Shown: piece by piece, positions 1 to 64,000 of the stretch | Numbering within the stretch: the stretch's first letter is position 1 | Layout of the letters: each line of letters opens with the position of its first letter | NCBI RefSeq assembly: GCF_002188635.1 | Contig: NZ_NINX01000018.1 | Span: 1 to 64,000 of the forward strand | Source: Pigmentiphaga sp. NML030171 | GTDB taxonomy: Bacteria > Pseudomonadota > Gammaproteobacteria > Burkholderiales > Burkholderiaceae_B | Reading direction: 5' to 3' | DNA length: 64,000 nt | Translations under genes and position numbers: made by a program | The notes under the pieces: model-generated | The model's database searches: none | What the model was told of the DNA's origin: nothing | Seen by the model: only the letters and a program-made list of their open reading frames with translations

Positions 1-91
1 CGACTACATCGAGCGGTTCTACAACACAAGGCGCCAGCACTCAACGCTGGGATACGTCAGCCCCATGCAGTTCGAGGCGGCGGTTTGTTAG
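1..91 (+). pseudogene. C-terminal end of IS3-family transposase (partial, cut by window edge)
   Basis: The first 30 codons read, in frame, as the end of a DDE integrase-type transposase (OrfB of the IS3 family), with the hallmark segment ERFYNTRRQHSTLGYVSP followed by a stop. This segment lies just after the catalytic Glu of IS3-family OrfB proteins and is among their most conserved parts. The rest of the gene is left of the window, so it cannot be decided whether the element is intact. The GC-rich stretch just after the stop (about 92-125) probably includes the element's terminal inverted repeat, but the partner end is not visible. It marks a mobile-element junction beside the NACHT gene. 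Confidence 0.8.
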
Positions 92-311
92 GTTAAACAA
101 CCTGTCCGGAGAGGCGGGGCAAGCCCATTCCTTTCTGACGTCGAAGACTACTTACTATCGCAAGCAGTCAATGAGAGCATATATGGAGGCATAGCTGCTC
201 CGCGCGAAACCGCTATCGTCTAGGCCATTAGCCTGACATAACCTCGTCAATAGAGCACTGCAGAGCGGGACGCCCCTTCCTTAGCCGGTGCTACACACAA
301 ATAGGGAAATC
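92..311. other. Intergenic region between IS end and NACHT gene
   Basis: The first 30-40 bases probably belong to the terminal repeat of the IS3-type element. The rest is A/T-richer than the core genome and should contain the promoter of the NACHT gene. No convincing -35/-10 pair or operator was recognised. An AGGGA sequence 4-8 bases before the ATG at 312 is the best ribosome-binding site. Confidence 0.4.
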
Positions 312-2924
312 ATGGAAAAGTCAGAGTTCGACGTTGCCATCGCCATAGCACAGACGCTAAGGGTCAGCCTTGATGATTTTGCACCGGGCGCCCGGGCCAT
401 CGAGTGGGAGGGGGAGCTATGGATTTTCGTCAACGATCCATCGATCTCGACACCTGAAGATCTGAAGCGAACGCCGAGCATCACCCAGGCATCCCTGAAG
501 GAAAGCGTCGTTGCAATCCACTACGTACTGGTCGACTGGATTCCCACCGGCCAGGAACGGGTCACACTGGGACTAGGCCGCACTGCTGAAACAGTAAGGA
601 TGGCGCTTCGCAAACTTCTCGACCTTCCTTCCACGTTTGACGCTTCACAGGAAGGGCTGATCAAAGAGGCGCTCGAACCCATCAGCGCGCTGGGAATCGC
701 ACCGGTACAAATGACCTTGGTAGACCAGAGCGGCGAACGGAAGCCTAACGCTGCGGATACGTTAGCGCAGCACGTTGGCTCCGATGCAGGTATGGTCTTC
801 ATTGAGGCCGAGGCAGGAAAGGGCAAGACTGTATTGCTAGCATCCGCAGCCCAGACGCTGCGGACGGATAAACGAGGAAAGCTTCCAGTCTTCATCCCGC
901 TGAGAAGACTGCCTCTCACTGCTGGTATTGGGTGGGACAGCATTACTCAATTGATCGGCATCGTCGGCGAGGGCTCGGACCGATTAGTCCGAGCCATCAA
1001 ATCTGGACTGGTCTCGGTATTCCTGGACGGTATTGACGAGGTTGCCGGCCGATATGATAAGAATCTCATTCGTGACTTGCTCGAGTTGATCACCCAACGC
1101 CTAGGTTCCCAGGACTCGATGGTCATCCTCTCTGGCCGACGGACCGAGGCTCGTCATCTCGATAGCAGTGACTGGACGATCCTCAGCGTGGATTTGCCCG
1201 AGGCCGCGAGTGCCGACTTCAAAGCTTACGTAGGCGCCGTGTTCGATGGCCTCGTATCGCAGAGCAAAGCCACCGGCGCAATCGAACTGCCACAGGAGTA
1301 CGAAGATCTGATCGGCACTAGGCCGGCTGACGAGCAAGTCGTCCGAGAGAGGGATGACATTGTAGATTGGATCCTCGGAGTCTTCCCCGACGTGGCAAAG
1401 GAGCCATCGCTATTCTTCGTCCAGGGCCTAGCAGCGATAGCCATCGGCCGTCGAGCCGGCAACCGTGCGCCACTGCGTAACGACAATGGGATTTTTGTTC
1501 CGAGAGTCTGGGACGTTTGCCTCAGCGCAGCTGTATTCGCTTGCATTCGAGAAGCATCAAAGGTAGACAGCATCGCCGCTCAAGAGTATTCGGTTAAGAA
1601 TCAAATGCGGGTGCTGCAGGGCTTGGCTGCGCTCTCATCATCCCCACCCGGGACCATCGCGCCGACACCGAATGAGCTCGTTCCGGGCGCGTTCGAAGTT
1701 GACCCTGTCAATTCGCCCGAAGTTCTTGTCGCCATCACGCGGCAAAACGCAAAACACGCACTTCTTTACGCTACGGAGGCGGCGGGAGGATATCGCCCGC
1801 AGTTCCTTAGCGATTGGATACGCTGCGCCCTTCTGGCCCAGACATTTAGGGCCAACAGTTCGCTGGGGCACATGGGTCCTGAGGAAACCTTGGAGCTTGC
1901 CGCCTCGGCAGAGCAAGCAAAGTACACATTCGAGTCGCTCCTGCCATCTGCTCTCAATGACGACGACGTGGTTGATCGGTGGCGCCAAGCGTTCGACCGT
2001 GCAATCGCAGCCGGACGTGAGTCAGCAAGTGCAAATCTATGGTTCCTTCGGGCAGGAGTGGGTGATGAGCGCTTGTCAGCCCCAGTGCACCCTCCACTGC
2101 CCCTAGCAGAGATTACAGACGTCGAGTTCTCAGGTTTTGTTATCAATGACGAATTGAGCGGCAGCGACTTTCTCCTCGACGGTACACGATTCGTGAATTC
2201 CTCCATTTCCAATGTACGTCTCAAAGACGTCTCCCTGCGTGACGTCTCGTTTGAGAACTGCGTAATCACGAACATTGAGCTGCTCGACTGCGAAGGTCCA
2301 ATTTCTTTCGAAGGCTGTAACCTGAACGAAGTAAAGATCACGAACACTAGGTCTAAGAAGAAACCAGCGCTGAAGTTTTCTGACTGCACATTCATCGGCA
2401 ATAAGAACTCGCTCACCCAAGACGTGGCGACCTATGGCGAGTCCGACTATGGGCCGCCCGCCGTGTTCGAAGAGTGCGTGTCGGATGTTGACATCGACCA
2501 ATTGATCTATGGTGAGTGGTCTGCCAAGGAAAACGCTGCGAGGGGCATCAGCACAAGGAGCGTGAAGACCTCTAGTGACGCGGAAGCTTGCTTGCGACGC
2601 GCGCTGCGTGCCTTTTTTCCGTCGCATATTGGAGACAGCAAAGCTTTGCAGGCGCGTCGCTACATACGGCTATCTGCACTTGGTCGAGGAAGCATGCCTG
2701 CTGGTGCCCCCGGTCAAGAAGAACTGCAGCAAATCTTTGAGAGCGTTGGCTTCACGACCGGTGGCAGGTCTAACCACCTGTATGCCCCATGGTCGAGCGT
2801 GGTCGGAGCAAGTAAATCTGGCATGGAGCTCAGGACCGAACTGATTGATTTCCTTCGCGATGGAACCCAGCGCGGCCCGGCTGTCGATCAAATGATTTCT
2901 CGGCTTGAAGGCCATTTCTCATGA
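312..2924 (+). CDS. NACHT-domain P-loop NTPase with pentapeptide-like C-terminal region; candidate antiphage protein
   Basis: An 870-residue STAND-type protein. Seen in the sequence: residues 1-160 form an uncharacterised N-terminal region without a recognisable nuclease, TIR or protease motif. A Walker A loop (EAGKGKT, about 167-173) follows, then a Walker B of the NACHT type (FLDGIDE, about 236-242). Residues about 601-690 show short repeats such as VRLKDVSLRDVSFENC that resemble a pentapeptide right-handed beta-helix. The last 130 residues are a separate mixed region. Known for the family: bacterial NACHT proteins include antiphage sensors that oligomerise after recognising a phage product. 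Inference: the gene is a single-gene defence system, because it sits in an integrase-bearing island beside an IS end and an AbiE pair. Base composition is visibly less GC-rich than the core genes. The frame opens further to a GTG at 288, but the ATG at 312 has the better ribosome-binding site. Confidence 0.8.
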   Translation: MEKSEFDVAIAIAQTLRVSLDDFAPGARAIEWEGELWIFVNDPSISTPEDLKRTPSITQASLKESVVAIHYVLVDWIPTGQERVTLGLGRTAETVRMALRKLLDLPSTFDASQEGLIKEALEPISALGIAPVQMTLVDQSGERKPNAADTLAQHVGSDAGMVFIEAEAGKGKTVLLASAAQTLRTDKRGKLPVFIPLRRLPLTAGIGWDSITQLIGIVGEGSDRLVRAIKSGLVSVFLDGIDEVAGRYDKNLIRDLLELITQRLGSQDSMVILSGRRTEARHLDSSDWTILSVDLPEAASADFKAYVGAVFDGLVSQSKATGAIELPQEYEDLIGTRPADEQVVRERDDIVDWILGVFPDVAKEPSLFFVQGLAAIAIGRRAGNRAPLRNDNGIFVPRVWDVCLSAAVFACIREASKVDSIAAQEYSVKNQMRVLQGLAALSSSPPGTIAPTPNELVPGAFEVDPVNSPEVLVAITRQNAKHALLYATEAAGGYRPQFLSDWIRCALLAQTFRANSSLGHMGPEETLELAASAEQAKYTFESLLPSALNDDDVVDRWRQAFDRAIAAGRESASANLWFLRAGVGDERLSAPVHPPLPLAEITDVEFSGFVINDELSGSDFLLDGTRFVNSSISNVRLKDVSLRDVSFENCVITNIELLDCEGPISFEGCNLNEVKITNTRSKKKPALKFSDCTFIGNKNSLTQDVATYGESDYGPPAVFEECVSDVDIDQLIYGEWSAKENAARGISTRSVKTSSDAEACLRRALRAFFPSHIGDSKALQARRYIRLSALGRGSMPAGAPGQEELQQIFESVGFTTGGRSNHLYAPWSSVVGASKSGMELRTELIDFLRDGTQRGPAVDQMISRLEGHFS

Positions 2925-3190
2925 CGTTCTGCGTTTCGTTGGCATTGCGCTATTCGGGAGACTGCCATCGCGCCGTTCAACCCGATGCAATGACCCGTTC
3001 CGTATCGGTTAATGAAAGAAGGCAGTTCTGTTGTAAGGGGCGCCCCCGCTGAGGAAGCAAGGGGCTCGACAGAAGTCCGGAACAAGGCTTCGCGCGCGAA
3101 ACAGACGATCGGGGCCACTACCCTAGGCCTCCGCATCATGCAAAACGAGGACCAAAGCTGCATCACCTAGCGCAACAAAAAGAGCGCAGC
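2925..3190. other. Intergenic, no gene seen
   Basis: This gap lies between the convergent NACHT and radC genes. No coding frame with a recognisable product was found. The only frame of some length (minus strand, 2888-3166) has no homology I recognise and overlaps the NACHT 3' end. Confidence 0.4.
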
Positions 3191-3211
3191 AAAAAGGGGG
3201 CCGAAGCCCCC
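3191..3211 (-). terminator. Rho-independent terminator of radC
   Basis: Read on the minus strand, GGGGGC and GCCCCC pair perfectly around a TTCG tetraloop and are followed by five T residues. The hairpin begins five bases after the radC stop codon. The opposing NACHT gene ends 267 bases further on. Confidence 0.85.
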
Positions 3212-3215
3212 GAAG

Positions 3216-3725
3216 TCAGAGCAGACCGCGCTCTGCAAATGATGTAGTAGCACCGCCGGCAACGATGATGTGGTCCAGCGTGCGCACATCCACCAGTTCC
3301 AACGCTGCCTTGAGCTGCCGCGTCAGCGCCCTGTCCGCAGTGCTGGGCTCTGGATGCCCACTGGGGTGGTTGTGTGCCAGGATCACTGCCGCCGCATTGG
3401 CCCGCAGCGCCTCCTTAACGACCTCGCGCGGATGCACGGATGCGCTGTCGATGGTGCCGCGGAACATCTCGGTGTACTCGATCAAGCGATGCTGTGTGTC
3501 GAGGAACAGGACGGCGAACACCTCATGCTCAAAGCCTGCCAGTTTGGCGCGCAGGTACTCCTTCACCACGGCTGGTGAACTGAACTCGGTACCGCGCTGC
3601 ATCTTCTGGTCGATGGCCTCGCGTGCCGCTTCAAGGATCTGTTCGACAGAGGCCAGCCGATAGCGGCCTTGGGTATCGCGCACGTGCAGCAGCGAATCGA
3701 AAGAGGAAAAGGACAGTTGCGACAT
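3216..3725 (-). CDS. radC: RadC-like JAB/MPN domain protein (short island form)
   Basis: A 169-residue RadC-family protein. The JAMM metalloprotease-like signature is visible: Glu68, then HNHPSG at 118-123 and Asp131 as metal ligands. Chromosomal RadC proteins are about 220 residues with a helix-hairpin-helix N-terminus. This shorter form is the type carried by prophages and genomic islands (YeeS/YkfG-like). A biochemical role is not settled for the family, and the historical link to DNA repair is doubtful. The gene is transcribed alone towards a strong terminator and faces away from the alpA-like gene. Family call secure, function unknown. Confidence 0.85.
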   Translation of the reverse strand: MSQLSFSSFDSLLHVRDTQGRYRLASVEQILEAAREAIDQKMQRGTEFSSPAVVKEYLRAKLAGFEHEVFAVLFLDTQHRLIEYTEMFRGTIDSASVHPREVVKEALRANAAAVILAHNHPSGHPEPSTADRALTRQLKAALELVDVRTLDHIIVAGGATTSFAERGLL

Positions 3726-4131
3726 GATCGTGCTCCGGTTGCTCGGGCGGAATTGCCCGGAACCGGCGCCTCACGGCGCAGCGCAAGCAGTCAGGGATCA
3801 CAGACGGCCGACAGGCCGCAAGCGTGCGAGCACGCGCAGTCATTGACGGCGAGAACGCCGTGATACGGTGAAGGGAACAGCAAGCCCGCCCCCTCCATCT
3901 CCAACGAAGAATTGGAAAGCAAGCGCAGCGCGCAGGCCCGGATCAGCGATCCAGGCCGGAGGCATCAGGGATCAAAGCCGGATGGCCGCGACTCGCAGAG
4001 GCGCGGGGCGCAGCCCGCGAGCCCGACGGCGGGATGCTCCTTTCCTACGCCCGGCCTTGCTCCAGCAAGTTGTCCCAATCGCCACCGATAGCCACCATGA
4101 CGTTCATTGCGAACTCCATGGAATCTGGACG
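3726..4131. other. Divergent regulatory region between radC and the alpA-like gene
   Basis: About 400 bases without a credible gene. An open frame runs through part of it into the alpA-like gene, but its upstream part is low-complexity Arg/Ala/Pro and looks like GC-bias coding. Visible structure: a perfect hairpin ACGGCG-AGAA-CGCCGT at 3846-3861, and the 11-mer GCCACCGATAG at 4081-4091, which recurs exactly in the attachment region at 8173-8183. The stretch must hold the start signals of both flanking genes. Confidence 0.5.
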
Positions 4132-4494
4132 ATGGCTGCCGACTCAGAACCGCTCAGGATCTCAGCACAACCCACTGCTTCCCTGCCCCGCCCCGGCACC
4201 GAGCAGTACGCCGAGCTTCCGCAGTTCCCGAAGGGCTCGCCGCTGCCTTTTCGCCGCACGATCCGCCGCCGCGAACTGCATCAGATCGTGCCGTTGGCGG
4301 AAACCACCATCTACGAGATGGAGCAGCGCGGCGAGTTTCCCCGGCGCTTCCGGCTGACGCCGCGCTGCGTGGCCTGGGATCTGGAAGAAGTCGAAGCCTG
4401 GATAGAAGGCCGCAAGCAAGCCTCGCGATCATCAGAGACCGACATATCGCCAGGCCCGGACGTGAGGCTGCGTCGGCATCGCCCTGTTCGATGA
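4132..4494 (+). CDS. AlpA-family DNA-binding regulator / excisionase-like protein
   Basis: A 120-residue protein whose core (residues about 41-95) is an AlpA/MerR-like winged helix-turn-helix. The IRRREL segment, the recognition-helix region TTIYEMEQRGEFP, and the ending WDLEEVEAWIEGR are typical. AlpA proteins act as excisionases or as activators of the island integrase. The frame is open upstream to 3868, but that extension is compositionally biased, so the ATG at 4132 was chosen. The motif GCCACCGATAG lies 41-51 bases before this start and recurs beside guaA, suggesting a shared binding site (inference). Confidence 0.75.
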   Translation: MAADSEPLRISAQPTASLPRPGTEQYAELPQFPKGSPLPFRRTIRRRELHQIVPLAETTIYEMEQRGEFPRRFRLTPRCVAWDLEEVEAWIEGRKQASRSSETDISPGPDVRLRRHRPVR

Positions 4495-4519
4495 AATCGC
4501 CGTCTAGCGTCCACGGCGA

Positions 4520-4762
4520 CTACCCGACATCCACCCTGACCAGTTCTGCCCCGGGCAGCACCTGTGCCATCTGAGCCGCGGCAAGCGCGACCGCAGCATC
4601 GCGGCCCATTGCCTCCCGGCTGAAGGCCAGCGCAACGTGCCCAGGCCGACCCCAACCCACCGTGGCATCGGCACAGTCGCTGCCCGCCAGCCGGCGCAGG
4701 ATCTCATCCTGCAAATCCAGTTCAGGATTCAACGCATAGACCAGTGTGAAATCGTGAACCAC
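4520..4762 (-). CDS. Small conserved hypothetical protein downstream of abiEii
   Basis: An 80-residue acidic protein with no signal peptide or membrane segment. It has a regular alpha/beta character (VHDFTLVYAL at the start, a helix near DLQDEILRRLAG, then HVALAFSREA). It follows the AbiEii gene on the same strand after a 35-base gap, so the two are probably co-transcribed. I associate proteins of this size and pattern with integrative elements next to AbiEii, but no function can be assigned. It could be an accessory part of the toxin-antitoxin operon or a passenger. Confidence 0.6.
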   Translation of the reverse strand: MVHDFTLVYALNPELDLQDEILRRLAGSDCADATVGWGRPGHVALAFSREAMGRDAAVALAAAQMAQVLPGAELVRVDVG

Positions 4763-4797
4763 CGCGATCTCTCCATCCGCTTGTATTACCCCCTGTG

Positions 4798-5742
4798 TCA
4801 GCGCGCCTTGATGCGTGCCAGCACGTCCGCCAACTGCCCACGATCCGCCGCACGTTTGGCGGCCGTGCGCTGTGCCAGGTTGTGCAGCTTGCGCCGCACG
4901 CCGGGCAGATCGGCCGCATGGGTAAGGCCGATCAACCCGAAGTCCGGCTGCTCATCCTCAACCGATTCCAGAAAGGCGCGCGATGGCTCGTCCAACCAAT
5001 GCGCCACGCGCGCCAACAGGCGCTCGCGGCTTTCCAACAAGGCTGTCGCTTCAATGGGCTCAGCCGTCATGCCCTTGAAGTGAGCGTCGAAGGTGGCCTC
5101 GAAATCCGCAGGTACGCGCGGCGCCAGCATTTCCCATGCTGGCTTAGGACTGCACGTCAGGTACACGAGAAAGGTCCGCCAAAGACCTGCATCCGCCCGC
5201 TCATCCTCCAGCAGCAAGCCCACGTCGAACAGATCGCGCGGATGCTGCCGCGACAATGCCGCCGCCAGCTTTCCGGCATACAGGTCGGCGAAGTCCAGTA
5301 CCTGCACTTCGGCGAAGCCGAACGCCTCCTCCACCTTCGGGCGCACGACCATGGCCCGCACCGGATGCACCGTCCCGCGCATCACCGGCGTCGTCTCAAT
5401 CTGCACACGCGCTCGGCCGCGACTGGCTACCAGCCGGGTGACCGCCCCGCCTTCGCCCGCTGAAGCTTGCACCTGCAATTGCAAAGGCCGGGCGCGCATC
5501 GCGTCGGCCAGTCGTCCGAGTGCTTCGGCGATCAGCTTCGCATCCTCGGCATAGTCGTGCACCGGCAGCCAGGCCAGGTCGATGTCCACCGACAAGCGCG
5601 GCAGGTCATGCTCGAACAGGTTGATGGCGGTGCCGCCCTTGAGCGCGAAGCGCGGCTCTTGGGCCAGCACCGGCAGGATCTCGACCAGCAGCCGCACACG
5701 GTCCGTGTAGCGCCGATCCCCTCGATCAAGCCAGGTGCTCAT
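4798..5742 (-). CDS. abiEii: AbiEii-type nucleotidyltransferase toxin
   Basis: A 314-residue DNA-polymerase-beta-fold nucleotidyltransferase. The pattern LKGGTAIN (35-42) followed by SVDIDL with Asp53 and Asp55 supplies the catalytic motifs. A second conserved block, LYAGKLAAALSRQHPRDLFD, lies near residue 180. AbiEii is the toxin of the type IV AbiE system, first known as a phage abortive-infection system; related enzymes transfer nucleotides to tRNA. The start is the ATG overlapping the end of abiEi by 17 bases, indicating translational coupling. All visible active-site residues are present, so the toxin is probably functional. Confidence 0.88.
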   Translation of the reverse strand: MSTWLDRGDRRYTDRVRLLVEILPVLAQEPRFALKGGTAINLFEHDLPRLSVDIDLAWLPVHDYAEDAKLIAEALGRLADAMRARPLQLQVQASAGEGGAVTRLVASRGRARVQIETTPVMRGTVHPVRAMVVRPKVEEAFGFAEVQVLDFADLYAGKLAAALSRQHPRDLFDVGLLLEDERADAGLWRTFLVYLTCSPKPAWEMLAPRVPADFEATFDAHFKGMTAEPIEATALLESRERLLARVAHWLDEPSRAFLESVEDEQPDFGLIGLTHAADLPGVRRKLHNLAQRTAAKRAADRGQLADVLARIKAR

Positions 5743-6547
5743 CGAGGTCTCCCGGCAAGGTGATCTGGTAGGTCGGATGCAGGCGCCCGCCGGGCACCAG
5801 CGCGCGCTTGCCCCGGCCCAGATCGACATCTTCCAACAACACATGCGACAACCACGCATGCCGATGACGATCGGCCAGCGCCAGGAACAGCCGCTTGGTC
5901 TTGATGCTGCGGCAGTGACGCAGCAGCAGGCCGACGCGCTGCGGGCGCAGCGTGGTCATGGCCTGCATCAGCGCATCGGCCTCGTAGACCCCCGCCGCAT
6001 CCGACACGCCATCGCACAGCTCCAGCATGGCCCGCTCGGGGGTCGAGCAGACCAAGGCATCGACACCAGGTGCGGCAGAGTGCAAGGCCAGACCTACCTT
6101 GGATAGCGCCGTCTCGGAGACTTCCGCAGTGAAGGACACGGCCGGCAGATCGAACGGCCCTTTGCCCTGGTACTCGAAGCGCTGCTCCATGGACAGCTTG
6201 CCGACCCAGCCCGGCGGAGGCTTCGATCCGTAAAGCGTGATCGTCCCAGCATCGCCCAGGCGCAAGTAGTGCTCGTGCCCTTGCAAGGCCAGCGCAAAGC
6301 GTCCCCCGACATGCAGTGGCATGCCCTCCCCGACCTGCAGGCTGCGGACCACCCCATCCCATTGCAGCCGCCCGCCGGCGCGCATGTACACGCCACGCGC
6401 CGGCGACACCAGCCAGCCGCTGTCCACATAGCGCGCGACCAGGCTGTTGGAGTAGTCATGCGCGCGCAGCCAGCGGCTGGACACCAGGCGGGTATCGCCG
6501 AGTTCGGCCAACAAACGGTTCAATTTTCCTGAATTTTGAGTATCCAT
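5726..6547 (-). CDS. abiEi: AbiEi-family antitoxin / autorepressor
   Basis: A 273-residue protein of the AbiEi family: an N-terminal winged-helix region (residues about 5-60, including RLLAELGDTRLVSSRWLRAH) and a C-terminal antitoxin domain. AbiEi neutralises AbiEii and represses the operon by binding inverted repeats in the promoter. The start was set at the ATG of MDTQNSGKL because it gives the normal N-terminus. An in-frame ATG pair at 6691 has a much stronger Shine-Dalgarno (GGAGG) 11 bases after the integrase stop and would add 48 residues, so the start is not certain. The gene follows the integrase on the same strand and overlaps abiEii. Confidence 0.85.
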   Translation of the reverse strand: MDTQNSGKLNRLLAELGDTRLVSSRWLRAHDYSNSLVARYVDSGWLVSPARGVYMRAGGRLQWDGVVRSLQVGEGMPLHVGGRFALALQGHEHYLRLGDAGTITLYGSKPPPGWVGKLSMEQRFEYQGKGPFDLPAVSFTAEVSETALSKVGLALHSAAPGVDALVCSTPERAMLELCDGVSDAAGVYEADALMQAMTTLRPQRVGLLLRHCRSIKTKRLFLALADRHRHAWLSHVLLEDVDLGRGKRALVPGGRLHPTYQITLPGDLDEHLA

Positions 6548-6559
6548 AGTGCTCAAAAT
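6533..6559 (-). promoter_or_regulatory. Perfect inverted repeat over the abiEi start codon (putative AbiEi operator)
   Basis: Arms ATTTTGAG (6533-6540) and CTCAAAAT (6552-6559) are perfect complements separated by 11 bases. The centre falls on the chosen ATG (6545-6547). AbiEi antitoxins are known to bind inverted repeats in their own promoter, so this is the natural autoregulatory operator candidate. The surrounding 60 bases are distinctly A/T-rich, with a TATAAA-like sequence just upstream of the repeat on the minus strand. Confidence 0.6.
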
Positions 6560-6702
6560 ATCAGTTTTATAAACCTCCGCCAAGGACCATGAGTTTGAAA
6601 CTTCAGTAAAAGGATCATCCAGAGTGATCTCTTTCTGACAAATGCAAACCCCGGTCTGCCAACCAGAAGGGGTTCCAGTTAAGGTCATCATGCGCTCCTC
6701 CC

Positions 6703-7962
6703 TCACAAAGCCGGGCTGAGCACCGGGACCGACACGTCCTCCGGCACCAGCTTCGGCACATGCGTGCGCCCATCGACCCACGCCTCCACCATGTCGGCCC
6801 ACTCTTGGAGCATGTGCCGTCGCGGCCCGGCGTACTCAGCCTTGTTGTAGACCGAGCGCGACGTCCGGCTGCCTTCTTCGTGCGCCAGGCACTTCTCGAT
6901 CCAGTCCCCGTTGAAGCCCACCTCGTTGAGCAGTGTGGAAGCGGTGCGCCGCAGGTCATGCACCGTGAATGGCTCCAGCGGCAACCCGGCTTCCTTCGCG
7001 CGGGAGCCAATGAGCTGGGTCACCCGGTTAAGCGTTGCATGCGACATGCACCGGTCGGGGTCATAGCGCGACGGCAGCACGAATCGCGAGCCAGCCGCGC
7101 AGGTGTGTAGGGCCACGAAGATGTCCATCGCCTGTCGCGACAGATAGACCACATGCGGCTTGCGTCCCTTCATCCGCACCTTCGGGATCGTCCAGGTGGC
7201 GTTCTCGAAATCCACCTCGTTCCAGGTGGCCTCGACCAACTCGCTTTTGCGCACCATCGTCAGCAGGATCAGGCGCAAGGCCAACCGGATGGTCGGATAG
7301 GACGCGATGGTCTCCAGTTGGTGGAAGGCCAGCCGGATCTCCGCCGGCGACAGCGCCCGGTCCTTGGGAACGAAGGTCGCAATCGAGGCCGCCTTCACGT
7401 CGTCGGCCGGGTTGGCGAGCCGTTCGCCATGCAGGATGGCGAAGGCATAAACCTGCTTCACGATGTCTCGGACGTGGATGGCGGTGGCCGGTGCGCCGCG
7501 CGCCTTCACCTTGTTGCACAACGCCCGCAGGTCGTCGGGGGTGACTTCCTTCAGCTTCCGATTCTGGAAGACCGGCAAGATGTCGCGGTCGATGATGTGC
7601 TTGCGCATTGCCCGGGTACTGTCGGCCATGCGGGCGTCGGCCAGCCAGCGTTCCGTCATCTCGCCGAAGGTCCTGGCGGCCGTCAGCCGCCGCTTGGCCC
7701 GCTGCTTCTCCAGCGCAGGGGAAAGGCCCTGATCGACCGAGCGCTTGGCGTCGAGCAGCCGCTCCCGCGCCATGGCCAGCGACATGCCGGCCGGTCCGTA
7801 CCGTCCGAGCGTGAGCGTCTCGCGGCGCCCGTTGAGACGGTAGTCGTAACGGAAGGTGATGGTACCGGCGGTCGATACCGCCACGTACATGCCATCGCGG
7901 TCAAAAACCTTATAAATCTTGGACTTAGGCTTGAGGTTACGCAGTGCTGTGTCGGTGAGCAT
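6703..7962 (-). CDS. P4-type tyrosine recombinase (island integrase)
   Basis: A 419-residue site-specific recombinase. Residues about 1-90 form the DUF4102 arm-binding domain, 100-190 the core-binding SAM-like domain and 205-385 the catalytic domain. Visible catalytic residues are Arg238 (VRKSEL), His335 and Arg338 (HDLRR), His361 and the nucleophile Tyr372 (VYNKAEY). Enzymes of this family insert islands at the 3' ends of tRNA genes or, as here, of guaA. The gene starts 302 bases from the guaA stop, the expected place for the integrase of an element inserted there. All key residues are present, so it should be active. Confidence 0.93.
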   Translation of the reverse strand: MLTDTALRNLKPKSKIYKVFDRDGMYVAVSTAGTITFRYDYRLNGRRETLTLGRYGPAGMSLAMARERLLDAKRSVDQGLSPALEKQRAKRRLTAARTFGEMTERWLADARMADSTRAMRKHIIDRDILPVFQNRKLKEVTPDDLRALCNKVKARGAPATAIHVRDIVKQVYAFAILHGERLANPADDVKAASIATFVPKDRALSPAEIRLAFHQLETIASYPTIRLALRLILLTMVRKSELVEATWNEVDFENATWTIPKVRMKGRKPHVVYLSRQAMDIFVALHTCAAGSRFVLPSRYDPDRCMSHATLNRVTQLIGSRAKEAGLPLEPFTVHDLRRTASTLLNEVGFNGDWIEKCLAHEEGSRTSRSVYNKAEYAGPRRHMLQEWADMVEAWVDGRTHVPKLVPEDVSVPVLSPAL

Positions 7963-8264
7963 TGAGGGTGTTCCTCCTGTTCGTGACGGCTTTTACCGTC
8001 AGGGACCTGGAGACCCGTTGATGCTCGGAAAGCCGCATGAAATAAGCTTTCCTGAAGAGTTTTTTACCGTCAAAGACCGGTTCGGTCTCAATAGTAAACA
8101 GGAAGGTCTGGATCCGACCTTCGGGGGCTTACCGTCAGTTCTGTCGCCGACCCGTTCTGCTGGCCGGCGATAGCCACCGATAGAAAACGCAACTTATACA
8201 TTTAAAATCAACAAGTTAAGTCACTTCTACCGATACCTGGCGATAGCCTTCGAAAGACGCTCCG
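7963..8264. other. Island attachment region between integrase and guaA, with repeated motifs
   Basis: No gene is present. Two repeat sets are visible. TTACCGTCA occurs three times as a direct repeat (at about 7993, 8064 and 8129), spaced 71 and 65 bases, the first facing an inverted TGACGG at 7984-7989. GGCGATAGCC occurs twice (8166-8175, 8239-8248), each next to ACCGATA. The layout fits arm-type integrase sites and an excisionase site next to the crossover site in guaA. Assignment to particular proteins is inference. Confidence 0.6.
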
Positions 8265-8285
8265 TCATTCCCACTCGATCGTCGC
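8265..8285 (-). other. Probable attachment core in the last codons of guaA
   Basis: The integrase orientation and the abrupt change from island to core genes at the guaA stop place one island junction here. Insertion keeps the guaA 3' end intact (the protein still ends ATIEWE). The 3' end of guaA is a known integration hotspot for P4-type integrases. The exact crossover bases cannot be fixed, because the partner att copy lies outside the window. Confidence 0.6.
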
Positions 8286-9893
8286 CGGCGGCTTTCCCGA
8301 CACGTCATAAACCACCCGATTCAACCCCCGAACCTCATTGATGATCCGGTTCGAAGTCCTTCCCAGCAACGCATACGGCAAATGCGCCCAATGCGCCGTC
8401 ATGAAGTCGGTGGTCTGCACCGCGCGTAGCGCGACGACGTAGTCGTACGTCCGCCCGTCCCCCATCACGCCCACGGACTTCACGGGCAGGAACACGGCGA
8501 ACGCCTGGCTGGTCAGGTCGTACCAGTTCTTCCCGACCTCCTCGGCCGCGCACAGGCCCGCTGCGGCATCCTGTTCGGTTGCCCGGGTGCCTCGCAGTTC
8601 TTCGATGAAGATCGCGTCCGCGCGGCGCAGCAGGTCGGCGTATTCCTTCTTCACCTCGCCCAGGATCCGCACGCCCAGGCCCGGCCCGGGGAACGGATGC
8701 CGGTAGACCATGCCGTGCGGCAGGCCGAGCGCGATGCCGAGCTTGCGCACTTCGTCCTTGAACAGCTCGCGCAGCGGCTCGAGCAGTTTCAGGTGCAGGG
8801 TATCGGGCAGGCCGCCGACGTTGTGGTGCGACTTGATGGTGACGGCCTTGCCGGTCTTGGCGCCGGCCGATTCGATCACGTCGGGGTAGATGGTGCCTTG
8901 CGCCAGCCACTTGGCGCCCTTGAGCTTGGCGGCTTCGCGCTGGAAGACTTCGACGAATTCCTTGCCGATGATCTTGCGCTTGGCCTCGGGGTCGGTTTCG
9001 CCGGCCAGCTTGCCCATGAAGTCGTCGGTGGCGTCGACGTGGATGATCTTCAGGCCCATGTTTTCGGCGAAGGTCTGCATGACCTGCTCGCCTTCGTTCA
9101 GGCGCAGCAGGCCGTGGTCGACGAAGACGCAGGTGAGCTGGTCGCCGATGGCCTTGTGGATCAGTGCGGCCGCCACGGAGGAATCGACGCCGCCGGACAG
9201 GCCCAGGATGACTTCGTCGCTGCCGACCTGTTTGCGGATGGCCTCGACGGCTTCGCTGACGTAGTCGGGCATGTTCCAGTCGGTGCCGCAGCCGCAGATG
9301 TCGTGCACGAAGCGCGACAGCAGGGCCTGGCCCTGGACGGTGTGGGTGACTTCGGGGTGGAACTGGACGGCGTAGTAGCCGCGGTCGACGTCGGCCATGC
9401 CGGCGATGGGACACGAGGCGGTGGAGGCCATGAGCTTGAAGCCGGGCGGCAGTTCGGTGACCTTGTCGCCGTGGCTCATCCAGACCTTGAGCATGCCGTG
9501 GCCTTCGGGGGTGGCGAAGTCCTGGATGCCGTTCAGGAACGGGGTGTGGCCGTGGGCGCGGACTTCGGCGTAGCCGAATTCGCGGTGGTCGCTGAAGCTG
9601 ACCTTGCCGCCCAGTTGCATGGCCATGGTCTGCATGCCGTAGCAGATGCCGAGCACGGGCACGCCGGATTCGAACACGGCCTGGGGGGCGCGCATGGAGG
9701 CTTCGTCGTAGGCCGAGGCGTGGCTGCCGGACAGGATGACGCCTTTGAGGCCCTTGGCGAGCTCGCCGCGGACGAAGTCGTCCGAGACGTCGTAGGGGTG
9801 GATTTCGCAGTAAACCTGCGCTTCGCGCACGCGGCGGGCGATGAGTTGGGTGACTTGCGAGCCGAAGTCGAGAATCAGGATGCGGTCGTGCAC
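8265..9893 (-). CDS. guaA: GMP synthase (glutamine-hydrolysing)
   Basis: Converts XMP to GMP using ATP and glutamine, the last step of guanine nucleotide synthesis in the cytosol. The 542-residue protein has an N-terminal class I amidotransferase domain with nucleophile Cys84 (GICYGMQ) and the His179/Glu181 pair (FHPE). The ATP pyrophosphatase P-loop follows (SGGVDSS, 233-239), then the C-terminal dimerisation domain. Translation starts with GTG, three bases after the guaB stop, so the two genes form an operon. The 3' end is the insertion site of the neighbouring island and remains complete. Confidence 0.97.
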
Positions 9894-9896
9894 GCT

Positions 9897-11417
<1,521 letters not shown>

Positions 11418-11479
11418 TCAGCCTTGCTGTCAAGAGGGTTTATATGCGGGAAAACCCACGGTCCACACGCCGGGCCCGT

Positions 11480-11818
11480 CTAGCGGCCCGGTCCGCCCCG
11501 CCTGGCGCCTGCCGACGCCGCCTTGTGCGCGGCTCGCCGGCGGCGGGATTCCTTGGGGTCGAAGACCAGCGGGCGGTAGATCTCGACCCGGTCGTGGTCG
11601 TGCAGCACATGGTCCAGCGGCCGGCGGCGGCCATGGACGCCGGTGCCGGCCTGGGCGGGGTCCACGCCCGGGTAGGCCTGGCGAAAACCGCTGGCCAGGA
11701 TGGCGTCGGCCAGGGTCGCGCCCCGGGGCAGGACGAGTTCCCGCATCCAGGTTTCCGACGCATCCGCATAACAGACGCTGACGGCCACGGTGCCGCCCCG
11801 CCCCGCCTGGCTATCCAT
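11480..11818 (-). CDS. rnfH: RnfH-family ubiquitin-like protein (RatB)
   Basis: A 112-residue protein with the small beta-grasp RnfH domain in residues about 10-92 (VAVSVCYADASE at the start, RVEIYRPLVFDPKE at the end). A basic tail of about 20 residues follows. RnfH/RatB is found next to RatA and SmpB in proteobacteria; its role is unclear. It overlaps the end of ratA by eight bases, so translation is likely coupled. The frame is open further upstream, but the ATG at 11818 gives the family N-terminus. Confidence 0.85.
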   Translation of the reverse strand: MDSQAGRGGTVAVSVCYADASETWMRELVLPRGATLADAILASGFRQAYPGVDPAQAGTGVHGRRRPLDHVLHDHDRVEIYRPLVFDPKESRRRRAAHKAASAGARRGGPGR

Positions 11819-12242
11819 AGCAGGCTTCGGCCCGCTGGGTGAAGGCGTCGATGAAGCTGGTGGCGATGCGGTTGAACACGGGGCCGACCAGGGTTTCCAG
11901 CGCACGGCTGGAGAACTGGTACTGCATGGTGAAGACCACCTTGCAGGCGTCGTCGGCCAGGGCGTGGAATTCCCAGACGCCTTCCAGCAGCGAGAACGGC
12001 CCGTCCACCAGGTCGAGCTGGATGCGGTCGGGATAGTGGTGGGTGTTGCGGGTGGTGAAGCGCTGGCGCAGGCCCGCGAACTGGATCACGACCGAGGCGC
12101 GCATGCCGTTCTCGTCGCGCTCGTGCACCTCGGTTCCGCCGCACCAGGGCATGAATTTGGGGTAGTCCTCGACCTTGGCCACCAGGTCGAACATCTGGGC
12201 GGCGCTATAGGGGACCAACACCGAACGTTGCACTTTATGCAT
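11811..12242 (-). CDS. ratA: RatA/Coq10-family START-domain protein
   Basis: A 143-residue SRPBCC (START-like) protein, full length for the family and starting MHKVQRSVLVPYSAAQMF. Members include RatA, reported in E. coli to bind 50S subunits and block 70S formation, and mitochondrial Coq10, which binds ubiquinone. Either activity is possible; the conserved context rnfH-ratA divergent from smpB is that of RatA. The divergent smpB start is 58 bases away, so the two transcripts share a short promoter region. Confidence 0.85.
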   Translation of the reverse strand: MHKVQRSVLVPYSAAQMFDLVAKVEDYPKFMPWCGGTEVHERDENGMRASVVIQFAGLRQRFTTRNTHHYPDRIQLDLVDGPFSLLEGVWEFHALADDACKVVFTMQYQFSSRALETLVGPVFNRIATSFIDAFTQRAEACYG

Positions 12243-12299
12243 GCGTAGATGATCCGATTGGGCAAATTGCTAGAATGACCCATTTTAACGGCGTGACGA

Positions 12300-12761
12300 A
12301 TGAGCATCATTGAGAACCGCAAGGCATTCCACGACTACTTCATCGACGAGCGTTTCGAGGCCGGCCTGGTACTCGAAGGCTGGGAGGTGAAGGCGATTCG
12401 TGCCGGGCGTGTCCAGCTCAAGGAAAGCTACGTCATCGTCCGCGATGCCGAACTGTACCTGCTGGGCATGCACGTCAGCCCCCTGGAGACGGCCTCCACC
12501 CACGTCCATCCCGACCCGACCCGCACGCGCAAGCTGCTGCTCAAGGCCGAGGAGATCCACAAGCTGATCGGCAAGGTGGAACAGCGCGGCTTCGCGCTGG
12601 TGCCGCTGAACCTGCATTTCAAGAACTCGCTGATCAAGCTGGAATTCGGGCTGGCGCGGGGCAAGAAGCAGTTCGACAAGCGCGACACCGAGCGCGAGCG
12701 CGACTGGCTGCGCGAGAAGGCGCAGATCATGAAGCACGACACGCGCAAGCACTCCTCCTGA
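12300..12761 (+). CDS. smpB: SsrA-binding protein SmpB
   Basis: Binds tmRNA and delivers it to stalled ribosomes for trans-translation. The 153-residue protein has the full SmpB fold, including the conserved N-terminal block [20 protein letters not shown] and the [10 protein letters not shown] segment. Its basic C-terminal tail ([18 protein letters not shown]) enters the mRNA channel. A TAGAAT -10-like sequence lies at 12271-12276. The gene is divergent from ratA. Confidence 0.97.
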
Positions 12762-12947
12762 TCCCTCAGGCATATCAGCTTTGGCGCCGCGGTGATGAAC
12801 AGCCGCGCGGCGGCTACCTATACTCGTGCCAGCCATCCATCGCACGAGACCGGACCCGGATCCGGCCAGGAGACGCCTCATGCCGCGCCGCATCGCCCCT
12901 TTCCCCACTGACCTCCCCTGCCGCCCCGCCCACGGCGCGAGCCGGCC

Positions 12948-14180
12948 ATGAGCAGCCTGGCGGGCGTGAAGGTCCTGGACCTGAGCCGGGTGTTCTCGGG
13001 CCCCTGGGCCGCGCAGATGCTGGCCGATTTCGGGGCCGACGTGATCAAGGTGGAGCGGCCCGGACGCGGCGACGACGTGCGCCACCAGGGCCTGCGAGCG
13101 CGCGGCGAGGACGGCGGCGAGGTGGGCGAGACCTCGTCCTTCATGTCCATGAACCGCGGCAAGCGTTCGGTGGCCATCGACCTGTCCAGGCCGGCCGGCC
13201 AGGCGCTGGTGCGCGAGCTGGCCATGCGCTCGGACATCCTGATCGAGAACTTCAAGGCCGGCGACCTGGCGCGCTACGGGCTGGACTACGCGTCGCTGTC
13301 GGCGCTGAACCCCCGGCTGGTGTATTGCTCGATCAGCGGGTTCGGGCAGACCGGTCCGTACAGCCACCTGCCGGGCTACGACCCGCTGTTCCAGTCCATG
13401 AGCGGGCTGATGAGCATCACCGGCCACGCCGACGGCGAGCCGGGCGGCGGGCCGCTGCGCGTGGGCTATTCGGTGGGGGACATCACCGCCGGCTTCTATG
13501 CCGTCAGCGCCATCCTGGCCGCGCTGCGCCACCGCGACGTGGTGTCCGGCACGGGACAGCACATCGACCTGGCCCTGCTGGATGCCCAGGTGGCGTCGAT
13601 CTCGCACGTGGCCATGATGTACCTGGTGTCGGGACGGCAGCCGGAGCGGCTGGGCAATGCCTCGCCCATCACCTGCCCCTGGCAGTCCTTCGACTGCGCC
13701 GATGGCCAGATCGTGGTCGCGGTAGGCAACGACACGCAGTTCGCCGCCATGTGCGAAGTGCTGGGGCTGCCCGGGCTGCCGGGCGATCCGCGCTATGCCA
13801 CCAACCCCATGCGGGCGCGGCACCGGCTGGAGCTGGTGCCGCTGCTGGAGCGGGCCATCGTCCGGCATCCCGTGGCGCAATTGCGCGCGGCCTTCGACGC
13901 CGCCGGCGTGCCCTGCGGACCCATCAACGACTTCGCGCAGGTGTTCGACGATCCGCAGATACGCCATCGGGAAATGCTGCTGCGCATGCCCGCGGACGCG
14001 GGGCGCGATATTCCCCAGGTGGCCAATCCGGTCCGCTTCTCGGACACGCCGGTCGAATACCGGCGCGCCCCGCCCGCCCTGGGCCAGCACACGGACGAGG
14101 TGCTGCGCGAGGTGCTGGGCCTGGAGGCGGCCGAGCTTGACGCCCTGCGGCGCGACCGCATCATCCAGGCCGCCCCATGA
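12948..14180 (+). CDS. Family III (CaiB/BaiF) CoA-transferase, first of a tandem pair
   Basis: A 410-residue class III CoA-transferase, which moves CoA between carboxylic acids through an aspartyl-CoA thioester. The N-terminal block VLDLSRVFSGPWAAQMLADF, the IENFKAGDLARYGL loop, and Asp178 in SVGDITAGFYA (aligning with the catalytic Asp of formyl-CoA transferase) are visible. It overlaps the next CoA-transferase by four bases (ATGA), and the two are clearly homologous along their length. With the acyl-CoA dehydrogenase downstream it should activate a carboxylate for beta-oxidation-type desaturation. The substrate cannot be read from the sequence. Confidence 0.92.
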   Translation: MSSLAGVKVLDLSRVFSGPWAAQMLADFGADVIKVERPGRGDDVRHQGLRARGEDGGEVGETSSFMSMNRGKRSVAIDLSRPAGQALVRELAMRSDILIENFKAGDLARYGLDYASLSALNPRLVYCSISGFGQTGPYSHLPGYDPLFQSMSGLMSITGHADGEPGGGPLRVGYSVGDITAGFYAVSAILAALRHRDVVSGTGQHIDLALLDAQVASISHVAMMYLVSGRQPERLGNASPITCPWQSFDCADGQIVVAVGNDTQFAAMCEVLGLPGLPGDPRYATNPMRARHRLELVPLLERAIVRHPVAQLRAAFDAAGVPCGPINDFAQVFDDPQIRHREMLLRMPADAGRDIPQVANPVRFSDTPVEYRRAPPALGQHTDEVLREVLGLEAAELDALRRDRIIQAAP

Positions 14181-15388
14181 CCGCCCCGCTGCACGGCATC
14201 CGCGTACTGGACCTGAGCCGGGTGTTCTCGGGCCCGTTCGCCACCCAGATGCTGGCGGACCTGGGGGCGGACGTGATCAAGGTCGAACGGCCGGGTGTGG
14301 GCGACGAAGCGCGCTACCAGGGTGCGCCCCTGCGGGACGCCGACGGCAGGCCGCTGGACTGGACCTCATCTTTCCTGGCGATGAACCGCGGCAAGCGGTC
14401 CATCGCCATCGACGTCGCCAATCCCGAGGGGCAGGCACTGGTGCGCGGCCTGGCGCGGCAAAGCGACGTCTTCATCGAGAACTTCAAGGCCGGCGACCTG
14501 GCCCGCCACGGGCTGGACTACGCGTCGCTGCGTGCGGTCAATCCGCGCCTGGTCTATTGCTCGATCACGGGTTTCGGCCAGGATGGGCCGCGTGCCCGCC
14601 AGCCCGGCTATGACCTGGTGTTCCAGGCCATGAGCGGCATCATGAGCATGACGGGCGAACCCGACGGCCCGCCGCAGCGCGTGGGTTATTCGGTGTCGGA
14701 CATCACCGCCGCCTACCATGCGGTGATCGGCATCCTGTCGGCGCTGCACGCGCGCCAGGCGGGTCTGTGCGAAGGGCAGCACATCGACATCGCGCTGCTG
14801 GACTGTCAGCTGGCCGCCGCCTCGCATGTCGCGATGGGCTATCTGCTGTCGGGTTCGCAGCCGGCGCGCATAGGCACGCGTTCGCACTTCATGGTGCCTT
14901 ACCAGGCTTTCGACTGCGCGGACCAGCCGCTGGTGGTGATGTGCGGCAACGACGACCAGTTCCGCCGCCTGGCCGCCGCGCTCGGACTGCCGGGGCTGGC
15001 GGACGATGCGCGCTACGCCGCCAATCTCCAGCGCATGCGGCACCAGGACACGCTGGTGCCCCTGCTGGAAGATGCACTGCGCGCCCGCCCGCGCGCCCAT
15101 TGGCTGGAAGCGCTGGACCGGGCCGGCGTCCCGTGCGCGCCCATCCAGGACTTCCAGCAGGCCTTCGACGACCCGCAGGTACGGCACCGGCAAGTGGTCA
15201 CGCGCCTGCCCTTCGCGCCCACCGGCACGCTGCCCATGGTGGCCAATCCCGTGCGCCTGTCGGAGACCCCGGTCGAGTACCGGCGCCCGCCACCGGCCCT
15301 GGGCGAGCACACCGAGGAAATCTGCGCGCAGCTGCTGCAAGTGCCGGTGGAGCGGCTGCGGGCCTTGCGCGAGCAAGGCATTCTTTGA
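14177..15388 (+). CDS. Family III (CaiB/BaiF) CoA-transferase, second of a tandem pair
   Basis: A 403-residue paralogue of the preceding gene. The blocks VLDLSRVFSGPFATQMLADL, IENFKAGDLARHGLDYASL and Asp175 in YSVSDITAAYHA match position for position. The four-base overlap implies coupled, roughly equal synthesis. Known precedent: the benzylsuccinate CoA-transferase BbsEF consists of two different family III subunits. A hetero-oligomer is therefore a reasonable inference here. Alternatively the two enzymes act on different acids. Confidence 0.92.
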   Translation: MTAPLHGIRVLDLSRVFSGPFATQMLADLGADVIKVERPGVGDEARYQGAPLRDADGRPLDWTSSFLAMNRGKRSIAIDVANPEGQALVRGLARQSDVFIENFKAGDLARHGLDYASLRAVNPRLVYCSITGFGQDGPRARQPGYDLVFQAMSGIMSMTGEPDGPPQRVGYSVSDITAAYHAVIGILSALHARQAGLCEGQHIDIALLDCQLAAASHVAMGYLLSGSQPARIGTRSHFMVPYQAFDCADQPLVVMCGNDDQFRRLAAALGLPGLADDARYAANLQRMRHQDTLVPLLEDALRARPRAHWLEALDRAGVPCAPIQDFQQAFDDPQVRHRQVVTRLPFAPTGTLPMVANPVRLSETPVEYRRPPPALGEHTEEICAQLLQVPVERLRALREQGIL

Positions 15389-15411
15389 CGGGGCATGCCC
15401 CAGGGAACTTC

Positions 15412-17733
15412 ATGGACGATACTCTGCGGGAATTTCGCGACAGCGCCGCCGACTACCTGGGCGCGAACGACCAGCGGCAGCGCATGCGTGCGCTGGACGA
15501 CAGCGCGGGCGGACACGATCGCGAGGAATGGCGCCGCATCGCCGAACTGGGCTGGCTGGCGGTGCTGGTGGCCGAGGACGACGGCGGACTGGGCCTGGGT
15601 CTGCCCGAGCTGTGCGCGATCGCCCAGGAAGCCGGCCGCCATCTGCTGCCCGAACCGCTGGCCGCGGCGGGCGTGCATACGATGGCGCTGCTGGCCGGCC
15701 TGCCCGCCACGCCGCCGCGCGCATCGCTGCTGGAGAAGGCCATGTCGGGCGCCCTGCTGCTGGGCGTAGCCTGGCAGGAACGCGCGGGCCAGCTCGATCC
15801 CGACGCCCGGCCCGGTTCATGCGCCACGCGCGGGGCCGGCGGCCTGCGGCTGGCCGGCCGCAAGCGCTTCGTCCAGCCCGGCGCCGACGTCGATGGCTGG
15901 CTGCTGGCCGCCACGCTGGACGAAGAAGCCGCGCTGCTGTGGCTGCCCCGCGAACGTCTGGCCCGCGCTCCCATCACCCGGCGCCTGGTGGACGGCAGCG
16001 CGCAGGCGGACCTGGACCTGGACGGTACCGTGCTGGATGCGGAGCACGTGCTGGCCACCGGCCCGGCGGCCAGCGAGGCCCTGGCGCGCGCCAACGACGT
16101 GGCGCGCCTGGCCCAGGGCGCGGAGCTGGCGGGCATCGCCCGGCGGGCGCTGGAACTGACGCGCGACTACCTGGCGACGCGGGAGCAGTTCGGTCGCCCG
16201 ATCGGCAGCTTCCAGGCCTTGCAGCACCGCATGGTCGACGGGCTGATACAGGTGGAACTGGCCGAGGCCTGCCTGCGCGAGGTGCTGGCGCAGGCGGCGC
16301 CGGATGCTCCCGCCACGCGCCTGGGGCGCCTGGCCAGCCGGGCCAAGGCCCGCTGCGCCCACGCGGCGCTGGAGATGACCCGCATGGCGATCCAGTTGCA
16401 CGGCGCCATCGGCACGACCTACGAATACGACATCGGCCTGTATTTCCGCCGCGCGATGGCGCTGTCCGCGCACCTGGGAAATGCCGAGGCGCACCGCGTG
16501 CGCTACGCCACGCTGGCCGCTCCGGAAGCGGACGATCCCGAAGCCGGGCCGGCCCCCGCGCCCATCACCGCGTTTCCCGCCGACGCGGACTGGGGGGCGA
16601 TGCCGGAAGCCGAATTCCGCCGCCTGGTCCGCGCACTGTTCGACACGCACTACCCGCAGGACCGGCGGCACATGCCCTACCGCCAGACCTGGGCCGAGAC
16701 GCGCGACTGGTACCTGACGCTGGCCCGCCTGGGCTGGCTGGCGCCGGCCTGGCCCCGCGAGCATGGCGGCATGGGCCTGCCGCCCGACAAGCTGATCGCC
16801 TACATCGAAGAAGCCGAGGCCTACGGCGTCGCGCGGCCGCCCGACCAGGGGCTGAACATGGTGGGGCCGATCCTGATGCGCTTCGGCACCGAGGCGCAGC
16901 GCGCCCGCTTCCTGCCGGCCATCCTGAAAGGCGAGCACGTCTGGATTCAGGGCTATTCAGAACCCAACGCCGGCTCGGACCTGGCCGCCGTGCGCACGGA
17001 AGCCGTGCCCGACGGCGACCACTTCGTCGTCAACGGCCAGAAAACCTGGACCACCTGGGGTTCGGACGGCACGCACATGTTCATGCTCGTGCGCACCGAC
17101 AAGACGGCCAAGAAGCAGGCCGGCATCAGCTTCCTGCTGGTGGACCTGAAGACACCCGGCATCACCGTTCGCCCCATCCGCAACATCGCCGACGAGCGGG
17201 AATTCTGCGAGGTGTTCTTCGACAACGTCCGCGTGCCGCGCGAGAACCTGGTGGGAGGCCTGAACGAGGGCTGGACGGTGGCCAAGGCGCTGCTGGGCTT
17301 CGAGCGCCTGTTCACCGGCAGCCCCAAGCATTCCCAGCACACGCTGCGGCAGGTGGAGAAGCTGGCGCGCCAGCGCGGGCTGTTCGACGACCCGGCCTTC
17401 GTCGCGCGCCATACCGCCTTGCAACTCGACACGCTGGACCTGGGGGCGGCGTACGGCGGCTTTGCCGACCTGGCCAAGCGCGGGGCGGCCATTCCGCCCA
17501 CCGTGTCGATCCTGAAGATCTGGTCCACCGAGACCTACGAGCGGCTGGCCCTGCTGCTGATCGAGGCCGCCGGCGAATACGGCGCGGTGCGCGACCACGC
17601 CGGCACCGACGAGATCGACCTGCACGTGGTGGCGCCGCTGTTCAACGCGCTGGGCGCGAAGATCTTCGCCGGCAGCAACGAGATCCAGCGCAACATCCTG
17701 GCCAAGGCCGTGCTGGAGCTGCCCTCGGGCTGA
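15412..17733 (+). CDS. Fused acyl-CoA dehydrogenase with two ACAD modules
   Basis: A 773-residue flavoprotein, twice the usual ACAD length. Module 1 (about 1-368) ends in the ACAD C-terminal pattern YLATREQFGRPIGSFQALQH and GAIGTTYEYDIGLYFRRA. An Ala/Pro/Asp-rich linker follows at about 369-390. Module 2 (about 392-773) is a complete ACAD with GYSEPNAGSDLA, the FAD/substrate block VVNGQKTWTTWG, and the C-terminal AGSNEIQRNI. In module 2 the position of the MCAD catalytic Glu (YEGT) is Ala (FAGS), so the base must lie elsewhere, perhaps the Glu of LGFERLF as in isovaleryl-CoA dehydrogenase. The gene begins 23 bases after the second CoA-transferase, forming a three-gene unit. The start is the ATG after CAGGGAA. 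Confidence 0.9.
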   Translation: MDDTLREFRDSAADYLGANDQRQRMRALDDSAGGHDREEWRRIAELGWLAVLVAEDDGGLGLGLPELCAIAQEAGRHLLPEPLAAAGVHTMALLAGLPATPPRASLLEKAMSGALLLGVAWQERAGQLDPDARPGSCATRGAGGLRLAGRKRFVQPGADVDGWLLAATLDEEAALLWLPRERLARAPITRRLVDGSAQADLDLDGTVLDAEHVLATGPAASEALARANDVARLAQGAELAGIARRALELTRDYLATREQFGRPIGSFQALQHRMVDGLIQVELAEACLREVLAQAAPDAPATRLGRLASRAKARCAHAALEMTRMAIQLHGAIGTTYEYDIGLYFRRAMALSAHLGNAEAHRVRYATLAAPEADDPEAGPAPAPITAFPADADWGAMPEAEFRRLVRALFDTHYPQDRRHMPYRQTWAETRDWYLTLARLGWLAPAWPREHGGMGLPPDKLIAYIEEAEAYGVARPPDQGLNMVGPILMRFGTEAQRARFLPAILKGEHVWIQGYSEPNAGSDLAAVRTEAVPDGDHFVVNGQKTWTTWGSDGTHMFMLVRTDKTAKKQAGISFLLVDLKTPGITVRPIRNIADEREFCEVFFDNVRVPRENLVGGLNEGWTVAKALLGFERLFTGSPKHSQHTLRQVEKLARQRGLFDDPAFVARHTALQLDTLDLGAAYGGFADLAKRGAAIPPTVSILKIWSTETYERLALLLIEAAGEYGAVRDHAGTDEIDLHVVAPLFNALGAKIFAGSNEIQRNILAKAVLELPSG

Positions 17734-17745
17734 AGGCGGCGGCGT

Positions 17746-18675
17746 TCAGCCCTGGCCGGCCTGGGTGCCCTTGACCACGGTCAGCGCCGAGGCGATCAGG
17801 CCGCTGATGTCGCTGACGTTGGCGGGCACGATCAGGGTGTTGTTGGTCTTGGCCAGGTTGCCGAAGGCGTCGACGTAGCGCTCGGCCACCTTGAGGTTGA
17901 CCGCTTCCATGCCGCCGGGGTGCTTGATGGCCTCGGCCACCTGGATGATGGCCTTGGCGGTAGCATCCGCCACGGTCACCACGGCGGTGGCCTCGCCCTG
18001 GGCCTGGTTGATCTGGGCCTGCTTCTCGCCCTCGGAACGCGCGATGGCGGCCTCGCGCTCGCCGGTGGCGATGTTGATCTGTTCCTGGCGGCGGCCTTCG
18101 GAGGCCGCGATCAGGGCCCGCTTCTCGCGCTCGGCGGTGATCTGGGCCTGCATGGCGCGCAGGATCTCGGCCGGCGGCGTCAGGTCCTTGATCTCGTAGC
18201 GCAGCACCTTCACGCCCCAGTTCAGCGCAGCCTCGTCCAGCGCGCTGACGATGCTGCTGTTGATCTGCTCGCGCTCCTCGAAGGTGCGGTCCAGTTCCAG
18301 CTTGCCGATGACCGAGCGCAGCGTGGTCTGGGCCAGCTGGGTGATGGCGACGATGTAGTTGGACGAACCGTACGAGGCGCGCATCGCGTCGGTGACCTGG
18401 AAATACAGGATGCCGTCCACCTGCAGCTGGGTGTTGTCGCGCGTGATGCAGACCTGGCTGGGCACGTCCAGCGGGATTTCCTTGAGCGAATGCTTGTAGG
18501 CCACGCGCTCGATGAAGGGGATGACGAAGCCGGCGCCGGGCGACAGCACGCGGTCGAACTTGCCCAGGCGCTCGACCACCCACGCATGCTGCTGCGGAAC
18601 GATGGCAATGGCCTTGACGACGATGAGGATGGCCAGGAAAACGATGACCAGCAGGACGATGGTGGATGCGCTCAT
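17746..18675 (-). CDS. qmcA: SPFH-domain membrane protease-associated protein (QmcA/stomatin-like)
   Basis: A 309-residue stomatin/prohibitin-family protein. One N-terminal transmembrane segment (about 5-27) is followed by the SPFH domain (30-190) with the VPQQHAWVVERLGKF and GAGFVIPFIERVAY blocks. An Ala/Glu/Gln-rich coiled coil (195-265) and a short C-terminal region complete it. Such proteins form large ring or cage assemblies at the inner membrane, often with NfeD partners and FtsH. The nfeD gene is directly upstream on the same strand. The gene converges on the acyl-CoA dehydrogenase with only 12 bases between the stops and no obvious terminator. Confidence 0.9.
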   Translation of the reverse strand: MSASTIVLLVIVFLAILIVVKAIAIVPQQHAWVVERLGKFDRVLSPGAGFVIPFIERVAYKHSLKEIPLDVPSQVCITRDNTQLQVDGILYFQVTDAMRASYGSSNYIVAITQLAQTTLRSVIGKLELDRTFEEREQINSSIVSALDEAALNWGVKVLRYEIKDLTPPAEILRAMQAQITAEREKRALIAASEGRRQEQINIATGEREAAIARSEGEKQAQINQAQGEATAVVTVADATAKAIIQVAEAIKHPGGMEAVNLKVAERYVDAFGNLAKTNNTLIVPANVSDISGLIASALTVVKGTQAGQG

Positions 18676-18728
18676 GGTGCTTCCTTATGAGTGATGCCAG
18701 CGATACGGGAAGGCCGTCCGCAACGGCC

Positions 18729-19157
18729 TTAGCGAGTGGGCGAAAGAACGAGGCTGTTGCCGCGCATCTCGGTAATCACGAACTGCCCGGCGACCGGCTC
18801 GGCCCCGGGAGCGAGCTCGGCCTGCCAGTGCGCCCCACGATACCAGACACGTGCGGTGCGGTCTTCGTTCCAGGCGTCGACCTTGACGGTCTGGCCGATG
18901 TCCATGTTGACGTTGGCGTTGGAAGACGGCGGTCCTCCCCGTTTCTTCAGCACGTTCAGGCGCTTGAGCAGCAGCGTGCAAAGCACCACCGCCGCCGCGC
19001 ACAGCACCAGTTGCCAGGCGATGTCCACGCCCAGCCAGGCCGCGATGCCGGCCACGGCGAAGCCCACGGCCACCATGAGCAGATAGAAGGTGCCGGTCAT
19101 GACTTCGCCGATCAGGGCCAGGGCCATCAGACCGAACCATACCCAGGCGGGGTTCAT
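18729..19157 (-). CDS. nfeD: NfeD-family membrane protein
   Basis: A 142-residue short NfeD protein. Two or three hydrophobic segments occupy residues about 4-75. They are followed by a C-terminal OB-fold domain (about 85-142, GQTVKVDAWNEDRTARVWYRGAHW). NfeD proteins pair with SPFH proteins and are thought to anchor or tune the assembly. The gene lies 53 bases before qmcA on the same strand, the conserved arrangement. The start is the ATG preceded by GGAGGCAGC; the upstream in-frame extension is not typical. Confidence 0.88.
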   Translation of the reverse strand: MNPAWVWFGLMALALIGEVMTGTFYLLMVAVGFAVAGIAAWLGVDIAWQLVLCAAAVVLCTLLLKRLNVLKKRGGPPSSNANVNMDIGQTVKVDAWNEDRTARVWYRGAHWQAELAPGAEPVAGQFVITEMRGNSLVLSPTR

Positions 19158-19303
19158 TGCTGCCTCCTTCGAGCGAGAGCGGACGCGGCCCGCCGGCTCG
19201 GCCGCGCGGCACGAAACGTGCCACAGTGACGTATCTGCCTCTATTATGCCTGCCTGGGGGAAATGCCGCCCGGCCCCGCCCCCCGGCCACCGGAGGAACC
19301 CCC

Positions 19304-21232
19304 ATGCGCATACCGCCCGCCCCCACTCCCGCCTATCCGTCATCCGCCAGCCGGCGGCAGTTCCTGGGCTATGGCGGTGCCGGCATGCTGGCCGCGGTCC
19401 TGCCCGGCTGCGGAGGGGGCGACGGCCCGACGCCCGCCGCCTATGCGCAAACGATCGAGTGGGGCCGGCAGGAAATCGCGCGCGCCCTGGCCGGCGATCC
19501 CGGCAACGTGGCCGCGGTCTCGATTGCCCTGCTCAAGAACGACACCGTAGTCTGGCAGCAGGCCTTCGGCCGCGCCTCGGTCCAGGACAACGTGGCGGCC
19601 ACCGTCCTGACCCGCTTCAACATCGGTTCGGTCAGCAAGGTGCTGGCGGCGCTGGCCGCCATGATCCTGCGGGACCGCGGACTGCTGGACCTGGACGCAC
19701 CCGTGGCGCGCTACCTGCCGGGCTTCGCCATGCTGTCGCCCGAGTATGCGCTGATCACGACCCGGCACCTGCTTTCGCATTCCTCGGGCCTGCCGGGCAC
19801 CAGCATGCGCGATGCCTTTGCCTTCGAACCCATACCGGGCTACGCGGCCCATGCCGAAGCGGCCCTGGCCGATCAGCACCTGAAGCACCTGCCGGGCGAA
19901 CTGGCGGTCTATTGCAACGACGGCTTCACGATGATCGAACGGGTGGTGGCGGCCCTGGCCCGGCAGGACTACGCCAGCTTCGTCCAGGCCAACATCCTGA
20001 CGCCGCTGGGCATGGCCGACTCCGGCTTTCTGACGAAGAAGCCCACGGGCGGCTCGTTCGCGCTGCCTTATTCGGGCGGCAGGCAATATCCCCAGGAGTT
20101 CGTCAATCCGCTGGCCACGGGCGGCCTGGCCGCCACGCCCGGCGACATGATGAAGCTCGCCCGCATGCTGCTCGAACGCGGCACCTACCAGTCGCGGCGC
20201 ATCGTGTCGGCCGACGGCATCGCGCAGATGGGCACCGACCAGACCACGGGCCTGGCCATCAATCCCTCGCCGGAATGGGTGTGGGGGCTGGGCTGGGACA
20301 GCGTGCGGCATCCCGGGCTGGCCGCGGCAGGCGTCCGGGCCTGGCAGAAGAATGGCGGCACGACCTTTTTCTCGAGCGACTTCTACGTCCTGCCGGACCA
20401 GCGGCTGGCCCTGATGGTGACCGGCAACACGGGCAACGCGCAACGCCCCGATACGTATCGCGCCGGCGCGCTGGCCGAAGGCGTGCTGCTGCGCGCCCTG
20501 GTCGAGGACGGCACGATACGCGCCCTGCCGCCGCTGGTCGCCCATGCCGCGCCGCCCGCGGCGGCATCGCCCGGGCTGGCCGACGCCGTGGGCGTGTACG
20601 CCAACTACAACCAGCCCACCCGGGTCACCGCCAACCAGGACGGCAGCTTCTCGCTGTCGTCCTGGAACGGCACCGCCTGGCAGCCGATGAACGGCGGTGC
20701 CAGATACAGTTATCGCAGCGACGGCTGGTGGTGGGGCAACGACGCCCCCATCAGCTACCGCTTCGAGGTCGTGTCCGGCACCGACGCGAACGGCCAGCCC
20801 TACCGCTATCGCTACCTGATGCTGCGCGGCCCCCTGTTCGGCGCCGGCTACAGCGAAACGACGCTGCCCGTGGGCCAGCAACTGCTTCCGCTGGCGCCGC
20901 TGGGCGCCGCCTGGCAGGCGCGGCTCGGCAAGACCTGGACGGTCATCAACGAATCCCCCACGACCATGCCGTCCACCCTGGGCGGCACACCCTATGCCAC
21001 ACTGGGCAGCCTGCCCGAGCTGCCGGGCTACATCCTGGTGCGCAACAGCAGCTACGACGACGGCTCGCCCGAATACCAGCTCCTGGCCCCGCTGGCCGCC
21101 GACCGCGCCGGCATGACCGTCAAGATCCCCGCCAACGCCGGCCGCGACCTGTACGAACTGCACTTCGCCACGGCTGGCGGCAAGGAAACGCTGACCATAG
21201 GCAGTTGGACCTACGAAGCAGCCACGGGCTGA
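19304..21232 (+). CDS. Tat-type lipoprotein serine hydrolase (beta-lactamase/class C family)
   Basis: A 642-residue exported protein. A twin-arginine signal (SRRQFLGYGG, Arg17-Arg18) runs into a lipobox LPGC with Cys36, so it should be exported folded and lipidated. The catalytic domain (about 45-400) has the SxxK motif SVSK (109-112) and the YxN motif YCN (203-205) of class C beta-lactamases and penicillin-binding esterases. The last 200 residues form a separate beta-rich domain. The substrate could be a peptide, ester or peptidoglycan fragment; true beta-lactamase activity is not implied. A GGAGGA ribosome-binding site precedes the ATG. It is divergent from nfeD. Confidence 0.85.
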   Translation: MRIPPAPTPAYPSSASRRQFLGYGGAGMLAAVLPGCGGGDGPTPAAYAQTIEWGRQEIARALAGDPGNVAAVSIALLKNDTVVWQQAFGRASVQDNVAATVLTRFNIGSVSKVLAALAAMILRDRGLLDLDAPVARYLPGFAMLSPEYALITTRHLLSHSSGLPGTSMRDAFAFEPIPGYAAHAEAALADQHLKHLPGELAVYCNDGFTMIERVVAALARQDYASFVQANILTPLGMADSGFLTKKPTGGSFALPYSGGRQYPQEFVNPLATGGLAATPGDMMKLARMLLERGTYQSRRIVSADGIAQMGTDQTTGLAINPSPEWVWGLGWDSVRHPGLAAAGVRAWQKNGGTTFFSSDFYVLPDQRLALMVTGNTGNAQRPDTYRAGALAEGVLLRALVEDGTIRALPPLVAHAAPPAAASPGLADAVGVYANYNQPTRVTANQDGSFSLSSWNGTAWQPMNGGARYSYRSDGWWWGNDAPISYRFEVVSGTDANGQPYRYRYLMLRGPLFGAGYSETTLPVGQQLLPLAPLGAAWQARLGKTWTVINESPTTMPSTLGGTPYATLGSLPELPGYILVRNSSYDDGSPEYQLLAPLAADRAGMTVKIPANAGRDLYELHFATAGGKETLTIGSWTYEAATG

Positions 21233-21236
21233 CCTC

Positions 21237-21393
21237 AAAAAATGCTCCCACGCTAGGCCTTCGGGCCGTCGCTGCCCCCCGAGGGGGCGTTTTTGCCTTG
21301 GGGCGGCCCGGCGGAAAAAATGCCCCCACGCTAGGCCCTTCGGGCCGTCGCTGCCCCCCGAGGGGGCGTTTTTGCCTTGGGGCGGCCCGACGG
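21237..21393 (+). repeat. Two tandem copies of a 78-79 bp terminator-bearing repeat
   Basis: Unit 1 (21237-21314) and unit 2 (21315-21393) are nearly identical. Each starts with a run of A, passes CCACGCTAGGCC, contains the hairpin GCCCCC-CGA-GGGGGC followed by GTTTTT, and ends GGGGCGGCCCG. Each unit therefore holds an intrinsic terminator for the serine hydrolase upstream. The second unit may be a recent duplication. Confidence 0.8.
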
Positions 21394-21394
21394 C

Positions 21395-21425
21395 AAAAAA
21401 AACGGCGCTCCAAAAGGAACGCCGC
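21395..21425 (-). terminator. Rho-independent terminator of ppsA
   Basis: On the minus strand a stem CGGCG..CGCCG around a TTTT-containing loop is followed by eight T residues. It lies about 100 bases after the ppsA stop, beyond the three-hairpin repeat element. Confidence 0.7.
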
Positions 21426-21445
21426 TCTCCACGAGCCCGGTTTTA

Positions 21446-21524
21446 CCCCAGGATGCGGTGGATCCGGCTTTGCCGGTCCACCCGCATCGCCCCCTGGGGG
21501 GCGCGCGTCAGCGCGTAGGGGGGG
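21446..21524 (-). repeat. Three-hairpin post-stop element, copy A (after ppsA)
   Basis: Copy A of a dispersed element (others at 49728, 50845 and 58839). In the gene's direction it begins three bases after the ppsA stop with a run of C and TACGCGC. It contains a C-run/G-run hairpin and ends in a long stem with apical CCGGC-AAA-GCCGG and arms of the type GATGCGGGTGGA. No T run follows. Confidence 0.75.
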
Positions 21525-21527
21525 ATC

Positions 21528-23891
21528 CTATTCAGCCAACTTCTTCCAAGTATCGACCACCGTATCCGGATTCAGCGAGATCGACTTGATGCCCTGGTCC
21601 TTCAGCCAGACCGCGAAGTCTGGATGATCCGAAGGACCTTGGCCGCAGATGCCGACGTACTTGCCCGCCTTCAGGCAAGCCTCGATGGCACGCTGCAGCA
21701 GCGCCTGGACGGCCGGATCGCGCTCGTCGAAGTCTGCGGCCAGCAGTTCCAGGCCCGAGTCGCGGTCCAGGCCCAGGGTGAGCTGGGTCAGGTCGTTCGA
21801 ACCGATCGAGAAGCCGTCGAAGTATTCGAGGAACTGCTCGGCCAGCACGGCGTTGGACGGGACTTCGCACATCATGATCAGGCGCAGGCCGTTCTCGCCG
21901 CGCTTGAGCTGGTTGTCGGCCAGGAGGCCGACCACGCGCTCGGCCTGCTTGAGCGTGCGCACGAAGGGAACCATGATCTCGACGTTGGTCAGGCCCATGT
22001 CCTGGCGCACGCGGCGCAGCGCCTCGCATTCCATGCGGAAGCACTCGGCGAACTCCTCAGCGATGTAGCGCGAGGCGCCGCGGAAGCCCAGCATGGGGTT
22101 CTCTTCCTCGGGCTCGTAGCGCGAGCCGCCGATGAGCTTGCGGTATTCGTTCGACTTGAAGTCGGACATGCGCACGATGACCGGCTTGGGATAGAAGGCC
22201 GCCGCGATCGTGGCGATGCCCTCGGCCAGCTTGTCGACGAAGAACGCGCGCGGGCTGGCGTAGCCCCGGGCCACCGATTCCACCGCCTTCTTCAGGTCGC
22301 CGTCGACATTCGGATAGTCGAGGATGGCCTTGGGGTGGATGCCGATGTTGTTGTTGATGATGAATTCCAGGCGGGCCAGGCCCACGCCGCCGTTCGGGAT
22401 CTGCGCGAAGTCGTAGGCGAGCTGCGGGTTGCCCACGTTCATCATGATCTTGACGTCGATGGCGGGCATTTCGCCGCGTCGGACTTCCTCGACCTCGGTT
22501 TCCAGCAGGCCGTCGTAGATCCGGCCCTCGTCGCCTTCGGCGCAGGACACGGTGACCATGGCGCCGTCGGCCAGCACGCTGGTGGCGTCGCCGCTACCGA
22601 CGACCGCCGGGATGCCCAGTTCGCGCGCGATGATGGCCGCGTGGCAGGTCCGGCCGCCACGGTTGGTGACGATGGCCGAGGCGCGCTTCATGACCGGTTC
22701 CCAGTTGGGATCGGTCATGTCGGTGACCAGCACGTCGCCAGGCTGGACCTTGTCCATGTCGGCGATGTCGGCCACCAGGCGCACCGGGCCCGAGCCGATC
22801 TTCTGGCCGATGGCGCGGCCCGTGACCAGCACGTTGCCGGTGGCCTTCAGGCGGTAGCGCTGCTGCACGTCGTTGCCGGACTGCTGCGACTTCACGGTTT
22901 CCGGGCGGGCCTGCAGGATGTAGATCTTGCCGTCGTTGCCGTCGCGGCCCCATTCGATGTCCATGGGACGGCCGTAGTGCTTTTCGATGATGACGGCGTA
23001 GCGCGCCAGCTCGATCACGTCGTCATCGGACAGCGAGAAGCGGTTGCGCTGTTCGGGCGCGACGTCGACCGTGCGCACGGCGCGGCCTTCGGTGCGGGCC
23101 GGGTCGAATTCCATCTTGATCAGCTTGGAGCCGATGCGGCGGCTGACGATGGGATACTTGCCGGCTTCCAGCGTGGGCTTGAAGACGTAGAACTCGTCGG
23201 GGTTGACCGCGCCCTGCACCACCGTCTCGCCCAGGCCGTAGGACGAGGTGATGAAGACGACGTCGGGGAAGCCCGATTCGGTGTCGATGGTGAACATGAC
23301 GCCGGCCGCGCCGGTGTCGGAGCGGACCATGCGCTGGATGCCGGCGGACAAGGCCACGTCGGCATGGGCGAAGCCCTTGTGCACGCGATACGAGATGGCG
23401 CGGTCGTTGTACAGCGACGCGAACACGTGGCGGATCTTGTCCAACACGTCGTCGATGCCGACCACGTTCAGGAAGGTTTCCTGCTGGCCGGCGAACGAGG
23501 CGTCGGGCAGGTCTTCGGCGGTGGCGGACGAACGGACGGCGAACGAACCCTTGCCGTCGGCGTCGAGCTTGGCGAACGCTTCACGGATGTCCTTCTCGAA
23601 CTTGGCCGAGAACGGAGCATCGACGATCCATTGCCGGATTTCCGCGCCGGTTTCGGCGAGCGCGCGCACGTCTTCCGGATTCAGGGAAGACAGGCGTTCG
23701 TTGATCCGGGTATCCAGGCCCGAATCCTTCAGGAAATCGCGGAAAGCCTCTGCCGTCGTGGCAAAGCCCCCGGGCACGCGGACTCCGGCGCCGGTGAGCT
23801 GGCTGATCATCTCTCCAAGTGAGGCGTTCTTTCCTCCTACCGAGTCAACATCCGTCATCCGGAGTTGCTCGAACGGCACAACATAAGACAT
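21528..23891 (-). CDS. ppsA: Phosphoenolpyruvate synthase
   Basis: Converts pyruvate and ATP to phosphoenolpyruvate, AMP and phosphate for gluconeogenesis. The 787-residue protein has the N-terminal nucleotide-binding domain ([12 protein letters not shown] at the start), the swivelling phosphohistidine domain with catalytic His417 in [14 protein letters not shown], and the C-terminal PEP/pyruvate barrel ([13 protein letters not shown] and [13 protein letters not shown]). It is divergent from ppsR, whose product controls PpsA by reversible phosphorylation, a conserved pairing. Full length and intact. Confidence 0.97.
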
Positions 23892-24139
23892 GAAAGTCCC
23901 CTATTACAATGGCAAGAAAGCTTGTTTGGCGAGCACACGCGCCGGGCGATTCCGCGCCGCAATGCATGGTGTGCTGGCCAAACCCGCCTCCGCCGCGGCC
24001 CAGGGCTCCGTAAGCCTGGGCGTGCGCCATGCGTAACCGGGGTAATCCCCGGATTGTACGCCGGCCGCCGGCCTTTCTGCACATTGCTTGCTTCGTTTGC
24101 CTTTCCCATCCCCGGAAACCCTGTTTTTGCGAGATATCC

Positions 24140-24988
24140 ATGCCTCAACCCGCCCCCGCCGCGAATTCGTACCTGCGCACCGTATTCGTGGTCTCCGACG
24201 GCACCGGCATCACCGCCGAGACCTTCGCCCACTCGGTCCTGGCGCAGTTCGAGAACGCCCGCTTCCGCCATATCAGGCTTCCTTTCATTGATTCGGTGGA
24301 CAAGGCCGCCGACGTGGCCGCGCGGATCGACGCCGCCTTCACGGCGGACGGGCAGCGCCCCATCGTCTTCAGCACCCTGGTCAATTCCGAGATCAATACC
24401 CGCGTGCGCCAGGCCAACGGCCTGTTCCTGGACCTGTTCTCGACCTTCGTCGAGCCCATCGAGCAGGAACTGAACATCAAGTCCAGCCATTCGATCGGCC
24501 GCTCGCACAACATGGCCAACACCAAGCAGTACCAGAGCCGGATCGAGGCCATCAACTTCAGCCTGGCGCACGACGACGGACAGTTCATCAAGGGCCTGGA
24601 ACAGGCCGACGTGATCCTGGTGGGCGTGTCGCGCTGCGGCAAGACGCCCACCAGCCTGTACCTGGCCATGCAGTACGGGATCAAGGCCGCCAACGTGCCG
24701 CTGATTCCCGACGACTTCGAGCGCGACGCCCTGCCCTCGGCCATCCTGCCTCACCGCAACAAGCTGTTCGGGCTGACCATCCAGCCCGAGCGCCTGGCCG
24801 AGGTCCGCAACGAGCGCCGCCCCGACAGCCGCTATGCCTCGCTGGAGCAGTGCCGCTACGAGGTGGCCGAGGCCGAGAAGCTGATGCGCCGCGAAAGCAT
24901 CCGCTGGCTGTCGACCACCACCAAGTCGATAGAGGAAATCTCGACCACCGTGCTGCAGAAGATCGGGCTGGAAGGCCGGTTCTATTAA
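24140..24988 (+). CDS. ppsR: PEP synthetase regulatory protein (bifunctional kinase/pyrophosphorylase)
   Basis: A 282-residue DUF299 protein that inactivates PpsA by ADP-dependent phosphorylation of a Thr near the catalytic His and reactivates it by Pi-dependent dephosphorylation. Visible: the N-terminal block [19 protein letters not shown] and the P-loop-like GVSRCGKT at about 162-169. The ATG at 24140 gives the normal family start; the in-frame upstream extension is not conserved. The 248-base gap to ppsA holds both promoters. Its stop is only one base from the stop of the converging LysR gene. Confidence 0.95.
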
Positions 24989-24989
24989 G

Positions 24990-25904
24990 TCAGGAAGCAG
25001 GCCGCGGCGGGCGCGCCAGCGCCTCGCTTTCGGCCGCATGGGGCCGGGCCGCGACCTCCAGGCACTCGCGCAGCACGTTCAGCAGTTCGCGCCGCCTGGG
25101 TTCGCGGGGCATGACCAGGCCCAGCTCGCGGTGGAAGACGTCCTTGCCCAGCGAGACCGCCCGGACGCCCGGCGGCAGGCTGTTGCTGCGCGTGATGGGC
25201 ACCAGCGACACGCCCAGCCCGGCCGCCACCATCGCCACCATGGCATCCACGTCCTCGATGTCCAGCATGGCCTCGACATGCAGGTCGTGCCGGCGCAGGA
25301 AATGCTCGACCCCCCGCCCGCCGAACGAGGCACGGTCGTAGCGGATGAAGGGGTGGGCGGCCAGCAACTGGCGCCAGTCCTCGCCCGGGACGCCCTCCGG
25401 CACCGCCAGCACGAAGGGTTCGCGCACCAGCGGCTGCCATAGCAGCTCGCGCGGCAGCATGAAGGGCGGCGCGATCATCAGCGCGGCGTCCAGCTCGCCG
25501 CTGTCGACCTGGCCGATCAGGAACAGCGACGAACCGTGCACCAGCCGCACCGATACCAGGGGATGGCGGCCCCGCAGGATGCCCAGCGCCGTGGGCAGCA
25601 TGCCCACCTGGGCGGTCTGGATCGCCCCCATCCTGACCGTGCCGCGCAGTTCGCGGCTGGTCACCCGCACGGCCAGCTCGTCGAACAACCCGACGATCTG
25701 GCGAGCCATTTCCACCGCTTCCTCTCCCGCCTCGTTCAGCGTGGCCGAGCGTCCGGTCCGGGTGAACAGGGGCGCGCCCAGCGCCTCCTCCAGGCGTTGC
25801 ATCTGGGCGCTGACGGCCGACTGCGTCAGGCCGATGCGGGCCCCCGCCGCGGCGAACGTGCCCCAGCGCACGACCGCAAGAAACGTCTTCAGCTCGCGCA
25901 GCAC
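24990..25904 (-). CDS. LysR-family transcriptional regulator
   Basis: A 304-residue LysR regulator with an N-terminal winged helix-turn-helix (about 1-60; FAAAGARIGLTQSAVSAQMQ) and a C-terminal effector-binding domain. The frame opens at a TTG at 25919, but a GTG at 25904 preceded by GGAGAAGG with five-base spacing is the more likely start and gives the family N-terminus. It is divergent from the catabolic operon and is its probable pathway-specific regulator, sensing a substrate or intermediate. The operon's apparent sigma-54 promoter would also require an AAA+ activator, which this protein is not. Confidence 0.88.
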   Translation of the reverse strand: MLRELKTFLAVVRWGTFAAAGARIGLTQSAVSAQMQRLEEALGAPLFTRTGRSATLNEAGEEAVEMARQIVGLFDELAVRVTSRELRGTVRMGAIQTAQVGMLPTALGILRGRHPLVSVRLVHGSSLFLIGQVDSGELDAALMIAPPFMLPRELLWQPLVREPFVLAVPEGVPGEDWRQLLAAHPFIRYDRASFGGRGVEHFLRRHDLHVEAMLDIEDVDAMVAMVAAGLGVSLVPITRSNSLPPGVRAVSLGKDVFHRELGLVMPREPRRRELLNVLRECLEVAARPHAAESEALARPPRPAS

Positions 25905-26210
25905 GACGGCCTTCTCCAAATGATCAAAAAAATTTGACCTCAGACGAAAAACAAAGCGTTTTAGTTTAAGGATTTTTGTTTATACCATGGCTGTCATGGA
26001 TGCCTGCCTTGGCGTCGCTTCCCACTTCGAACCCCTGGACACTGCCCTCCCCGCAGCGGGGCTAACTTCGCCCAAAAACAATTAAATCAACTAAAAACCA
26101 AATAAATACATCAAACTTCTTTCAACTTCATGGCACAGCACTTGCTTGATAACCCAGGAGACGGCGCGCAATCCCGCGTTCGCCCCTCTCTCTTGAATGG
26201 AACAGCAGGT
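25905..26210. other. Divergent regulatory region, A/T-rich, between the LysR gene and the catabolic operon
   Basis: About 300 bases without a gene and much richer in A/T than its surroundings, particularly 25920-25985 and 26070-26130. It contains a perfect CCCCGC-A-GCGGGG palindrome at 26049-26061 and the sigma-54-like promoter at 26131-26147. A/T-rich DNA between upstream sites and a sigma-54 promoter would suit DNA bending. No clear NtrC site was recognised. Confidence 0.5.
26131..26147 (+). promoter_or_regulatory. Sigma-54 (RpoN) promoter -24/-12 match
   Basis: TGGCAC-AGCAC-TTGCTT matches the sigma-54 consensus (TGGCAC, five bases, TTGCW), with the GG and GC dinucleotides exactly ten bases apart. 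Transcription would start near 26157, about 54 bases before the first Bug gene. Sigma-54 promoters need an enhancer-binding activator such as NtrC. Confidence 0.7.
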
Positions 26211-27161
26211 ATGAAGATCCCCTCCTTTCTAGCGGCCGCCGCGCTGGCCCTGACCCTGGCCCTGCCGGCCCATGCCTACCCGGACCGGCCGATCACCATC
26301 GTGGTGCCGTTCTCGGCCGGCGCCGGCACCGATCTGACCGCCCGCCTCCTCGCGCGCACCATGGAGAAGCACGCGGGCCGCAGCGTCGTGGTGGTGAACC
26401 GCGCCGGCGCCGGCGGCGAGATCGGCATGGCGTCGGTGGCCAACGCGGCGCCCGACGGTTACACGCTGTCCATCCTGAACACGCCCAACGTGCTGACCAT
26501 TCCCATCGAACGCCGGGCGCAGTTCAGCCTGTCCAGCTTCGACGTGATCGCCAATATCGTGGACGACCCCGGCACCCTGAGCGTGCGCGGCGACAGTCCG
26601 CTGCGCGGTATCCAGGAACTGGTGGACGCGGCTCGCAAGGCACCGGGAACGCTGACCTACGGGACGGCCGGCGTCGGCTCGGCCGGCCATATTTCCATGC
26701 TGCTGCTGGAGCAGGCCGCCGGCATACGGCTGCGCCACGTGCCCTTCAAGGGCACGGCGGACGTGGCAACGGCCTTGCTGGGCGGCCACATCGACATCGC
26801 CACCGCCAACCTGGGCGAGGCCCTGGGTTTTTCCAAGGGCAAGCAGTGGCGCATCCTGGGCCAGATGGCGTCCAGCCGGTCCCCCATGGCGACGGACCTG
26901 CCCACCTTCGCCGAGGCCGGCTATCCCATCGAAAGCGGTTCGCTGCGCGGGCTGGGCGCGCCGCGCGGCACGCCGCCGGAAACGCTCAGGGCGCTCTCGG
27001 CGCTGGTGGACAAGGCCATCAACGACCCCGACTTCCGCCAGGCGGCCCGGGGGGCCGAGCAGAACGTCCGCTACCTGCCGCGCGACGACTACGCGCTCCT
27101 GCTGACGGGCATGCAGGGCCAGTTCGAGAAACTGTGGGCGGCCTCGCCCTGGAATCAATGA
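26211..27161 (+). CDS. Bug-family (TctC-like) periplasmic solute receptor 1
   Basis: A 316-residue tripartite tricarboxylate-type substrate-binding protein. A Sec signal peptide (about 1-22, ending AHA) is followed by the Bug N-terminal block YPDRPITIVVPFSAGAGTD. The mid-domain glycine-rich segment GTAGVGSAGHISMLLLEQAAG is also typical. Bug receptors bind carboxylates, amino acids or amides in the periplasm. It is the first gene of the operon after the sigma-54-like promoter. No TctA/TctB membrane subunits are in the window, so uptake must use a distant transporter. Confidence 0.9.
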   Translation: MKIPSFLAAAALALTLALPAHAYPDRPITIVVPFSAGAGTDLTARLLARTMEKHAGRSVVVVNRAGAGGEIGMASVANAAPDGYTLSILNTPNVLTIPIERRAQFSLSSFDVIANIVDDPGTLSVRGDSPLRGIQELVDAARKAPGTLTYGTAGVGSAGHISMLLLEQAAGIRLRHVPFKGTADVATALLGGHIDIATANLGEALGFSKGKQWRILGQMASSRSPMATDLPTFAEAGYPIESGSLRGLGAPRGTPPETLRALSALVDKAINDPDFRQAARGAEQNVRYLPRDDYALLLTGMQGQFEKLWAASPWNQ

Positions 27162-27199
27162 TGCCGAGCCCCTCGTTCCCCCCGCACCGGACCGCCACC

Positions 27200-28156
27200 A
27201 TGAAAACCGCCCTTCGCTTCCTTCTTTCCGCCCTCGCGCTGGCCGGCGCCTGCGCCGCGCACGCCGCCTATCCCGACCGCCCCATCACCATGATCGTGCC
27301 GTTCAGCGCGGGCGCCGGCACCGACCTGACCGCGCGCACCGTCGCCCAGTGCATGGAAGGCCAGATCAAGGGTGCCACCATCGTCGTCACCAACCGCCCC
27401 GGCGCCAGCGGCGACATCGGCCTGGCGGCGCTGGCCACGGCCGCGCCCGACGGCTATACCCTGGGCATCGTCAACACGCCCGGCGTGGTCAGCATCCCGA
27501 TCGAGCGCCAGACGCGCTACACCGTCGCCAGCTTCGACTTCCTGGGCGCCGTGGCCGATGCGCCGGGCACGATCAGCGTGCACGCCGACAGCGGCATCCA
27601 CTCCATCCAGGACCTGGTGCGCGCGGCCAAGGCGAAACCGGGCGGGATCACCGTGGGTACGCAAGGCGTGGGCTCGGCCGGCCACATCGCGCTCCTGCTG
27701 CTGGAGCAGTCGGCAGGCATCGAACTGACCCCGGTGCCGTTCCAGGGTGCGGCGCCCGCGCGCACCGCGCTGCTGGGCAAGGTGATCGACTCCACCATGG
27801 CCAACGTGGACGAGGCCGTGGGTTTCCGCAACGGATCGCCGTGGCGCATCCTGGGCGTGATGAGCGATACCCGCTCGCCCGTGGCCGCCGACCTGCCCAC
27901 GTTCAAGGAAGCCGGCTACGACATCGTGGCGGGCTCCATGCGCGGCTTCGCCGGCCCCAAGGGCATGCCGCGCGAGGTGGTCAAGACACTATCCGACGCC
28001 ATCCGCACCTGCGCCGCCGACCCGGTGTTCCTGGACCGCGCGCAGAAAGCCTTCCTGCCCGTGCGCTATCTGCCGCCGCAGGAACACCTGGACAGCCTGC
28101 GGCGCCTGGACACCTCGCTGCGCGAGCTGTGGAAGGCCAAGCCCTGGAACCAATGA
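27200..28156 (+). CDS. Bug-family (TctC-like) periplasmic solute receptor 2
   Basis: A 318-residue paralogue of the preceding receptor. The signal peptide covers about 1-22 (LALAGACAAHAA). It is followed by YPDRPITMIVPFSAGAGTD and GTQGVGSAGHIALLLLEQSAG at matching positions. It contains an extra pair of Cys residues absent from receptor 1 (Cys in VAQCMEGQ and in RTCAADP). The two genes are 38 bases apart. They probably arose by tandem duplication and may bind two related substrates of the same pathway. Confidence 0.9.
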   Translation: MKTALRFLLSALALAGACAAHAAYPDRPITMIVPFSAGAGTDLTARTVAQCMEGQIKGATIVVTNRPGASGDIGLAALATAAPDGYTLGIVNTPGVVSIPIERQTRYTVASFDFLGAVADAPGTISVHADSGIHSIQDLVRAAKAKPGGITVGTQGVGSAGHIALLLLEQSAGIELTPVPFQGAAPARTALLGKVIDSTMANVDEAVGFRNGSPWRILGVMSDTRSPVAADLPTFKEAGYDIVAGSMRGFAGPKGMPREVVKTLSDAIRTCAADPVFLDRAQKAFLPVRYLPPQEHLDSLRRLDTSLRELWKAKPWNQ

Positions 28157-28209
28157 CCCCTTCACCCCAACGGCGGACCTTCCGCCATCCTGAACGAGAC
28201 GAACGCTTC

Positions 28210-28989
28210 ATGAGAACCGACCACAGCACCTATGCGGACATCCGCGCCTACCTGAAGAATCACGACACCCTGCTGGTCCCGGTGGGCGCCACCGAGCAAT
28301 ACGGCTCGCACCTGGCCACGGGCACGGAACTGCGGCTGTGCGAGATGATCGCCACCGAGGTCGGTGCGCTGACGGGCTTTGCCGTGACGCCCATCATCCC
28401 GGTCAACTACTCCGCCATGTTCCTGGATTACCCCGGCACGCTGTCGGTGTCCATGGCCACGCTGGAACGCTACCTGGACGAGATGTGCGACGGCCTGGCC
28501 GGCCAGGGCTTTCGCCATTTCATGTTCGTCAACATCCATGCCGGCTCGCTCGGTCCGATCGAAAGCGTCTGCCGCAATCTGCGCCGGCGCCATGGCGCGG
28601 TGGGCGGCACCATCGATGTCTTCACGGTGATGCGCGACGTCGGCGGCGTCGAATTCAAGACCAGGAAATCGCCCTCGGGCCATGCCTCGGAAATGGTGAC
28701 CTCGGTGGCGCTGGCCAAGTGCCCGGAGCTGGTCTTCATGGACCGCGCCCAGGCCACCGAATCGCTGCGCCCCTTCGTGGACGGCGTCAAGACAGTGTCC
28801 AGCGGCAAGGTCAGCCTGGGCAAGTCCAGCTTCTCGGTATTCAGCGACATCAGCGACTATGCTCCCATCGGCACCCAGGGCGACCCGACCGGCGCCACCG
28901 CCGAGCAGGGGCACCAGGTATGGAACGCCGCGGTGGACTACCTGGCCGAGGCCGCCAGGAAGTTCAGCCAGATGTCGTTCCAGGCATAG
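28210..28989 (+). CDS. Creatininase-family amidohydrolase with altered metal site
   Basis: A 259-residue creatininase-superfamily protein. The family signature is visible as PVGATEQYGSHLATGTE (25-40), MFVNIHAGSLGP (105-116) and SGHASEMVTS (156-165). Compared with creatininase, Glu29 is kept, but the metal-ligand His of EQHG is Tyr31 and the Asp ligand is Glu40. His110, His158 and Glu161 are candidate ligands. The family hydrolyses cyclic amides or formamides; its place here suggests opening of a cyclic amide, which is inference. The gene starts 53 bases after the second Bug gene. Confidence 0.82.
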   Translation: MRTDHSTYADIRAYLKNHDTLLVPVGATEQYGSHLATGTELRLCEMIATEVGALTGFAVTPIIPVNYSAMFLDYPGTLSVSMATLERYLDEMCDGLAGQGFRHFMFVNIHAGSLGPIESVCRNLRRRHGAVGGTIDVFTVMRDVGGVEFKTRKSPSGHASEMVTSVALAKCPELVFMDRAQATESLRPFVDGVKTVSSGKVSLGKSSFSVFSDISDYAPIGTQGDPTGATAEQGHQVWNAAVDYLAEAARKFSQMSFQA

Positions 28990-28998
28990 GGAGCGGCC

Positions 28999-29781
28999 AT
29001 GCGCAACAATCCGCTGAAAGCGCTCTGGCGGGCCGGCAAGCCGGCCTTCGGCACCTGGGCCACGCTGGTGCACCATCCGCGCTTCATGAAGCTCCTGGCC
29101 GTGACGGGCCTGGACTTCGTGCTGATCGAGATGGAGCACAGCGACTTCACCATCGCCGAGGTCGGCACGCTGTGCCTGGTCGCGCGTGAAGCCGGCATCG
29201 TGCCCATCGTGCGGCCCGCGGGCACGCAGCCGCACGACTACACGCGGCCGCTGGACGCCGGCGCCATGGGCCTGCTGCTGCCCAACGTGGAGACGGCCGG
29301 GCAGCTCGAATCCATCCTGCGCGCCACCAAGTACCACCCGCGCGGCGAACGCATCCTGAACATGCGCGGCCCGCACACCGACTACGTCCGGCTGACCCAG
29401 CCGCTGGAGCAGATCCAGGCCATGAACGAGCACACCCTGACGGTGGCGATGATGGAGTCGCAACGCGGCCTGGACAACCTGGACGCCATCTGCCGCGTGC
29501 CGGGACTGGACGCCGTCATGATCGGGCCCGACGACCTGTCGCAGGCGCTGGGCGTGCCCGGCGACATGAAGCATGCGCGCATGGTCGAGGCCACCGAGCA
29601 CGTCATCGCCACCTGCCAGCGCCACGACGTGCCCTGGGGCTTCAGTTGCCAGGACCCGGCCAGCGCCGCCGAATGGATAGGCCGCGGCATCCGGTGGATG
29701 CCCTATGCCAACGACGCCGCGGCGCTGTTCAACACCTTCAGCTCGGCCGCGCAGCAGCTCAAGCGCGCGGCGGGCCGCTAG
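28999..29781 (+). CDS. HpcH/HpaI-type class II aldolase
   Basis: A 260-residue metal-dependent aldolase of the HpcH/HpaI/GarL family, which cleaves 2-keto-3-deoxy or 4-hydroxy-2-oxo acids to pyruvate and an aldehyde. Visible: FVLIEMEHSDF with His47 as the likely general base, Arg72 in IVRPAG, the metal-binding Glu in AMMESQRG, and the DAVMIGPDDLS block. It lies nine bases after the creatininase-family gene. It probably performs carbon-carbon cleavage in the pathway. Confidence 0.88.
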   Translation: MRNNPLKALWRAGKPAFGTWATLVHHPRFMKLLAVTGLDFVLIEMEHSDFTIAEVGTLCLVAREAGIVPIVRPAGTQPHDYTRPLDAGAMGLLLPNVETAGQLESILRATKYHPRGERILNMRGPHTDYVRLTQPLEQIQAMNEHTLTVAMMESQRGLDNLDAICRVPGLDAVMIGPDDLSQALGVPGDMKHARMVEATEHVIATCQRHDVPWGFSCQDPASAAEWIGRGIRWMPYANDAAALFNTFSSAAQQLKRAAGR

Positions 29782-29813
29782 CCCCCCATTCCTTCATAGA
29801 CCAGGAGTCTTCG

Positions 29814-30602
29814 ATGAAAGCAGTCGCCATGTACAGCCCCTACGGCTGGAAAGCCAAGATCGGCCTGATCGTGCCGTCCACCAACACCGTCAACGAACCC
29901 GAGTTCTGGCGCCTCGCGCCCGAGGGCGTGACCATCCATACCGCCCGCGCCATGCTGCTGGGCCCCGCCACCGAGGAGTCCTACTACAAGATGGCCGAGG
30001 CGGTGAACGGCGCCGCCGACGAACTGGCCACGGCCGAGGTCGACGTGGTGGCCTACGGCTGCACCTCGGGCTCGATCATCTGCCCGCTGCCGGAACTGAT
30101 CCGCAACATGAGCCAGCGCACCGGCACCCCCGCCATCGCCACCGCCGGCGCCGTCGTGGCGGCGCTGCGCGCGCTGGGCGCCCGCAGGATCGCCGTGGGC
30201 ACGCCCTACGTCGATTTCGTCAACGAGAGCGAGGACAAATTCCTGCGCGACTACGGCTTCGACGTACTGACCCTGCAAGGCCTGCGCCTGGGCGAAACCC
30301 AGGAGGAACGCCGCGGCATCGGCCGCGTGCCGCCCGAGATGGTGTTCCGCCTGGCCCGCGCGATCGACCGGCCCGAGGCCGATGCCATCTTCATCTCGTG
30401 CACCAACCTCGCCACCTTCGACGTCATCGCCGAGATCGAAAGCGAGCTGGGCAAGCCGGTCGTGACCAGCAACCAGGCGTGCTTCTGGGCCTGCCTGCGC
30501 CTGCTGGGCCTGCGCACGTCCATTACCGGCCACGGCACGCTGCTGGAGCACCAGCTCGATCCCATCGACGAATCCAGCTACGCGCTGCCGTCCGCGCGAT
30601 GA
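29814..30602 (+). CDS. Asp/Glu racemase-superfamily protein, maleate isomerase/arylmalonate decarboxylase-like
   Basis: A 262-residue Asp/Glu racemase-fold enzyme. Two catalytic-type cysteines are present: Cys83 in AYGCTSGS and Cys196 in ISCTNLAT, about 113 residues apart, a pattern shared by maleate cis-trans isomerases. The N-terminal KIGLIVPSTNTVNEPE also fits that subgroup. It could isomerise a maleate-type double bond, racemise a carbon alpha to a carboxylate, or decarboxylate a malonate. Its stop overlaps the next start (ATGA). Confidence 0.85.
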   Translation: MKAVAMYSPYGWKAKIGLIVPSTNTVNEPEFWRLAPEGVTIHTARAMLLGPATEESYYKMAEAVNGAADELATAEVDVVAYGCTSGSIICPLPELIRNMSQRTGTPAIATAGAVVAALRALGARRIAVGTPYVDFVNESEDKFLRDYGFDVLTLQGLRLGETQEERRGIGRVPPEMVFRLARAIDRPEADAIFISCTNLATFDVIAEIESELGKPVVTSNQACFWACLRLLGLRTSITGHGTLLEHQLDPIDESSYALPSAR

Positions 30603-31849
30603 ACGTCCCGCCGCCCGACCTCGCGCTGGCCAAGACGCTGTTCGCGCAGTTGCGCCGCGATGGCCACGACGGCGTGGGCATCACGCGCGATGCCTACGGC
30701 CCGGGGGAACAGCGCGCGCATGACGAGGCCACGCGCCTTGCCCGCGCGCTGGACCTGGAGATCGCGCGCGACGCCGCGCTGAACCTGTACCTGACGCTGC
30801 CCGGCCGGGACCGGCAGGCACCCCGCGTCATGACGGGGTCGCACCTGGACTCGGTGCCGGCCGGCGGCAACTACGACGGCGCCGCCGGCGTGGTGGCCGG
30901 GCTGGCGGTGCTGGCGGGTTGGCGGGCGGCCGGATTCGTGCCTCCGGCGGACGTGACGGTGATGGCCGTGCGCGCCGAGGAAAGCACCTGGTTTCCCTAT
31001 TCCTACCTGGGCAGCAAGGCCGCCTTCGGCCTGGTCGGCCGCGACGCGCTGCAATTGCGGCGCGCCGACACCGGCCGCCCGCTGGCCGAGCACCTGGCCG
31101 AATGCGGCGGCGACCCGGCCGCGTTCGGCAGTGCCTGGCTGGATCCGGCGCGCATCGCCCGCTTCGTCGAGCTGCACATCGAGCAAGGTCCCGTGCTGGT
31201 GGACGACGCGCTGCCGGTGGGCATCGTCACCGGCATACGGGGCAGCCTGCGCCATCGCGATGCCCGCGTCCTGGGCAGCTATGCCCATTCGGGCGCCGTA
31301 CCGCGCGCCGGACGGCGCGATGCCGTGCGCGCCGCCGCCCTGCTGGTGGCCGCCATCGACGACGACTGGGAACGGCTGGAGGCGCAAGGCCGCGACCTGG
31401 TCGTGACCTTCGGCAAGTTCTGCACCAATCCCGCCCAGCACGCCTTCAGCAAGGTGGCCGGCGAAGTGGACCTGTGCGTGGACGTACGCAGCCAGGACCG
31501 CGCGGTGCTGGACGAGGTCGACGCCCTGCTGGACGCCCATGCGCGCCGGCTGGAACAGGCGACCGGCACGCGCATCGAACTGGGCCCGCGCACCGGCTCG
31601 GAACCGGCGCTGATGGATGCGGGCATCCAGCGGTCGCTGGAAGCCGCCGCCGCCCGCCACGGCATCGCCGCGCGCCGCATGGCCAGCGGCGCGGGACACG
31701 ACGCGGCGGTGTTCGCCCAGCGCGGCGTACCCACCGGCATGGTGTTCGTGCGCAACGACCACGGTTCGCACAATCCCGACGAACACATGGACATGGACGA
31801 CTTCGCGCTGGGCACGCGCCTGCTGGCCGACGTTCTGGCCGCTCCCTGA
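30599..31849 (+). CDS. M20-family N-carbamoyl-amino acid hydrolase / Zn-dependent amidase
   Basis: A 416-residue M20/hydantoinase-carbamoylase enzyme. The binuclear metal ligands are visible: His82 in TGSHLDSVP, bridging Asp93 in NYDGAAG, Glu127-Glu128 in RAEEST, His in VELHIEQGP and His in ASGAGHDAAV. The family hydrolyses N-carbamoyl or ureido groups, releasing ammonia and CO2 or an amine. It is coupled to the racemase by a four-base overlap. Together with the creatininase-family gene it points to stepwise hydrolysis of a nitrogen compound, in keeping with a sigma-54 promoter. Confidence 0.92.
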   Translation: MNVPPPDLALAKTLFAQLRRDGHDGVGITRDAYGPGEQRAHDEATRLARALDLEIARDAALNLYLTLPGRDRQAPRVMTGSHLDSVPAGGNYDGAAGVVAGLAVLAGWRAAGFVPPADVTVMAVRAEESTWFPYSYLGSKAAFGLVGRDALQLRRADTGRPLAEHLAECGGDPAAFGSAWLDPARIARFVELHIEQGPVLVDDALPVGIVTGIRGSLRHRDARVLGSYAHSGAVPRAGRRDAVRAAALLVAAIDDDWERLEAQGRDLVVTFGKFCTNPAQHAFSKVAGEVDLCVDVRSQDRAVLDEVDALLDAHARRLEQATGTRIELGPRTGSEPALMDAGIQRSLEAAAARHGIAARRMASGAGHDAAVFAQRGVPTGMVFVRNDHGSHNPDEHMDMDDFALGTRLLADVLAAP

Positions 31850-31870
31850 CTCTCTTTTCCTAGGAACACG

Positions 31871-32863
31871 ATGAAGCCACCCGTCTGCCTGGTTGTCCAG
31901 CCCATCCACCCCGCCGGCATCGCCCGCCTGCGGGCCGCCGGTATCGAAGCCCGCATGGCCAGTTCGGCCGACATGGCCACCGTGGCCCGCGAGATCGCTC
32001 CCTGCCAGGCCGTGATCACGCGCAACGCCGGACTGGATACTGCCGCCGTCGAGGCCGGCGCGCAACTGGCCGTGATCGCCAACCACGGCATAGGCACCAA
32101 CAAGATCGACGTGGCGCGCGCCACGGCGCTGTCGATACCCATCGTCTACACCCCCACCGCGAACGCCCGCTCGGTGGCCGAGCACGCCGTCATGCAGATG
32201 CTGGCGGTGGCCAAGCGGCTGGCCGCCTGCGACCACGCGGTGCGCGCCGGCGACTGGGACTACCGCTATCGGCCCGGCCTGCAGGAACTGCACGGCAAGA
32301 CCCTGGGCATCGTCGGCTTCGGCATCATCGGCCGGCTGACCGCGGCCATTGCCCTGCATGGCCTGGGCATGCGGGTCATCGTGTATTCGCCGGCCGTGCC
32401 CGCCGGCGAGATCACCGCCCAGGGGGCGCAGCCCTGCCCGGCGCTGGACGAGCTGCTGGCGCAGGCCGACGTGGTGTCGCTGCACCGTCCTTCCCGGGCC
32501 GATACCCGGCACATGATCGACGCGCGCGCGCTGGCGCGCATGAAGCCGACGGCCATCCTGGTCAACACCGCGCGCGCCGACCTGATCGACACCGACGCGC
32601 TGGCTGCGGCGCTGCGCGACCGCCGCATCGCCGGCGCCGCGCTGGACGTATTCGAGCAGGAGCCCCTGCCCGCCGGCCATCCGCTGTGCGGACTGGACAA
32701 CGCGCTGCTGACGCCCCACACTGCCGGCAGCACGGACGAGGCCCTGCGCGCCGCCGCCGAACAGTGCGCCGACCAGATCATCGAGGTCCTGGCGGCACGC
32801 CGGCCGGCCCACCTGGTCAACCCGCAGGTCTGGGAAACCCGGCGCCTGCCCGTTCCGGCCTGA
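31871..32863 (+). CDS. D-2-hydroxyacid dehydrogenase family oxidoreductase
   Basis: A 330-residue NAD(P)-dependent 2-hydroxyacid dehydrogenase. The Rossmann segment is TLGIVGFGIIGRLTA (near residue 145). The catalytic Arg is in NTARADLIDTDAL, the Glu in DVFEQEPLP and the His in LLTPHTAGSTDEA. It would interconvert a 2-keto acid and a D-2-hydroxy acid, plausibly a product of the upstream aldolase. It follows the carbamoylase by 21 bases. Confidence 0.9.
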   Translation: MKPPVCLVVQPIHPAGIARLRAAGIEARMASSADMATVAREIAPCQAVITRNAGLDTAAVEAGAQLAVIANHGIGTNKIDVARATALSIPIVYTPTANARSVAEHAVMQMLAVAKRLAACDHAVRAGDWDYRYRPGLQELHGKTLGIVGFGIIGRLTAAIALHGLGMRVIVYSPAVPAGEITAQGAQPCPALDELLAQADVVSLHRPSRADTRHMIDARALARMKPTAILVNTARADLIDTDALAAALRDRRIAGAALDVFEQEPLPAGHPLCGLDNALLTPHTAGSTDEALRAAAEQCADQIIEVLAARRPAHLVNPQVWETRRLPVPA

Positions 32864-32893
32864 CCCGTCATCTTTCATGCACCGACCGTCATC

Positions 32894-33307
32894 ATGCAAT
32901 CGATCTTCCACCTGGCCTATAACGTCACCGACCTCGCCCAGGCGCGCCGCTTCTATGGCGACGTCCTGGGCTGCGCCGAGGGGCGCAGCACCGACACCTG
33001 GGTCGATTTCGACTTCTTCGGACACCAGATCTCGCTGCACCTGGGCACGCCGTTCAAGACCGAGCGCACCGGCCACGTGGGCGACAAGCTCGTGCCCATG
33101 CCGCACCTGGGCGTGATCCTGCTGCTGGACGACTGGCAGGCGCTGGCGCGGCGCCTGCGGGAGGCCGGCACGGAATTCGTGCTGGAGCCGCAGGTCCGCT
33201 TCCAGGGCCAGCCCGGCGAACAATGGACCATGTTCTTCACCGACCCGTTCGGCAACCCCATCGAGGTGAAGGGGTTCAAGTCCTTCGAGTCGGTGTACGC
33301 CGCCTGA
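32894..33307 (+). CDS. VOC-family (glyoxalase/extradiol dioxygenase fold) protein
   Basis: A 137-residue single vicinal-oxygen-chelate domain. It begins IFHLAYNVTDLAQARRFYGD, has HQISLHLG in the middle and ends FGNPIEVKGF, with His and Glu in the usual metal positions. Members include glyoxalases, epimerases and dioxygenases; the reaction here is unknown. It is the last gene of the operon. Its stop is three bases from the stop of the converging phosphoesterase gene, leaving no room for a terminator. Confidence 0.85.
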   Translation: MQSIFHLAYNVTDLAQARRFYGDVLGCAEGRSTDTWVDFDFFGHQISLHLGTPFKTERTGHVGDKLVPMPHLGVILLLDDWQALARRLREAGTEFVLEPQVRFQGQPGEQWTMFFTDPFGNPIEVKGFKSFESVYAA

Positions 33308-33310
33308 GGA

Positions 33311-35431
33311 TCAGGCGCGGCGCGCCGTCAGCCATTTGGCCGGGGGCAGCGGCTCGGCGCAGATGCGGATCTCGCCGATGTTGCCCAGGAAGCCGTTGGT
33401 GCGCTCGCCGGCATACGCGCCGCCGCCGATCACCATGCGGTCGGTGGACTTGCGGTAGGCGATGCCCGGCGCGTTGGCCGCGTTGCGCAGCACCGGCGCC
33501 CCTTCCACGTACATGATGGTCTCGTTCAAGGCCGGATCGTTGACGATGGCGATGTGCACCCATTTGCCGGCGATGATCTCGCCCGACCAGTTGGCCGCGG
33601 GAGACTTGCTGCCCGGGCTGTTGGGCAGCACTTCCCATTGCACTTCCCGCAGGCTCGAGATCGAGAAGATGATGGGGCATTCGTCGCCGTCTCCGCCCGC
33701 GAAACCGGGGATCTGGCCACGCCGGCCGTCGCGCTCCATGATGTTCATCCACGCGTTCTGGCTGGCGGTCCAGCTGCTGTCGACCTTGATGAAGGCCTCG
33801 ACGGTGTAGCCGGCATCCAGGGTGGCCGTGTTGACCTGGGCATCCGCGCGCGTCGTGAAATAGCTCATGCGCAGCGGACTCGTGGTCGTATTGGCGAAGC
33901 GCACGCTGCCGGGCGCCGCGGACAGGTAATGACGGTCGTCGGTCCAGGTCAGGTCGCCCTCCTGCCCTATCGTGGCGCCGTTAAAGGTCAGGGCCTCGCG
34001 ATACACCGGATTCCTGCCGGTCGTGTCCGCCACCACCTGGCCCACCGGCACCACGCTGCCGGGCGTTCCGCCGAAGAAGCGCCAGTGCGCCACCGTGGAC
34101 GCCACCAGCGGGTAGTCGTTCTCGTCGGCGGCGGGCTTCTTCTCCACCGTTTCCGGTTCCTCATAGGTCGCCAGGATGGCGGCCTTGGCACGATCGTTGA
34201 TCGGCTCGTTGCCCGCCTCGGGCGTCTTGAAACCGGGGTTGAAGCGGGCGAAGCGCTTCTTGAAATCGAAGTCGATCTCGAATTGCTGGTTGGCCTCGGT
34301 CAGCACCGCCACGTCGAAGTCGTTCAGCGTATCGGCGGGCTTCTGCGGCACCCACGGCGAGAACGACAGGACCTTGATCTTGTTGCGGGTCAGGTCGAAC
34401 TCGTACAGGCGCATCAGCCCGTTGCCGCCCATGTAGGCCATCTGGTAGTCGACCACCATTTCCTCGACCGCGTTGCCATAGTCGTTGGTCTTGGTCAGGC
34501 GCGAGGCGCCGTGATAGTGGCCGTTCAGCGTCATGAAGATCTGGTCGTTGTCCCGGATCAGCTTCTCCCACAGCATCTTGCCGTACGGAACCTCCAGCGG
34601 GCTCGCGCCGTCCGCGGCGATGTTCAGCAACTGGTGGTTGACCAGGATGGCGGGCAGGGTCGGATGATCCGCCAGCACCTTGCGCGCCCAGGCGATGGCC
34701 GCGTCCGACGCGCGCCACGACAGCGACAGCACCAGGAACCGGTTGCCGTCGGCCTCGAAGATGTGGAACTCGTGGAACCCGGACGCATCGCGGCCGCCGA
34801 ACGTCGCCTGCTGCTTCGCGCGTTCGGTCGGGAACCACTTCAGGTACGGCTCGGCGGCCAGGTTGCGCTGGGCGTCGGTGTTCGAGGCCTGGCTGCTCTC
34901 GTCGACATAGTCCACGTCGCGGATCACGTCGTGGTTGCCCGCCAGGATGGAGTACGGCAGCCTGGCTTCCTCCAGCACCTTCATCGCGTCGTCGGCGACC
35001 TGCCACTGGGCCGGCTTGCCCTGCTGGTCCACCACGTCGCCCAGATGGATGGTGAACGGGATCTTCAGGCTCTTGGCGTTTTGCGCGATCCAGTTCGTCT
35101 GCGCGCGGAACGGCGTCGATCCGTACTTGCGCTGGAACTGCGTGTTCTCGGCCTCGGTCGCATAGCGCGCATAGAACTGGGTATCGGGCAGCACCGCCAG
35201 CGCGAAGCTGGACACCAGGGTGGATGGCTGCTCGCCGTCTCCGCCGTTGCCGTCCCCGGGATTGCCCGTCTGCGGCGGCGCGTCATCGCCGCCGCAGGCC
35301 GACAGCAGCAATGCCGTGCCGCCCAGCGACAATCCGAAGCCCGCCTTCATCAGCAAGCGGCGCTGCCGGTCGGGCAGTCCTTCCAGCTTGCGGAGCGTGT
35401 CCGGGGCGAGAATGTTGTCCTTCTTGTTCAT
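33311..35431 (-). CDS. Exported metallophosphoesterase with C-terminal LamG-like domain (Tat lipoprotein)
   Basis: A 706-residue protein. The N-terminus has a twin-arginine-like segment (QRRLLMKAG, Arg24-Arg25) leading into a lipobox LSAC with Cys46. The calcineurin-like phosphoesterase motifs are in order: PDTQFY, HLGDVVDQQG, AGNHD, VNHQLLN and NGHYHG, giving a dinuclear metal site. The last 230 residues resemble a LamG/concanavalin jelly roll (YTVEAFIKVDSSW, LRNAANAPGIAYRKS). The phosphorylated substrate is unknown; a nucleotide, phosphodiester or phospholipid is possible. It is separated from trmH by about 120 bases. Confidence 0.85.
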   Translation of the reverse strand: MNKKDNILAPDTLRKLEGLPDRQRRLLMKAGFGLSLGGTALLLSACGGDDAPPQTGNPGDGNGGDGEQPSTLVSSFALAVLPDTQFYARYATEAENTQFQRKYGSTPFRAQTNWIAQNAKSLKIPFTIHLGDVVDQQGKPAQWQVADDAMKVLEEARLPYSILAGNHDVIRDVDYVDESSQASNTDAQRNLAAEPYLKWFPTERAKQQATFGGRDASGFHEFHIFEADGNRFLVLSLSWRASDAAIAWARKVLADHPTLPAILVNHQLLNIAADGASPLEVPYGKMLWEKLIRDNDQIFMTLNGHYHGASRLTKTNDYGNAVEEMVVDYQMAYMGGNGLMRLYEFDLTRNKIKVLSFSPWVPQKPADTLNDFDVAVLTEANQQFEIDFDFKKRFARFNPGFKTPEAGNEPINDRAKAAILATYEEPETVEKKPAADENDYPLVASTVAHWRFFGGTPGSVVPVGQVVADTTGRNPVYREALTFNGATIGQEGDLTWTDDRHYLSAAPGSVRFANTTTSPLRMSYFTTRADAQVNTATLDAGYTVEAFIKVDSSWTASQNAWMNIMERDGRRGQIPGFAGGDGDECPIIFSISSLREVQWEVLPNSPGSKSPAANWSGEIIAGKWVHIAIVNDPALNETIMYVEGAPVLRNAANAPGIAYRKSTDRMVIGGGAYAGERTNGFLGNIGEIRICAEPLPPAKWLTARRA

Positions 35432-35548
35432 GTCCTGCTTGTTTCCATGCCACGAAAGCCGCACAGCGTAGCGATGGAACATGACAGGAGTACGCGGTCC
35501 GCATGCCGCGTTGAAACGCGCATGCAACCTTGGAGCCGCGGCTGGGCC

Positions 35549-36343
35549 CTAACCCGGAACGAACCGGCGCCGATGCTCGAACAGGCACACCGCCACCGCC
35601 GCCCCGACGTTCAGCGACTCGGCCGCCGGCTCCTGCGGAATGCGCACCCGCAGCGCCGCGGCGGCCTGAAGTTCGGCGCGCACGCCCTGCCCTTCATTGC
35701 CGAATACCCAGGCGCAGTGCCGCGGCAGCGCGGCCTGGTAAAGGCCCACGGCATCGTCCAGCGTGGTGGCCACCAGCGGCAGGTCCAGGCGCGCCAGCAG
35801 GGCCCGCAGATCGACCCGCTCATGGATGGTCAGCGAGAAATGCGCCCCCTGCCCCGAACGCAGCACCTTGGGCGACCAGGCGAAGGCGGTCTCGTCCGAC
35901 AGGAAGACGTGGCGCACGCCGGCCGCCGCGCAGGTGCGCAGGATGGCGCCGACGTTGCCGGGGTCCTGGACGCGGTCGAGCAGCACGCAGCCTTGCGTGA
36001 CGCGCTCGGGCAGCGGCGGCGCCGGCGTCTCGACCACGAACACCACGCCCTGGCCGGCCTGCACGTGCTCCAGGTCGTCGATCAGGTTGCCGTCCAGCCA
36101 GACCTGGCGGTCGGCCGGCACCTGGTCGCGCAAGGCCATGACTTCGGCGCTGGCCCGCTCGCCTTCCAGCCGCCGCGCGTCGAACACCGCATGCCGGGGC
36201 AGGCCCCGCCATTGCAGGTAGGCCTGGCACAGGTGCACGCCTTCCAGCACGGACAGGCCGGCCTCGCGCCGTGCCTGCGAGGCCTGCGTCAGCTTGCGCA
36301 GCGACTTGAATAGCGGATTGTCGCGCGAGGCGATGCGTTTCAT
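35549..36343 (-). CDS. SpoU/TrmH-family RNA 2'-O-methyltransferase
   Basis: A 264-residue SPOUT methyltransferase that would methylate a ribose in rRNA or tRNA with SAM. The three SpoU motifs are visible: DPGNVGAILRTCAAAG, FGNEGQGV, and IPQEPAAESLNVGAAVAV, which together form the trefoil knot. The N-terminal part is a substrate-binding domain (SRDNPLFKSLRKL). The target nucleotide cannot be predicted. It is the last gene of the long minus-strand block starting at pyrH or tsf, 30 bases after rnhB. Confidence 0.9.
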   Translation of the reverse strand: MKRIASRDNPLFKSLRKLTQASQARREAGLSVLEGVHLCQAYLQWRGLPRHAVFDARRLEGERASAEVMALRDQVPADRQVWLDGNLIDDLEHVQAGQGVVFVVETPAPPLPERVTQGCVLLDRVQDPGNVGAILRTCAAAGVRHVFLSDETAFAWSPKVLRSGQGAHFSLTIHERVDLRALLARLDLPLVATTLDDAVGLYQAALPRHCAWVFGNEGQGVRAELQAAAALRVRIPQEPAAESLNVGAAVAVCLFEHRRRFVPG

Positions 36344-36373
36344 GGTCGGTCTTCCAGGCGGCGATCCGCGCGG

Positions 36374-37147
36374 CTAGGCGCGCTTGGCATGGCGGCGGCG
36401 CGGGGCCGGCGCCTCGGGTTCGGGCAGGTCGTCCCAGGGCAGCAGGCTGTCCATTACCCGGGCCAGCGGCGTTTCCGGCTCGGGTATGCCCAGGGCCCGG
36501 CGCACGGGCTCGAAACTGCGGCGGTGTTCCGGGCACGGGCCGTGTTCCAGCAGGCAACGCAGGTGGTCTGGCGTGCCGTAGCCCTTGTGCCGGTCGAAGC
36601 CGTACATGGGGTAGCTGGCGTGCAGCCGGACCAGTTCGGCATCGCGCGCGGTCTTGGCCAGGATGGACGCCGCCGAGATCGCCTGTACCTGCGCATCGCC
36701 GCCGATCACGGTCTGCACCCGGCAGGCCAGCGCCGGCGCACGGTTGCCGTCCACCTGCACCAGGTCGGGCACGCAGCCCAGCCCCTCGACGGCCCGCCGC
36801 ATGGCCAGCATGGTGGCGTTCAGGATGTTCAGCGCGTCGATCTCGGCCACGCTGACGCTGGCCACGCACCAGGCCAGCGCGCGCTCCTGGATCAGCGGGG
36901 CGAGTTCGTCGCGGGCGCGCTCGCTCAGCATCTTGGAATCGTTCAGGCCGTCGACCGGACGGGCCGGATCGAGGATGACGGCCGCCGCGTAGACCGGCCC
37001 GGCCAAGGGCCCCCGGCCGGCTTCGTCCACGCCCGCCACGCGCAGGGTCAGCAGCGTGTGGGCATCGAAGGCCGACAACAGGTCCGCTCCCGGCGATTCC
37101 ACCGCGGTCCAGCCCAGCTCGGTCTGCACCCAGCCCTTCTCAGCCAT
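36374..37147 (-). CDS. rnhB: Ribonuclease HII
   Basis: Cleaves RNA in RNA-DNA hybrids and removes single ribonucleotides. The 257-residue protein carries the acidic active site, starting with Asp-Glu in [13 protein letters not shown], then DGN and the GYGTPDHL block. A proline/arginine-rich tail of about 30 residues follows the domain. The chosen ATG overlaps the end of lpxB by eight bases. The lpxB-rnhB pairing is conserved in proteobacteria. Confidence 0.94.
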
Positions 37148-38294
37148 GGCCCGCCACCTCCAGGATCGCCTGGCTGGCCAGGGCGGGCGTGTCGCGCACG
37201 AGGTCGTCATGCAAGGCGGTGAAGCGCTCTTCCAGCCGGCGGGTGGCGGCCTCGTCGGTCAGCGCCTTCCAGGCCGCGTCGGCCAGCGCGCGCGGCGTGG
37301 CCTCGTCCTGCAGCAGCTCGGGCACGACCGTGTCGCGGCACAGCACGTTGGGCAGTCCCACCCAGGGCAGATAGGCCTGGCGCCGCATGATCCACCATGA
37401 CAAGCGCGGCAGCACGTAGGAAATCACCATGGGGCGCTTGAACAGCGCGGCCTCCAGCGTGGCGGTGCCGCTGGCAACCAGGACGGCGTTGCAGGCGGCC
37501 AGGATGTCGTGCGTGCCGCCTATGACGGTATGCAGGTTGGCCAGCCCCCCCACGGCCGCGGCGTGCGCCAGGAACTCGCGCTCGCGCTCGGCGTTGGCCA
37601 TGGGCGCCCACAGATGCAGGCCCGGATCGCGCGCCTGCAGCAGCTTGGCCGCGGCCAGGAAGCGCGGAGCCAGGTGTCGAACCTCGCCGGCCCGGCTGCC
37701 GGGCATCAGCGCCAGCACCCGCGCGCCGGCGGCTATGCCGTGGCGGGCCCTGGCCGCGGCGCGGTCGGGCACGCGCTGGACGAGGCGCGCCAGCGGGTGG
37801 CCCACGTAGGTCACGGGAACGCCGGCGTCGCGATAGATCTGCTCCTCGAACGGGAACACCACCAGCATGTGGGAGACGGCGTCGCGGATCTTGTTGATGC
37901 GTTCCCCCCGCCAGGCCCACAGCGAGGGGCCGATGAAATGCACGGTGGGGATGCCGCCCTCGCGCAGGGCATGCTCCAGGCCGAAATTGAAATCGGGCGC
38001 GTCGACCCCGACGAAGGCCGCCGGCCGTTCGGCCAGCCAGCGCTCGCGCAGGCTGCGGCGGATGTTGAGCAGCTCGGGCAGGTGCATCAGGACGTCGGCG
38101 TAGCCGTTCACGGCCAGCTTGTGCATGGGATACCAGGCATCGAAACCCTGGGCCTGCATGTTGGGGCCGCCTATGCCCGCCAGCGCCAGTTGCGGCGCCC
38201 GCTCGTGCAGGGCCTCGACCACCGTGGCCGCCAGCAGGTCGCCCGAAGGCTCTCCCGCCACCATGCCGATGGACGCCCTGCCCTCATCCGGCAC
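37140..38294 (-). CDS. lpxB: Lipid-A-disaccharide synthase
   Basis: A 384-residue GT19 glycosyltransferase joining lipid X to UDP-2,3-diacylglucosamine, a membrane-associated step of lipid A synthesis. Conserved blocks: [35 protein letters not shown] and [11 protein letters not shown]. The start was set at the GTG at 38294, preceded by GGAGG with six-base spacing, because an ATG ten codons later would cut into the first strand. It begins 11 bases after the lpxA stop. Confidence 0.94.
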
Positions 38295-38305
38295 GCCGGC
38301 CTCCG

Positions 38306-39094
38306 TCAGCGCACGATACCGCGCGTGGCGGTATCGAGGAAGGCCAGCAAGGTGGACAGCGGAGCATCGAGCTCGGGATCCTCGGCACGCCTGGCCTGGA
38401 GCGCCGCGCGCGCCTCGTCCAGCGTCAGGCCCTGGCGGTACAGCGTCTTGTAGGCGGCCCGCAGTCCGGAGATCTGCGCCGGCGTGAAACCGCGCCGCTT
38501 CAGGCCCTCGACGTTGATGCCGACGGCCCTGGCCGGACTGCCCGAGGACGTGACGAAGGGCGGCAGGTCCTGCAGCAGCGTGGAATGGACGCTGGTCATG
38601 GCATGCGCGCCGATCTTGACGAACTGGTGCACGCCGGTCATGCCGCCCAGGAATACGTGGTCGCCGATGTGCACATGGCCGGCCAGCTGCGTGCCGTTGG
38701 CCAGGATGATGTGGCTGCCCAGCTGGCAATCATGGGCCACGTGCACGTAGGCCATGATCCAGTTGTCGTTGCCCAGGCGCGTCGCACCCGCGTCCTGCAC
38801 CGTGCCGGTGTTGATGGTGCAGCATTCGCGTATCGTGTTGCCGTCGCCGATCTCCAGGCGGGTGGGCTCGCCGGCGTACTTCTTGTCCTGCGGCTCGGCA
38901 CCGATCGAGCACGACGGGAAGAAGCGGTTGCCGCGCCCTATCGTCGTATGGCCGTCGATGACGCAATGCGGTCCGATCTCGGTGTCGGCGCCGATGCGCA
39001 CGTTCGGCCCGATCATGCTGAAGGGGCCGACCGTCACGCTGTCGTCCAGCCGGGCGGCCGGATCGACGATAGCGGTGGGATGTATCCTCGCCAC
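38306..39094 (-). CDS. lpxA: UDP-N-acetylglucosamine acyltransferase
   Basis: Catalyses the first step of lipid A synthesis, transfer of a 3-hydroxyacyl chain to UDP-GlcNAc. The 262-residue protein is a left-handed beta-helix of hexapeptide repeats (IGPNVRIGADTEIGPHCVID) with the catalytic-His segment VAHDCQLGSH and a C-terminal helical domain. Translation starts with GTG. It lies between fabZ and lpxB in the usual order. Confidence 0.96.
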   Translation of the reverse strand: MARIHPTAIVDPAARLDDSVTVGPFSMIGPNVRIGADTEIGPHCVIDGHTTIGRGNRFFPSCSIGAEPQDKKYAGEPTRLEIGDGNTIRECCTINTGTVQDAGATRLGNDNWIMAYVHVAHDCQLGSHIILANGTQLAGHVHIGDHVFLGGMTGVHQFVKIGAHAMTSVHSTLLQDLPPFVTSSGSPARAVGINVEGLKRRGFTPAQISGLRAAYKTLYRQGLTLDEARAALQARRAEDPELDAPLSTLLAFLDTATRGIVR

Positions 39095-39106
39095 GAAAAC
39101 CTTCCG

Positions 39107-39553
39107 TCAGGGTTCAAGGATGCGCATGGTGCACATCAGGTCCGCCTCGGCCGCGACCTGTCCGTCCACCAGCGCCTTGCCGTTGTACTTCCAGATGCCG
39201 CGCGACGAACGCTCGACGTTGACCTCCAGGCGCAGCTGGTCCCCCGGGACCACGGGCCGCTTGAAGCGGGCGCCGTCGATGCCGACGAAGTAGTACACCG
39301 TGTTGTCGTCGGGCTTCTTGCCGGCCGCGGTGAACGACGTGATGGCGGCCGCCTGGGCCATGGCCTCGAGGATCAGCACGCCCGGCATGACGGGATGGTG
39401 CGGGAAATGGCCGGTGAAGAACGGCTCGTTGATCGACACGTTCTTGATCGCGAGGATGGATTCCCCGGGCTTGACGTCGATGACCCGATCGATCAGCAGC
39501 ATCGGATAGCGATGCGGCAAATGGTCGAGTATCCCCTTGATGTCCATTTCCAT
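39107..39553 (-). CDS. fabZ: 3-hydroxyacyl-ACP dehydratase FabZ
   Basis: Dehydrates 3-hydroxyacyl-ACP in fatty acid elongation, competing with LpxA/LpxD for their substrates. The 148-residue hot-dog-fold protein has the active-site segment [20 protein letters not shown] with the catalytic His and Glu, and the N-terminal [13 protein letters not shown]. It starts 52 bases after lpxD and ends 12 bases before lpxA. Confidence 0.96.
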
Positions 39554-39605
39554 ACAGATTCCAGTATTTGATGCGCGGCGGGCCGCTGCGGCGCCCGCCC
39601 GCCTT

Positions 39606-40727
39606 TTACTTCTTTTCCAGCGCCTTGATCCGCTTGGCCATGGTGGCCAGGTGCCTGACAGCGACCGCGTTGCGCTCCCACTGGGCGTGCTCGGTCATCG
39701 GGAAGAAACCAGTGTACTGCCCCGGCTTGTCGATGTTGCTGTGCACCGGGGTTGCCGCCGAGATGAAGACGTCGTCGCCGATCTTCAGGTGGCCCCCTAT
39801 CATCGCGGCCCCGCCGATGGAACAGCGCTGGCCGATGGTGGTCGATCCGGCGATGCCCACGCAGGCCGCCATCGCGGTGTGGTCGCCGATGCGGCAGTTG
39901 TGGCCGATCATGATCTGGTTGTCGATCTTGACGCCGTTGCCGATCACGGTGTCGTCCAGCGCGCCGCGATCGATGGTGGTGTTGGCGCCGATCTCGACGT
40001 CATCGCCGATACGCACGCCCCCGAACTGCGGGATCTTGGTCCAGGCTCCCTTGGCCCGGGACGGATCGGGCGCGAACCCGAAGCCGTCATCGCCGATGAC
40101 CGCTCCCGACAAGACGACGCAACGCGCGCCCATGCTGACCCCCCGGTACAGCGTGACACGCGGATGCAGCACCGTATCGGCGCCGACGCGGCAGCCCTCG
40201 CCCACGACGCAACCCGCACCGATGCGGGCGCGCGGCCCGATCTGCGCGCCGGCCTCGATGACCGCGAGCGGCCCCACGTGGGCGCTGGGATCGACGCTGG
40301 CGTCGGGCGCGACGACGGCCGACGGATGGATGGAGCCGGCGGGCTGGGGATGCAATTGCCGGTCGAACCATTGCCCGATCCGCGCGAACAGCAGATAGGG
40401 CGAATTGCAGACCACCAGCGGCAGCGCCTGCTCGGCGCGGCCTGCCTGCGAGAGGCTTTCGCGATAGGCTTGCGCCACCTCGGCCGTGACCAGCACGACC
40501 GCTGCGCGCGCATCGATCAGTTGCGACTGGTAACGGGGATTGGCGACGAAACTCAGTTCCTGCGGCCCCGCGTGCTCGAGATTCGCGATGCCCGCGACCA
40601 CGACTTCGGCGCTGGGGAGCGCTTGCGCCCCCCCCGGCTCGATCGTCCACGTCAACCCGCTGGTATCGGTTTCGTCGAGCAGCCTTTGCAGTACCGGCGC
40701 CTTGGTCGTGTCAAGCAGGATGGGCAT
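39606..40727 (-). CDS. lpxD: UDP-3-O-acylglucosamine N-acyltransferase
   Basis: Third step of lipid A synthesis: adds the N-linked 3-hydroxyacyl chain. The 373-residue protein has an N-terminal uridine-binding domain (about 1-100), a left-handed beta-helix of hexapeptide repeats with the catalytic His in [11 protein letters not shown], and a C-terminal helix ([11 protein letters not shown]). It is slightly longer than the E. coli enzyme (341) because of the N-terminal domain. It follows skp by 43 bases. Confidence 0.96.
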
Positions 40728-40770
40728 GCGAAGCTCGCGCGGACGACAGGAACATGCGAGAGCGGCGCAA

Positions 40771-41343
40771 TTACTTGGCGCCGCTGTTCAGGGCCTTCAG
40801 GACCTTGTCGGTGATGTCGACACGCGGGCTGACCACGACGGCTTCCTGGAAGATCAGGTCGTAGTTTTCCTGCTCGGCGATCTGCTTGATCACGCGGTTG
40901 GCGCGCTCGAGGATCTGCGAGAGCTCCTCGTTGCGGCGCTGGTTCAGGTCCTCCTGGAACTCGCGGCGCTTGCGCTGGAAGTCCTTGTCGAGGTCGCTCA
41001 GGTCGCGCTGGCGGCGGGTGCGATCGGATTCGGACAGTACGGCGCTGTCCTTGTCCAGCTGCTCGGACTGGGTGCGCAGGCGATTGGCCATGTCTTGCAG
41101 CTCGGCATCGCGCTTCTTGAAGTCGGCTTCGATCTTGGCCTGGGCGGCCTTGGCCGGCGCGGCGTCGCGGAAGATCCGCTCGGTATTGACGAAGCCGATC
41201 TTGACCGGGGCCTGGGATGCCTGGGCATGAGCCGCGCCGACAGCGGCACTAGAAAGCACCAGCGCCGCCAGCACCCGGCCGGCACCCTTGACTGCAGAGG
41301 AGGCGGTCAGACTGGTGGCAGATGTCGAAAACATGCGGATCAT
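40771..41343 (-). CDS. skp: Periplasmic chaperone Skp/OmpH
   Basis: A 190-residue exported chaperone that holds unfolded outer-membrane proteins on their way to the BAM complex. The signal peptide is long (about 1-41, ending AAHAQ). It is followed by the strand [13 protein letters not shown] and the charged coiled-coil arms (about 60-160) that form the tentacles of the trimer. It lies downstream of bamA, the conserved order. A second ATG four codons in is a possible start. Confidence 0.93.
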
Positions 41344-41491
41344 TTATTTCTCGCTAGGAAGGTAGTCGTGTATTTTGCCACTAATGGCGCCGGGCCGGGC
41401 AAGCGCCCGGGGCCGCGCCCTGGTAATTGGTTGTAGCAGAAAAATTCCCGGGCGGGCATAGGCCTTGCGGCCGCCCGCCTCGTTCGCCTCG

Positions 41492-43786
41492 TCAGAACCC
41501 CGTGCCGATCTGGAACTGGAAGCTCTGGGTCCGGTCCTGCGGCTTGGCGTTGAGCGCCTTGCCGAAGGAGATCTTCAGAGGACCGATGGGCGATTGCCAG
41601 CTCAGGCCGATACCGGCCGAGTAGCGCAGCTGGCCCAGGTTGATGTTCTCCTCGTCGGCGTAGACGTTACCCGCGTCGGCGAACAGGAACCAGCGCAGCG
41701 TGCGGTCCTGCTGGGTGCCGGGGAACGGCAGCAGCAGCTCGGCGTTGGCGATGACCCGCTTGGCGCCGCCCAGGCTGTCGCCGTTCTTGCTGTCGCGCGG
41801 ACCCAGCGAACCGCCGTCGAAGCCGCGCACCGATCCGATACCGCCGGCGTACACGTTCTTGAGCAGCGGGTACGGCCGGCCGCCGAAGCCCTTGCCGTAG
41901 TCGACCTGGCCGTTCAACGCCAGCGTCATGCTGCGCGTGATGGGCCAGTAGTACTGGTGCTGGTAGCTGGCCTTGTAGTAGCGCAGGTCGCCGAACAGCG
42001 AGGTTTCGCCGGCCGCGCGCTGGTAGGTGCCGCGCGTGGGCGCCAGCGCGCTGTCGCGCCGGTCGTTGCTCCAGCCCACCGAGAAGATGACGGCGTTGCT
42101 GCGAGCCCCGAAGGTATTGACGTAGTCGATGAAGCGCTGGGGGCTGCTGTCGTAGATGTCGATGTCGTTGGCTTCCAGCGCGGTGCCGAAGAACACGCGC
42201 TGGGTTTCCGTGAACGGCACGCCGAACGTCAGGCTCGCCCCCATGGTCTTGATGCGGTAGTCGCCGGTGTTGATCGACAGCGGACGCAGCGTACGGTAGT
42301 ACAGGCTGGTCGAGCGGCTGATGCCATCCTGCGTGAAGTACGGATTGGTCTGGCTGATCGCGATCGTGCGGTAGGTCTTGCCGGTGTTCAGCTCCAGGCC
42401 GGCGGTGGTGCCGCTGCCGAAGATGTTGTCCTGGCTGATGCCCGCCGACAGCACCACCTTGTCGGTACTGCTGAAGCCCGCGCCCAGGTTGATCATGCCG
42501 GTCGGCTTTTCCTGGACGTTCACGTTGACGTCGATCTGGTCGGGCGTGCCCGGCACCGGCGGCGTCTCGATGTTGATGTTCTGGAAGTAGCCCAGGCGGT
42601 CGATCCGGTCGCGCGACAGCTGGATCTTGCCGGCGTCGTACCAGGCGCTCTCGAGCTGGCGCATCTCGCGGCGGATCACGACGTCGCGGGTGCGGGTGTT
42701 GCCGCCGATGTTCACGCGGCGCACGTACACGCGGCGGTTGGGATCGACGAAGAAGGTGATGGCCGCCGTTTTTTTCTCGCGATCGACCTGGGGCGTGGCG
42801 TTGACGTTACTGAAGGCATAGCCCAGCTTGCCCAGGTAGTCGGTGATGGCCTTGCTGGAGGCGTTGACCTTCTCGGCCGAGAAGGTCTCGCCCGGCTTGA
42901 CCGTGATCAGCTTGTTGAGCTCGTCGTCCAGGCCCAGCAGGTCGCCCGCCAGCTTGACGTCGCTGACCGAGTATTTGTCGCCTTCGGTGATGGACAGGGT
43001 GATGAAGATGTCCTTGCGGTCGGGCGAGATCGTGACCTGCGGCGAATCGACGTTGAATTCCAGGTAGCCCCGGTTCATGTAGTACGAACGCAGCGTTTCG
43101 ATGTCGCCCTGCAGCTTCTGCCGCGAATACTGGTCGGCCTTGGTGTACCAGGTCAGCCAGCCCGGCGTGGTCAGCTGCAGCAGGTCCAGCAGTTCGCTTT
43201 CGCGGATGGCCTTGGCGCCGATGATCTTGATGCCCGCGATGCGCGCGACGTCGCCCTCGAAGATGTCGAAGGTGATGCCGACGCGGTTGCGCTCGAGCGG
43301 CGTGATCGTGGGCACGATCTCGACCGAGTACTTGCCGCGCGCCAGGTACTGGCGCTTGAGTTCCTGCACGGCGCGATCGAGCAAGGCGCGGTCGAAGATG
43401 CGGGCCTCGGCGAAGCCCACTTCGGCCAGCGACTTGAGCACGTTGGCGGACTCGAATTCGCGCATGCCGTTGAAGGAGATCGCGGCGATCGCCGGGCGTT
43501 CGTCGACGATGACCACCACCACGTCGTTCTCGACCTCGATGCGCACGTCGCGGAAGAAGCCGGTACCGTACAGCGCCCGCACCGCCTGCGTGGCCTGCTC
43601 TTCGGTGAAGCGTTCGCCCACCTTGACCGGCAGGTATCCGAACACCGTACCGGCCTCGGTACGCTGGATGCCTTCCACCCGGATATCGCGGACGACGAAG
43701 GGATCGAAGGCGTAGGCCAGGGGGGTGGCCGCCATGGCCAGCAAAATGGACAGCAGACGCGGCATGCGCCGGGTGCGATTGGTCAT
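41492..43786 (-). CDS. bamA: Outer membrane protein assembly factor BamA
   Basis: Core subunit of the BAM complex inserting beta-barrel proteins. The 764-residue precursor has a signal peptide (about 1-26, ending AYA), five POTRA domains (about 27-420, the first beginning FVVRDIRVEGIQRTE) and a 16-strand barrel. The conserved loop-6 motif VRGF is present (GSVRGFDGG), and the protein ends with aromatic Phe as expected. The ATG at 43786 was chosen because it begins the signal peptide. It follows rseP. Confidence 0.97.
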   Translation of the reverse strand: MTNRTRRMPRLLSILLAMAATPLAYAFDPFVVRDIRVEGIQRTEAGTVFGYLPVKVGERFTEEQATQAVRALYGTGFFRDVRIEVENDVVVVIVDERPAIAAISFNGMREFESANVLKSLAEVGFAEARIFDRALLDRAVQELKRQYLARGKYSVEIVPTITPLERNRVGITFDIFEGDVARIAGIKIIGAKAIRESELLDLLQLTTPGWLTWYTKADQYSRQKLQGDIETLRSYYMNRGYLEFNVDSPQVTISPDRKDIFITLSITEGDKYSVSDVKLAGDLLGLDDELNKLITVKPGETFSAEKVNASSKAITDYLGKLGYAFSNVNATPQVDREKKTAAITFFVDPNRRVYVRRVNIGGNTRTRDVVIRREMRQLESAWYDAGKIQLSRDRIDRLGYFQNINIETPPVPGTPDQIDVNVNVQEKPTGMINLGAGFSSTDKVVLSAGISQDNIFGSGTTAGLELNTGKTYRTIAISQTNPYFTQDGISRSTSLYYRTLRPLSINTGDYRIKTMGASLTFGVPFTETQRVFFGTALEANDIDIYDSSPQRFIDYVNTFGARSNAVIFSVGWSNDRRDSALAPTRGTYQRAAGETSLFGDLRYYKASYQHQYYWPITRSMTLALNGQVDYGKGFGGRPYPLLKNVYAGGIGSVRGFDGGSLGPRDSKNGDSLGGAKRVIANAELLLPFPGTQQDRTLRWFLFADAGNVYADEENINLGQLRYSAGIGLSWQSPIGPLKISFGKALNAKPQDRTQSFQFQIGTGF

Positions 43787-43906
43787 GCGTAATCCCGGAG
43801 TTTTCTTAATTGAGTGATATGCGAAAGCGCGGCGTGCGGCTCGACCCGGCCCGGGCGGTCGAGGCACGGTCCGCTAAGGCGGCAGGCAAGGCGGCGCGCA
43901 TGGGTT

Positions 43907-45241
43907 CTAGGTCAGCAGTCGCGTAAAGTCGTTGAACAAGGCAACGGCCATCAGCACCATCAGGATGCCGAACCCGGCGCGCTGCCCCATTTCCATCCAG
44001 CGTTCCGGCGGCGGACTGCCCCGGATGATCTCGACGAGATAATACAGCAGGTGCCCCCCGTCCAGCATGGGAATGGGCAGGAGATTCAGCACGCCCAGGC
44101 TGACGCTGACCAGCGCCAGGAAGGCGATGTAGGCCTCCAGGCCCATCCTGGCCGTCTGGCCGGCGTAGTCGGCGATGGTCACCGGCCCGCTGAGGTTGCT
44201 CAGGGCCACGTCCCCCACCAGCATCTTGCCCAGCATCCGCAGCGAGAACCAGGACACCTCGGCGGTGCGGCGGGCGCCCATGGCCAGGCTTTCGACCGGA
44301 CCATGGCGCACGGTGATGAGCTGGATGTCGCCGCCGATCTGGGCGCCGATGCGGCCCACCAGCGTACCGTCCGCCTGGCGCTCCTCGCGCGGCAGGACGT
44401 CGATCGCCAGCGCCGCCCCGTCGCGTATCACGGACAGGCGCAGCGGCTGGCCGGCATGCGCCTGGATCAGCGTGATCAGTTCGGTGGCCGAGGGATCCTT
44501 CTTGTCGCCTGCCGCCACCACCCTGTCGCCGGCCAGCAGGCCCGCCTGGGCGGCGGCGCTCTCGGGCACGATGCCGCGGATCACGGGTTTCGGGCTGGCC
44601 AGGCCGAAGCCCTCGCGGCCCAGCACGTCGCCTTCCATCTGGCCCAGCGCGGCGCGGGAGAAGTCGACCGTGCGCACGCGGCGCTCGCCGCTGGCCGTCT
44701 GCACCTCGACGGCGGGACGGGCCTTGTCGGTCAGGCTCTTGAGCAGCATCCACCGCGCGTCGCCCCAGGTACCCACCTGGGCGCCGTCGATGGCGAGGAT
44801 GCGGTCGCCCGCCTGGACGCCCGCCGCGAAGGCCGGCGTGCCGGCCGCCGGCGCGCCCAGCACGGCCGCCGGTTCCTTGACGCCGGCCATGTTCAGCGCC
44901 GCGTACAGCAGCGCCGCGAGCACCAGGTTGAACACCGGCCCGGCCGCGACGATGGCGATGCGCTTGCCCACCGGCTGGGCATTGAACGCGCGGCCCCGCT
45001 CGGCGGCGGGCACCTCGCCCTCGCGCTCGTCCAGCATCTTCACGTAACCGCCCAGCGGGATCGCCGACAGGGCCCATTCGGTGCCGTGGCGGTCGGTGCG
45101 CTTGCACAGCACCTTGCCGAATCCCACCGAGAACCTCAGGATGCGCACCCCGCACGCGCGGGCCACGAGGTAGTGCCCCAGTTCGTGGATCACCACCAGC
45201 ACGCCCAGCGCGACGGCGAAGGCCGCCAACGTCAACAACAT
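43907..45241 (-). CDS. rseP: Site-2 intramembrane protease RseP
   Basis: A 444-residue zinc intramembrane protease that cleaves anti-sigma factors such as RseA and leftover signal peptides. Visible: HELGH at residues 19-23 in the first membrane helix, two periplasmic PDZ domains (about 110-300; GDRILAIDGAQVGTW), and the third zinc-ligand block LLPIPMLDGGHLLYY near residue 390. The position between dxr and bamA is conserved and links it to the envelope stress response. Confidence 0.96.
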   Translation of the reverse strand: MLLTLAAFAVALGVLVVIHELGHYLVARACGVRILRFSVGFGKVLCKRTDRHGTEWALSAIPLGGYVKMLDEREGEVPAAERGRAFNAQPVGKRIAIVAAGPVFNLVLAALLYAALNMAGVKEPAAVLGAPAAGTPAFAAGVQAGDRILAIDGAQVGTWGDARWMLLKSLTDKARPAVEVQTASGERRVRTVDFSRAALGQMEGDVLGREGFGLASPKPVIRGIVPESAAAQAGLLAGDRVVAAGDKKDPSATELITLIQAHAGQPLRLSVIRDGAALAIDVLPREERQADGTLVGRIGAQIGGDIQLITVRHGPVESLAMGARRTAEVSWFSLRMLGKMLVGDVALSNLSGPVTIADYAGQTARMGLEAYIAFLALVSVSLGVLNLLPIPMLDGGHLLYYLVEIIRGSPPPERWMEMGQRAGFGILMVLMAVALFNDFTRLLT

Positions 45242-45408
45242 GGAAATCTCCTTGCTCCGGCATCCTGGCCTGGACGCCGAACCGACGATTTAACACGGAA
45301 ATGCACGCCGGCTCCGGCAATACACGGGGAATCTCGGTAAGCGAACATGACAGGATCATCGGCCAAAGGCCGGTGGCCGCCAACCCGGGTGCGCGGCAAG
45401 CGCGCTTC

Positions 45409-46617
45409 CTAGGGCCCGGCGCTCCGGGCCAGGGCCTCGCCGGCCCGGGCGCGCGCCTCGCGGTCCAGGTCGAGCAGGGCTTCCAGGCTGCCCAGCCGGT
45501 CCGCGGCCCGGACCCAGGCGCCATCCAGCACGGTCTCGATGATAGCCGCGATTGCCGGATAGGGGGCGGCGCCCCGCAGGAAGGCCTCGACGGCCACTTC
45601 GTTGGCGGCGTTCAGGGCCACGCAGGCGCCCTGCCCGCCCCGCAACGCCTCGAACGCCAGGCGCAGGCACGGAAAGCGGGCCAGGTCGGGGGCCTCGAAG
45701 TCCAGGCGGCCCAGCCGGGCCAGGTCCAGCGGGCCGACGCCCGTGGCGATGCGCTCGGGGAATGCGAGGCCGTACGCGATGGGGGTCCGCATGTCGGGAT
45801 GCCCGAGCTGCGCCAGCACCGACCCGTCGTCGTACTCGACCATGGAGTGGATCACGCTTTGCGGATGCACCACGACGTCGATGCGCTCCGGCGGCATCGC
45901 GAACAGCCAGTGCGCCTCGATGACCTCCAGCCCCTTGTTCAGCATCGTGGCCGAATCGACCGAGATCTTGCGCCCCATGGACCAATTGGGATGGGCACAG
46001 GCCTGGTCTGGGGTGACGTCCGCCAGGCTGTCCAGCGGCCGGGTACGGAATGGTCCGCCCGAGGCGGTCAACAGCAGCCGGCGCACGCCCGGCGCGGGCG
46101 CCTGGGCCGCCGACGCCCGGGCGCCATGGGGCAGGCACTGGAAGATGGCGTTGTGTTCGCTGTCGATAGGCAGGAGTTCGGCGCCGTTGTCGCGCACCGC
46201 GTCCATGAACAGGCGCCCCGCCACCACCAGGGCCTCTTTGTTCGCCAGCAGCACCCGCTTGCCGGCGCTGGCGGCCGCCAGCGCCGAAGGCAGGCCCGCG
46301 GCGCCCACGATGGCGGCCATGACCGTGTCGCTGGCCTCGTCGGCGGCGGTATCGGCCAGCGCCTGCGCGCCCACGCGGATCTCCGGCAACCGTGCCCTGC
46401 CCCGCCACGCATCGACGAAACGCTGGCGCGCCGCATCATCGGGCACCACCACGACGGCAGCCTGGCTGGCCTCCGCCTGGGCGGCGAGCTGTTCCATGCG
46501 GCTGTGGGCGCTCAGGGCATGGACGCGGTAGCGCTGCGGGTGGCGCGCGATCACGTCCAGCGTGCTGGCGCCGATGGAGCCGGTGGCGCCCAGTATGGTG
46601 ACGGTACGGAAGGTCAT
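45409..46617 (-). CDS. dxr: 1-deoxy-D-xylulose-5-phosphate reductoisomerase
   Basis: Second enzyme of the MEP isoprenoid pathway, making 2-C-methylerythritol 4-phosphate with NADPH. The 402-residue protein has the NADPH-binding [14 protein letters not shown] at the start, the metal/substrate block [22 protein letters not shown] and the catalytic loop [17 protein letters not shown]. The start overlaps the cdsA stop by four bases. It ends about 170 bases before rseP. Confidence 0.97.
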
Positions 46618-47465
46618 GACAGCAGGACGGCCAGCGGCAGGACGGGAATCAGGGCATCGATGCGATCCAGCACGCCGCCGTGGCCCGGCAGCAGGTTGCT
46701 GGAATCCTTGATGCCGGCGCGCCGCTTGATGAGCGATTCGAACAGGTCGCCCGCGATGGACAGCGCCGCCAGCACCACGGCCAGGGCCAGGGCTCCGGCC
46801 CATCCCCAGCGCTCGACCAGGGCGGCGCCGAAGGTGCCGGGGAAGAAGCCGCAGGCCAGCACGAAGACGACCACGCACACGACGCCGCCCAGCGCGCCCT
46901 CGCGGGTCTTGCCCGGGCTGATGTGGGGTGCGAGCTTGTTGCGCCCCAGCGCGCGGCCGACGAAATACGCCGAGATGTCGGCGATCCAGACCACCGCCAT
47001 CAGGGTGAGCAGGAAGGGCACGCCGCGTCCGAACGCCGCGGTCAGCGCCGACCAGGCGGCCAGCAGCGCGAACGGCGCCAGCGCGGTCAGCCAGGGGTTG
47101 CGAGGCTCGGCATCCGGACTGGCGCGAAACAGCATGGGGACCAGCAGGCCCACCCAGACCGCCGAGACGGCGATCCACAGGCCGCGCCAGAAGCTGCCGG
47201 CGGGACCGGCCGAGAGGTCGGCGCCGCCGCTGTTCCAGCGCCAGGCGACCAGGGCGGCGCCCAGTACCACGCCCGCCGCGATGGCGGGCAGATGGGCGCG
47301 GCCGGTGCCGCCGCGGGGCGAAAGCGTCAGGCGCCACCACTCCCACAGCGCGCAGCCCACGAACACCGCCATCAGGATCTCGAAGGGGCGCGGATCGGCC
47401 ACCGCCAGCACGGCGACCAGGACGATCAGCAGGACGATGGCGGTGACGACGCGCTGCCCGAGCAT
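46614..47465 (-). CDS. cdsA: Phosphatidate cytidylyltransferase
   Basis: Makes CDP-diacylglycerol from phosphatidate and CTP in the inner membrane, the branch point of phospholipid synthesis. The 283-residue protein has about eight hydrophobic segments and the C-terminal family signature [18 protein letters not shown]. It lies four bases after uppS and is coupled to dxr by overlap. Confidence 0.96.
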
Positions 47466-47469
47466 GGGT

Positions 47470-48249
47470 CTAGCCGCCGTTCGAGGAAACCGCCGCCGGC
47501 GCCTTCAGCTGGGCGCTGGTGCGGCCGAAGCGGCGCTCGCGGCTGCGATAGGACTTGCACGCCAGATCCAGTTGATCGGCGTCGAAATCGGGCCAGAAGC
47601 AGTCGGTGAAATACAGCTCGGTATAGGCCAGTTGCCAGACCAGGAAGTTGGAGATGCGCTGCTCGCCGCCCGTGCGGATGAACAGGTCCGGCTCCGGCGC
47701 GTACGCCATCGACAGATGCGGCGTCAGCATGGCCTCGTCCAGTTGCTCGGGATGGGCAGCCAGGTCCGGACGCGCAGCCAGCAGGCGGCGCGTCGCTTCC
47801 AGGATGTCCCAGCGGCCGCCATAGTTGGCGGCGATCGTCAGCGTCAGGCGGTCGTTGTCGCGGGTGCGGGCTTCCACGTCGGCGATCAGCTCGCGCAGCC
47901 GGGGCTCGAACGCGCTGATGTCCCCCACGACCTTGAGCTTGATGCCGTTGCGGGCCAGCCTGGCGACCTCGCGCTCCAGCGCGTGGACGAACAGCCGCAT
48001 CAGCAGGGACACCTCGTCGGGCGGACGGCGCCAGTTCTCGGAACTGAAGGCGAACAGGGTCAGGTATTCGATGCCGCGAACGGCGCAGGCCTCCACCACC
48101 GCCCTGACGGCATCCACGCCCTTCTTGTGGCCCGCCACGCGGGGCAGGAAGCGCTGCGTGGCCCATCGGCCGTTGCCGTCCATGATGATCGCCACGTGCC
48201 TGGGCACGGCGTCGGTACGGGGAATGCCGAGGGTTGAACTCAGGACCAT
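47470..48249 (-). CDS. uppS: Undecaprenyl diphosphate synthase (cis-prenyltransferase)
   Basis: Makes the C55 carrier lipid for peptidoglycan and O-antigen synthesis. The 259-residue protein has the catalytic Asp24 in [10 protein letters not shown] and the conserved block [13 protein letters not shown]. The C-terminal [18 protein letters not shown] and the DFWPDFD-like segment FTDCFWPDF are also present. It is located between frr and cdsA. Confidence 0.97.
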
Positions 48250-48285
48250 GTCAGCTCCGCTGGGACCGAATGTACATGGCGGAAC

Positions 48286-48846
48286 TCAAACCGTCATGAT
48301 CTCCGCTTCTTTCTGCGCGACCACCTTGTCGATCTCGGCGACGAAACGATCGGTCAGCTTCTGGACGTCGTCCTGCGCGCGGCGTTCTTCGTCCTCGGAG
48401 ATTTCCTTGTCCTTGACCAGGCGCTTGAGCTGCTCGTTGGCGTCGCGCCGCAGGTTGCGCACGGCGACCTTGGCATCCTCGCCCTCGCTCTTGACCACCT
48501 TGGTCAGCTCGCGGCGGCGCTCTTCGGTCAGCGCCGGCATCGGCACGCGGATCAGGTCGCCCATGGACTGGGGGTTGAGACCCAGGTCGGATTCCCGGAT
48601 GGCCTTCTCGACCACCTGGGCCATCTTCTTTTCCCACGCCTGGACGCTCAGGGTACGCGCATCCAGCACGCTGACGTTGGCGACCTGGCTCAGCGGAACC
48701 ATGGAACCGTAGTACTCGACCTGGACATGGTCCAGTATGCCGGCATGGGCACGACCCGTACGGATCTTCGCGAGACTGCCCTTCAGGGTCTCGATGGACT
48801 TGCCCATCTTGGTCTCGGCGTTTTTCTTGACGTCGGAAGCGCTCAT
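48286..48846 (-). CDS. frr: Ribosome recycling factor
   Basis: Splits post-termination ribosomes with EF-G. The 186-residue protein has the normal length and the conserved N-terminal helix [20 protein letters not shown], the hinge and the C-terminal three-helix bundle ([20 protein letters not shown]). It lies 28 bases after pyrH. Confidence 0.97.
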
Positions 48847-48874
48847 TGCGGTCTCCTAAATGCTGAACAATCGA

Positions 48875-49618
48875 TCAAACGTGCACCAGCGTGCCTTCGT
48901 CGTCGCCCGAGACGACGCGCTTCAGGGCGCCAGGCTTGTTGATCGAAAAAACCTTGATCGGCAGTTTCTGGTCGCGGCACAGCGCGAACGCCGTCGCATC
49001 CATCACTTCCAGGCGGCGCACGATGGCCTCGTCGAAACTGATGCGGCTGTAGCGCGTAGCCGTGGGATCCTTCTTGGGATCGGCCGAATAGATGCCGTCG
49101 ACCTTGGTTGCCTTCAATACGATTTCGGCACCGACCTCGGCGCCGCGCAGGGCGGCGGCGGTGTCGGTGGTGAAGAACGGGTTGCCCGTGCCGGCCGCGA
49201 AGATCACGACCTTGCCCTCTTCCAGGTAGCGCAGGGCCTTGGGGCGGATGTAGGGCTCGACCACCTGCTCGATGGTCAGCGCCGATTGCACGCGCGCATC
49301 GACGCCGCGGCGCTTGAGCGCGTCCTGCAGCGCCAGGGAGTTCATGATGGTGGCCATCATGCCCATGTAGTCGGCGGTGGCGCGGTCCATGCCCTGGGCA
49401 CCCGGCGCCACGCCGCGGAAGATGTTGCCGCCGCCGATGACCAGCGCCAGCTCGACGCCCAGCTCGGCCACCTCGGCAATTTCCTCGACCATGCGGCCGA
49501 TGGTCGCCCGGTTGATACCGAACGCATCGTCACCCATCAGGGCTTCGCCCGACAGCTTGAGCAGGACGCGCTTGTACGCCCCCGTTTTCGTTCCAGATGC
49601 GTTCATTTCCACCGTCAT
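48875..49618 (-). CDS. pyrH: Uridylate kinase
   Basis: Phosphorylates UMP to UDP; hexameric amino-acid-kinase fold. The 247-residue protein begins its domain with [15 protein letters not shown] and has the GGGNIFRG and [13 protein letters not shown] nucleotide loops. Two close ATG codons are possible: the first, at 49618, has GGGAG at good spacing and was used; the second, four codons later, gives the more usual length. The gap to tsf contains the post-stop element of tsf. Confidence 0.96.
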
Positions 49619-49727
49619 ACATGCTCCCGCGCAATCGCCGACATCCGGCCCATCTCCGCCCACAGAGGCCCACCCTTCTGCGCTGCGTTACGTCTACATC
49701 TTTACAACAGCCCCACTTCCCCCAGAC

Positions 49728-49802
49728 GAGGCACGAGGGATCCGGCTCCGCCGGTCCCTCGAGGCCGCCCCCGGGGGGCGCGCGTAAGCGCGTAGGGGGG
49801 GG
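49728..49802 (-). repeat. Three-hairpin post-stop element, copy B (after tsf)
   Basis: Begins directly after the tsf stop, in gene orientation a C run then TACGCGC, a GGGCGGCCTCGA-type C/G hairpin, then a stem with arms CGAGGGA/TCCCTCG around the constant apical CCGGC-GGA-GCCGG. The outer arms differ from copies A and C but remain complementary. Confidence 0.75.
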
Positions 49803-49803
49803 A

Positions 49804-50685
49804 CTAACTCTTTGCAGCAGCAGCCTGGGCAGCGACTTCTGCGGCGAAGTCGGTGACCTTCTTCTCGATGCCTTCGCCCACCACGTACAGCACGAACTGC
49901 TGGACGGCGGAGTTCTTGGCCTTGAGCACCTGCTGGACGGTCTGCTTGTCGTCCTTGACGAACGGTTGCGACAACAGCGTAACCTCTTTCAGGAACTTCT
50001 GGACCGAACCTTCGACCATCTTGGCGACGATGTCGGCGGGCTTGCCCGATTCGGCGGCCTTCTGCTCGGCAACCGAACGCTCGCGCTGGATGTCGTCCTG
50101 CGACACGCCGGCGGCGTCCAGCGCCTTCGGCTTGGTGGCCGCGACGTGCATGGCGATGTCCTTGCCCAGCGTTTCGTCGCCGGAGTACTCGACCAGCACG
50201 CCGATGCGGCCGCCGTGCACGTACTGGGCCAGCTTGTTCTCGGTGGCGATGCGGGTGAAGCGGCGGATGGAGATGTTCTCGCCGATCTTGCCGATCAGGG
50301 CGGTACGCACGCTTTCCACGGTGCCGTCACGGAACGCCAGCTCGGACAGGGCGGCGACGTCGGCCGGGTTGGCCTTGGCGATCAGCTCGGCGATTTCGTT
50401 GGCGAACTGGACGAAATCGTCGTTCTTGGCCACGAAGTCGGTTTCGCTGTTGACCTCGACGGCGACGCCGGTCTTGGCATCGGCCGAGACATACAGGGCC
50501 ACCAGGCCTTCGGCGGTCACGCGGGCGGCGGCCTTGCTGGCCTTGCTGCCCAGCTTGACGCGCAGGATTTCCTCGGCCTTGGCCAGATCGCCACCGGCTT
50601 CGGTCAACGCCTTCTTGCACTCCATCATGGGCGCGTCGGTCTTCTCGCGCAGTTCCTTGACCATTGCTGCGGTAATTTCGGCCAT
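49804..50685 (-). CDS. tsf: Elongation factor Ts
   Basis: Guanine nucleotide exchange factor for EF-Tu. The 293-residue protein has the N-terminal UBA-like region ([20 protein letters not shown]), the [10 protein letters not shown] core motif and the dimerisation subdomain. The start ATG follows CAGGAGTAATC. It is flanked on both sides by post-stop elements and lies downstream of rpsB, with an intrinsic terminator-like hairpin between. Confidence 0.97.
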
Positions 50686-50702
50686 GATTACTCCTGACAT
50701 CT

Positions 50703-50725
50703 TCCGCCCCTGACAAAGGCGGAAA
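50703..50725 (-). other. Hairpin in the tsf leader
   Basis: On the minus strand TTCCGCC and GGCGGAA form a perfect 7-base-pair stem with a nine-base loop. It ends 17 bases before the tsf start and just before its ribosome-binding site. It may modulate translation or mark the 5' end of a processed tsf transcript. Confidence 0.45.
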
Positions 50726-50735
50726 TATAGTTTGA

Positions 50736-50763
50736 CTAAAAAGAAGGGGCACAAGGCCCCTTC
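50736..50763 (-). terminator. Terminator-like hairpin between rpsB and tsf
   Basis: On the minus strand GAAGGGG and CCCCTTC pair around a short loop and are followed by CTTTTTAG. It lies about 160 bases after the rpsB stop and 50 bases before the tsf start. It would reduce read-through into tsf, so tsf probably has an extra promoter or receives partial read-through. Confidence 0.7.
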
Positions 50764-50844
50764 AAGCATTACTAGCGGCAGAGAAGCCCACTCCCGCATC
50801 CAGGCAAGAATGCGGCGCTTCGCGCCGAGACATCCCCACCCAGA

Positions 50845-50920
50845 CCCAGGATGCGGTGGATCCGGCTCCGCCGGTCCACCCGCATCGCCCCCTGGGGGGC
50901 GCGCGCAAGCGCGTAGGGGG
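50845..50920 (-). repeat. Three-hairpin post-stop element, copy C (after rpsB)
   Basis: Starts three bases after the rpsB stop. It matches copy A almost base for base (arms GATGCGGGTGGA type, apical CCGGC-GGA-GCCGG). It lies inside the rpsB-tsf intergenic region and upstream of the intrinsic terminator-like hairpin. Confidence 0.75.
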
Positions 50921-50923
50921 ACC

Positions 50924-51673
50924 TTACTCCTCGCCTTCGACTTCCACGAACTCGTCGCCGCCTTCGGTCACGGCATCGACCACGCCCTGCAGGGCCTGTT
51001 CGCGGCCTTCCAGCACGGCATCGGCCACGCCGCGGGCGTACAGGGCGATCGCCTTGGACGAATCGTCGTTGCCCGGGATGACGTGGGCCACGCCGTCCGG
51101 CGAGTGGTTAGTATCCACCACGGCGACGACCGGAATGTTAAGCGCCTTGGCTTCGGTGACGGTAATTTTGTGATACCCGACGTCGATGATGAAGATCGCG
51201 TCCGGCAGGCCGTTCATGTCCTTGATGCCGCCGATGGACTTGTTCAGCTTCTCGAGCTCGCGCTGGAACATCAGCGCTTCCTTCTTGCTCATGCGCTCGG
51301 TCGCGCCCTCGGCCTGCATGGCTTCCATGTCCTTCAGGCGCTTGATCGAGGTCTTGACCGTCTTGAAGTTGGTCAGCATGCCGCCCAGCCAGCGGCTGTC
51401 GACGTAGGGCATGCCGCAGCGCTGCGCTTCCTCGGCGATGATCTCGCGAGCCGCGCGCTTGGTGCTGACGAACAGGATCGTGCCGCCGCGGGCCGACAGT
51501 TGACGCACGAACTTCAGAGCGTCCTGGTACAGGGCCAGGGTCTTCTCGAGGTTGATGATGTGGATCTTGTTGCGATGGCCGAAGATATAGGGGGCCATCT
51601 TGGGGTTCCAGAAGCGGGTTTGGTGGCCGAAGTGGACACCGGCTTCCAGCATTTCGCGCATGCTAACGGACAT
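50924..51673 (-). CDS. rpsB: 30S ribosomal protein S2
   Basis: A 249-residue S2 protein. The N-terminal block [20 protein letters not shown], the [18 protein letters not shown] segment and the [11 protein letters not shown] loop are hallmarks. The acidic tail VEVEGEE is normal for the group. The ATG at 51673 was chosen; the upstream frame is leader. A promoter about 235 bases upstream implies a long 5' leader, consistent with known autoregulation by S2 in proteobacteria. Confidence 0.97.
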
Positions 51674-51909
51674 ATTGACTCCGAGGGTTGGGTCTTGCAC
51701 CGCATCAGCACCCGCCAGGCACACTAGGCCCGGCCGGCACCCTGGACGACACGGCGCGCGGTTGAAAAATCCAGGCCGAAGACGGGCGACATCCCTGGAG
51801 AAACTCCAGGCTTTCTGGCATGATGGACGCGCCACGCGGCGCCCCGCCACCCCAGGATCGCCCTGATCCGATCCGGCCTTTGGCTTCCTGAAATCACAGG
51901 AAGCCTATA

Positions 51910-51939
51910 ATTCTACTATTTTCCGGACCACCTGCTCAA
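51910..51939 (-). promoter_or_regulatory. Sigma-70 promoter of rpsB
   Basis: On the minus strand a -35 TTGAGC (51934-51939) and a -10 TAGAAT (51910-51915) are separated by 18 bases. Transcription would start near 51903, leaving a leader of about 230 nucleotides before rpsB. Confidence 0.6.
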
Positions 51940-51973
51940 GCGATCCCTCGGCCCCGGCGCCGGCCCTCGTCGC

Positions 51974-51988
51974 TTCTTGTTACAAGAA
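51974..51988. promoter_or_regulatory. Perfect 7-1-7 palindrome upstream of the rpsB promoter
   Basis: TTCTTGT and ACAAGAA flank a single T. The palindrome sits about 35 bases upstream of the rpsB -35 box and 107 bases before map, a position suiting a dimeric regulator. The protein that would bind it is unknown. Confidence 0.4.
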
Positions 51989-52094
51989 AGCCTCGACGCC
52001 TGCCTTTCGGGCGCCGTCCGGGCCGGCTGCGGGCGCGACGGGCGGTCCGGCGCCATAACATAATGTGGAGCGCACACAGCGCGGGAAGCAGATC

Positions 52095-52907
52095 ATGAGC
52101 ATCACCATCAAGTCGGCCGAGGAAATCGGGAAAATGCGCGAGGCCTGCCAGGCGGCGGCCAGCGTGCTCGATTTCATCGCGCCCTACGTCAAGCCGGGCG
52201 TGACCACCGGCGAACTGGACCGGCTGTGCCTGGAATTCATGACCGACGAACTGAAGGTGAAGTCGGCCACCATCGGCTATGCGCCGCCGGGCTACCCGCC
52301 CTTCACCGGGGCCATCTGCACCTCGGTCAACCACCAGGTCTGCCACGGCATCCCCGGCGACAAGGTCCTGAAGAACGGCGACTCGCTCAACATCGACGTC
52401 ACCATCATCAAGGACGGCTGGCACGGCGACACGAGCCGCATGTTCTTCGCCGGCGAGCCCTCCATCCTGGCGCGCCGCCTGGCGCAGGTCACGTACGAGT
52501 GCATGTGGCTGGGCATCGAGCAGGTCCGCCCCGGCGCCCACCTGGGCGACATCGGCCACGCCATCCAGAAGCACGCCGAGGCGCACGGCTACAGCGTGGT
52601 CCGGGAGTTCTGCGGCCACGGCATCGGCCAGGTGTTCCACGAAGACCCGCAGGTGCTGCACTACGGCAAGCCCGGCACCGGCATCGAACTGCTGCCGGGC
52701 ATGATCTTCACCGTGGAACCCATGATCAACGCCGGACGCCGGGAAATCCGTGAACTGGCCGATGGATGGACCATCGTGACCCGGGACCACAGCCTGTCGG
52801 CCCAATGGGAACACACGGTGGTGGTGACGGACTCGGGCTACGAGACCCTGACCGTCTCGCCCGGCATGCCCGCCCCGCCCAGCTTCGTCACCGCCAAGGC
52901 CGCCTGA
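52095..52907 (+). CDS. map: Methionine aminopeptidase, type I
   Basis: Removes the initiator Met from nascent proteins. The 270-residue protein has the five metal ligands in order: two Asp in NIDVTIIKDGWHGDTSRM, His in CGHGIGQVFHEDP, Glu in IFTVEPM and Glu in QWEHTVVVT. It is divergent from rpsB, a common arrangement, and ends ten bases before glnD, so the two are likely co-transcribed. Confidence 0.97.
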   Translation: MSITIKSAEEIGKMREACQAAASVLDFIAPYVKPGVTTGELDRLCLEFMTDELKVKSATIGYAPPGYPPFTGAICTSVNHQVCHGIPGDKVLKNGDSLNIDVTIIKDGWHGDTSRMFFAGEPSILARRLAQVTYECMWLGIEQVRPGAHLGDIGHAIQKHAEAHGYSVVREFCGHGIGQVFHEDPQVLHYGKPGTGIELLPGMIFTVEPMINAGRREIRELADGWTIVTRDHSLSAQWEHTVVVTDSGYETLTVSPGMPAPPSFVTAKAA

Positions 52908-52917
52908 TCCTGCTCCC

Positions 52918-55524
52918 ATGTCCATGTCCACCGCCACGCTGGCCTCGCCCGGCCTGAACGAACTGCAGGGCCTGCGCAACACCATGCGAGCAGCGCGCGA
53001 GCGCGCGATCGCCACCTACCGCGAGAACCTGCGCGCCGATGGACTGCTGACCGAGCTGCGGCGCATCGTCGACCGCACGCTGGTGGCGCTGCTCGAGCGC
53101 CATCCGCTGCCCGAGGGCGCGACACTGGCGGCCGTGGGCGGCTACGGCCGCGGCGAGCTGTATCCCTATTCCGACGTGGACGTGCTGGTGCTGCTGCACC
53201 AGCCCCCCGGCGCCGAGGACGAGGCCAGAATAGGCGCGCTGATCACGGCGCTGTGGGACATCGGGCTGGAGCCCGGCCACAGCGTCCGCACGGTGGACGA
53301 ATGCATGGCCGAGGCGGCCCGGGACATCACCGTGGAAACGGCGCTGCTGGAGGCCCGCTACCTGGCCGGCAGCCGGACGCTGATGCGCCAGTTCGAGACC
53401 GCGATGCGCGGCCGGCTGGACAAGCGTGCCTTCTTCCACGACAAGCAGCTGGAGATGCAGCAGCGGCACACCAAGTACAACTACACGCCGTACGCGCTGG
53501 AACCCAATTGCAAGGAATCGCCGGGCGGCCTGCGCGACCTGCAGGTCATCCTGTGGATGGCGCGGGCGGCAGGCTTCGGTAAGACCTGGGCACAGGTCGC
53601 CCGCGCGGGACTGCTGACGGCCGACGAGGCCCGCCACCTGCGGCGCGCCGAACAGGCCTTCAAGCGCCTGCGCATCGAGCTGCACCTGCTGACCGGCCGG
53701 CGCGAGGACAGACTGGTGTTCGACATCCAGCCGGCGATGGCCAAGGTCTACGGCATCGAGGCCGGCGGCGCGCGCCGCCCCAGCGAAATGCTGATGCAGC
53801 GCTACTACTGGGCGGCCAAGCTGGTGACCCAGCTCAACACCATCCTGGTCCAGAACCTGGAAGAGCGCCTGTTCGCGCGGCCGGGCGAAGAAGCCCAGCC
53901 CATCGACGAGGACTTCCGCAGCCTGCACGAACGGCTGGACATGTACCGGGACGACGCGTTCGAGCGCAACCCCACGCTGTTGCTGCGCGCCTTCCTGGTC
54001 ATGCAGCAGCAACCCTCGCTCAAGGGCATGTCGGCCCGCATGCTGCGCGCCATCTGGCACGCGCGCCGGCGCATCGACGCCCAGTTCCGGCGCAATCCGG
54101 TCAACCGCCACCTGTTCCTGTCCATCCTGCAACAGCAGCGCGGCATCGTGCACGAGCTGCGCCGGATGAACGAACTCAGCATCCTGCCGCGCTACCTGCT
54201 GCCCTTTCGCCGCATCGTCGGCCAGATGCAGCACGACCTGTTCCACGCCTACACCGTGGACCAGCACATCCTGATGGTGGTGCGCAACCTGCGCCGCTTC
54301 ACCATGCCGGAACACGCGCACGAGTACCCCCTGTGCAGCCAGTTGATCGCGAACTTCGACGGCCACTGGATCCTGTACGCGGCGGCCCTGTTCCACGACA
54401 TCGCCAAGGGCCGCGGCGGCGATCACTCCGAGCTGGGCGCCGTGGAAGCGCGCAAGTTCGCGCGCGAGCACGGGCTGGCCAAGGACGACGCGGCACTGCT
54501 GGAATTCCTGGTGCGCCAGCACCTCACGCTGTCCTCGGTCGCGCAGAAAAAGGACCTGTCCGATCCGCAGGTCATCCAGGAGTTCGCGGCGCTGGTGGGC
54601 GACACGCGGCACCTGACCGCGCTCTACCTGCTGACCGTGGCCGACATACGCGGCACCAGCCCCAAGGTCTGGAACGCCTGGAAAGGCAAGCTGCTCGAAG
54701 ACCTGTTCGTCAAGACGCGGCGGGCGCTGGGCGGAGAGATCCCCGACTCCAAGGCCATCCTGGAAAATCGCAAGGAAGAAGCGCTGGGCGCGCTGCGGCT
54801 GGCAGGGCTGACCGAGGACGCCCACGAAGCGCTGTGGAAGCAGCTGGACGTGGCCTATTTCCTGCGCCACGAGGCGCCCGAGATCGCCTGGCAGACCCGG
54901 CACCTGTACAACAAGGTCAACAGCGAGGCGCCCATCGTGCGCGCCCGCCTGGCGCCCATCGGCGAAGGCCTGCAGATCGTCGTCTACGTCAAGGACCAGC
55001 CCGACCTGTTCGCCCGCATCTGCGGCTATTTCGACGAGCGCCACCTCAGCATCCAGGACGCCCGCATCCACACTACGCGCCATGGCTGGGCGCTGGACAG
55101 CTTCATCGTGCTGGCCCAGGGCACGCCCAGCGAACAGCGTTCGCTGCTGAGCCTGGTCGAACACGAACTGACCCAGCGGCTGGCCACGCCCAACGCCGCC
55201 GGACCGGCCTCGGCGGGCGACGCCGTCCCGCTGGGGCCCCGGCAGTCGCGGCAGTCGCGCATGTTCCCGATCACCCCCGCGATCGAACTGCGGCCCGACG
55301 AGCGCGGACAATCGTGGATACTGAGCGTGACCGCCTCCGACCGGACCGGCCTGCTGCACGCGCTGGCGCGCACCTTCGTCAAGCACGGCATCAACCTCAA
55401 GACCGCCAAGGTCATGACCCTGGGCGAACGGGTCGAGGACACTTTCCTGATCGACGGCGACGCGCTCAACAACGCGCGCAGCCAGATCCAGTTCGAACAG
55501 GACTTGCTGGAAGCCCTGCAGTAA
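52918..55524 (+). CDS. glnD: Bifunctional [protein-PII] uridylyltransferase/uridylyl-removing enzyme
   Basis: Senses glutamine and modifies PII proteins, which control NtrB/NtrC and glutamine synthetase. The 868-residue protein has the nucleotidyltransferase motif GGYGRGELYPYSDVDVLVL (near residue 65), an HD hydrolase domain with FHDIAKGRGGDHSE (near 490), and two C-terminal ACT domains, the second beginning LSVTASDRTGLLHAL. It is full length. Its presence means the genome has the nitrogen cascade that could activate the sigma-54-type promoter at 26131. Confidence 0.97.
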   Translation: MSMSTATLASPGLNELQGLRNTMRAARERAIATYRENLRADGLLTELRRIVDRTLVALLERHPLPEGATLAAVGGYGRGELYPYSDVDVLVLLHQPPGAEDEARIGALITALWDIGLEPGHSVRTVDECMAEAARDITVETALLEARYLAGSRTLMRQFETAMRGRLDKRAFFHDKQLEMQQRHTKYNYTPYALEPNCKESPGGLRDLQVILWMARAAGFGKTWAQVARAGLLTADEARHLRRAEQAFKRLRIELHLLTGRREDRLVFDIQPAMAKVYGIEAGGARRPSEMLMQRYYWAAKLVTQLNTILVQNLEERLFARPGEEAQPIDEDFRSLHERLDMYRDDAFERNPTLLLRAFLVMQQQPSLKGMSARMLRAIWHARRRIDAQFRRNPVNRHLFLSILQQQRGIVHELRRMNELSILPRYLLPFRRIVGQMQHDLFHAYTVDQHILMVVRNLRRFTMPEHAHEYPLCSQLIANFDGHWILYAAALFHDIAKGRGGDHSELGAVEARKFAREHGLAKDDAALLEFLVRQHLTLSSVAQKKDLSDPQVIQEFAALVGDTRHLTALYLLTVADIRGTSPKVWNAWKGKLLEDLFVKTRRALGGEIPDSKAILENRKEEALGALRLAGLTEDAHEALWKQLDVAYFLRHEAPEIAWQTRHLYNKVNSEAPIVRARLAPIGEGLQIVVYVKDQPDLFARICGYFDERHLSIQDARIHTTRHGWALDSFIVLAQGTPSEQRSLLSLVEHELTQRLATPNAAGPASAGDAVPLGPRQSRQSRMFPITPAIELRPDERGQSWILSVTASDRTGLLHALARTFVKHGINLKTAKVMTLGERVEDTFLIDGDALNNARSQIQFEQDLLEALQ

Positions 55525-55644
55525 GCAGCGCCAGTTCCTTTCACGGCGCTGTCGCATGCTTAACCAATTGAAAACGCGGCTTGCGCCGCACGGATCCCAA
55601 AAGCAACAATAGCCGGGTTGCCCCGCCCCTGGGGCGGCGTACCG

Positions 55645-58176
55645 ATGGGAGCTCCGCACGTGTCCGCACCTGTTCCCCTGCCGGCCGATGACGACGACGA
55701 TCGCACGTCGTTCTCCAAGGAAAGCCTGAAGCGCGCCTTTTTCGACCACCTGTTCTACACGATAGGCAAGTTTCCGAAGATCTCGGGCAAGAACGACCTC
55801 TACCTGGCCCTGGCCCACGCGATACGCGACCGCAGCCTGCAGCGCTGGATCAGCAGTACCGCCCAGTACAACCAGACCGCGCCGCGCACCGTCGCCTACC
55901 TGTCGGCCGAATTCCTGATGGGCCCGCACCTGGGCAACCACCTGATCAACCTGGGCATCGCCGACAGCGTGCGCGAAGCCATGGCCGAGCTGAAACTCGA
56001 CTTCAACGAGATCCTGCGCCAGGAAGAAGAGCCGGGCCTGGGCAACGGCGGCCTGGGCCGCCTGGCCGCCTGCTTCCTGGATTCCCTGGCCACCGGGCAG
56101 ATCCCGGCCTTCGGCTACGGCATCCGCTACGAGTACGGTATCTTCTTCCAGACCATCATCGATGGCTGGCAGGTCGAGAACACCGACAAGTGGCTGCGCT
56201 ACGGCAATCCATGGGAAATCCAGCGCGCCGAATGGGCGGTCGAGATCAAGCTGGGCGGCCACACCGAACAGTACACCGACGATGCCGGCTACCTGCGCGT
56301 GCGCTGGGCCCCCGAGAAGACCGTGGTGGGCGTGCCGTTCGATTCGCCCATCCCCGGCTACCGCGTCAACACCACCAACACGCTGAGGCTGTGGCGGGCG
56401 GAGGCCACCGAGTCCTTCGATTTCTCGGTCTTCAACCAGGGTGACTACCTGGGCGCGGTCAGCAAGAAGGTGACGTCCGAGAACCTGACCAAGGTGCTCT
56501 ACCCCAACGACGAAACCACCCAAGGCAAGGAACTGCGGCTGGAGCAGCAATACTTTTTCGTGTCGTGTTCGCTGCAGGACATGATACGCATCCATCTTGC
56601 CCGCGGCGGCGCCATCGGCGATTTCGACAAGAAGTTCGCGATCCAGCTCAACGACACGCATCCGGCCATCGCCATCGCCGAACTGATGCGGCTGCTGGTG
56701 GACGAACACCTGTTGCCGTGGGACCAGGCCTGGGGCATCACCACGCGCAGCTTCTCGTACACCAACCACACGCTGCTGCCCGAAGCCCTGGAGCGCTGGC
56801 CGCTGGACCTGTTCCAGCGCATCCTGCCGCGCCACCTGGAACTCATCTATGAGATCAACGCGCGCTTCCTGAACGACGTGCGCATTCATTTCCTGGGAGA
56901 CGAATCCCGCATCTCCCGCCTCTCGCTGATCGACGAAAGCGGCGAGCGCTACGTACGCATGGCGCACCTGGCCTGCGTGGGCAGCCACGCCATCAACGGC
57001 GTGGCCGAACTGCACTCGGACCTGCTCAAGCACGGGCTGCTGAAGGACTTCTACGAAATGTGGCCCGAGAAGTTCACCAACGTCACCAACGGCGTCACGC
57101 CGCGCCGCTGGCTGGTCCTGAGCAATCCGCGCCTGACCTCGCTGGTGACCAACGCCATCGGCGACGCCTGGGTGACCGACCTGCCCCGCATCCGCCTGAT
57201 CGAGGACTACATCGACGATGCGGCGTTCCGGCAGGAATGGCGCGCGGTCAAGCGCGCCAACAAGGTGGACCTGGCGGCGCTGATCCTGCGGCGCACGGGG
57301 GTCAAGGTCGACCCCGATTCGATGTTCGACGTGCTGGTCAAGCGCATCCACGAATACAAGCGCCAGCACCTGGCGGTCCTGCATATCGTCACGCTGTACC
57401 ACCGCTTGAAGTCCGGCCGGGCACGCGACCCCCTGCCCCGCACCTTCATCTTCGGCGGCAAGGCCGCCCCCGGCTATCACACCGCCAAGCTGATGATCAA
57501 GCTCATCACCTCGGTAGGCGATGTGGTCAACAACGATCCCGACGTGCGCGACCTGCTCAAGGTGGTGTTCATCCCCAATTTCAACGTCACGCAGGGCCAG
57601 TGCATCTATCCGGCCGCCGAGCTGTCCGAGCAGATATCGCTGGCGGGCAAGGAGGCCTCGGGAACCGGCAACATGAAATTCGCGATGAACGGGGCGCTGA
57701 CCATAGGCACCATGGACGGCGCCAACATCGAACTGCGCGACCAAGTCGGGGCCGAGAACTTCTTCCTGTTCGGCCATACCGCCGCGGAAGTGCGCCACAT
57801 CAAGACCGCCGGCTATCATCCCGGCGACTACTACCACAGCCACAGCGAGCTGCGCACCTGCCTCGACCTGATCCAGAGCGGTTTTTTCTCGCGCGGCGAC
57901 ACCGAACTGTTCCGGCCGCTGGTCGACAACCTGCTGCGGCACGACCCCTATCTGCTGCTGGCGGACTACCAGTCCTACATCGAGTGCCAGGATCTCGTCA
58001 GCCAGGCCTATCGCGACCATGAAGGCTGGACGCGCATGTCCATCCTCAATACCGCCCGATCCGGCAAGTTCTCGTCGGACCGCAGCATCCGCGAATACGC
58101 CGAACAGATCTGGAACGTCAAGCCGGTGCCGGTCGAACTGTATGACGAGGCCGAGATGGAGCACACGCTGCGGTGA
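55645..58176 (+). CDS. glgP: Glycogen/maltodextrin phosphorylase
   Basis: Releases glucose 1-phosphate from alpha-1,4-glucans with phosphate. The 843-residue GT35 protein has the N-terminal [16 protein letters not shown] block, [17 protein letters not shown], the [16 protein letters not shown] segment and the PLP-binding Lys678 in [11 protein letters not shown]. The frame is open from a TTG at 55618, but the ATG at 55645 is the better start. No other glycogen genes are nearby; it stands alone after glnD. Confidence 0.96.
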
Positions 58177-58231
58177 AAGCTTGCCAAGCAGTGAGAGAAT
58201 AGGCGCTTTCCACCCCCTTCATCGAGGCCCC

Positions 58232-58837
58232 ATGAAGCTCTACTACTCCCCCGGCGCCTGCTCCCAGGCCCCCCACATCGTCCTGCGCGAGGCAGGCATC
58301 GACTTCACCTGGGAAAAGGTCGACCTCAAGGCCAAGACCACCGAGACCGGGCAGGATTTCCGCAAGATCAATCCCAAGGGCTACGTGCCGGCGCTGGAAG
58401 TGTCCACTGGCGTGGTGATGACCGAGCTGGCCGTGCTGCTGCAATACATCGCCGATCTCGTGCCGGCGCGCAAGCTGGCGCCCCCGCCCGACAGCGCCGA
58501 GCGCTACGCGCTGCAAACCTGGCTGGTGTTCATCGCCACCGAGATCCACAAGGGCTTCTCGCCCATGTTCAAGCCCACGCTGAGCGAGGAAGGCAAGGAC
58601 GTCTTCCGCCAGATCCTGGCCACGCGCCTGGACTACGTGCAAAGCGAGCTGTCGCAGCGCGAATACCTGATGCCCGGTGGCTTTTCCGTGGCCGATATCT
58701 ACCTGTTCGTGACCACCGGCTGGGCCACGCGCCTGAACTACGACCTGTCGCGCTGGCCCGCCATCGTGGCCTTCCGCGAACGCATCGCGCAGCGCCCCGC
58801 CGTGCAGGCGGCGCTCAAGGCCGAAGGCCTGCAGTAA
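58232..58837 (+). CDS. Glutathione S-transferase
   Basis: A 201-residue GST of the bacterial beta class. The thioredoxin-fold N-terminal domain begins MKLYYSPGACSQAPHIVLRE, with Cys10 as the beta-class active-site Cys, and contains NPKGYVPALEV with the cis-Pro. The helical C-terminal domain includes GGFSVADIYLFV. It conjugates or binds glutathione; the physiological substrate is unknown. It ends just before a post-stop repeat element. Confidence 0.93.
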   Translation: MKLYYSPGACSQAPHIVLREAGIDFTWEKVDLKAKTTETGQDFRKINPKGYVPALEVSTGVVMTELAVLLQYIADLVPARKLAPPPDSAERYALQTWLVFIATEIHKGFSPMFKPTLSEEGKDVFRQILATRLDYVQSELSQREYLMPGGFSVADIYLFVTTGWATRLNYDLSRWPAIVAFRERIAQRPAVQAALKAEGLQ

Positions 58838-58838
58838 A

Positions 58839-58915
58839 TCCCCCCCTACGCGCTGACGCGCGCCCCCAGGGGCGGCACTGGCGGACCGGCAAAGCCGGAT
58901 CCGCTGTGCCCTGGA
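58839..58915 (+). repeat. Three-hairpin post-stop element, copy D (after GST)
   Basis: Begins two bases after the GST stop with ATCCCCCCCTACGCGC. It has the C/G hairpin GCCCCC-AGG-GGCG and the final stem with apical CCGGC-AAA-GCCGG. Its outer arms (GGCAC..GGCGGA / TCCGC..GTGCC) are a third sequence variant, again complementary. It is the only copy on the plus strand, matching the strand of its gene. Confidence 0.75.
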
Positions 58916-58926
58916 TCACTGACGAA

Positions 58927-59688
58927 TCAGGTGGCTCCGTCGCCGCAGGTGGTGCCCACCAGTTGGCCCAGGATGCGGTGGACGTTCTGCATGCTGTCGT
59001 CCACCACCACGCGCATGCCCTGCATGGAAATCTCGTCCACGCTCGCGCGCTGGCCCGCGGCATCGTTGGTGACGAGGCACAGGGCCGCATAGTCCAGGTC
59101 GAGCTCCCGCGCCAGGGCGGCCTCGGGCATGCCGGTCATGCCCACCATGTCGCAGCCGTCCCGCCCCATCCGGCGGATTTCCGCGGCGGTTTCCAGCCGC
59201 GGACCCTGTGTGCAGCCATAGACCCCGCCGTCGACGACGTCTATCCCGCAGGTCCGCGCCGATTCCAGCAGATCGTGCCGCATGGCGGCGCCATAGGGCT
59301 GGGTCATGTCCACATGGGCGACGGGCTGGTCGCCTCCCTCGAAGAAGGTGCGGGGCCGTTCGGTGGTGTAGTCGATGATCTGATCGGGCACGACGATGAC
59401 CCCGGGCACGAGGGGACCCGCGATGCCGCCCACCGTCGCCACCGAGACGATGCGCCGCACCCCCACCTCATGCAGCGCCCACAGGTTGGCGCGATAGTTG
59501 ATGCGGTGCGGGGCCAGCGTGTGGCCGTATCCATGGCGGGCCAGGAAGACGATTTCGGCGCCGTCGCCGATGCGCCCGTAGGTCAGCGCGCCCGAAGGCT
59601 CGCCGTAGGGCGTGCGCACGACCTGGCGGCGCGTCACGACGAGCCCGGTCAAATGGTAGAGGCCGGTGCCTCCGATGATTGCCTGCAT
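58927..59688 (-). CDS. S-methyl-5'-thioinosine/thioadenosine phosphorylase
   Basis: A 253-residue purine nucleoside phosphorylase of the MTAP family: IIGGTGLYHLTG at the start, FLARHGYGHTLAPHRINYRAN for phosphate and ribose binding, and MVGMTGMPEAALAREL near residue 180. In Pseudomonas-type proteins the substrate is methylthioinosine; which base is used cannot be decided here. It salvages the by-product of polyamine synthesis. It precedes no related gene and follows ligA on the same strand. Confidence 0.85.
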   Translation of the reverse strand: MQAIIGGTGLYHLTGLVVTRRQVVRTPYGEPSGALTYGRIGDGAEIVFLARHGYGHTLAPHRINYRANLWALHEVGVRRIVSVATVGGIAGPLVPGVIVVPDQIIDYTTERPRTFFEGGDQPVAHVDMTQPYGAAMRHDLLESARTCGIDVVDGGVYGCTQGPRLETAAEIRRMGRDGCDMVGMTGMPEAALARELDLDYAALCLVTNDAAGQRASVDEISMQGMRVVVDDSMQNVHRILGQLVGTTCGDGAT

Positions 59689-59722
59689 GGTTTTCCTTCC
59701 TGCGAAGCGGCGCTTCGCCCTG

Positions 59723-62892
<3,170 letters not shown>

Positions 62893-62953
62893 TGGTGTGT
62901 TCCCGATGGCGGGGCATGGTGGAAAGAGTGCCGGTTCGCGGACTGCCGGCTCA

Positions 62954-64000
62954 TCAGGCGGCCTCGACGGCGAGTTGCATGGCCGAGTCGATGTCGACGG
63001 CCACGATGCGGGAGACGCCCTGCTCCTGCATGGTCACGCCGACCAGCTGGTGTGCCATTTCCATCGCGATCTTGTTGTGCGAGATGAACAGGAACTGCGT
63101 CTGCTCGCTCATCCGGCGCACCAGGTTCGCGTAGCGCTCGGTGTTGGCATCGTCCAGCGGCGCGTCGACCTCGTCCAGCAGGCAGAACGGCGCCGGATTG
63201 AGCTTGAACATGGCGAACACCAGCGCGGTGGCCGTCAGTGCCTTCTCGCCGCCCGACAGCAGATGGATGGTGCTGTTGCGCTTGCCCGGAGGCTGGGCCA
63301 TGACCTGCACGCCGGCATCCAGGATTTCCTCGCCGGTCATGACGAGCTTCGCTTCGCCACCCCCGAACAGCGACGGGAAGAGTTCGCCGAAGTTGCGGTT
63401 GACGGTGTCGAAGGTCTCCTGCAGCAACTGGCGAGTCTCGCGGTCGATCTTGCGGATGGCGTCCTCGAGCGTATCGATGGCGGCCTGCAGGTCGGACTGC
63501 TGGGCATCCAGGTAGGTCTTGCGCTCGCGCGAGGCGTTGAGTTCGTCCAGCGCGGCCAGGTTGACCGCGCCCAGCGCGGCAACCTCGCGGGCCAGGCGCT
63601 GCACTTCGGCCTGCAGCCAGTTGGGACGCTGCCACTCCTTGGGCAGCGCGTCGAGTTGCTCGCCCAGCGCCGCCAGGTCCAGCTCCTGGCCGGCCAGTTG
63701 CTCGGCATATTGTTCCTGGGCCAGGCGGGCCGCCTGTTCCTTCAGCTGCAGCTCGGTGATGCGGCTGCGCAGCGGCTCGAGCGAACGCTCGATGCCCAGG
63801 CGCTGCTCGTCGGCGGCGCGCAGTTGCGCGGCCAGGGTATCCATTTCGATGCGGGCGCGGTTCAGCACCTGCTCGCGCTCGCTGCGCAGCTCGAGCGCCG
63901 ACTGCAGGCCGGCCTGGGCCGCGGCGTCGTCCAGGACCCGCAATTCCTGCTGGACCCGTTCGGCCTCGGCGGCGGCGCGCTGGCTCTGCTCGCCCGCCAG
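62954..64000 (-). CDS. smc: Chromosome segregation protein SMC, C-terminal part (cut by window edge)
   Basis: The last 348 codons or so of SMC. The C-terminal half-ATPase shows the ABC signature LSGGEKALTATALVFAM and the Walker B FCLLDEVDAPLDDAN. The preceding 180 residues are coiled coil (LAALGEQLDALPKEWQ and heptad-like stretches). The reading frame is still open at the window end, so the hinge and N-terminal half lie beyond 64000. SMC compacts and segregates chromosomes. Confidence 0.96.
   Translation of the reverse strand: MAGEQSQRAAAEAERVQQELRVLDDAAAQAGLQSALELRSEREQVLNRARIEMDTLAAQLRAADEQRLGIERSLEPLRSRITELQLKEQAARLAQEQYAEQLAGQELDLAALGEQLDALPKEWQRPNWLQAEVQRLAREVAALGAVNLAALDELNASRERKTYLDAQQSDLQAAIDTLEDAIRKIDRETRQLLQETFDTVNRNFGELFPSLFGGGEAKLVMTGEEILDAGVQVMAQPPGKRNSTIHLLSGGEKALTATALVFAMFKLNPAPFCLLDEVDAPLDDANTERYANLVRRMSEQTQFLFISHNKIAMEMAHQLVGVTMQEQGVSRIVAVDIDSAMQLAVEAA

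Follow-up and report, generated by a model that had tools for sequence, protein, structure and literature searches.

Bacterial STAND proteins, as the accessible text of two sources has it, follow a common scheme in which a cue is bound, nucleotide is exchanged, the protein oligomerises and an effector is activated (PMC12169576, PMC13092281). The usual layout puts the effector first. DS-8, reported by DefensePredictor, is described in the accessible portion of that report as a NACHT protein with a metallophosphatase domain, whose NTPase is needed for defence (PMC13092281). In the available excerpts of three further papers, STAND NTPases and pentapeptide repeats figure among the modules of conflict systems that occur together or replace one another, though not in the form of the protein analysed here (PMC7159879, PMC8195603, PMC10853773).

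The stretch of DNA analysed here (the window, 64,000 nucleotides of Pigmentiphaga sp. NML030171) carries at 312-2924 a gene that probably encodes a bacterial relative of the immune-receptor switches of animals and plants, on mobile DNA beside phage-defence genes. The favoured reading, with a probability of about 0.68, is that of a single-gene, horizontally moving, bNACHT-like STAND NTPase of the NACHT clade, protecting the cell from phage or other invaders; the defence role is suggested by family logic and by the neighbourhood. It is argued from Walker A and B motifs intact in all seven family members, from NACHT as the best Pfam NTPase family, from the location in a guaA island and from defence genes at four of the seven loci, as well as from the spread over three proteobacterial groups, the discordant tree, the low GC content and the absence of the gene from 199 close genomes. 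The protein is most likely a new variant within the bNACHT kind with an unusual layout. With the bNACHT proteins, as described in the accessible text, it shares the central NACHT-type STAND NTPase, the single-gene form and a defence-type neighbourhood, and with clade 14 the lack of a recognisable N-terminal effector; compared by description, it differs in that Pfam finds neither SNaCT nor NCH1 and in having a pentapeptide-like region and an unmatched C-terminal domain (PMC12169576). Its likeness to DS-8, going by the available part of that report, is that of a putative NACHT defence gene outside the classical list (PMC13092281), but the metallophosphatase domain was not found in the NACHT-STAND protein. 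The gene and its parts are:

312-2924, + strand: gene of the NACHT-STAND protein (870 aa; ATG start, no internal stop)
312-779, + strand: N-terminal region (residues 1-156, of which 1-100 are poorly conserved and lack invariant charged residues)
780-1160, + strand: NTPase core (residues 157-283; Pfam NACHT; mean pairwise identity 0.70)
804-830, + strand: Walker A, EAEAGKGKT (residues 165-173; found in 7/7 members)
1020-1040, + strand: Walker B, FLDGIDE (residues 237-243; found in 7/7 members)
1512-1841, + strand: highly conserved stretch following the NTPase (residues 401-510; identity 0.70-0.71; 15 charged residues invariant across six members)
2112-2516, + strand: degenerate, acidic pentapeptide-like region (about residues 601-735; Pfam and MfpA profile match)
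2577-2921, + strand: separate conserved C-terminal domain (residues 756-870; identity 0.68; 51 of 115 residues invariant, 12 of them charged)

The gene is present as a single copy in its genome, and Met1 is aligned in all seven members of the family. The third codon position is the most divergent in 21 of 21 homologue pairs (0.247, 0.172 and 0.616 differences at positions 1, 2 and 3 between this gene and the Hydrogenophaga copy), so the gene evolves as coding sequence. This constrained pattern, together with the full-length frame and the complete NTPase motifs, makes a decaying or passenger gene with no present function quite improbable, even though an IS end and the contig edge adjoin the gene, a crude scan found no sigma-70-like promoter in 1-3300 (1.5 expected) and the Hydrogenophaga copy stops early, at 716 aa. 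No RNA family was found within 1-12000.

A NACHT NTPase with both Walker motifs had been named in a preliminary description of the locus, and it was borne out. FIEAEAGKGKT (163-173) and FLDGIDEV (237-244) recur in 7/7 members with conservative changes; each member carries EAEAGxGK[ST], with the Walker A lysine, and FLDGIDEV, a Walker B of the NACHT type, for which the rule is D-G/A/S-h-D-E. All seven have an alanine, Ala166, at the position of the first P-loop glycine. Pfam NACHT is detected in every member at E<=1 (best 2.9e-7); on the Pigmentiphaga protein it scores E 2.9e-5 with 24.4 bits, below the gathering cut-off of 26.7. It is the best Pfam NTPase family for these members, with nSTAND_NTPase5 second (7e-6). 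Residues 401-510 are probably the STAND arm; residues 284-600 gave no PDB sequence match. Residues 394-412, within the conserved region, reach a Kyte-Doolittle mean of 1.81, the usual membrane threshold being 1.6, and are taken as a buried helix, with a membrane segment as the alternative.

The pentapeptide-like region earlier noted near the C-terminus is upheld for about 601-735; residues 600-870, earlier marked for checking as one span, consist of two parts, 756-870 being separate. Pentapeptide_4 is found at E<=1 in 7/7 members, the best value (4.7e-7) being that of the Pigmentiphaga protein, where its 30.2 bits stay under the gathering cut-off of 38. A period-5 hydrophobicity test was borderline, with 12 of 200 shuffles reaching the real score, and other parts of the protein reach higher raw scores at periods 7, 9 and 10; in all seven members, the best period-5 stretch falls in this region. 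The family profile matched MfpA (6zt4) at E 2.1e-4 over 607-687, and the net charge of 601-755 is -8 to -13 in 7/7 rows, one of them truncated. Likeness to MfpA, Qnr and McbG consists of that profile match and the acidic region; here, the stretch is short, degenerate and set inside a STAND protein. MfpA binds gyrase, which is not implied for the NACHT-STAND protein, whose acidic region may instead be a scaffold or a protein-binding surface. NCBIfam hits to SV2, HalA and QnrD on this region (0.019-0.073) were discarded as weak. A 712-aa protein of genome G415 (L004:1060-3198, - strand) likewise carries a pentapeptide region and a tail behind its NACHT part, without a comparable N-terminal domain. 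Its tail was rejected as a distant relative of the C-terminal domain (hhalign probability 0.5%), and relatives of this protein were found neither in plasmids nor in one viral scan.

Conservation was mapped as mean pairwise identity among six full-length members. Identity is 0.38 for residues 1-100, 0.46 for 101-156, 0.70 for 157-283, 0.57 for 284-400, 0.70-0.71 for 401-510, 0.49 for 511-600, 0.53 for 601-700, 0.36 for 701-755 and 0.68 for 756-870, and the same regions hold 0, 2, 12, 6, 15, 4, 3, 0 and 12 invariant charged residues, respectively. Constraint is therefore strongest in the NTPase, in the stretch that follows it and at the extreme C-terminus, the C-terminal domain being about as conserved as the NTPase. 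Invariant residues in the six members number 11 in 1-100 (1 polar, 0 charged) and 51 in 756-870 (22 polar, 12 charged); a Fisher test on the charged ones gives p 0.0005, and without Phaeospirillum the counts are 2 and 17 (p 0.001), both p values being indicative since the rows are related. By sequence, neither end domain resembles anything in the libraries searched. The N-terminus, earlier left without assignment, indeed has no significant relative in Pfam (best 0.07) or PDB (best 0.14); the C-terminal domain gave no PDB match at E<=5 and a sole Pfam hit (0.081, in one member). Among 329 sampled genomes, the N-terminal profile and the 756-870 profile each matched only the gene's own product. 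The weak hits themselves (Nic96 at 0.07 and Win1 at 0.14 for the N-terminus, ECM1 at 0.081 for the C-terminus) were discarded.

An enzymatic effector at the N-terminus (TIR, nuclease, protease or HEPN) was rejected on the lack of a Pfam or PDB match and of any invariant charged residue in 1-100; a conserved enzyme at this end is unlikely because these residues are among the least conserved and hold no such residue. The earlier proposal of an N-terminal effector with a pentapeptide sensor has become doubtful on the same count, none against twelve in the C-terminal domain. At rest, the protein would be closed and nucleotide-bound; a cue derived from the invader would relieve autoinhibition, ATP binding would drive oligomerisation, and the output would shut down the infected cell or the invader. 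The C-terminal domain may do a constant job, either output or the binding of a constant ligand. This is placed slightly ahead of the usual orientation because the first 100 residues hold no invariant charged residue and the last 115 hold twelve; the variable N-terminus would more likely be a recognition or adaptor part than an enzyme. The earlier architecture needs a third part and possibly a reversal. Taken as a whole, a reversed immune switch, in which a fast-evolving non-enzymatic recognition or adaptor part at the N-terminus precedes a NACHT motor, the acidic pentapeptide stretch forms a spacer or a DNA-like surface, and an undescribed, highly conserved C-terminal domain is the effector, is a tentative and rather unlikely construction. 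A chance somewhat short of even is given to the ordinary orientation, as in bNACHT and Avs, in which residues 1-100 or 1-156 would be a non-enzymatic or very divergent effector and the pentapeptide-like region with 756-870 the sensor. That arrangement agrees with bNACHT proteins as the accessible text describes them, tripartite with the sensor C-terminal, and with clade 14 members that protect without readily discernible effectors (PMC12169576). A sensor of a conserved ligand can itself be conserved, but the low identity of 1-100 (0.38) and its 11 invariant residues, 1 polar and 0 charged, against 51, 22 and 12 for 756-870, count against it. The choice of orientation is thus a lean drawn from conservation, with the ordinary layout close in probability.

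The surroundings of the gene within the window are:

1-127, + strand: right end of an IS, with the tail of a transposase frame at 1-91 (IS3-type by eye)
3216-3725, - strand: RadC/JAB-like gene (Pfam RadC 1.3e-47)
4213-4491, + strand: AlpA-type regulator, part of ORF 3868-4494 (PDB 8c3t, E 2.7e-18)
4798-5757, - strand: AbiEii toxin (Pfam)
5726-6802, - strand: AbiEi antitoxin (Pfam; recognisable from residue 86-92 of the ORF)
6703-7962, - strand: tyrosine integrase (Pfam Phage_integrase 5.5e-22, Arm-DNA-bind_3 7.5e-19)
8265-8282, - strand: attL, at the 3' end of guaA
8265-9893: guaA, recognised by eye

The left arm of the island runs guaA, integrase, AbiEi, AbiEii, AlpA, RadC, NACHT-STAND gene, IS. 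An earlier placement in a guaA island next to AbiE holds, with integrase, AbiEi, AbiEii and RadC recognised by Pfam and AlpA by PDB sequence. The other repeat, attR, lies in contig C45 of the same genome (10903-10920), with 16 of 18 bases identical to attL. In the relative G007, guaA runs straight into the sequence right of the attR point; C45:10905-12537 adjoins guaA there at 90-91% identity with a 16-base overlap, which is the empty site. An integrase at guaA, an att repeat and an empty site in a relative, which together define a guaA-integrated island, were all found, and C45:1-10904 is its right arm. Left-arm-like sequence (integrase or AbiE) stands beside guaA in four of ten other genomes of the genus. 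The lower GC already remarked on was confirmed at 56.1% for the gene against 67.0% for the window, with a GC3 of 0.61 against 0.90 for guaA. The window starts at the contig edge (position 1 of contig C20), and the adjacent IS end was recognised again: six other contigs of this genome begin with a copy of bases 1-127 (five at 100%, one at 98%), similarity stopping at 127. Owing to the IS end and the contig edge, the upstream side of the gene is visible for 185 bases. The two island arms are separated by at least one IS and possibly by more. Reading the IS copies at C20:1 and C45:1 as a single insertion was rejected, since the three bases adjoining each end show no match of the kind that a target duplication would leave; further sequence may therefore separate them.

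The right arm carries at C45:712-10561 (L028) a tandem of genes for an MmeI-like type IIG enzyme, a DEAD helicase, a T5orf172/MUG113 (GIY-YIG-like) protein, a PHP/SMC-like AAA protein and an AlbA_2/RecG-C protein, possibly one defence operon. Of these, the PHP/SMC-like AAA protein is similar (30% over 210 aa, 2.5e-22) to the protein annotated as TrlF that neighbours the Azotobacter relative.

The search for relatives of the NACHT-STAND protein yielded six, 44-66% identical to it and spread over three proteobacterial groups. One is full length, with 60.6% identity by tblastn, on the conjugative plasmid pAcX50c of Azotobacter chroococcum (one in 72,556 records). A first pattern scan of genome contigs, with weak patterns, confirmed 0 of 123 candidates; a second, which drew its patterns from residues 364-505, confirmed 5 of 78, in Hydrogenophaga, Gulbenkiania, a Gluconobacter MAG, Janthinobacterium and a Phaeospirillum MAG. 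Such scans require exact patterns and miss relatives. Identity to the Pigmentiphaga protein across the six is 66, 59 (59 or 60 by alignment), 56, 56, 44 and 61%. Just one of 200 close genomes, its own, carries the gene, which is absent from the other 199. Full-length matches in sampled genomes numbered 1 of 369 (plus two partial), 2 of 399 (plus two partial) and 1 of 337 (plus one partial) and were this gene or already known members only; these sets may share genomes, and in those of 399 and 337 the genomes used as centres are counted among the known members. Partial hits L003, L016, L017 and L018 were set aside as resembling the NACHT or the pentapeptide part only. Searches of phages (at E<=0.1) and of E. 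coli (by DNA) yielded no relative, nor did five pattern-limited scans of viral collections, two of them with weak patterns. In the tree, the Pigmentiphaga protein joins Hydrogenophaga (98/99), and the alphaproteobacterial Gluconobacter MAG groups with two betaproteobacteria (98/100). This departure from the proteobacterial groups is consistent with transfer, bearing in mind that contigs of a MAG can be misbinned. The relative of Hydrogenophaga sp. IBVHS2 (L005:8912-11062) ends early, about 110 bases before the contig edge.

Four of the seven loci have defence or restriction genes within about 12 kb: the present one, Azotobacter (type I R-M, TrlF, YafQ/RelB), Gulbenkiania (HerA-like, NurA, an AbiEi-methylase fusion) and Janthinobacterium (a ZorD-like helicase, an HNH-type effector-like gene). 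By eye, no defence gene was noticed at the Gluconobacter and Phaeospirillum MAG loci, in the latter of which the relative comes after an enolase gene, and the Hydrogenophaga locus showed recombinase-like ORFs and an AAA gene only. On inspection, no neighbour common to the seven loci was seen, the upstream side of the present one being cut by the IS and the contig edge. The gene therefore appears to travel alone, and the single-gene behaviour proposed earlier stands. When the DNA on either side of the gene was compared with the six other loci, nothing matched beyond the gene itself, a weak comparison because even the gene's 5' part matched only one of the six. A 246-aa gene upstream of the Azotobacter relative was rejected as a partner, being unseen at the other loci and having no significant Pfam match. 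The placement of relatives on islands, on a conjugative plasmid and near recombinase-like genes would also suit a STAND NTPase that serves the mobile element itself (maintenance, transfer regulation or exclusion of rival elements); islands and plasmids carry regulators of their own, and rival-element exclusion would overlap with defence. This non-defence role is judged improbable, as the elements differ between loci with no transfer or integration gene common to the family, and Pfam detects no HTH or other regulator domain.

Known defence families offered no counterpart to the NACHT-STAND protein, which counts against the defence reading: PADLOC gave no fitting family (best Cas3e, E 0.01), nor did NCBIfam (best 0.019), and the NACHT and pentapeptide hits lie below curated cut-offs. 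The two loci of seven where no defence gene was noticed and the lack of relatives in the pattern-limited phage and viral searches weigh on the same side. Avs (AVAST) proteins share the STAND logic, but neither a nuclease or other Avs effector nor a C-terminal repeat region of Avs scale was detected here. The Avs clades raised in the preliminary description drew a blank: the Pigmentiphaga protein has no Avs hit in PADLOC, and Avs2 reached a non-significant E of 0.064 in two of the seven members. Both the Cas3e and Avs2 hits were discarded as weak. No description of the family was found in the literature searched, which covered few subscription papers. As for the suggestion of an undescribed architecture, the combination is unusual, but the co-occurrence of STAND and pentapeptide modules is already in print in the accessible parts of three papers (PMC7159879, PMC8195603, PMC10853773). 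Should the gene prove protective, it would add a NACHT family with two end domains new by sequence to Pfam and PDB, the C-terminal one being a candidate for a new effector or a new sensor of a conserved ligand, and the generality of the effector-first layout in bacterial NLR-like proteins could be tested.

Some neighbours of the relatives deserve mention in their own right. In Gulbenkiania mobilis, L006:4368-6254 (- strand) encodes an AbiEi-like N-terminus joined to a DNA methyltransferase (PADLOC AbiEi 3.3e-33, MTase_II 4.3e-19), beside the HerA-like and NurA genes. At L006:6412-8626, directly upstream of the NACHT relative, a gene for an NA37 nucleoid-associated protein overlaps one of 405 aa that has no Pfam or PADLOC match. 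In Janthinobacterium sp. FT58W, a DUF4747 gene followed by a 208-aa gene with no Pfam match (L008:6661-8176) lies beside the NACHT relative, and this pair is a candidate two-gene system.
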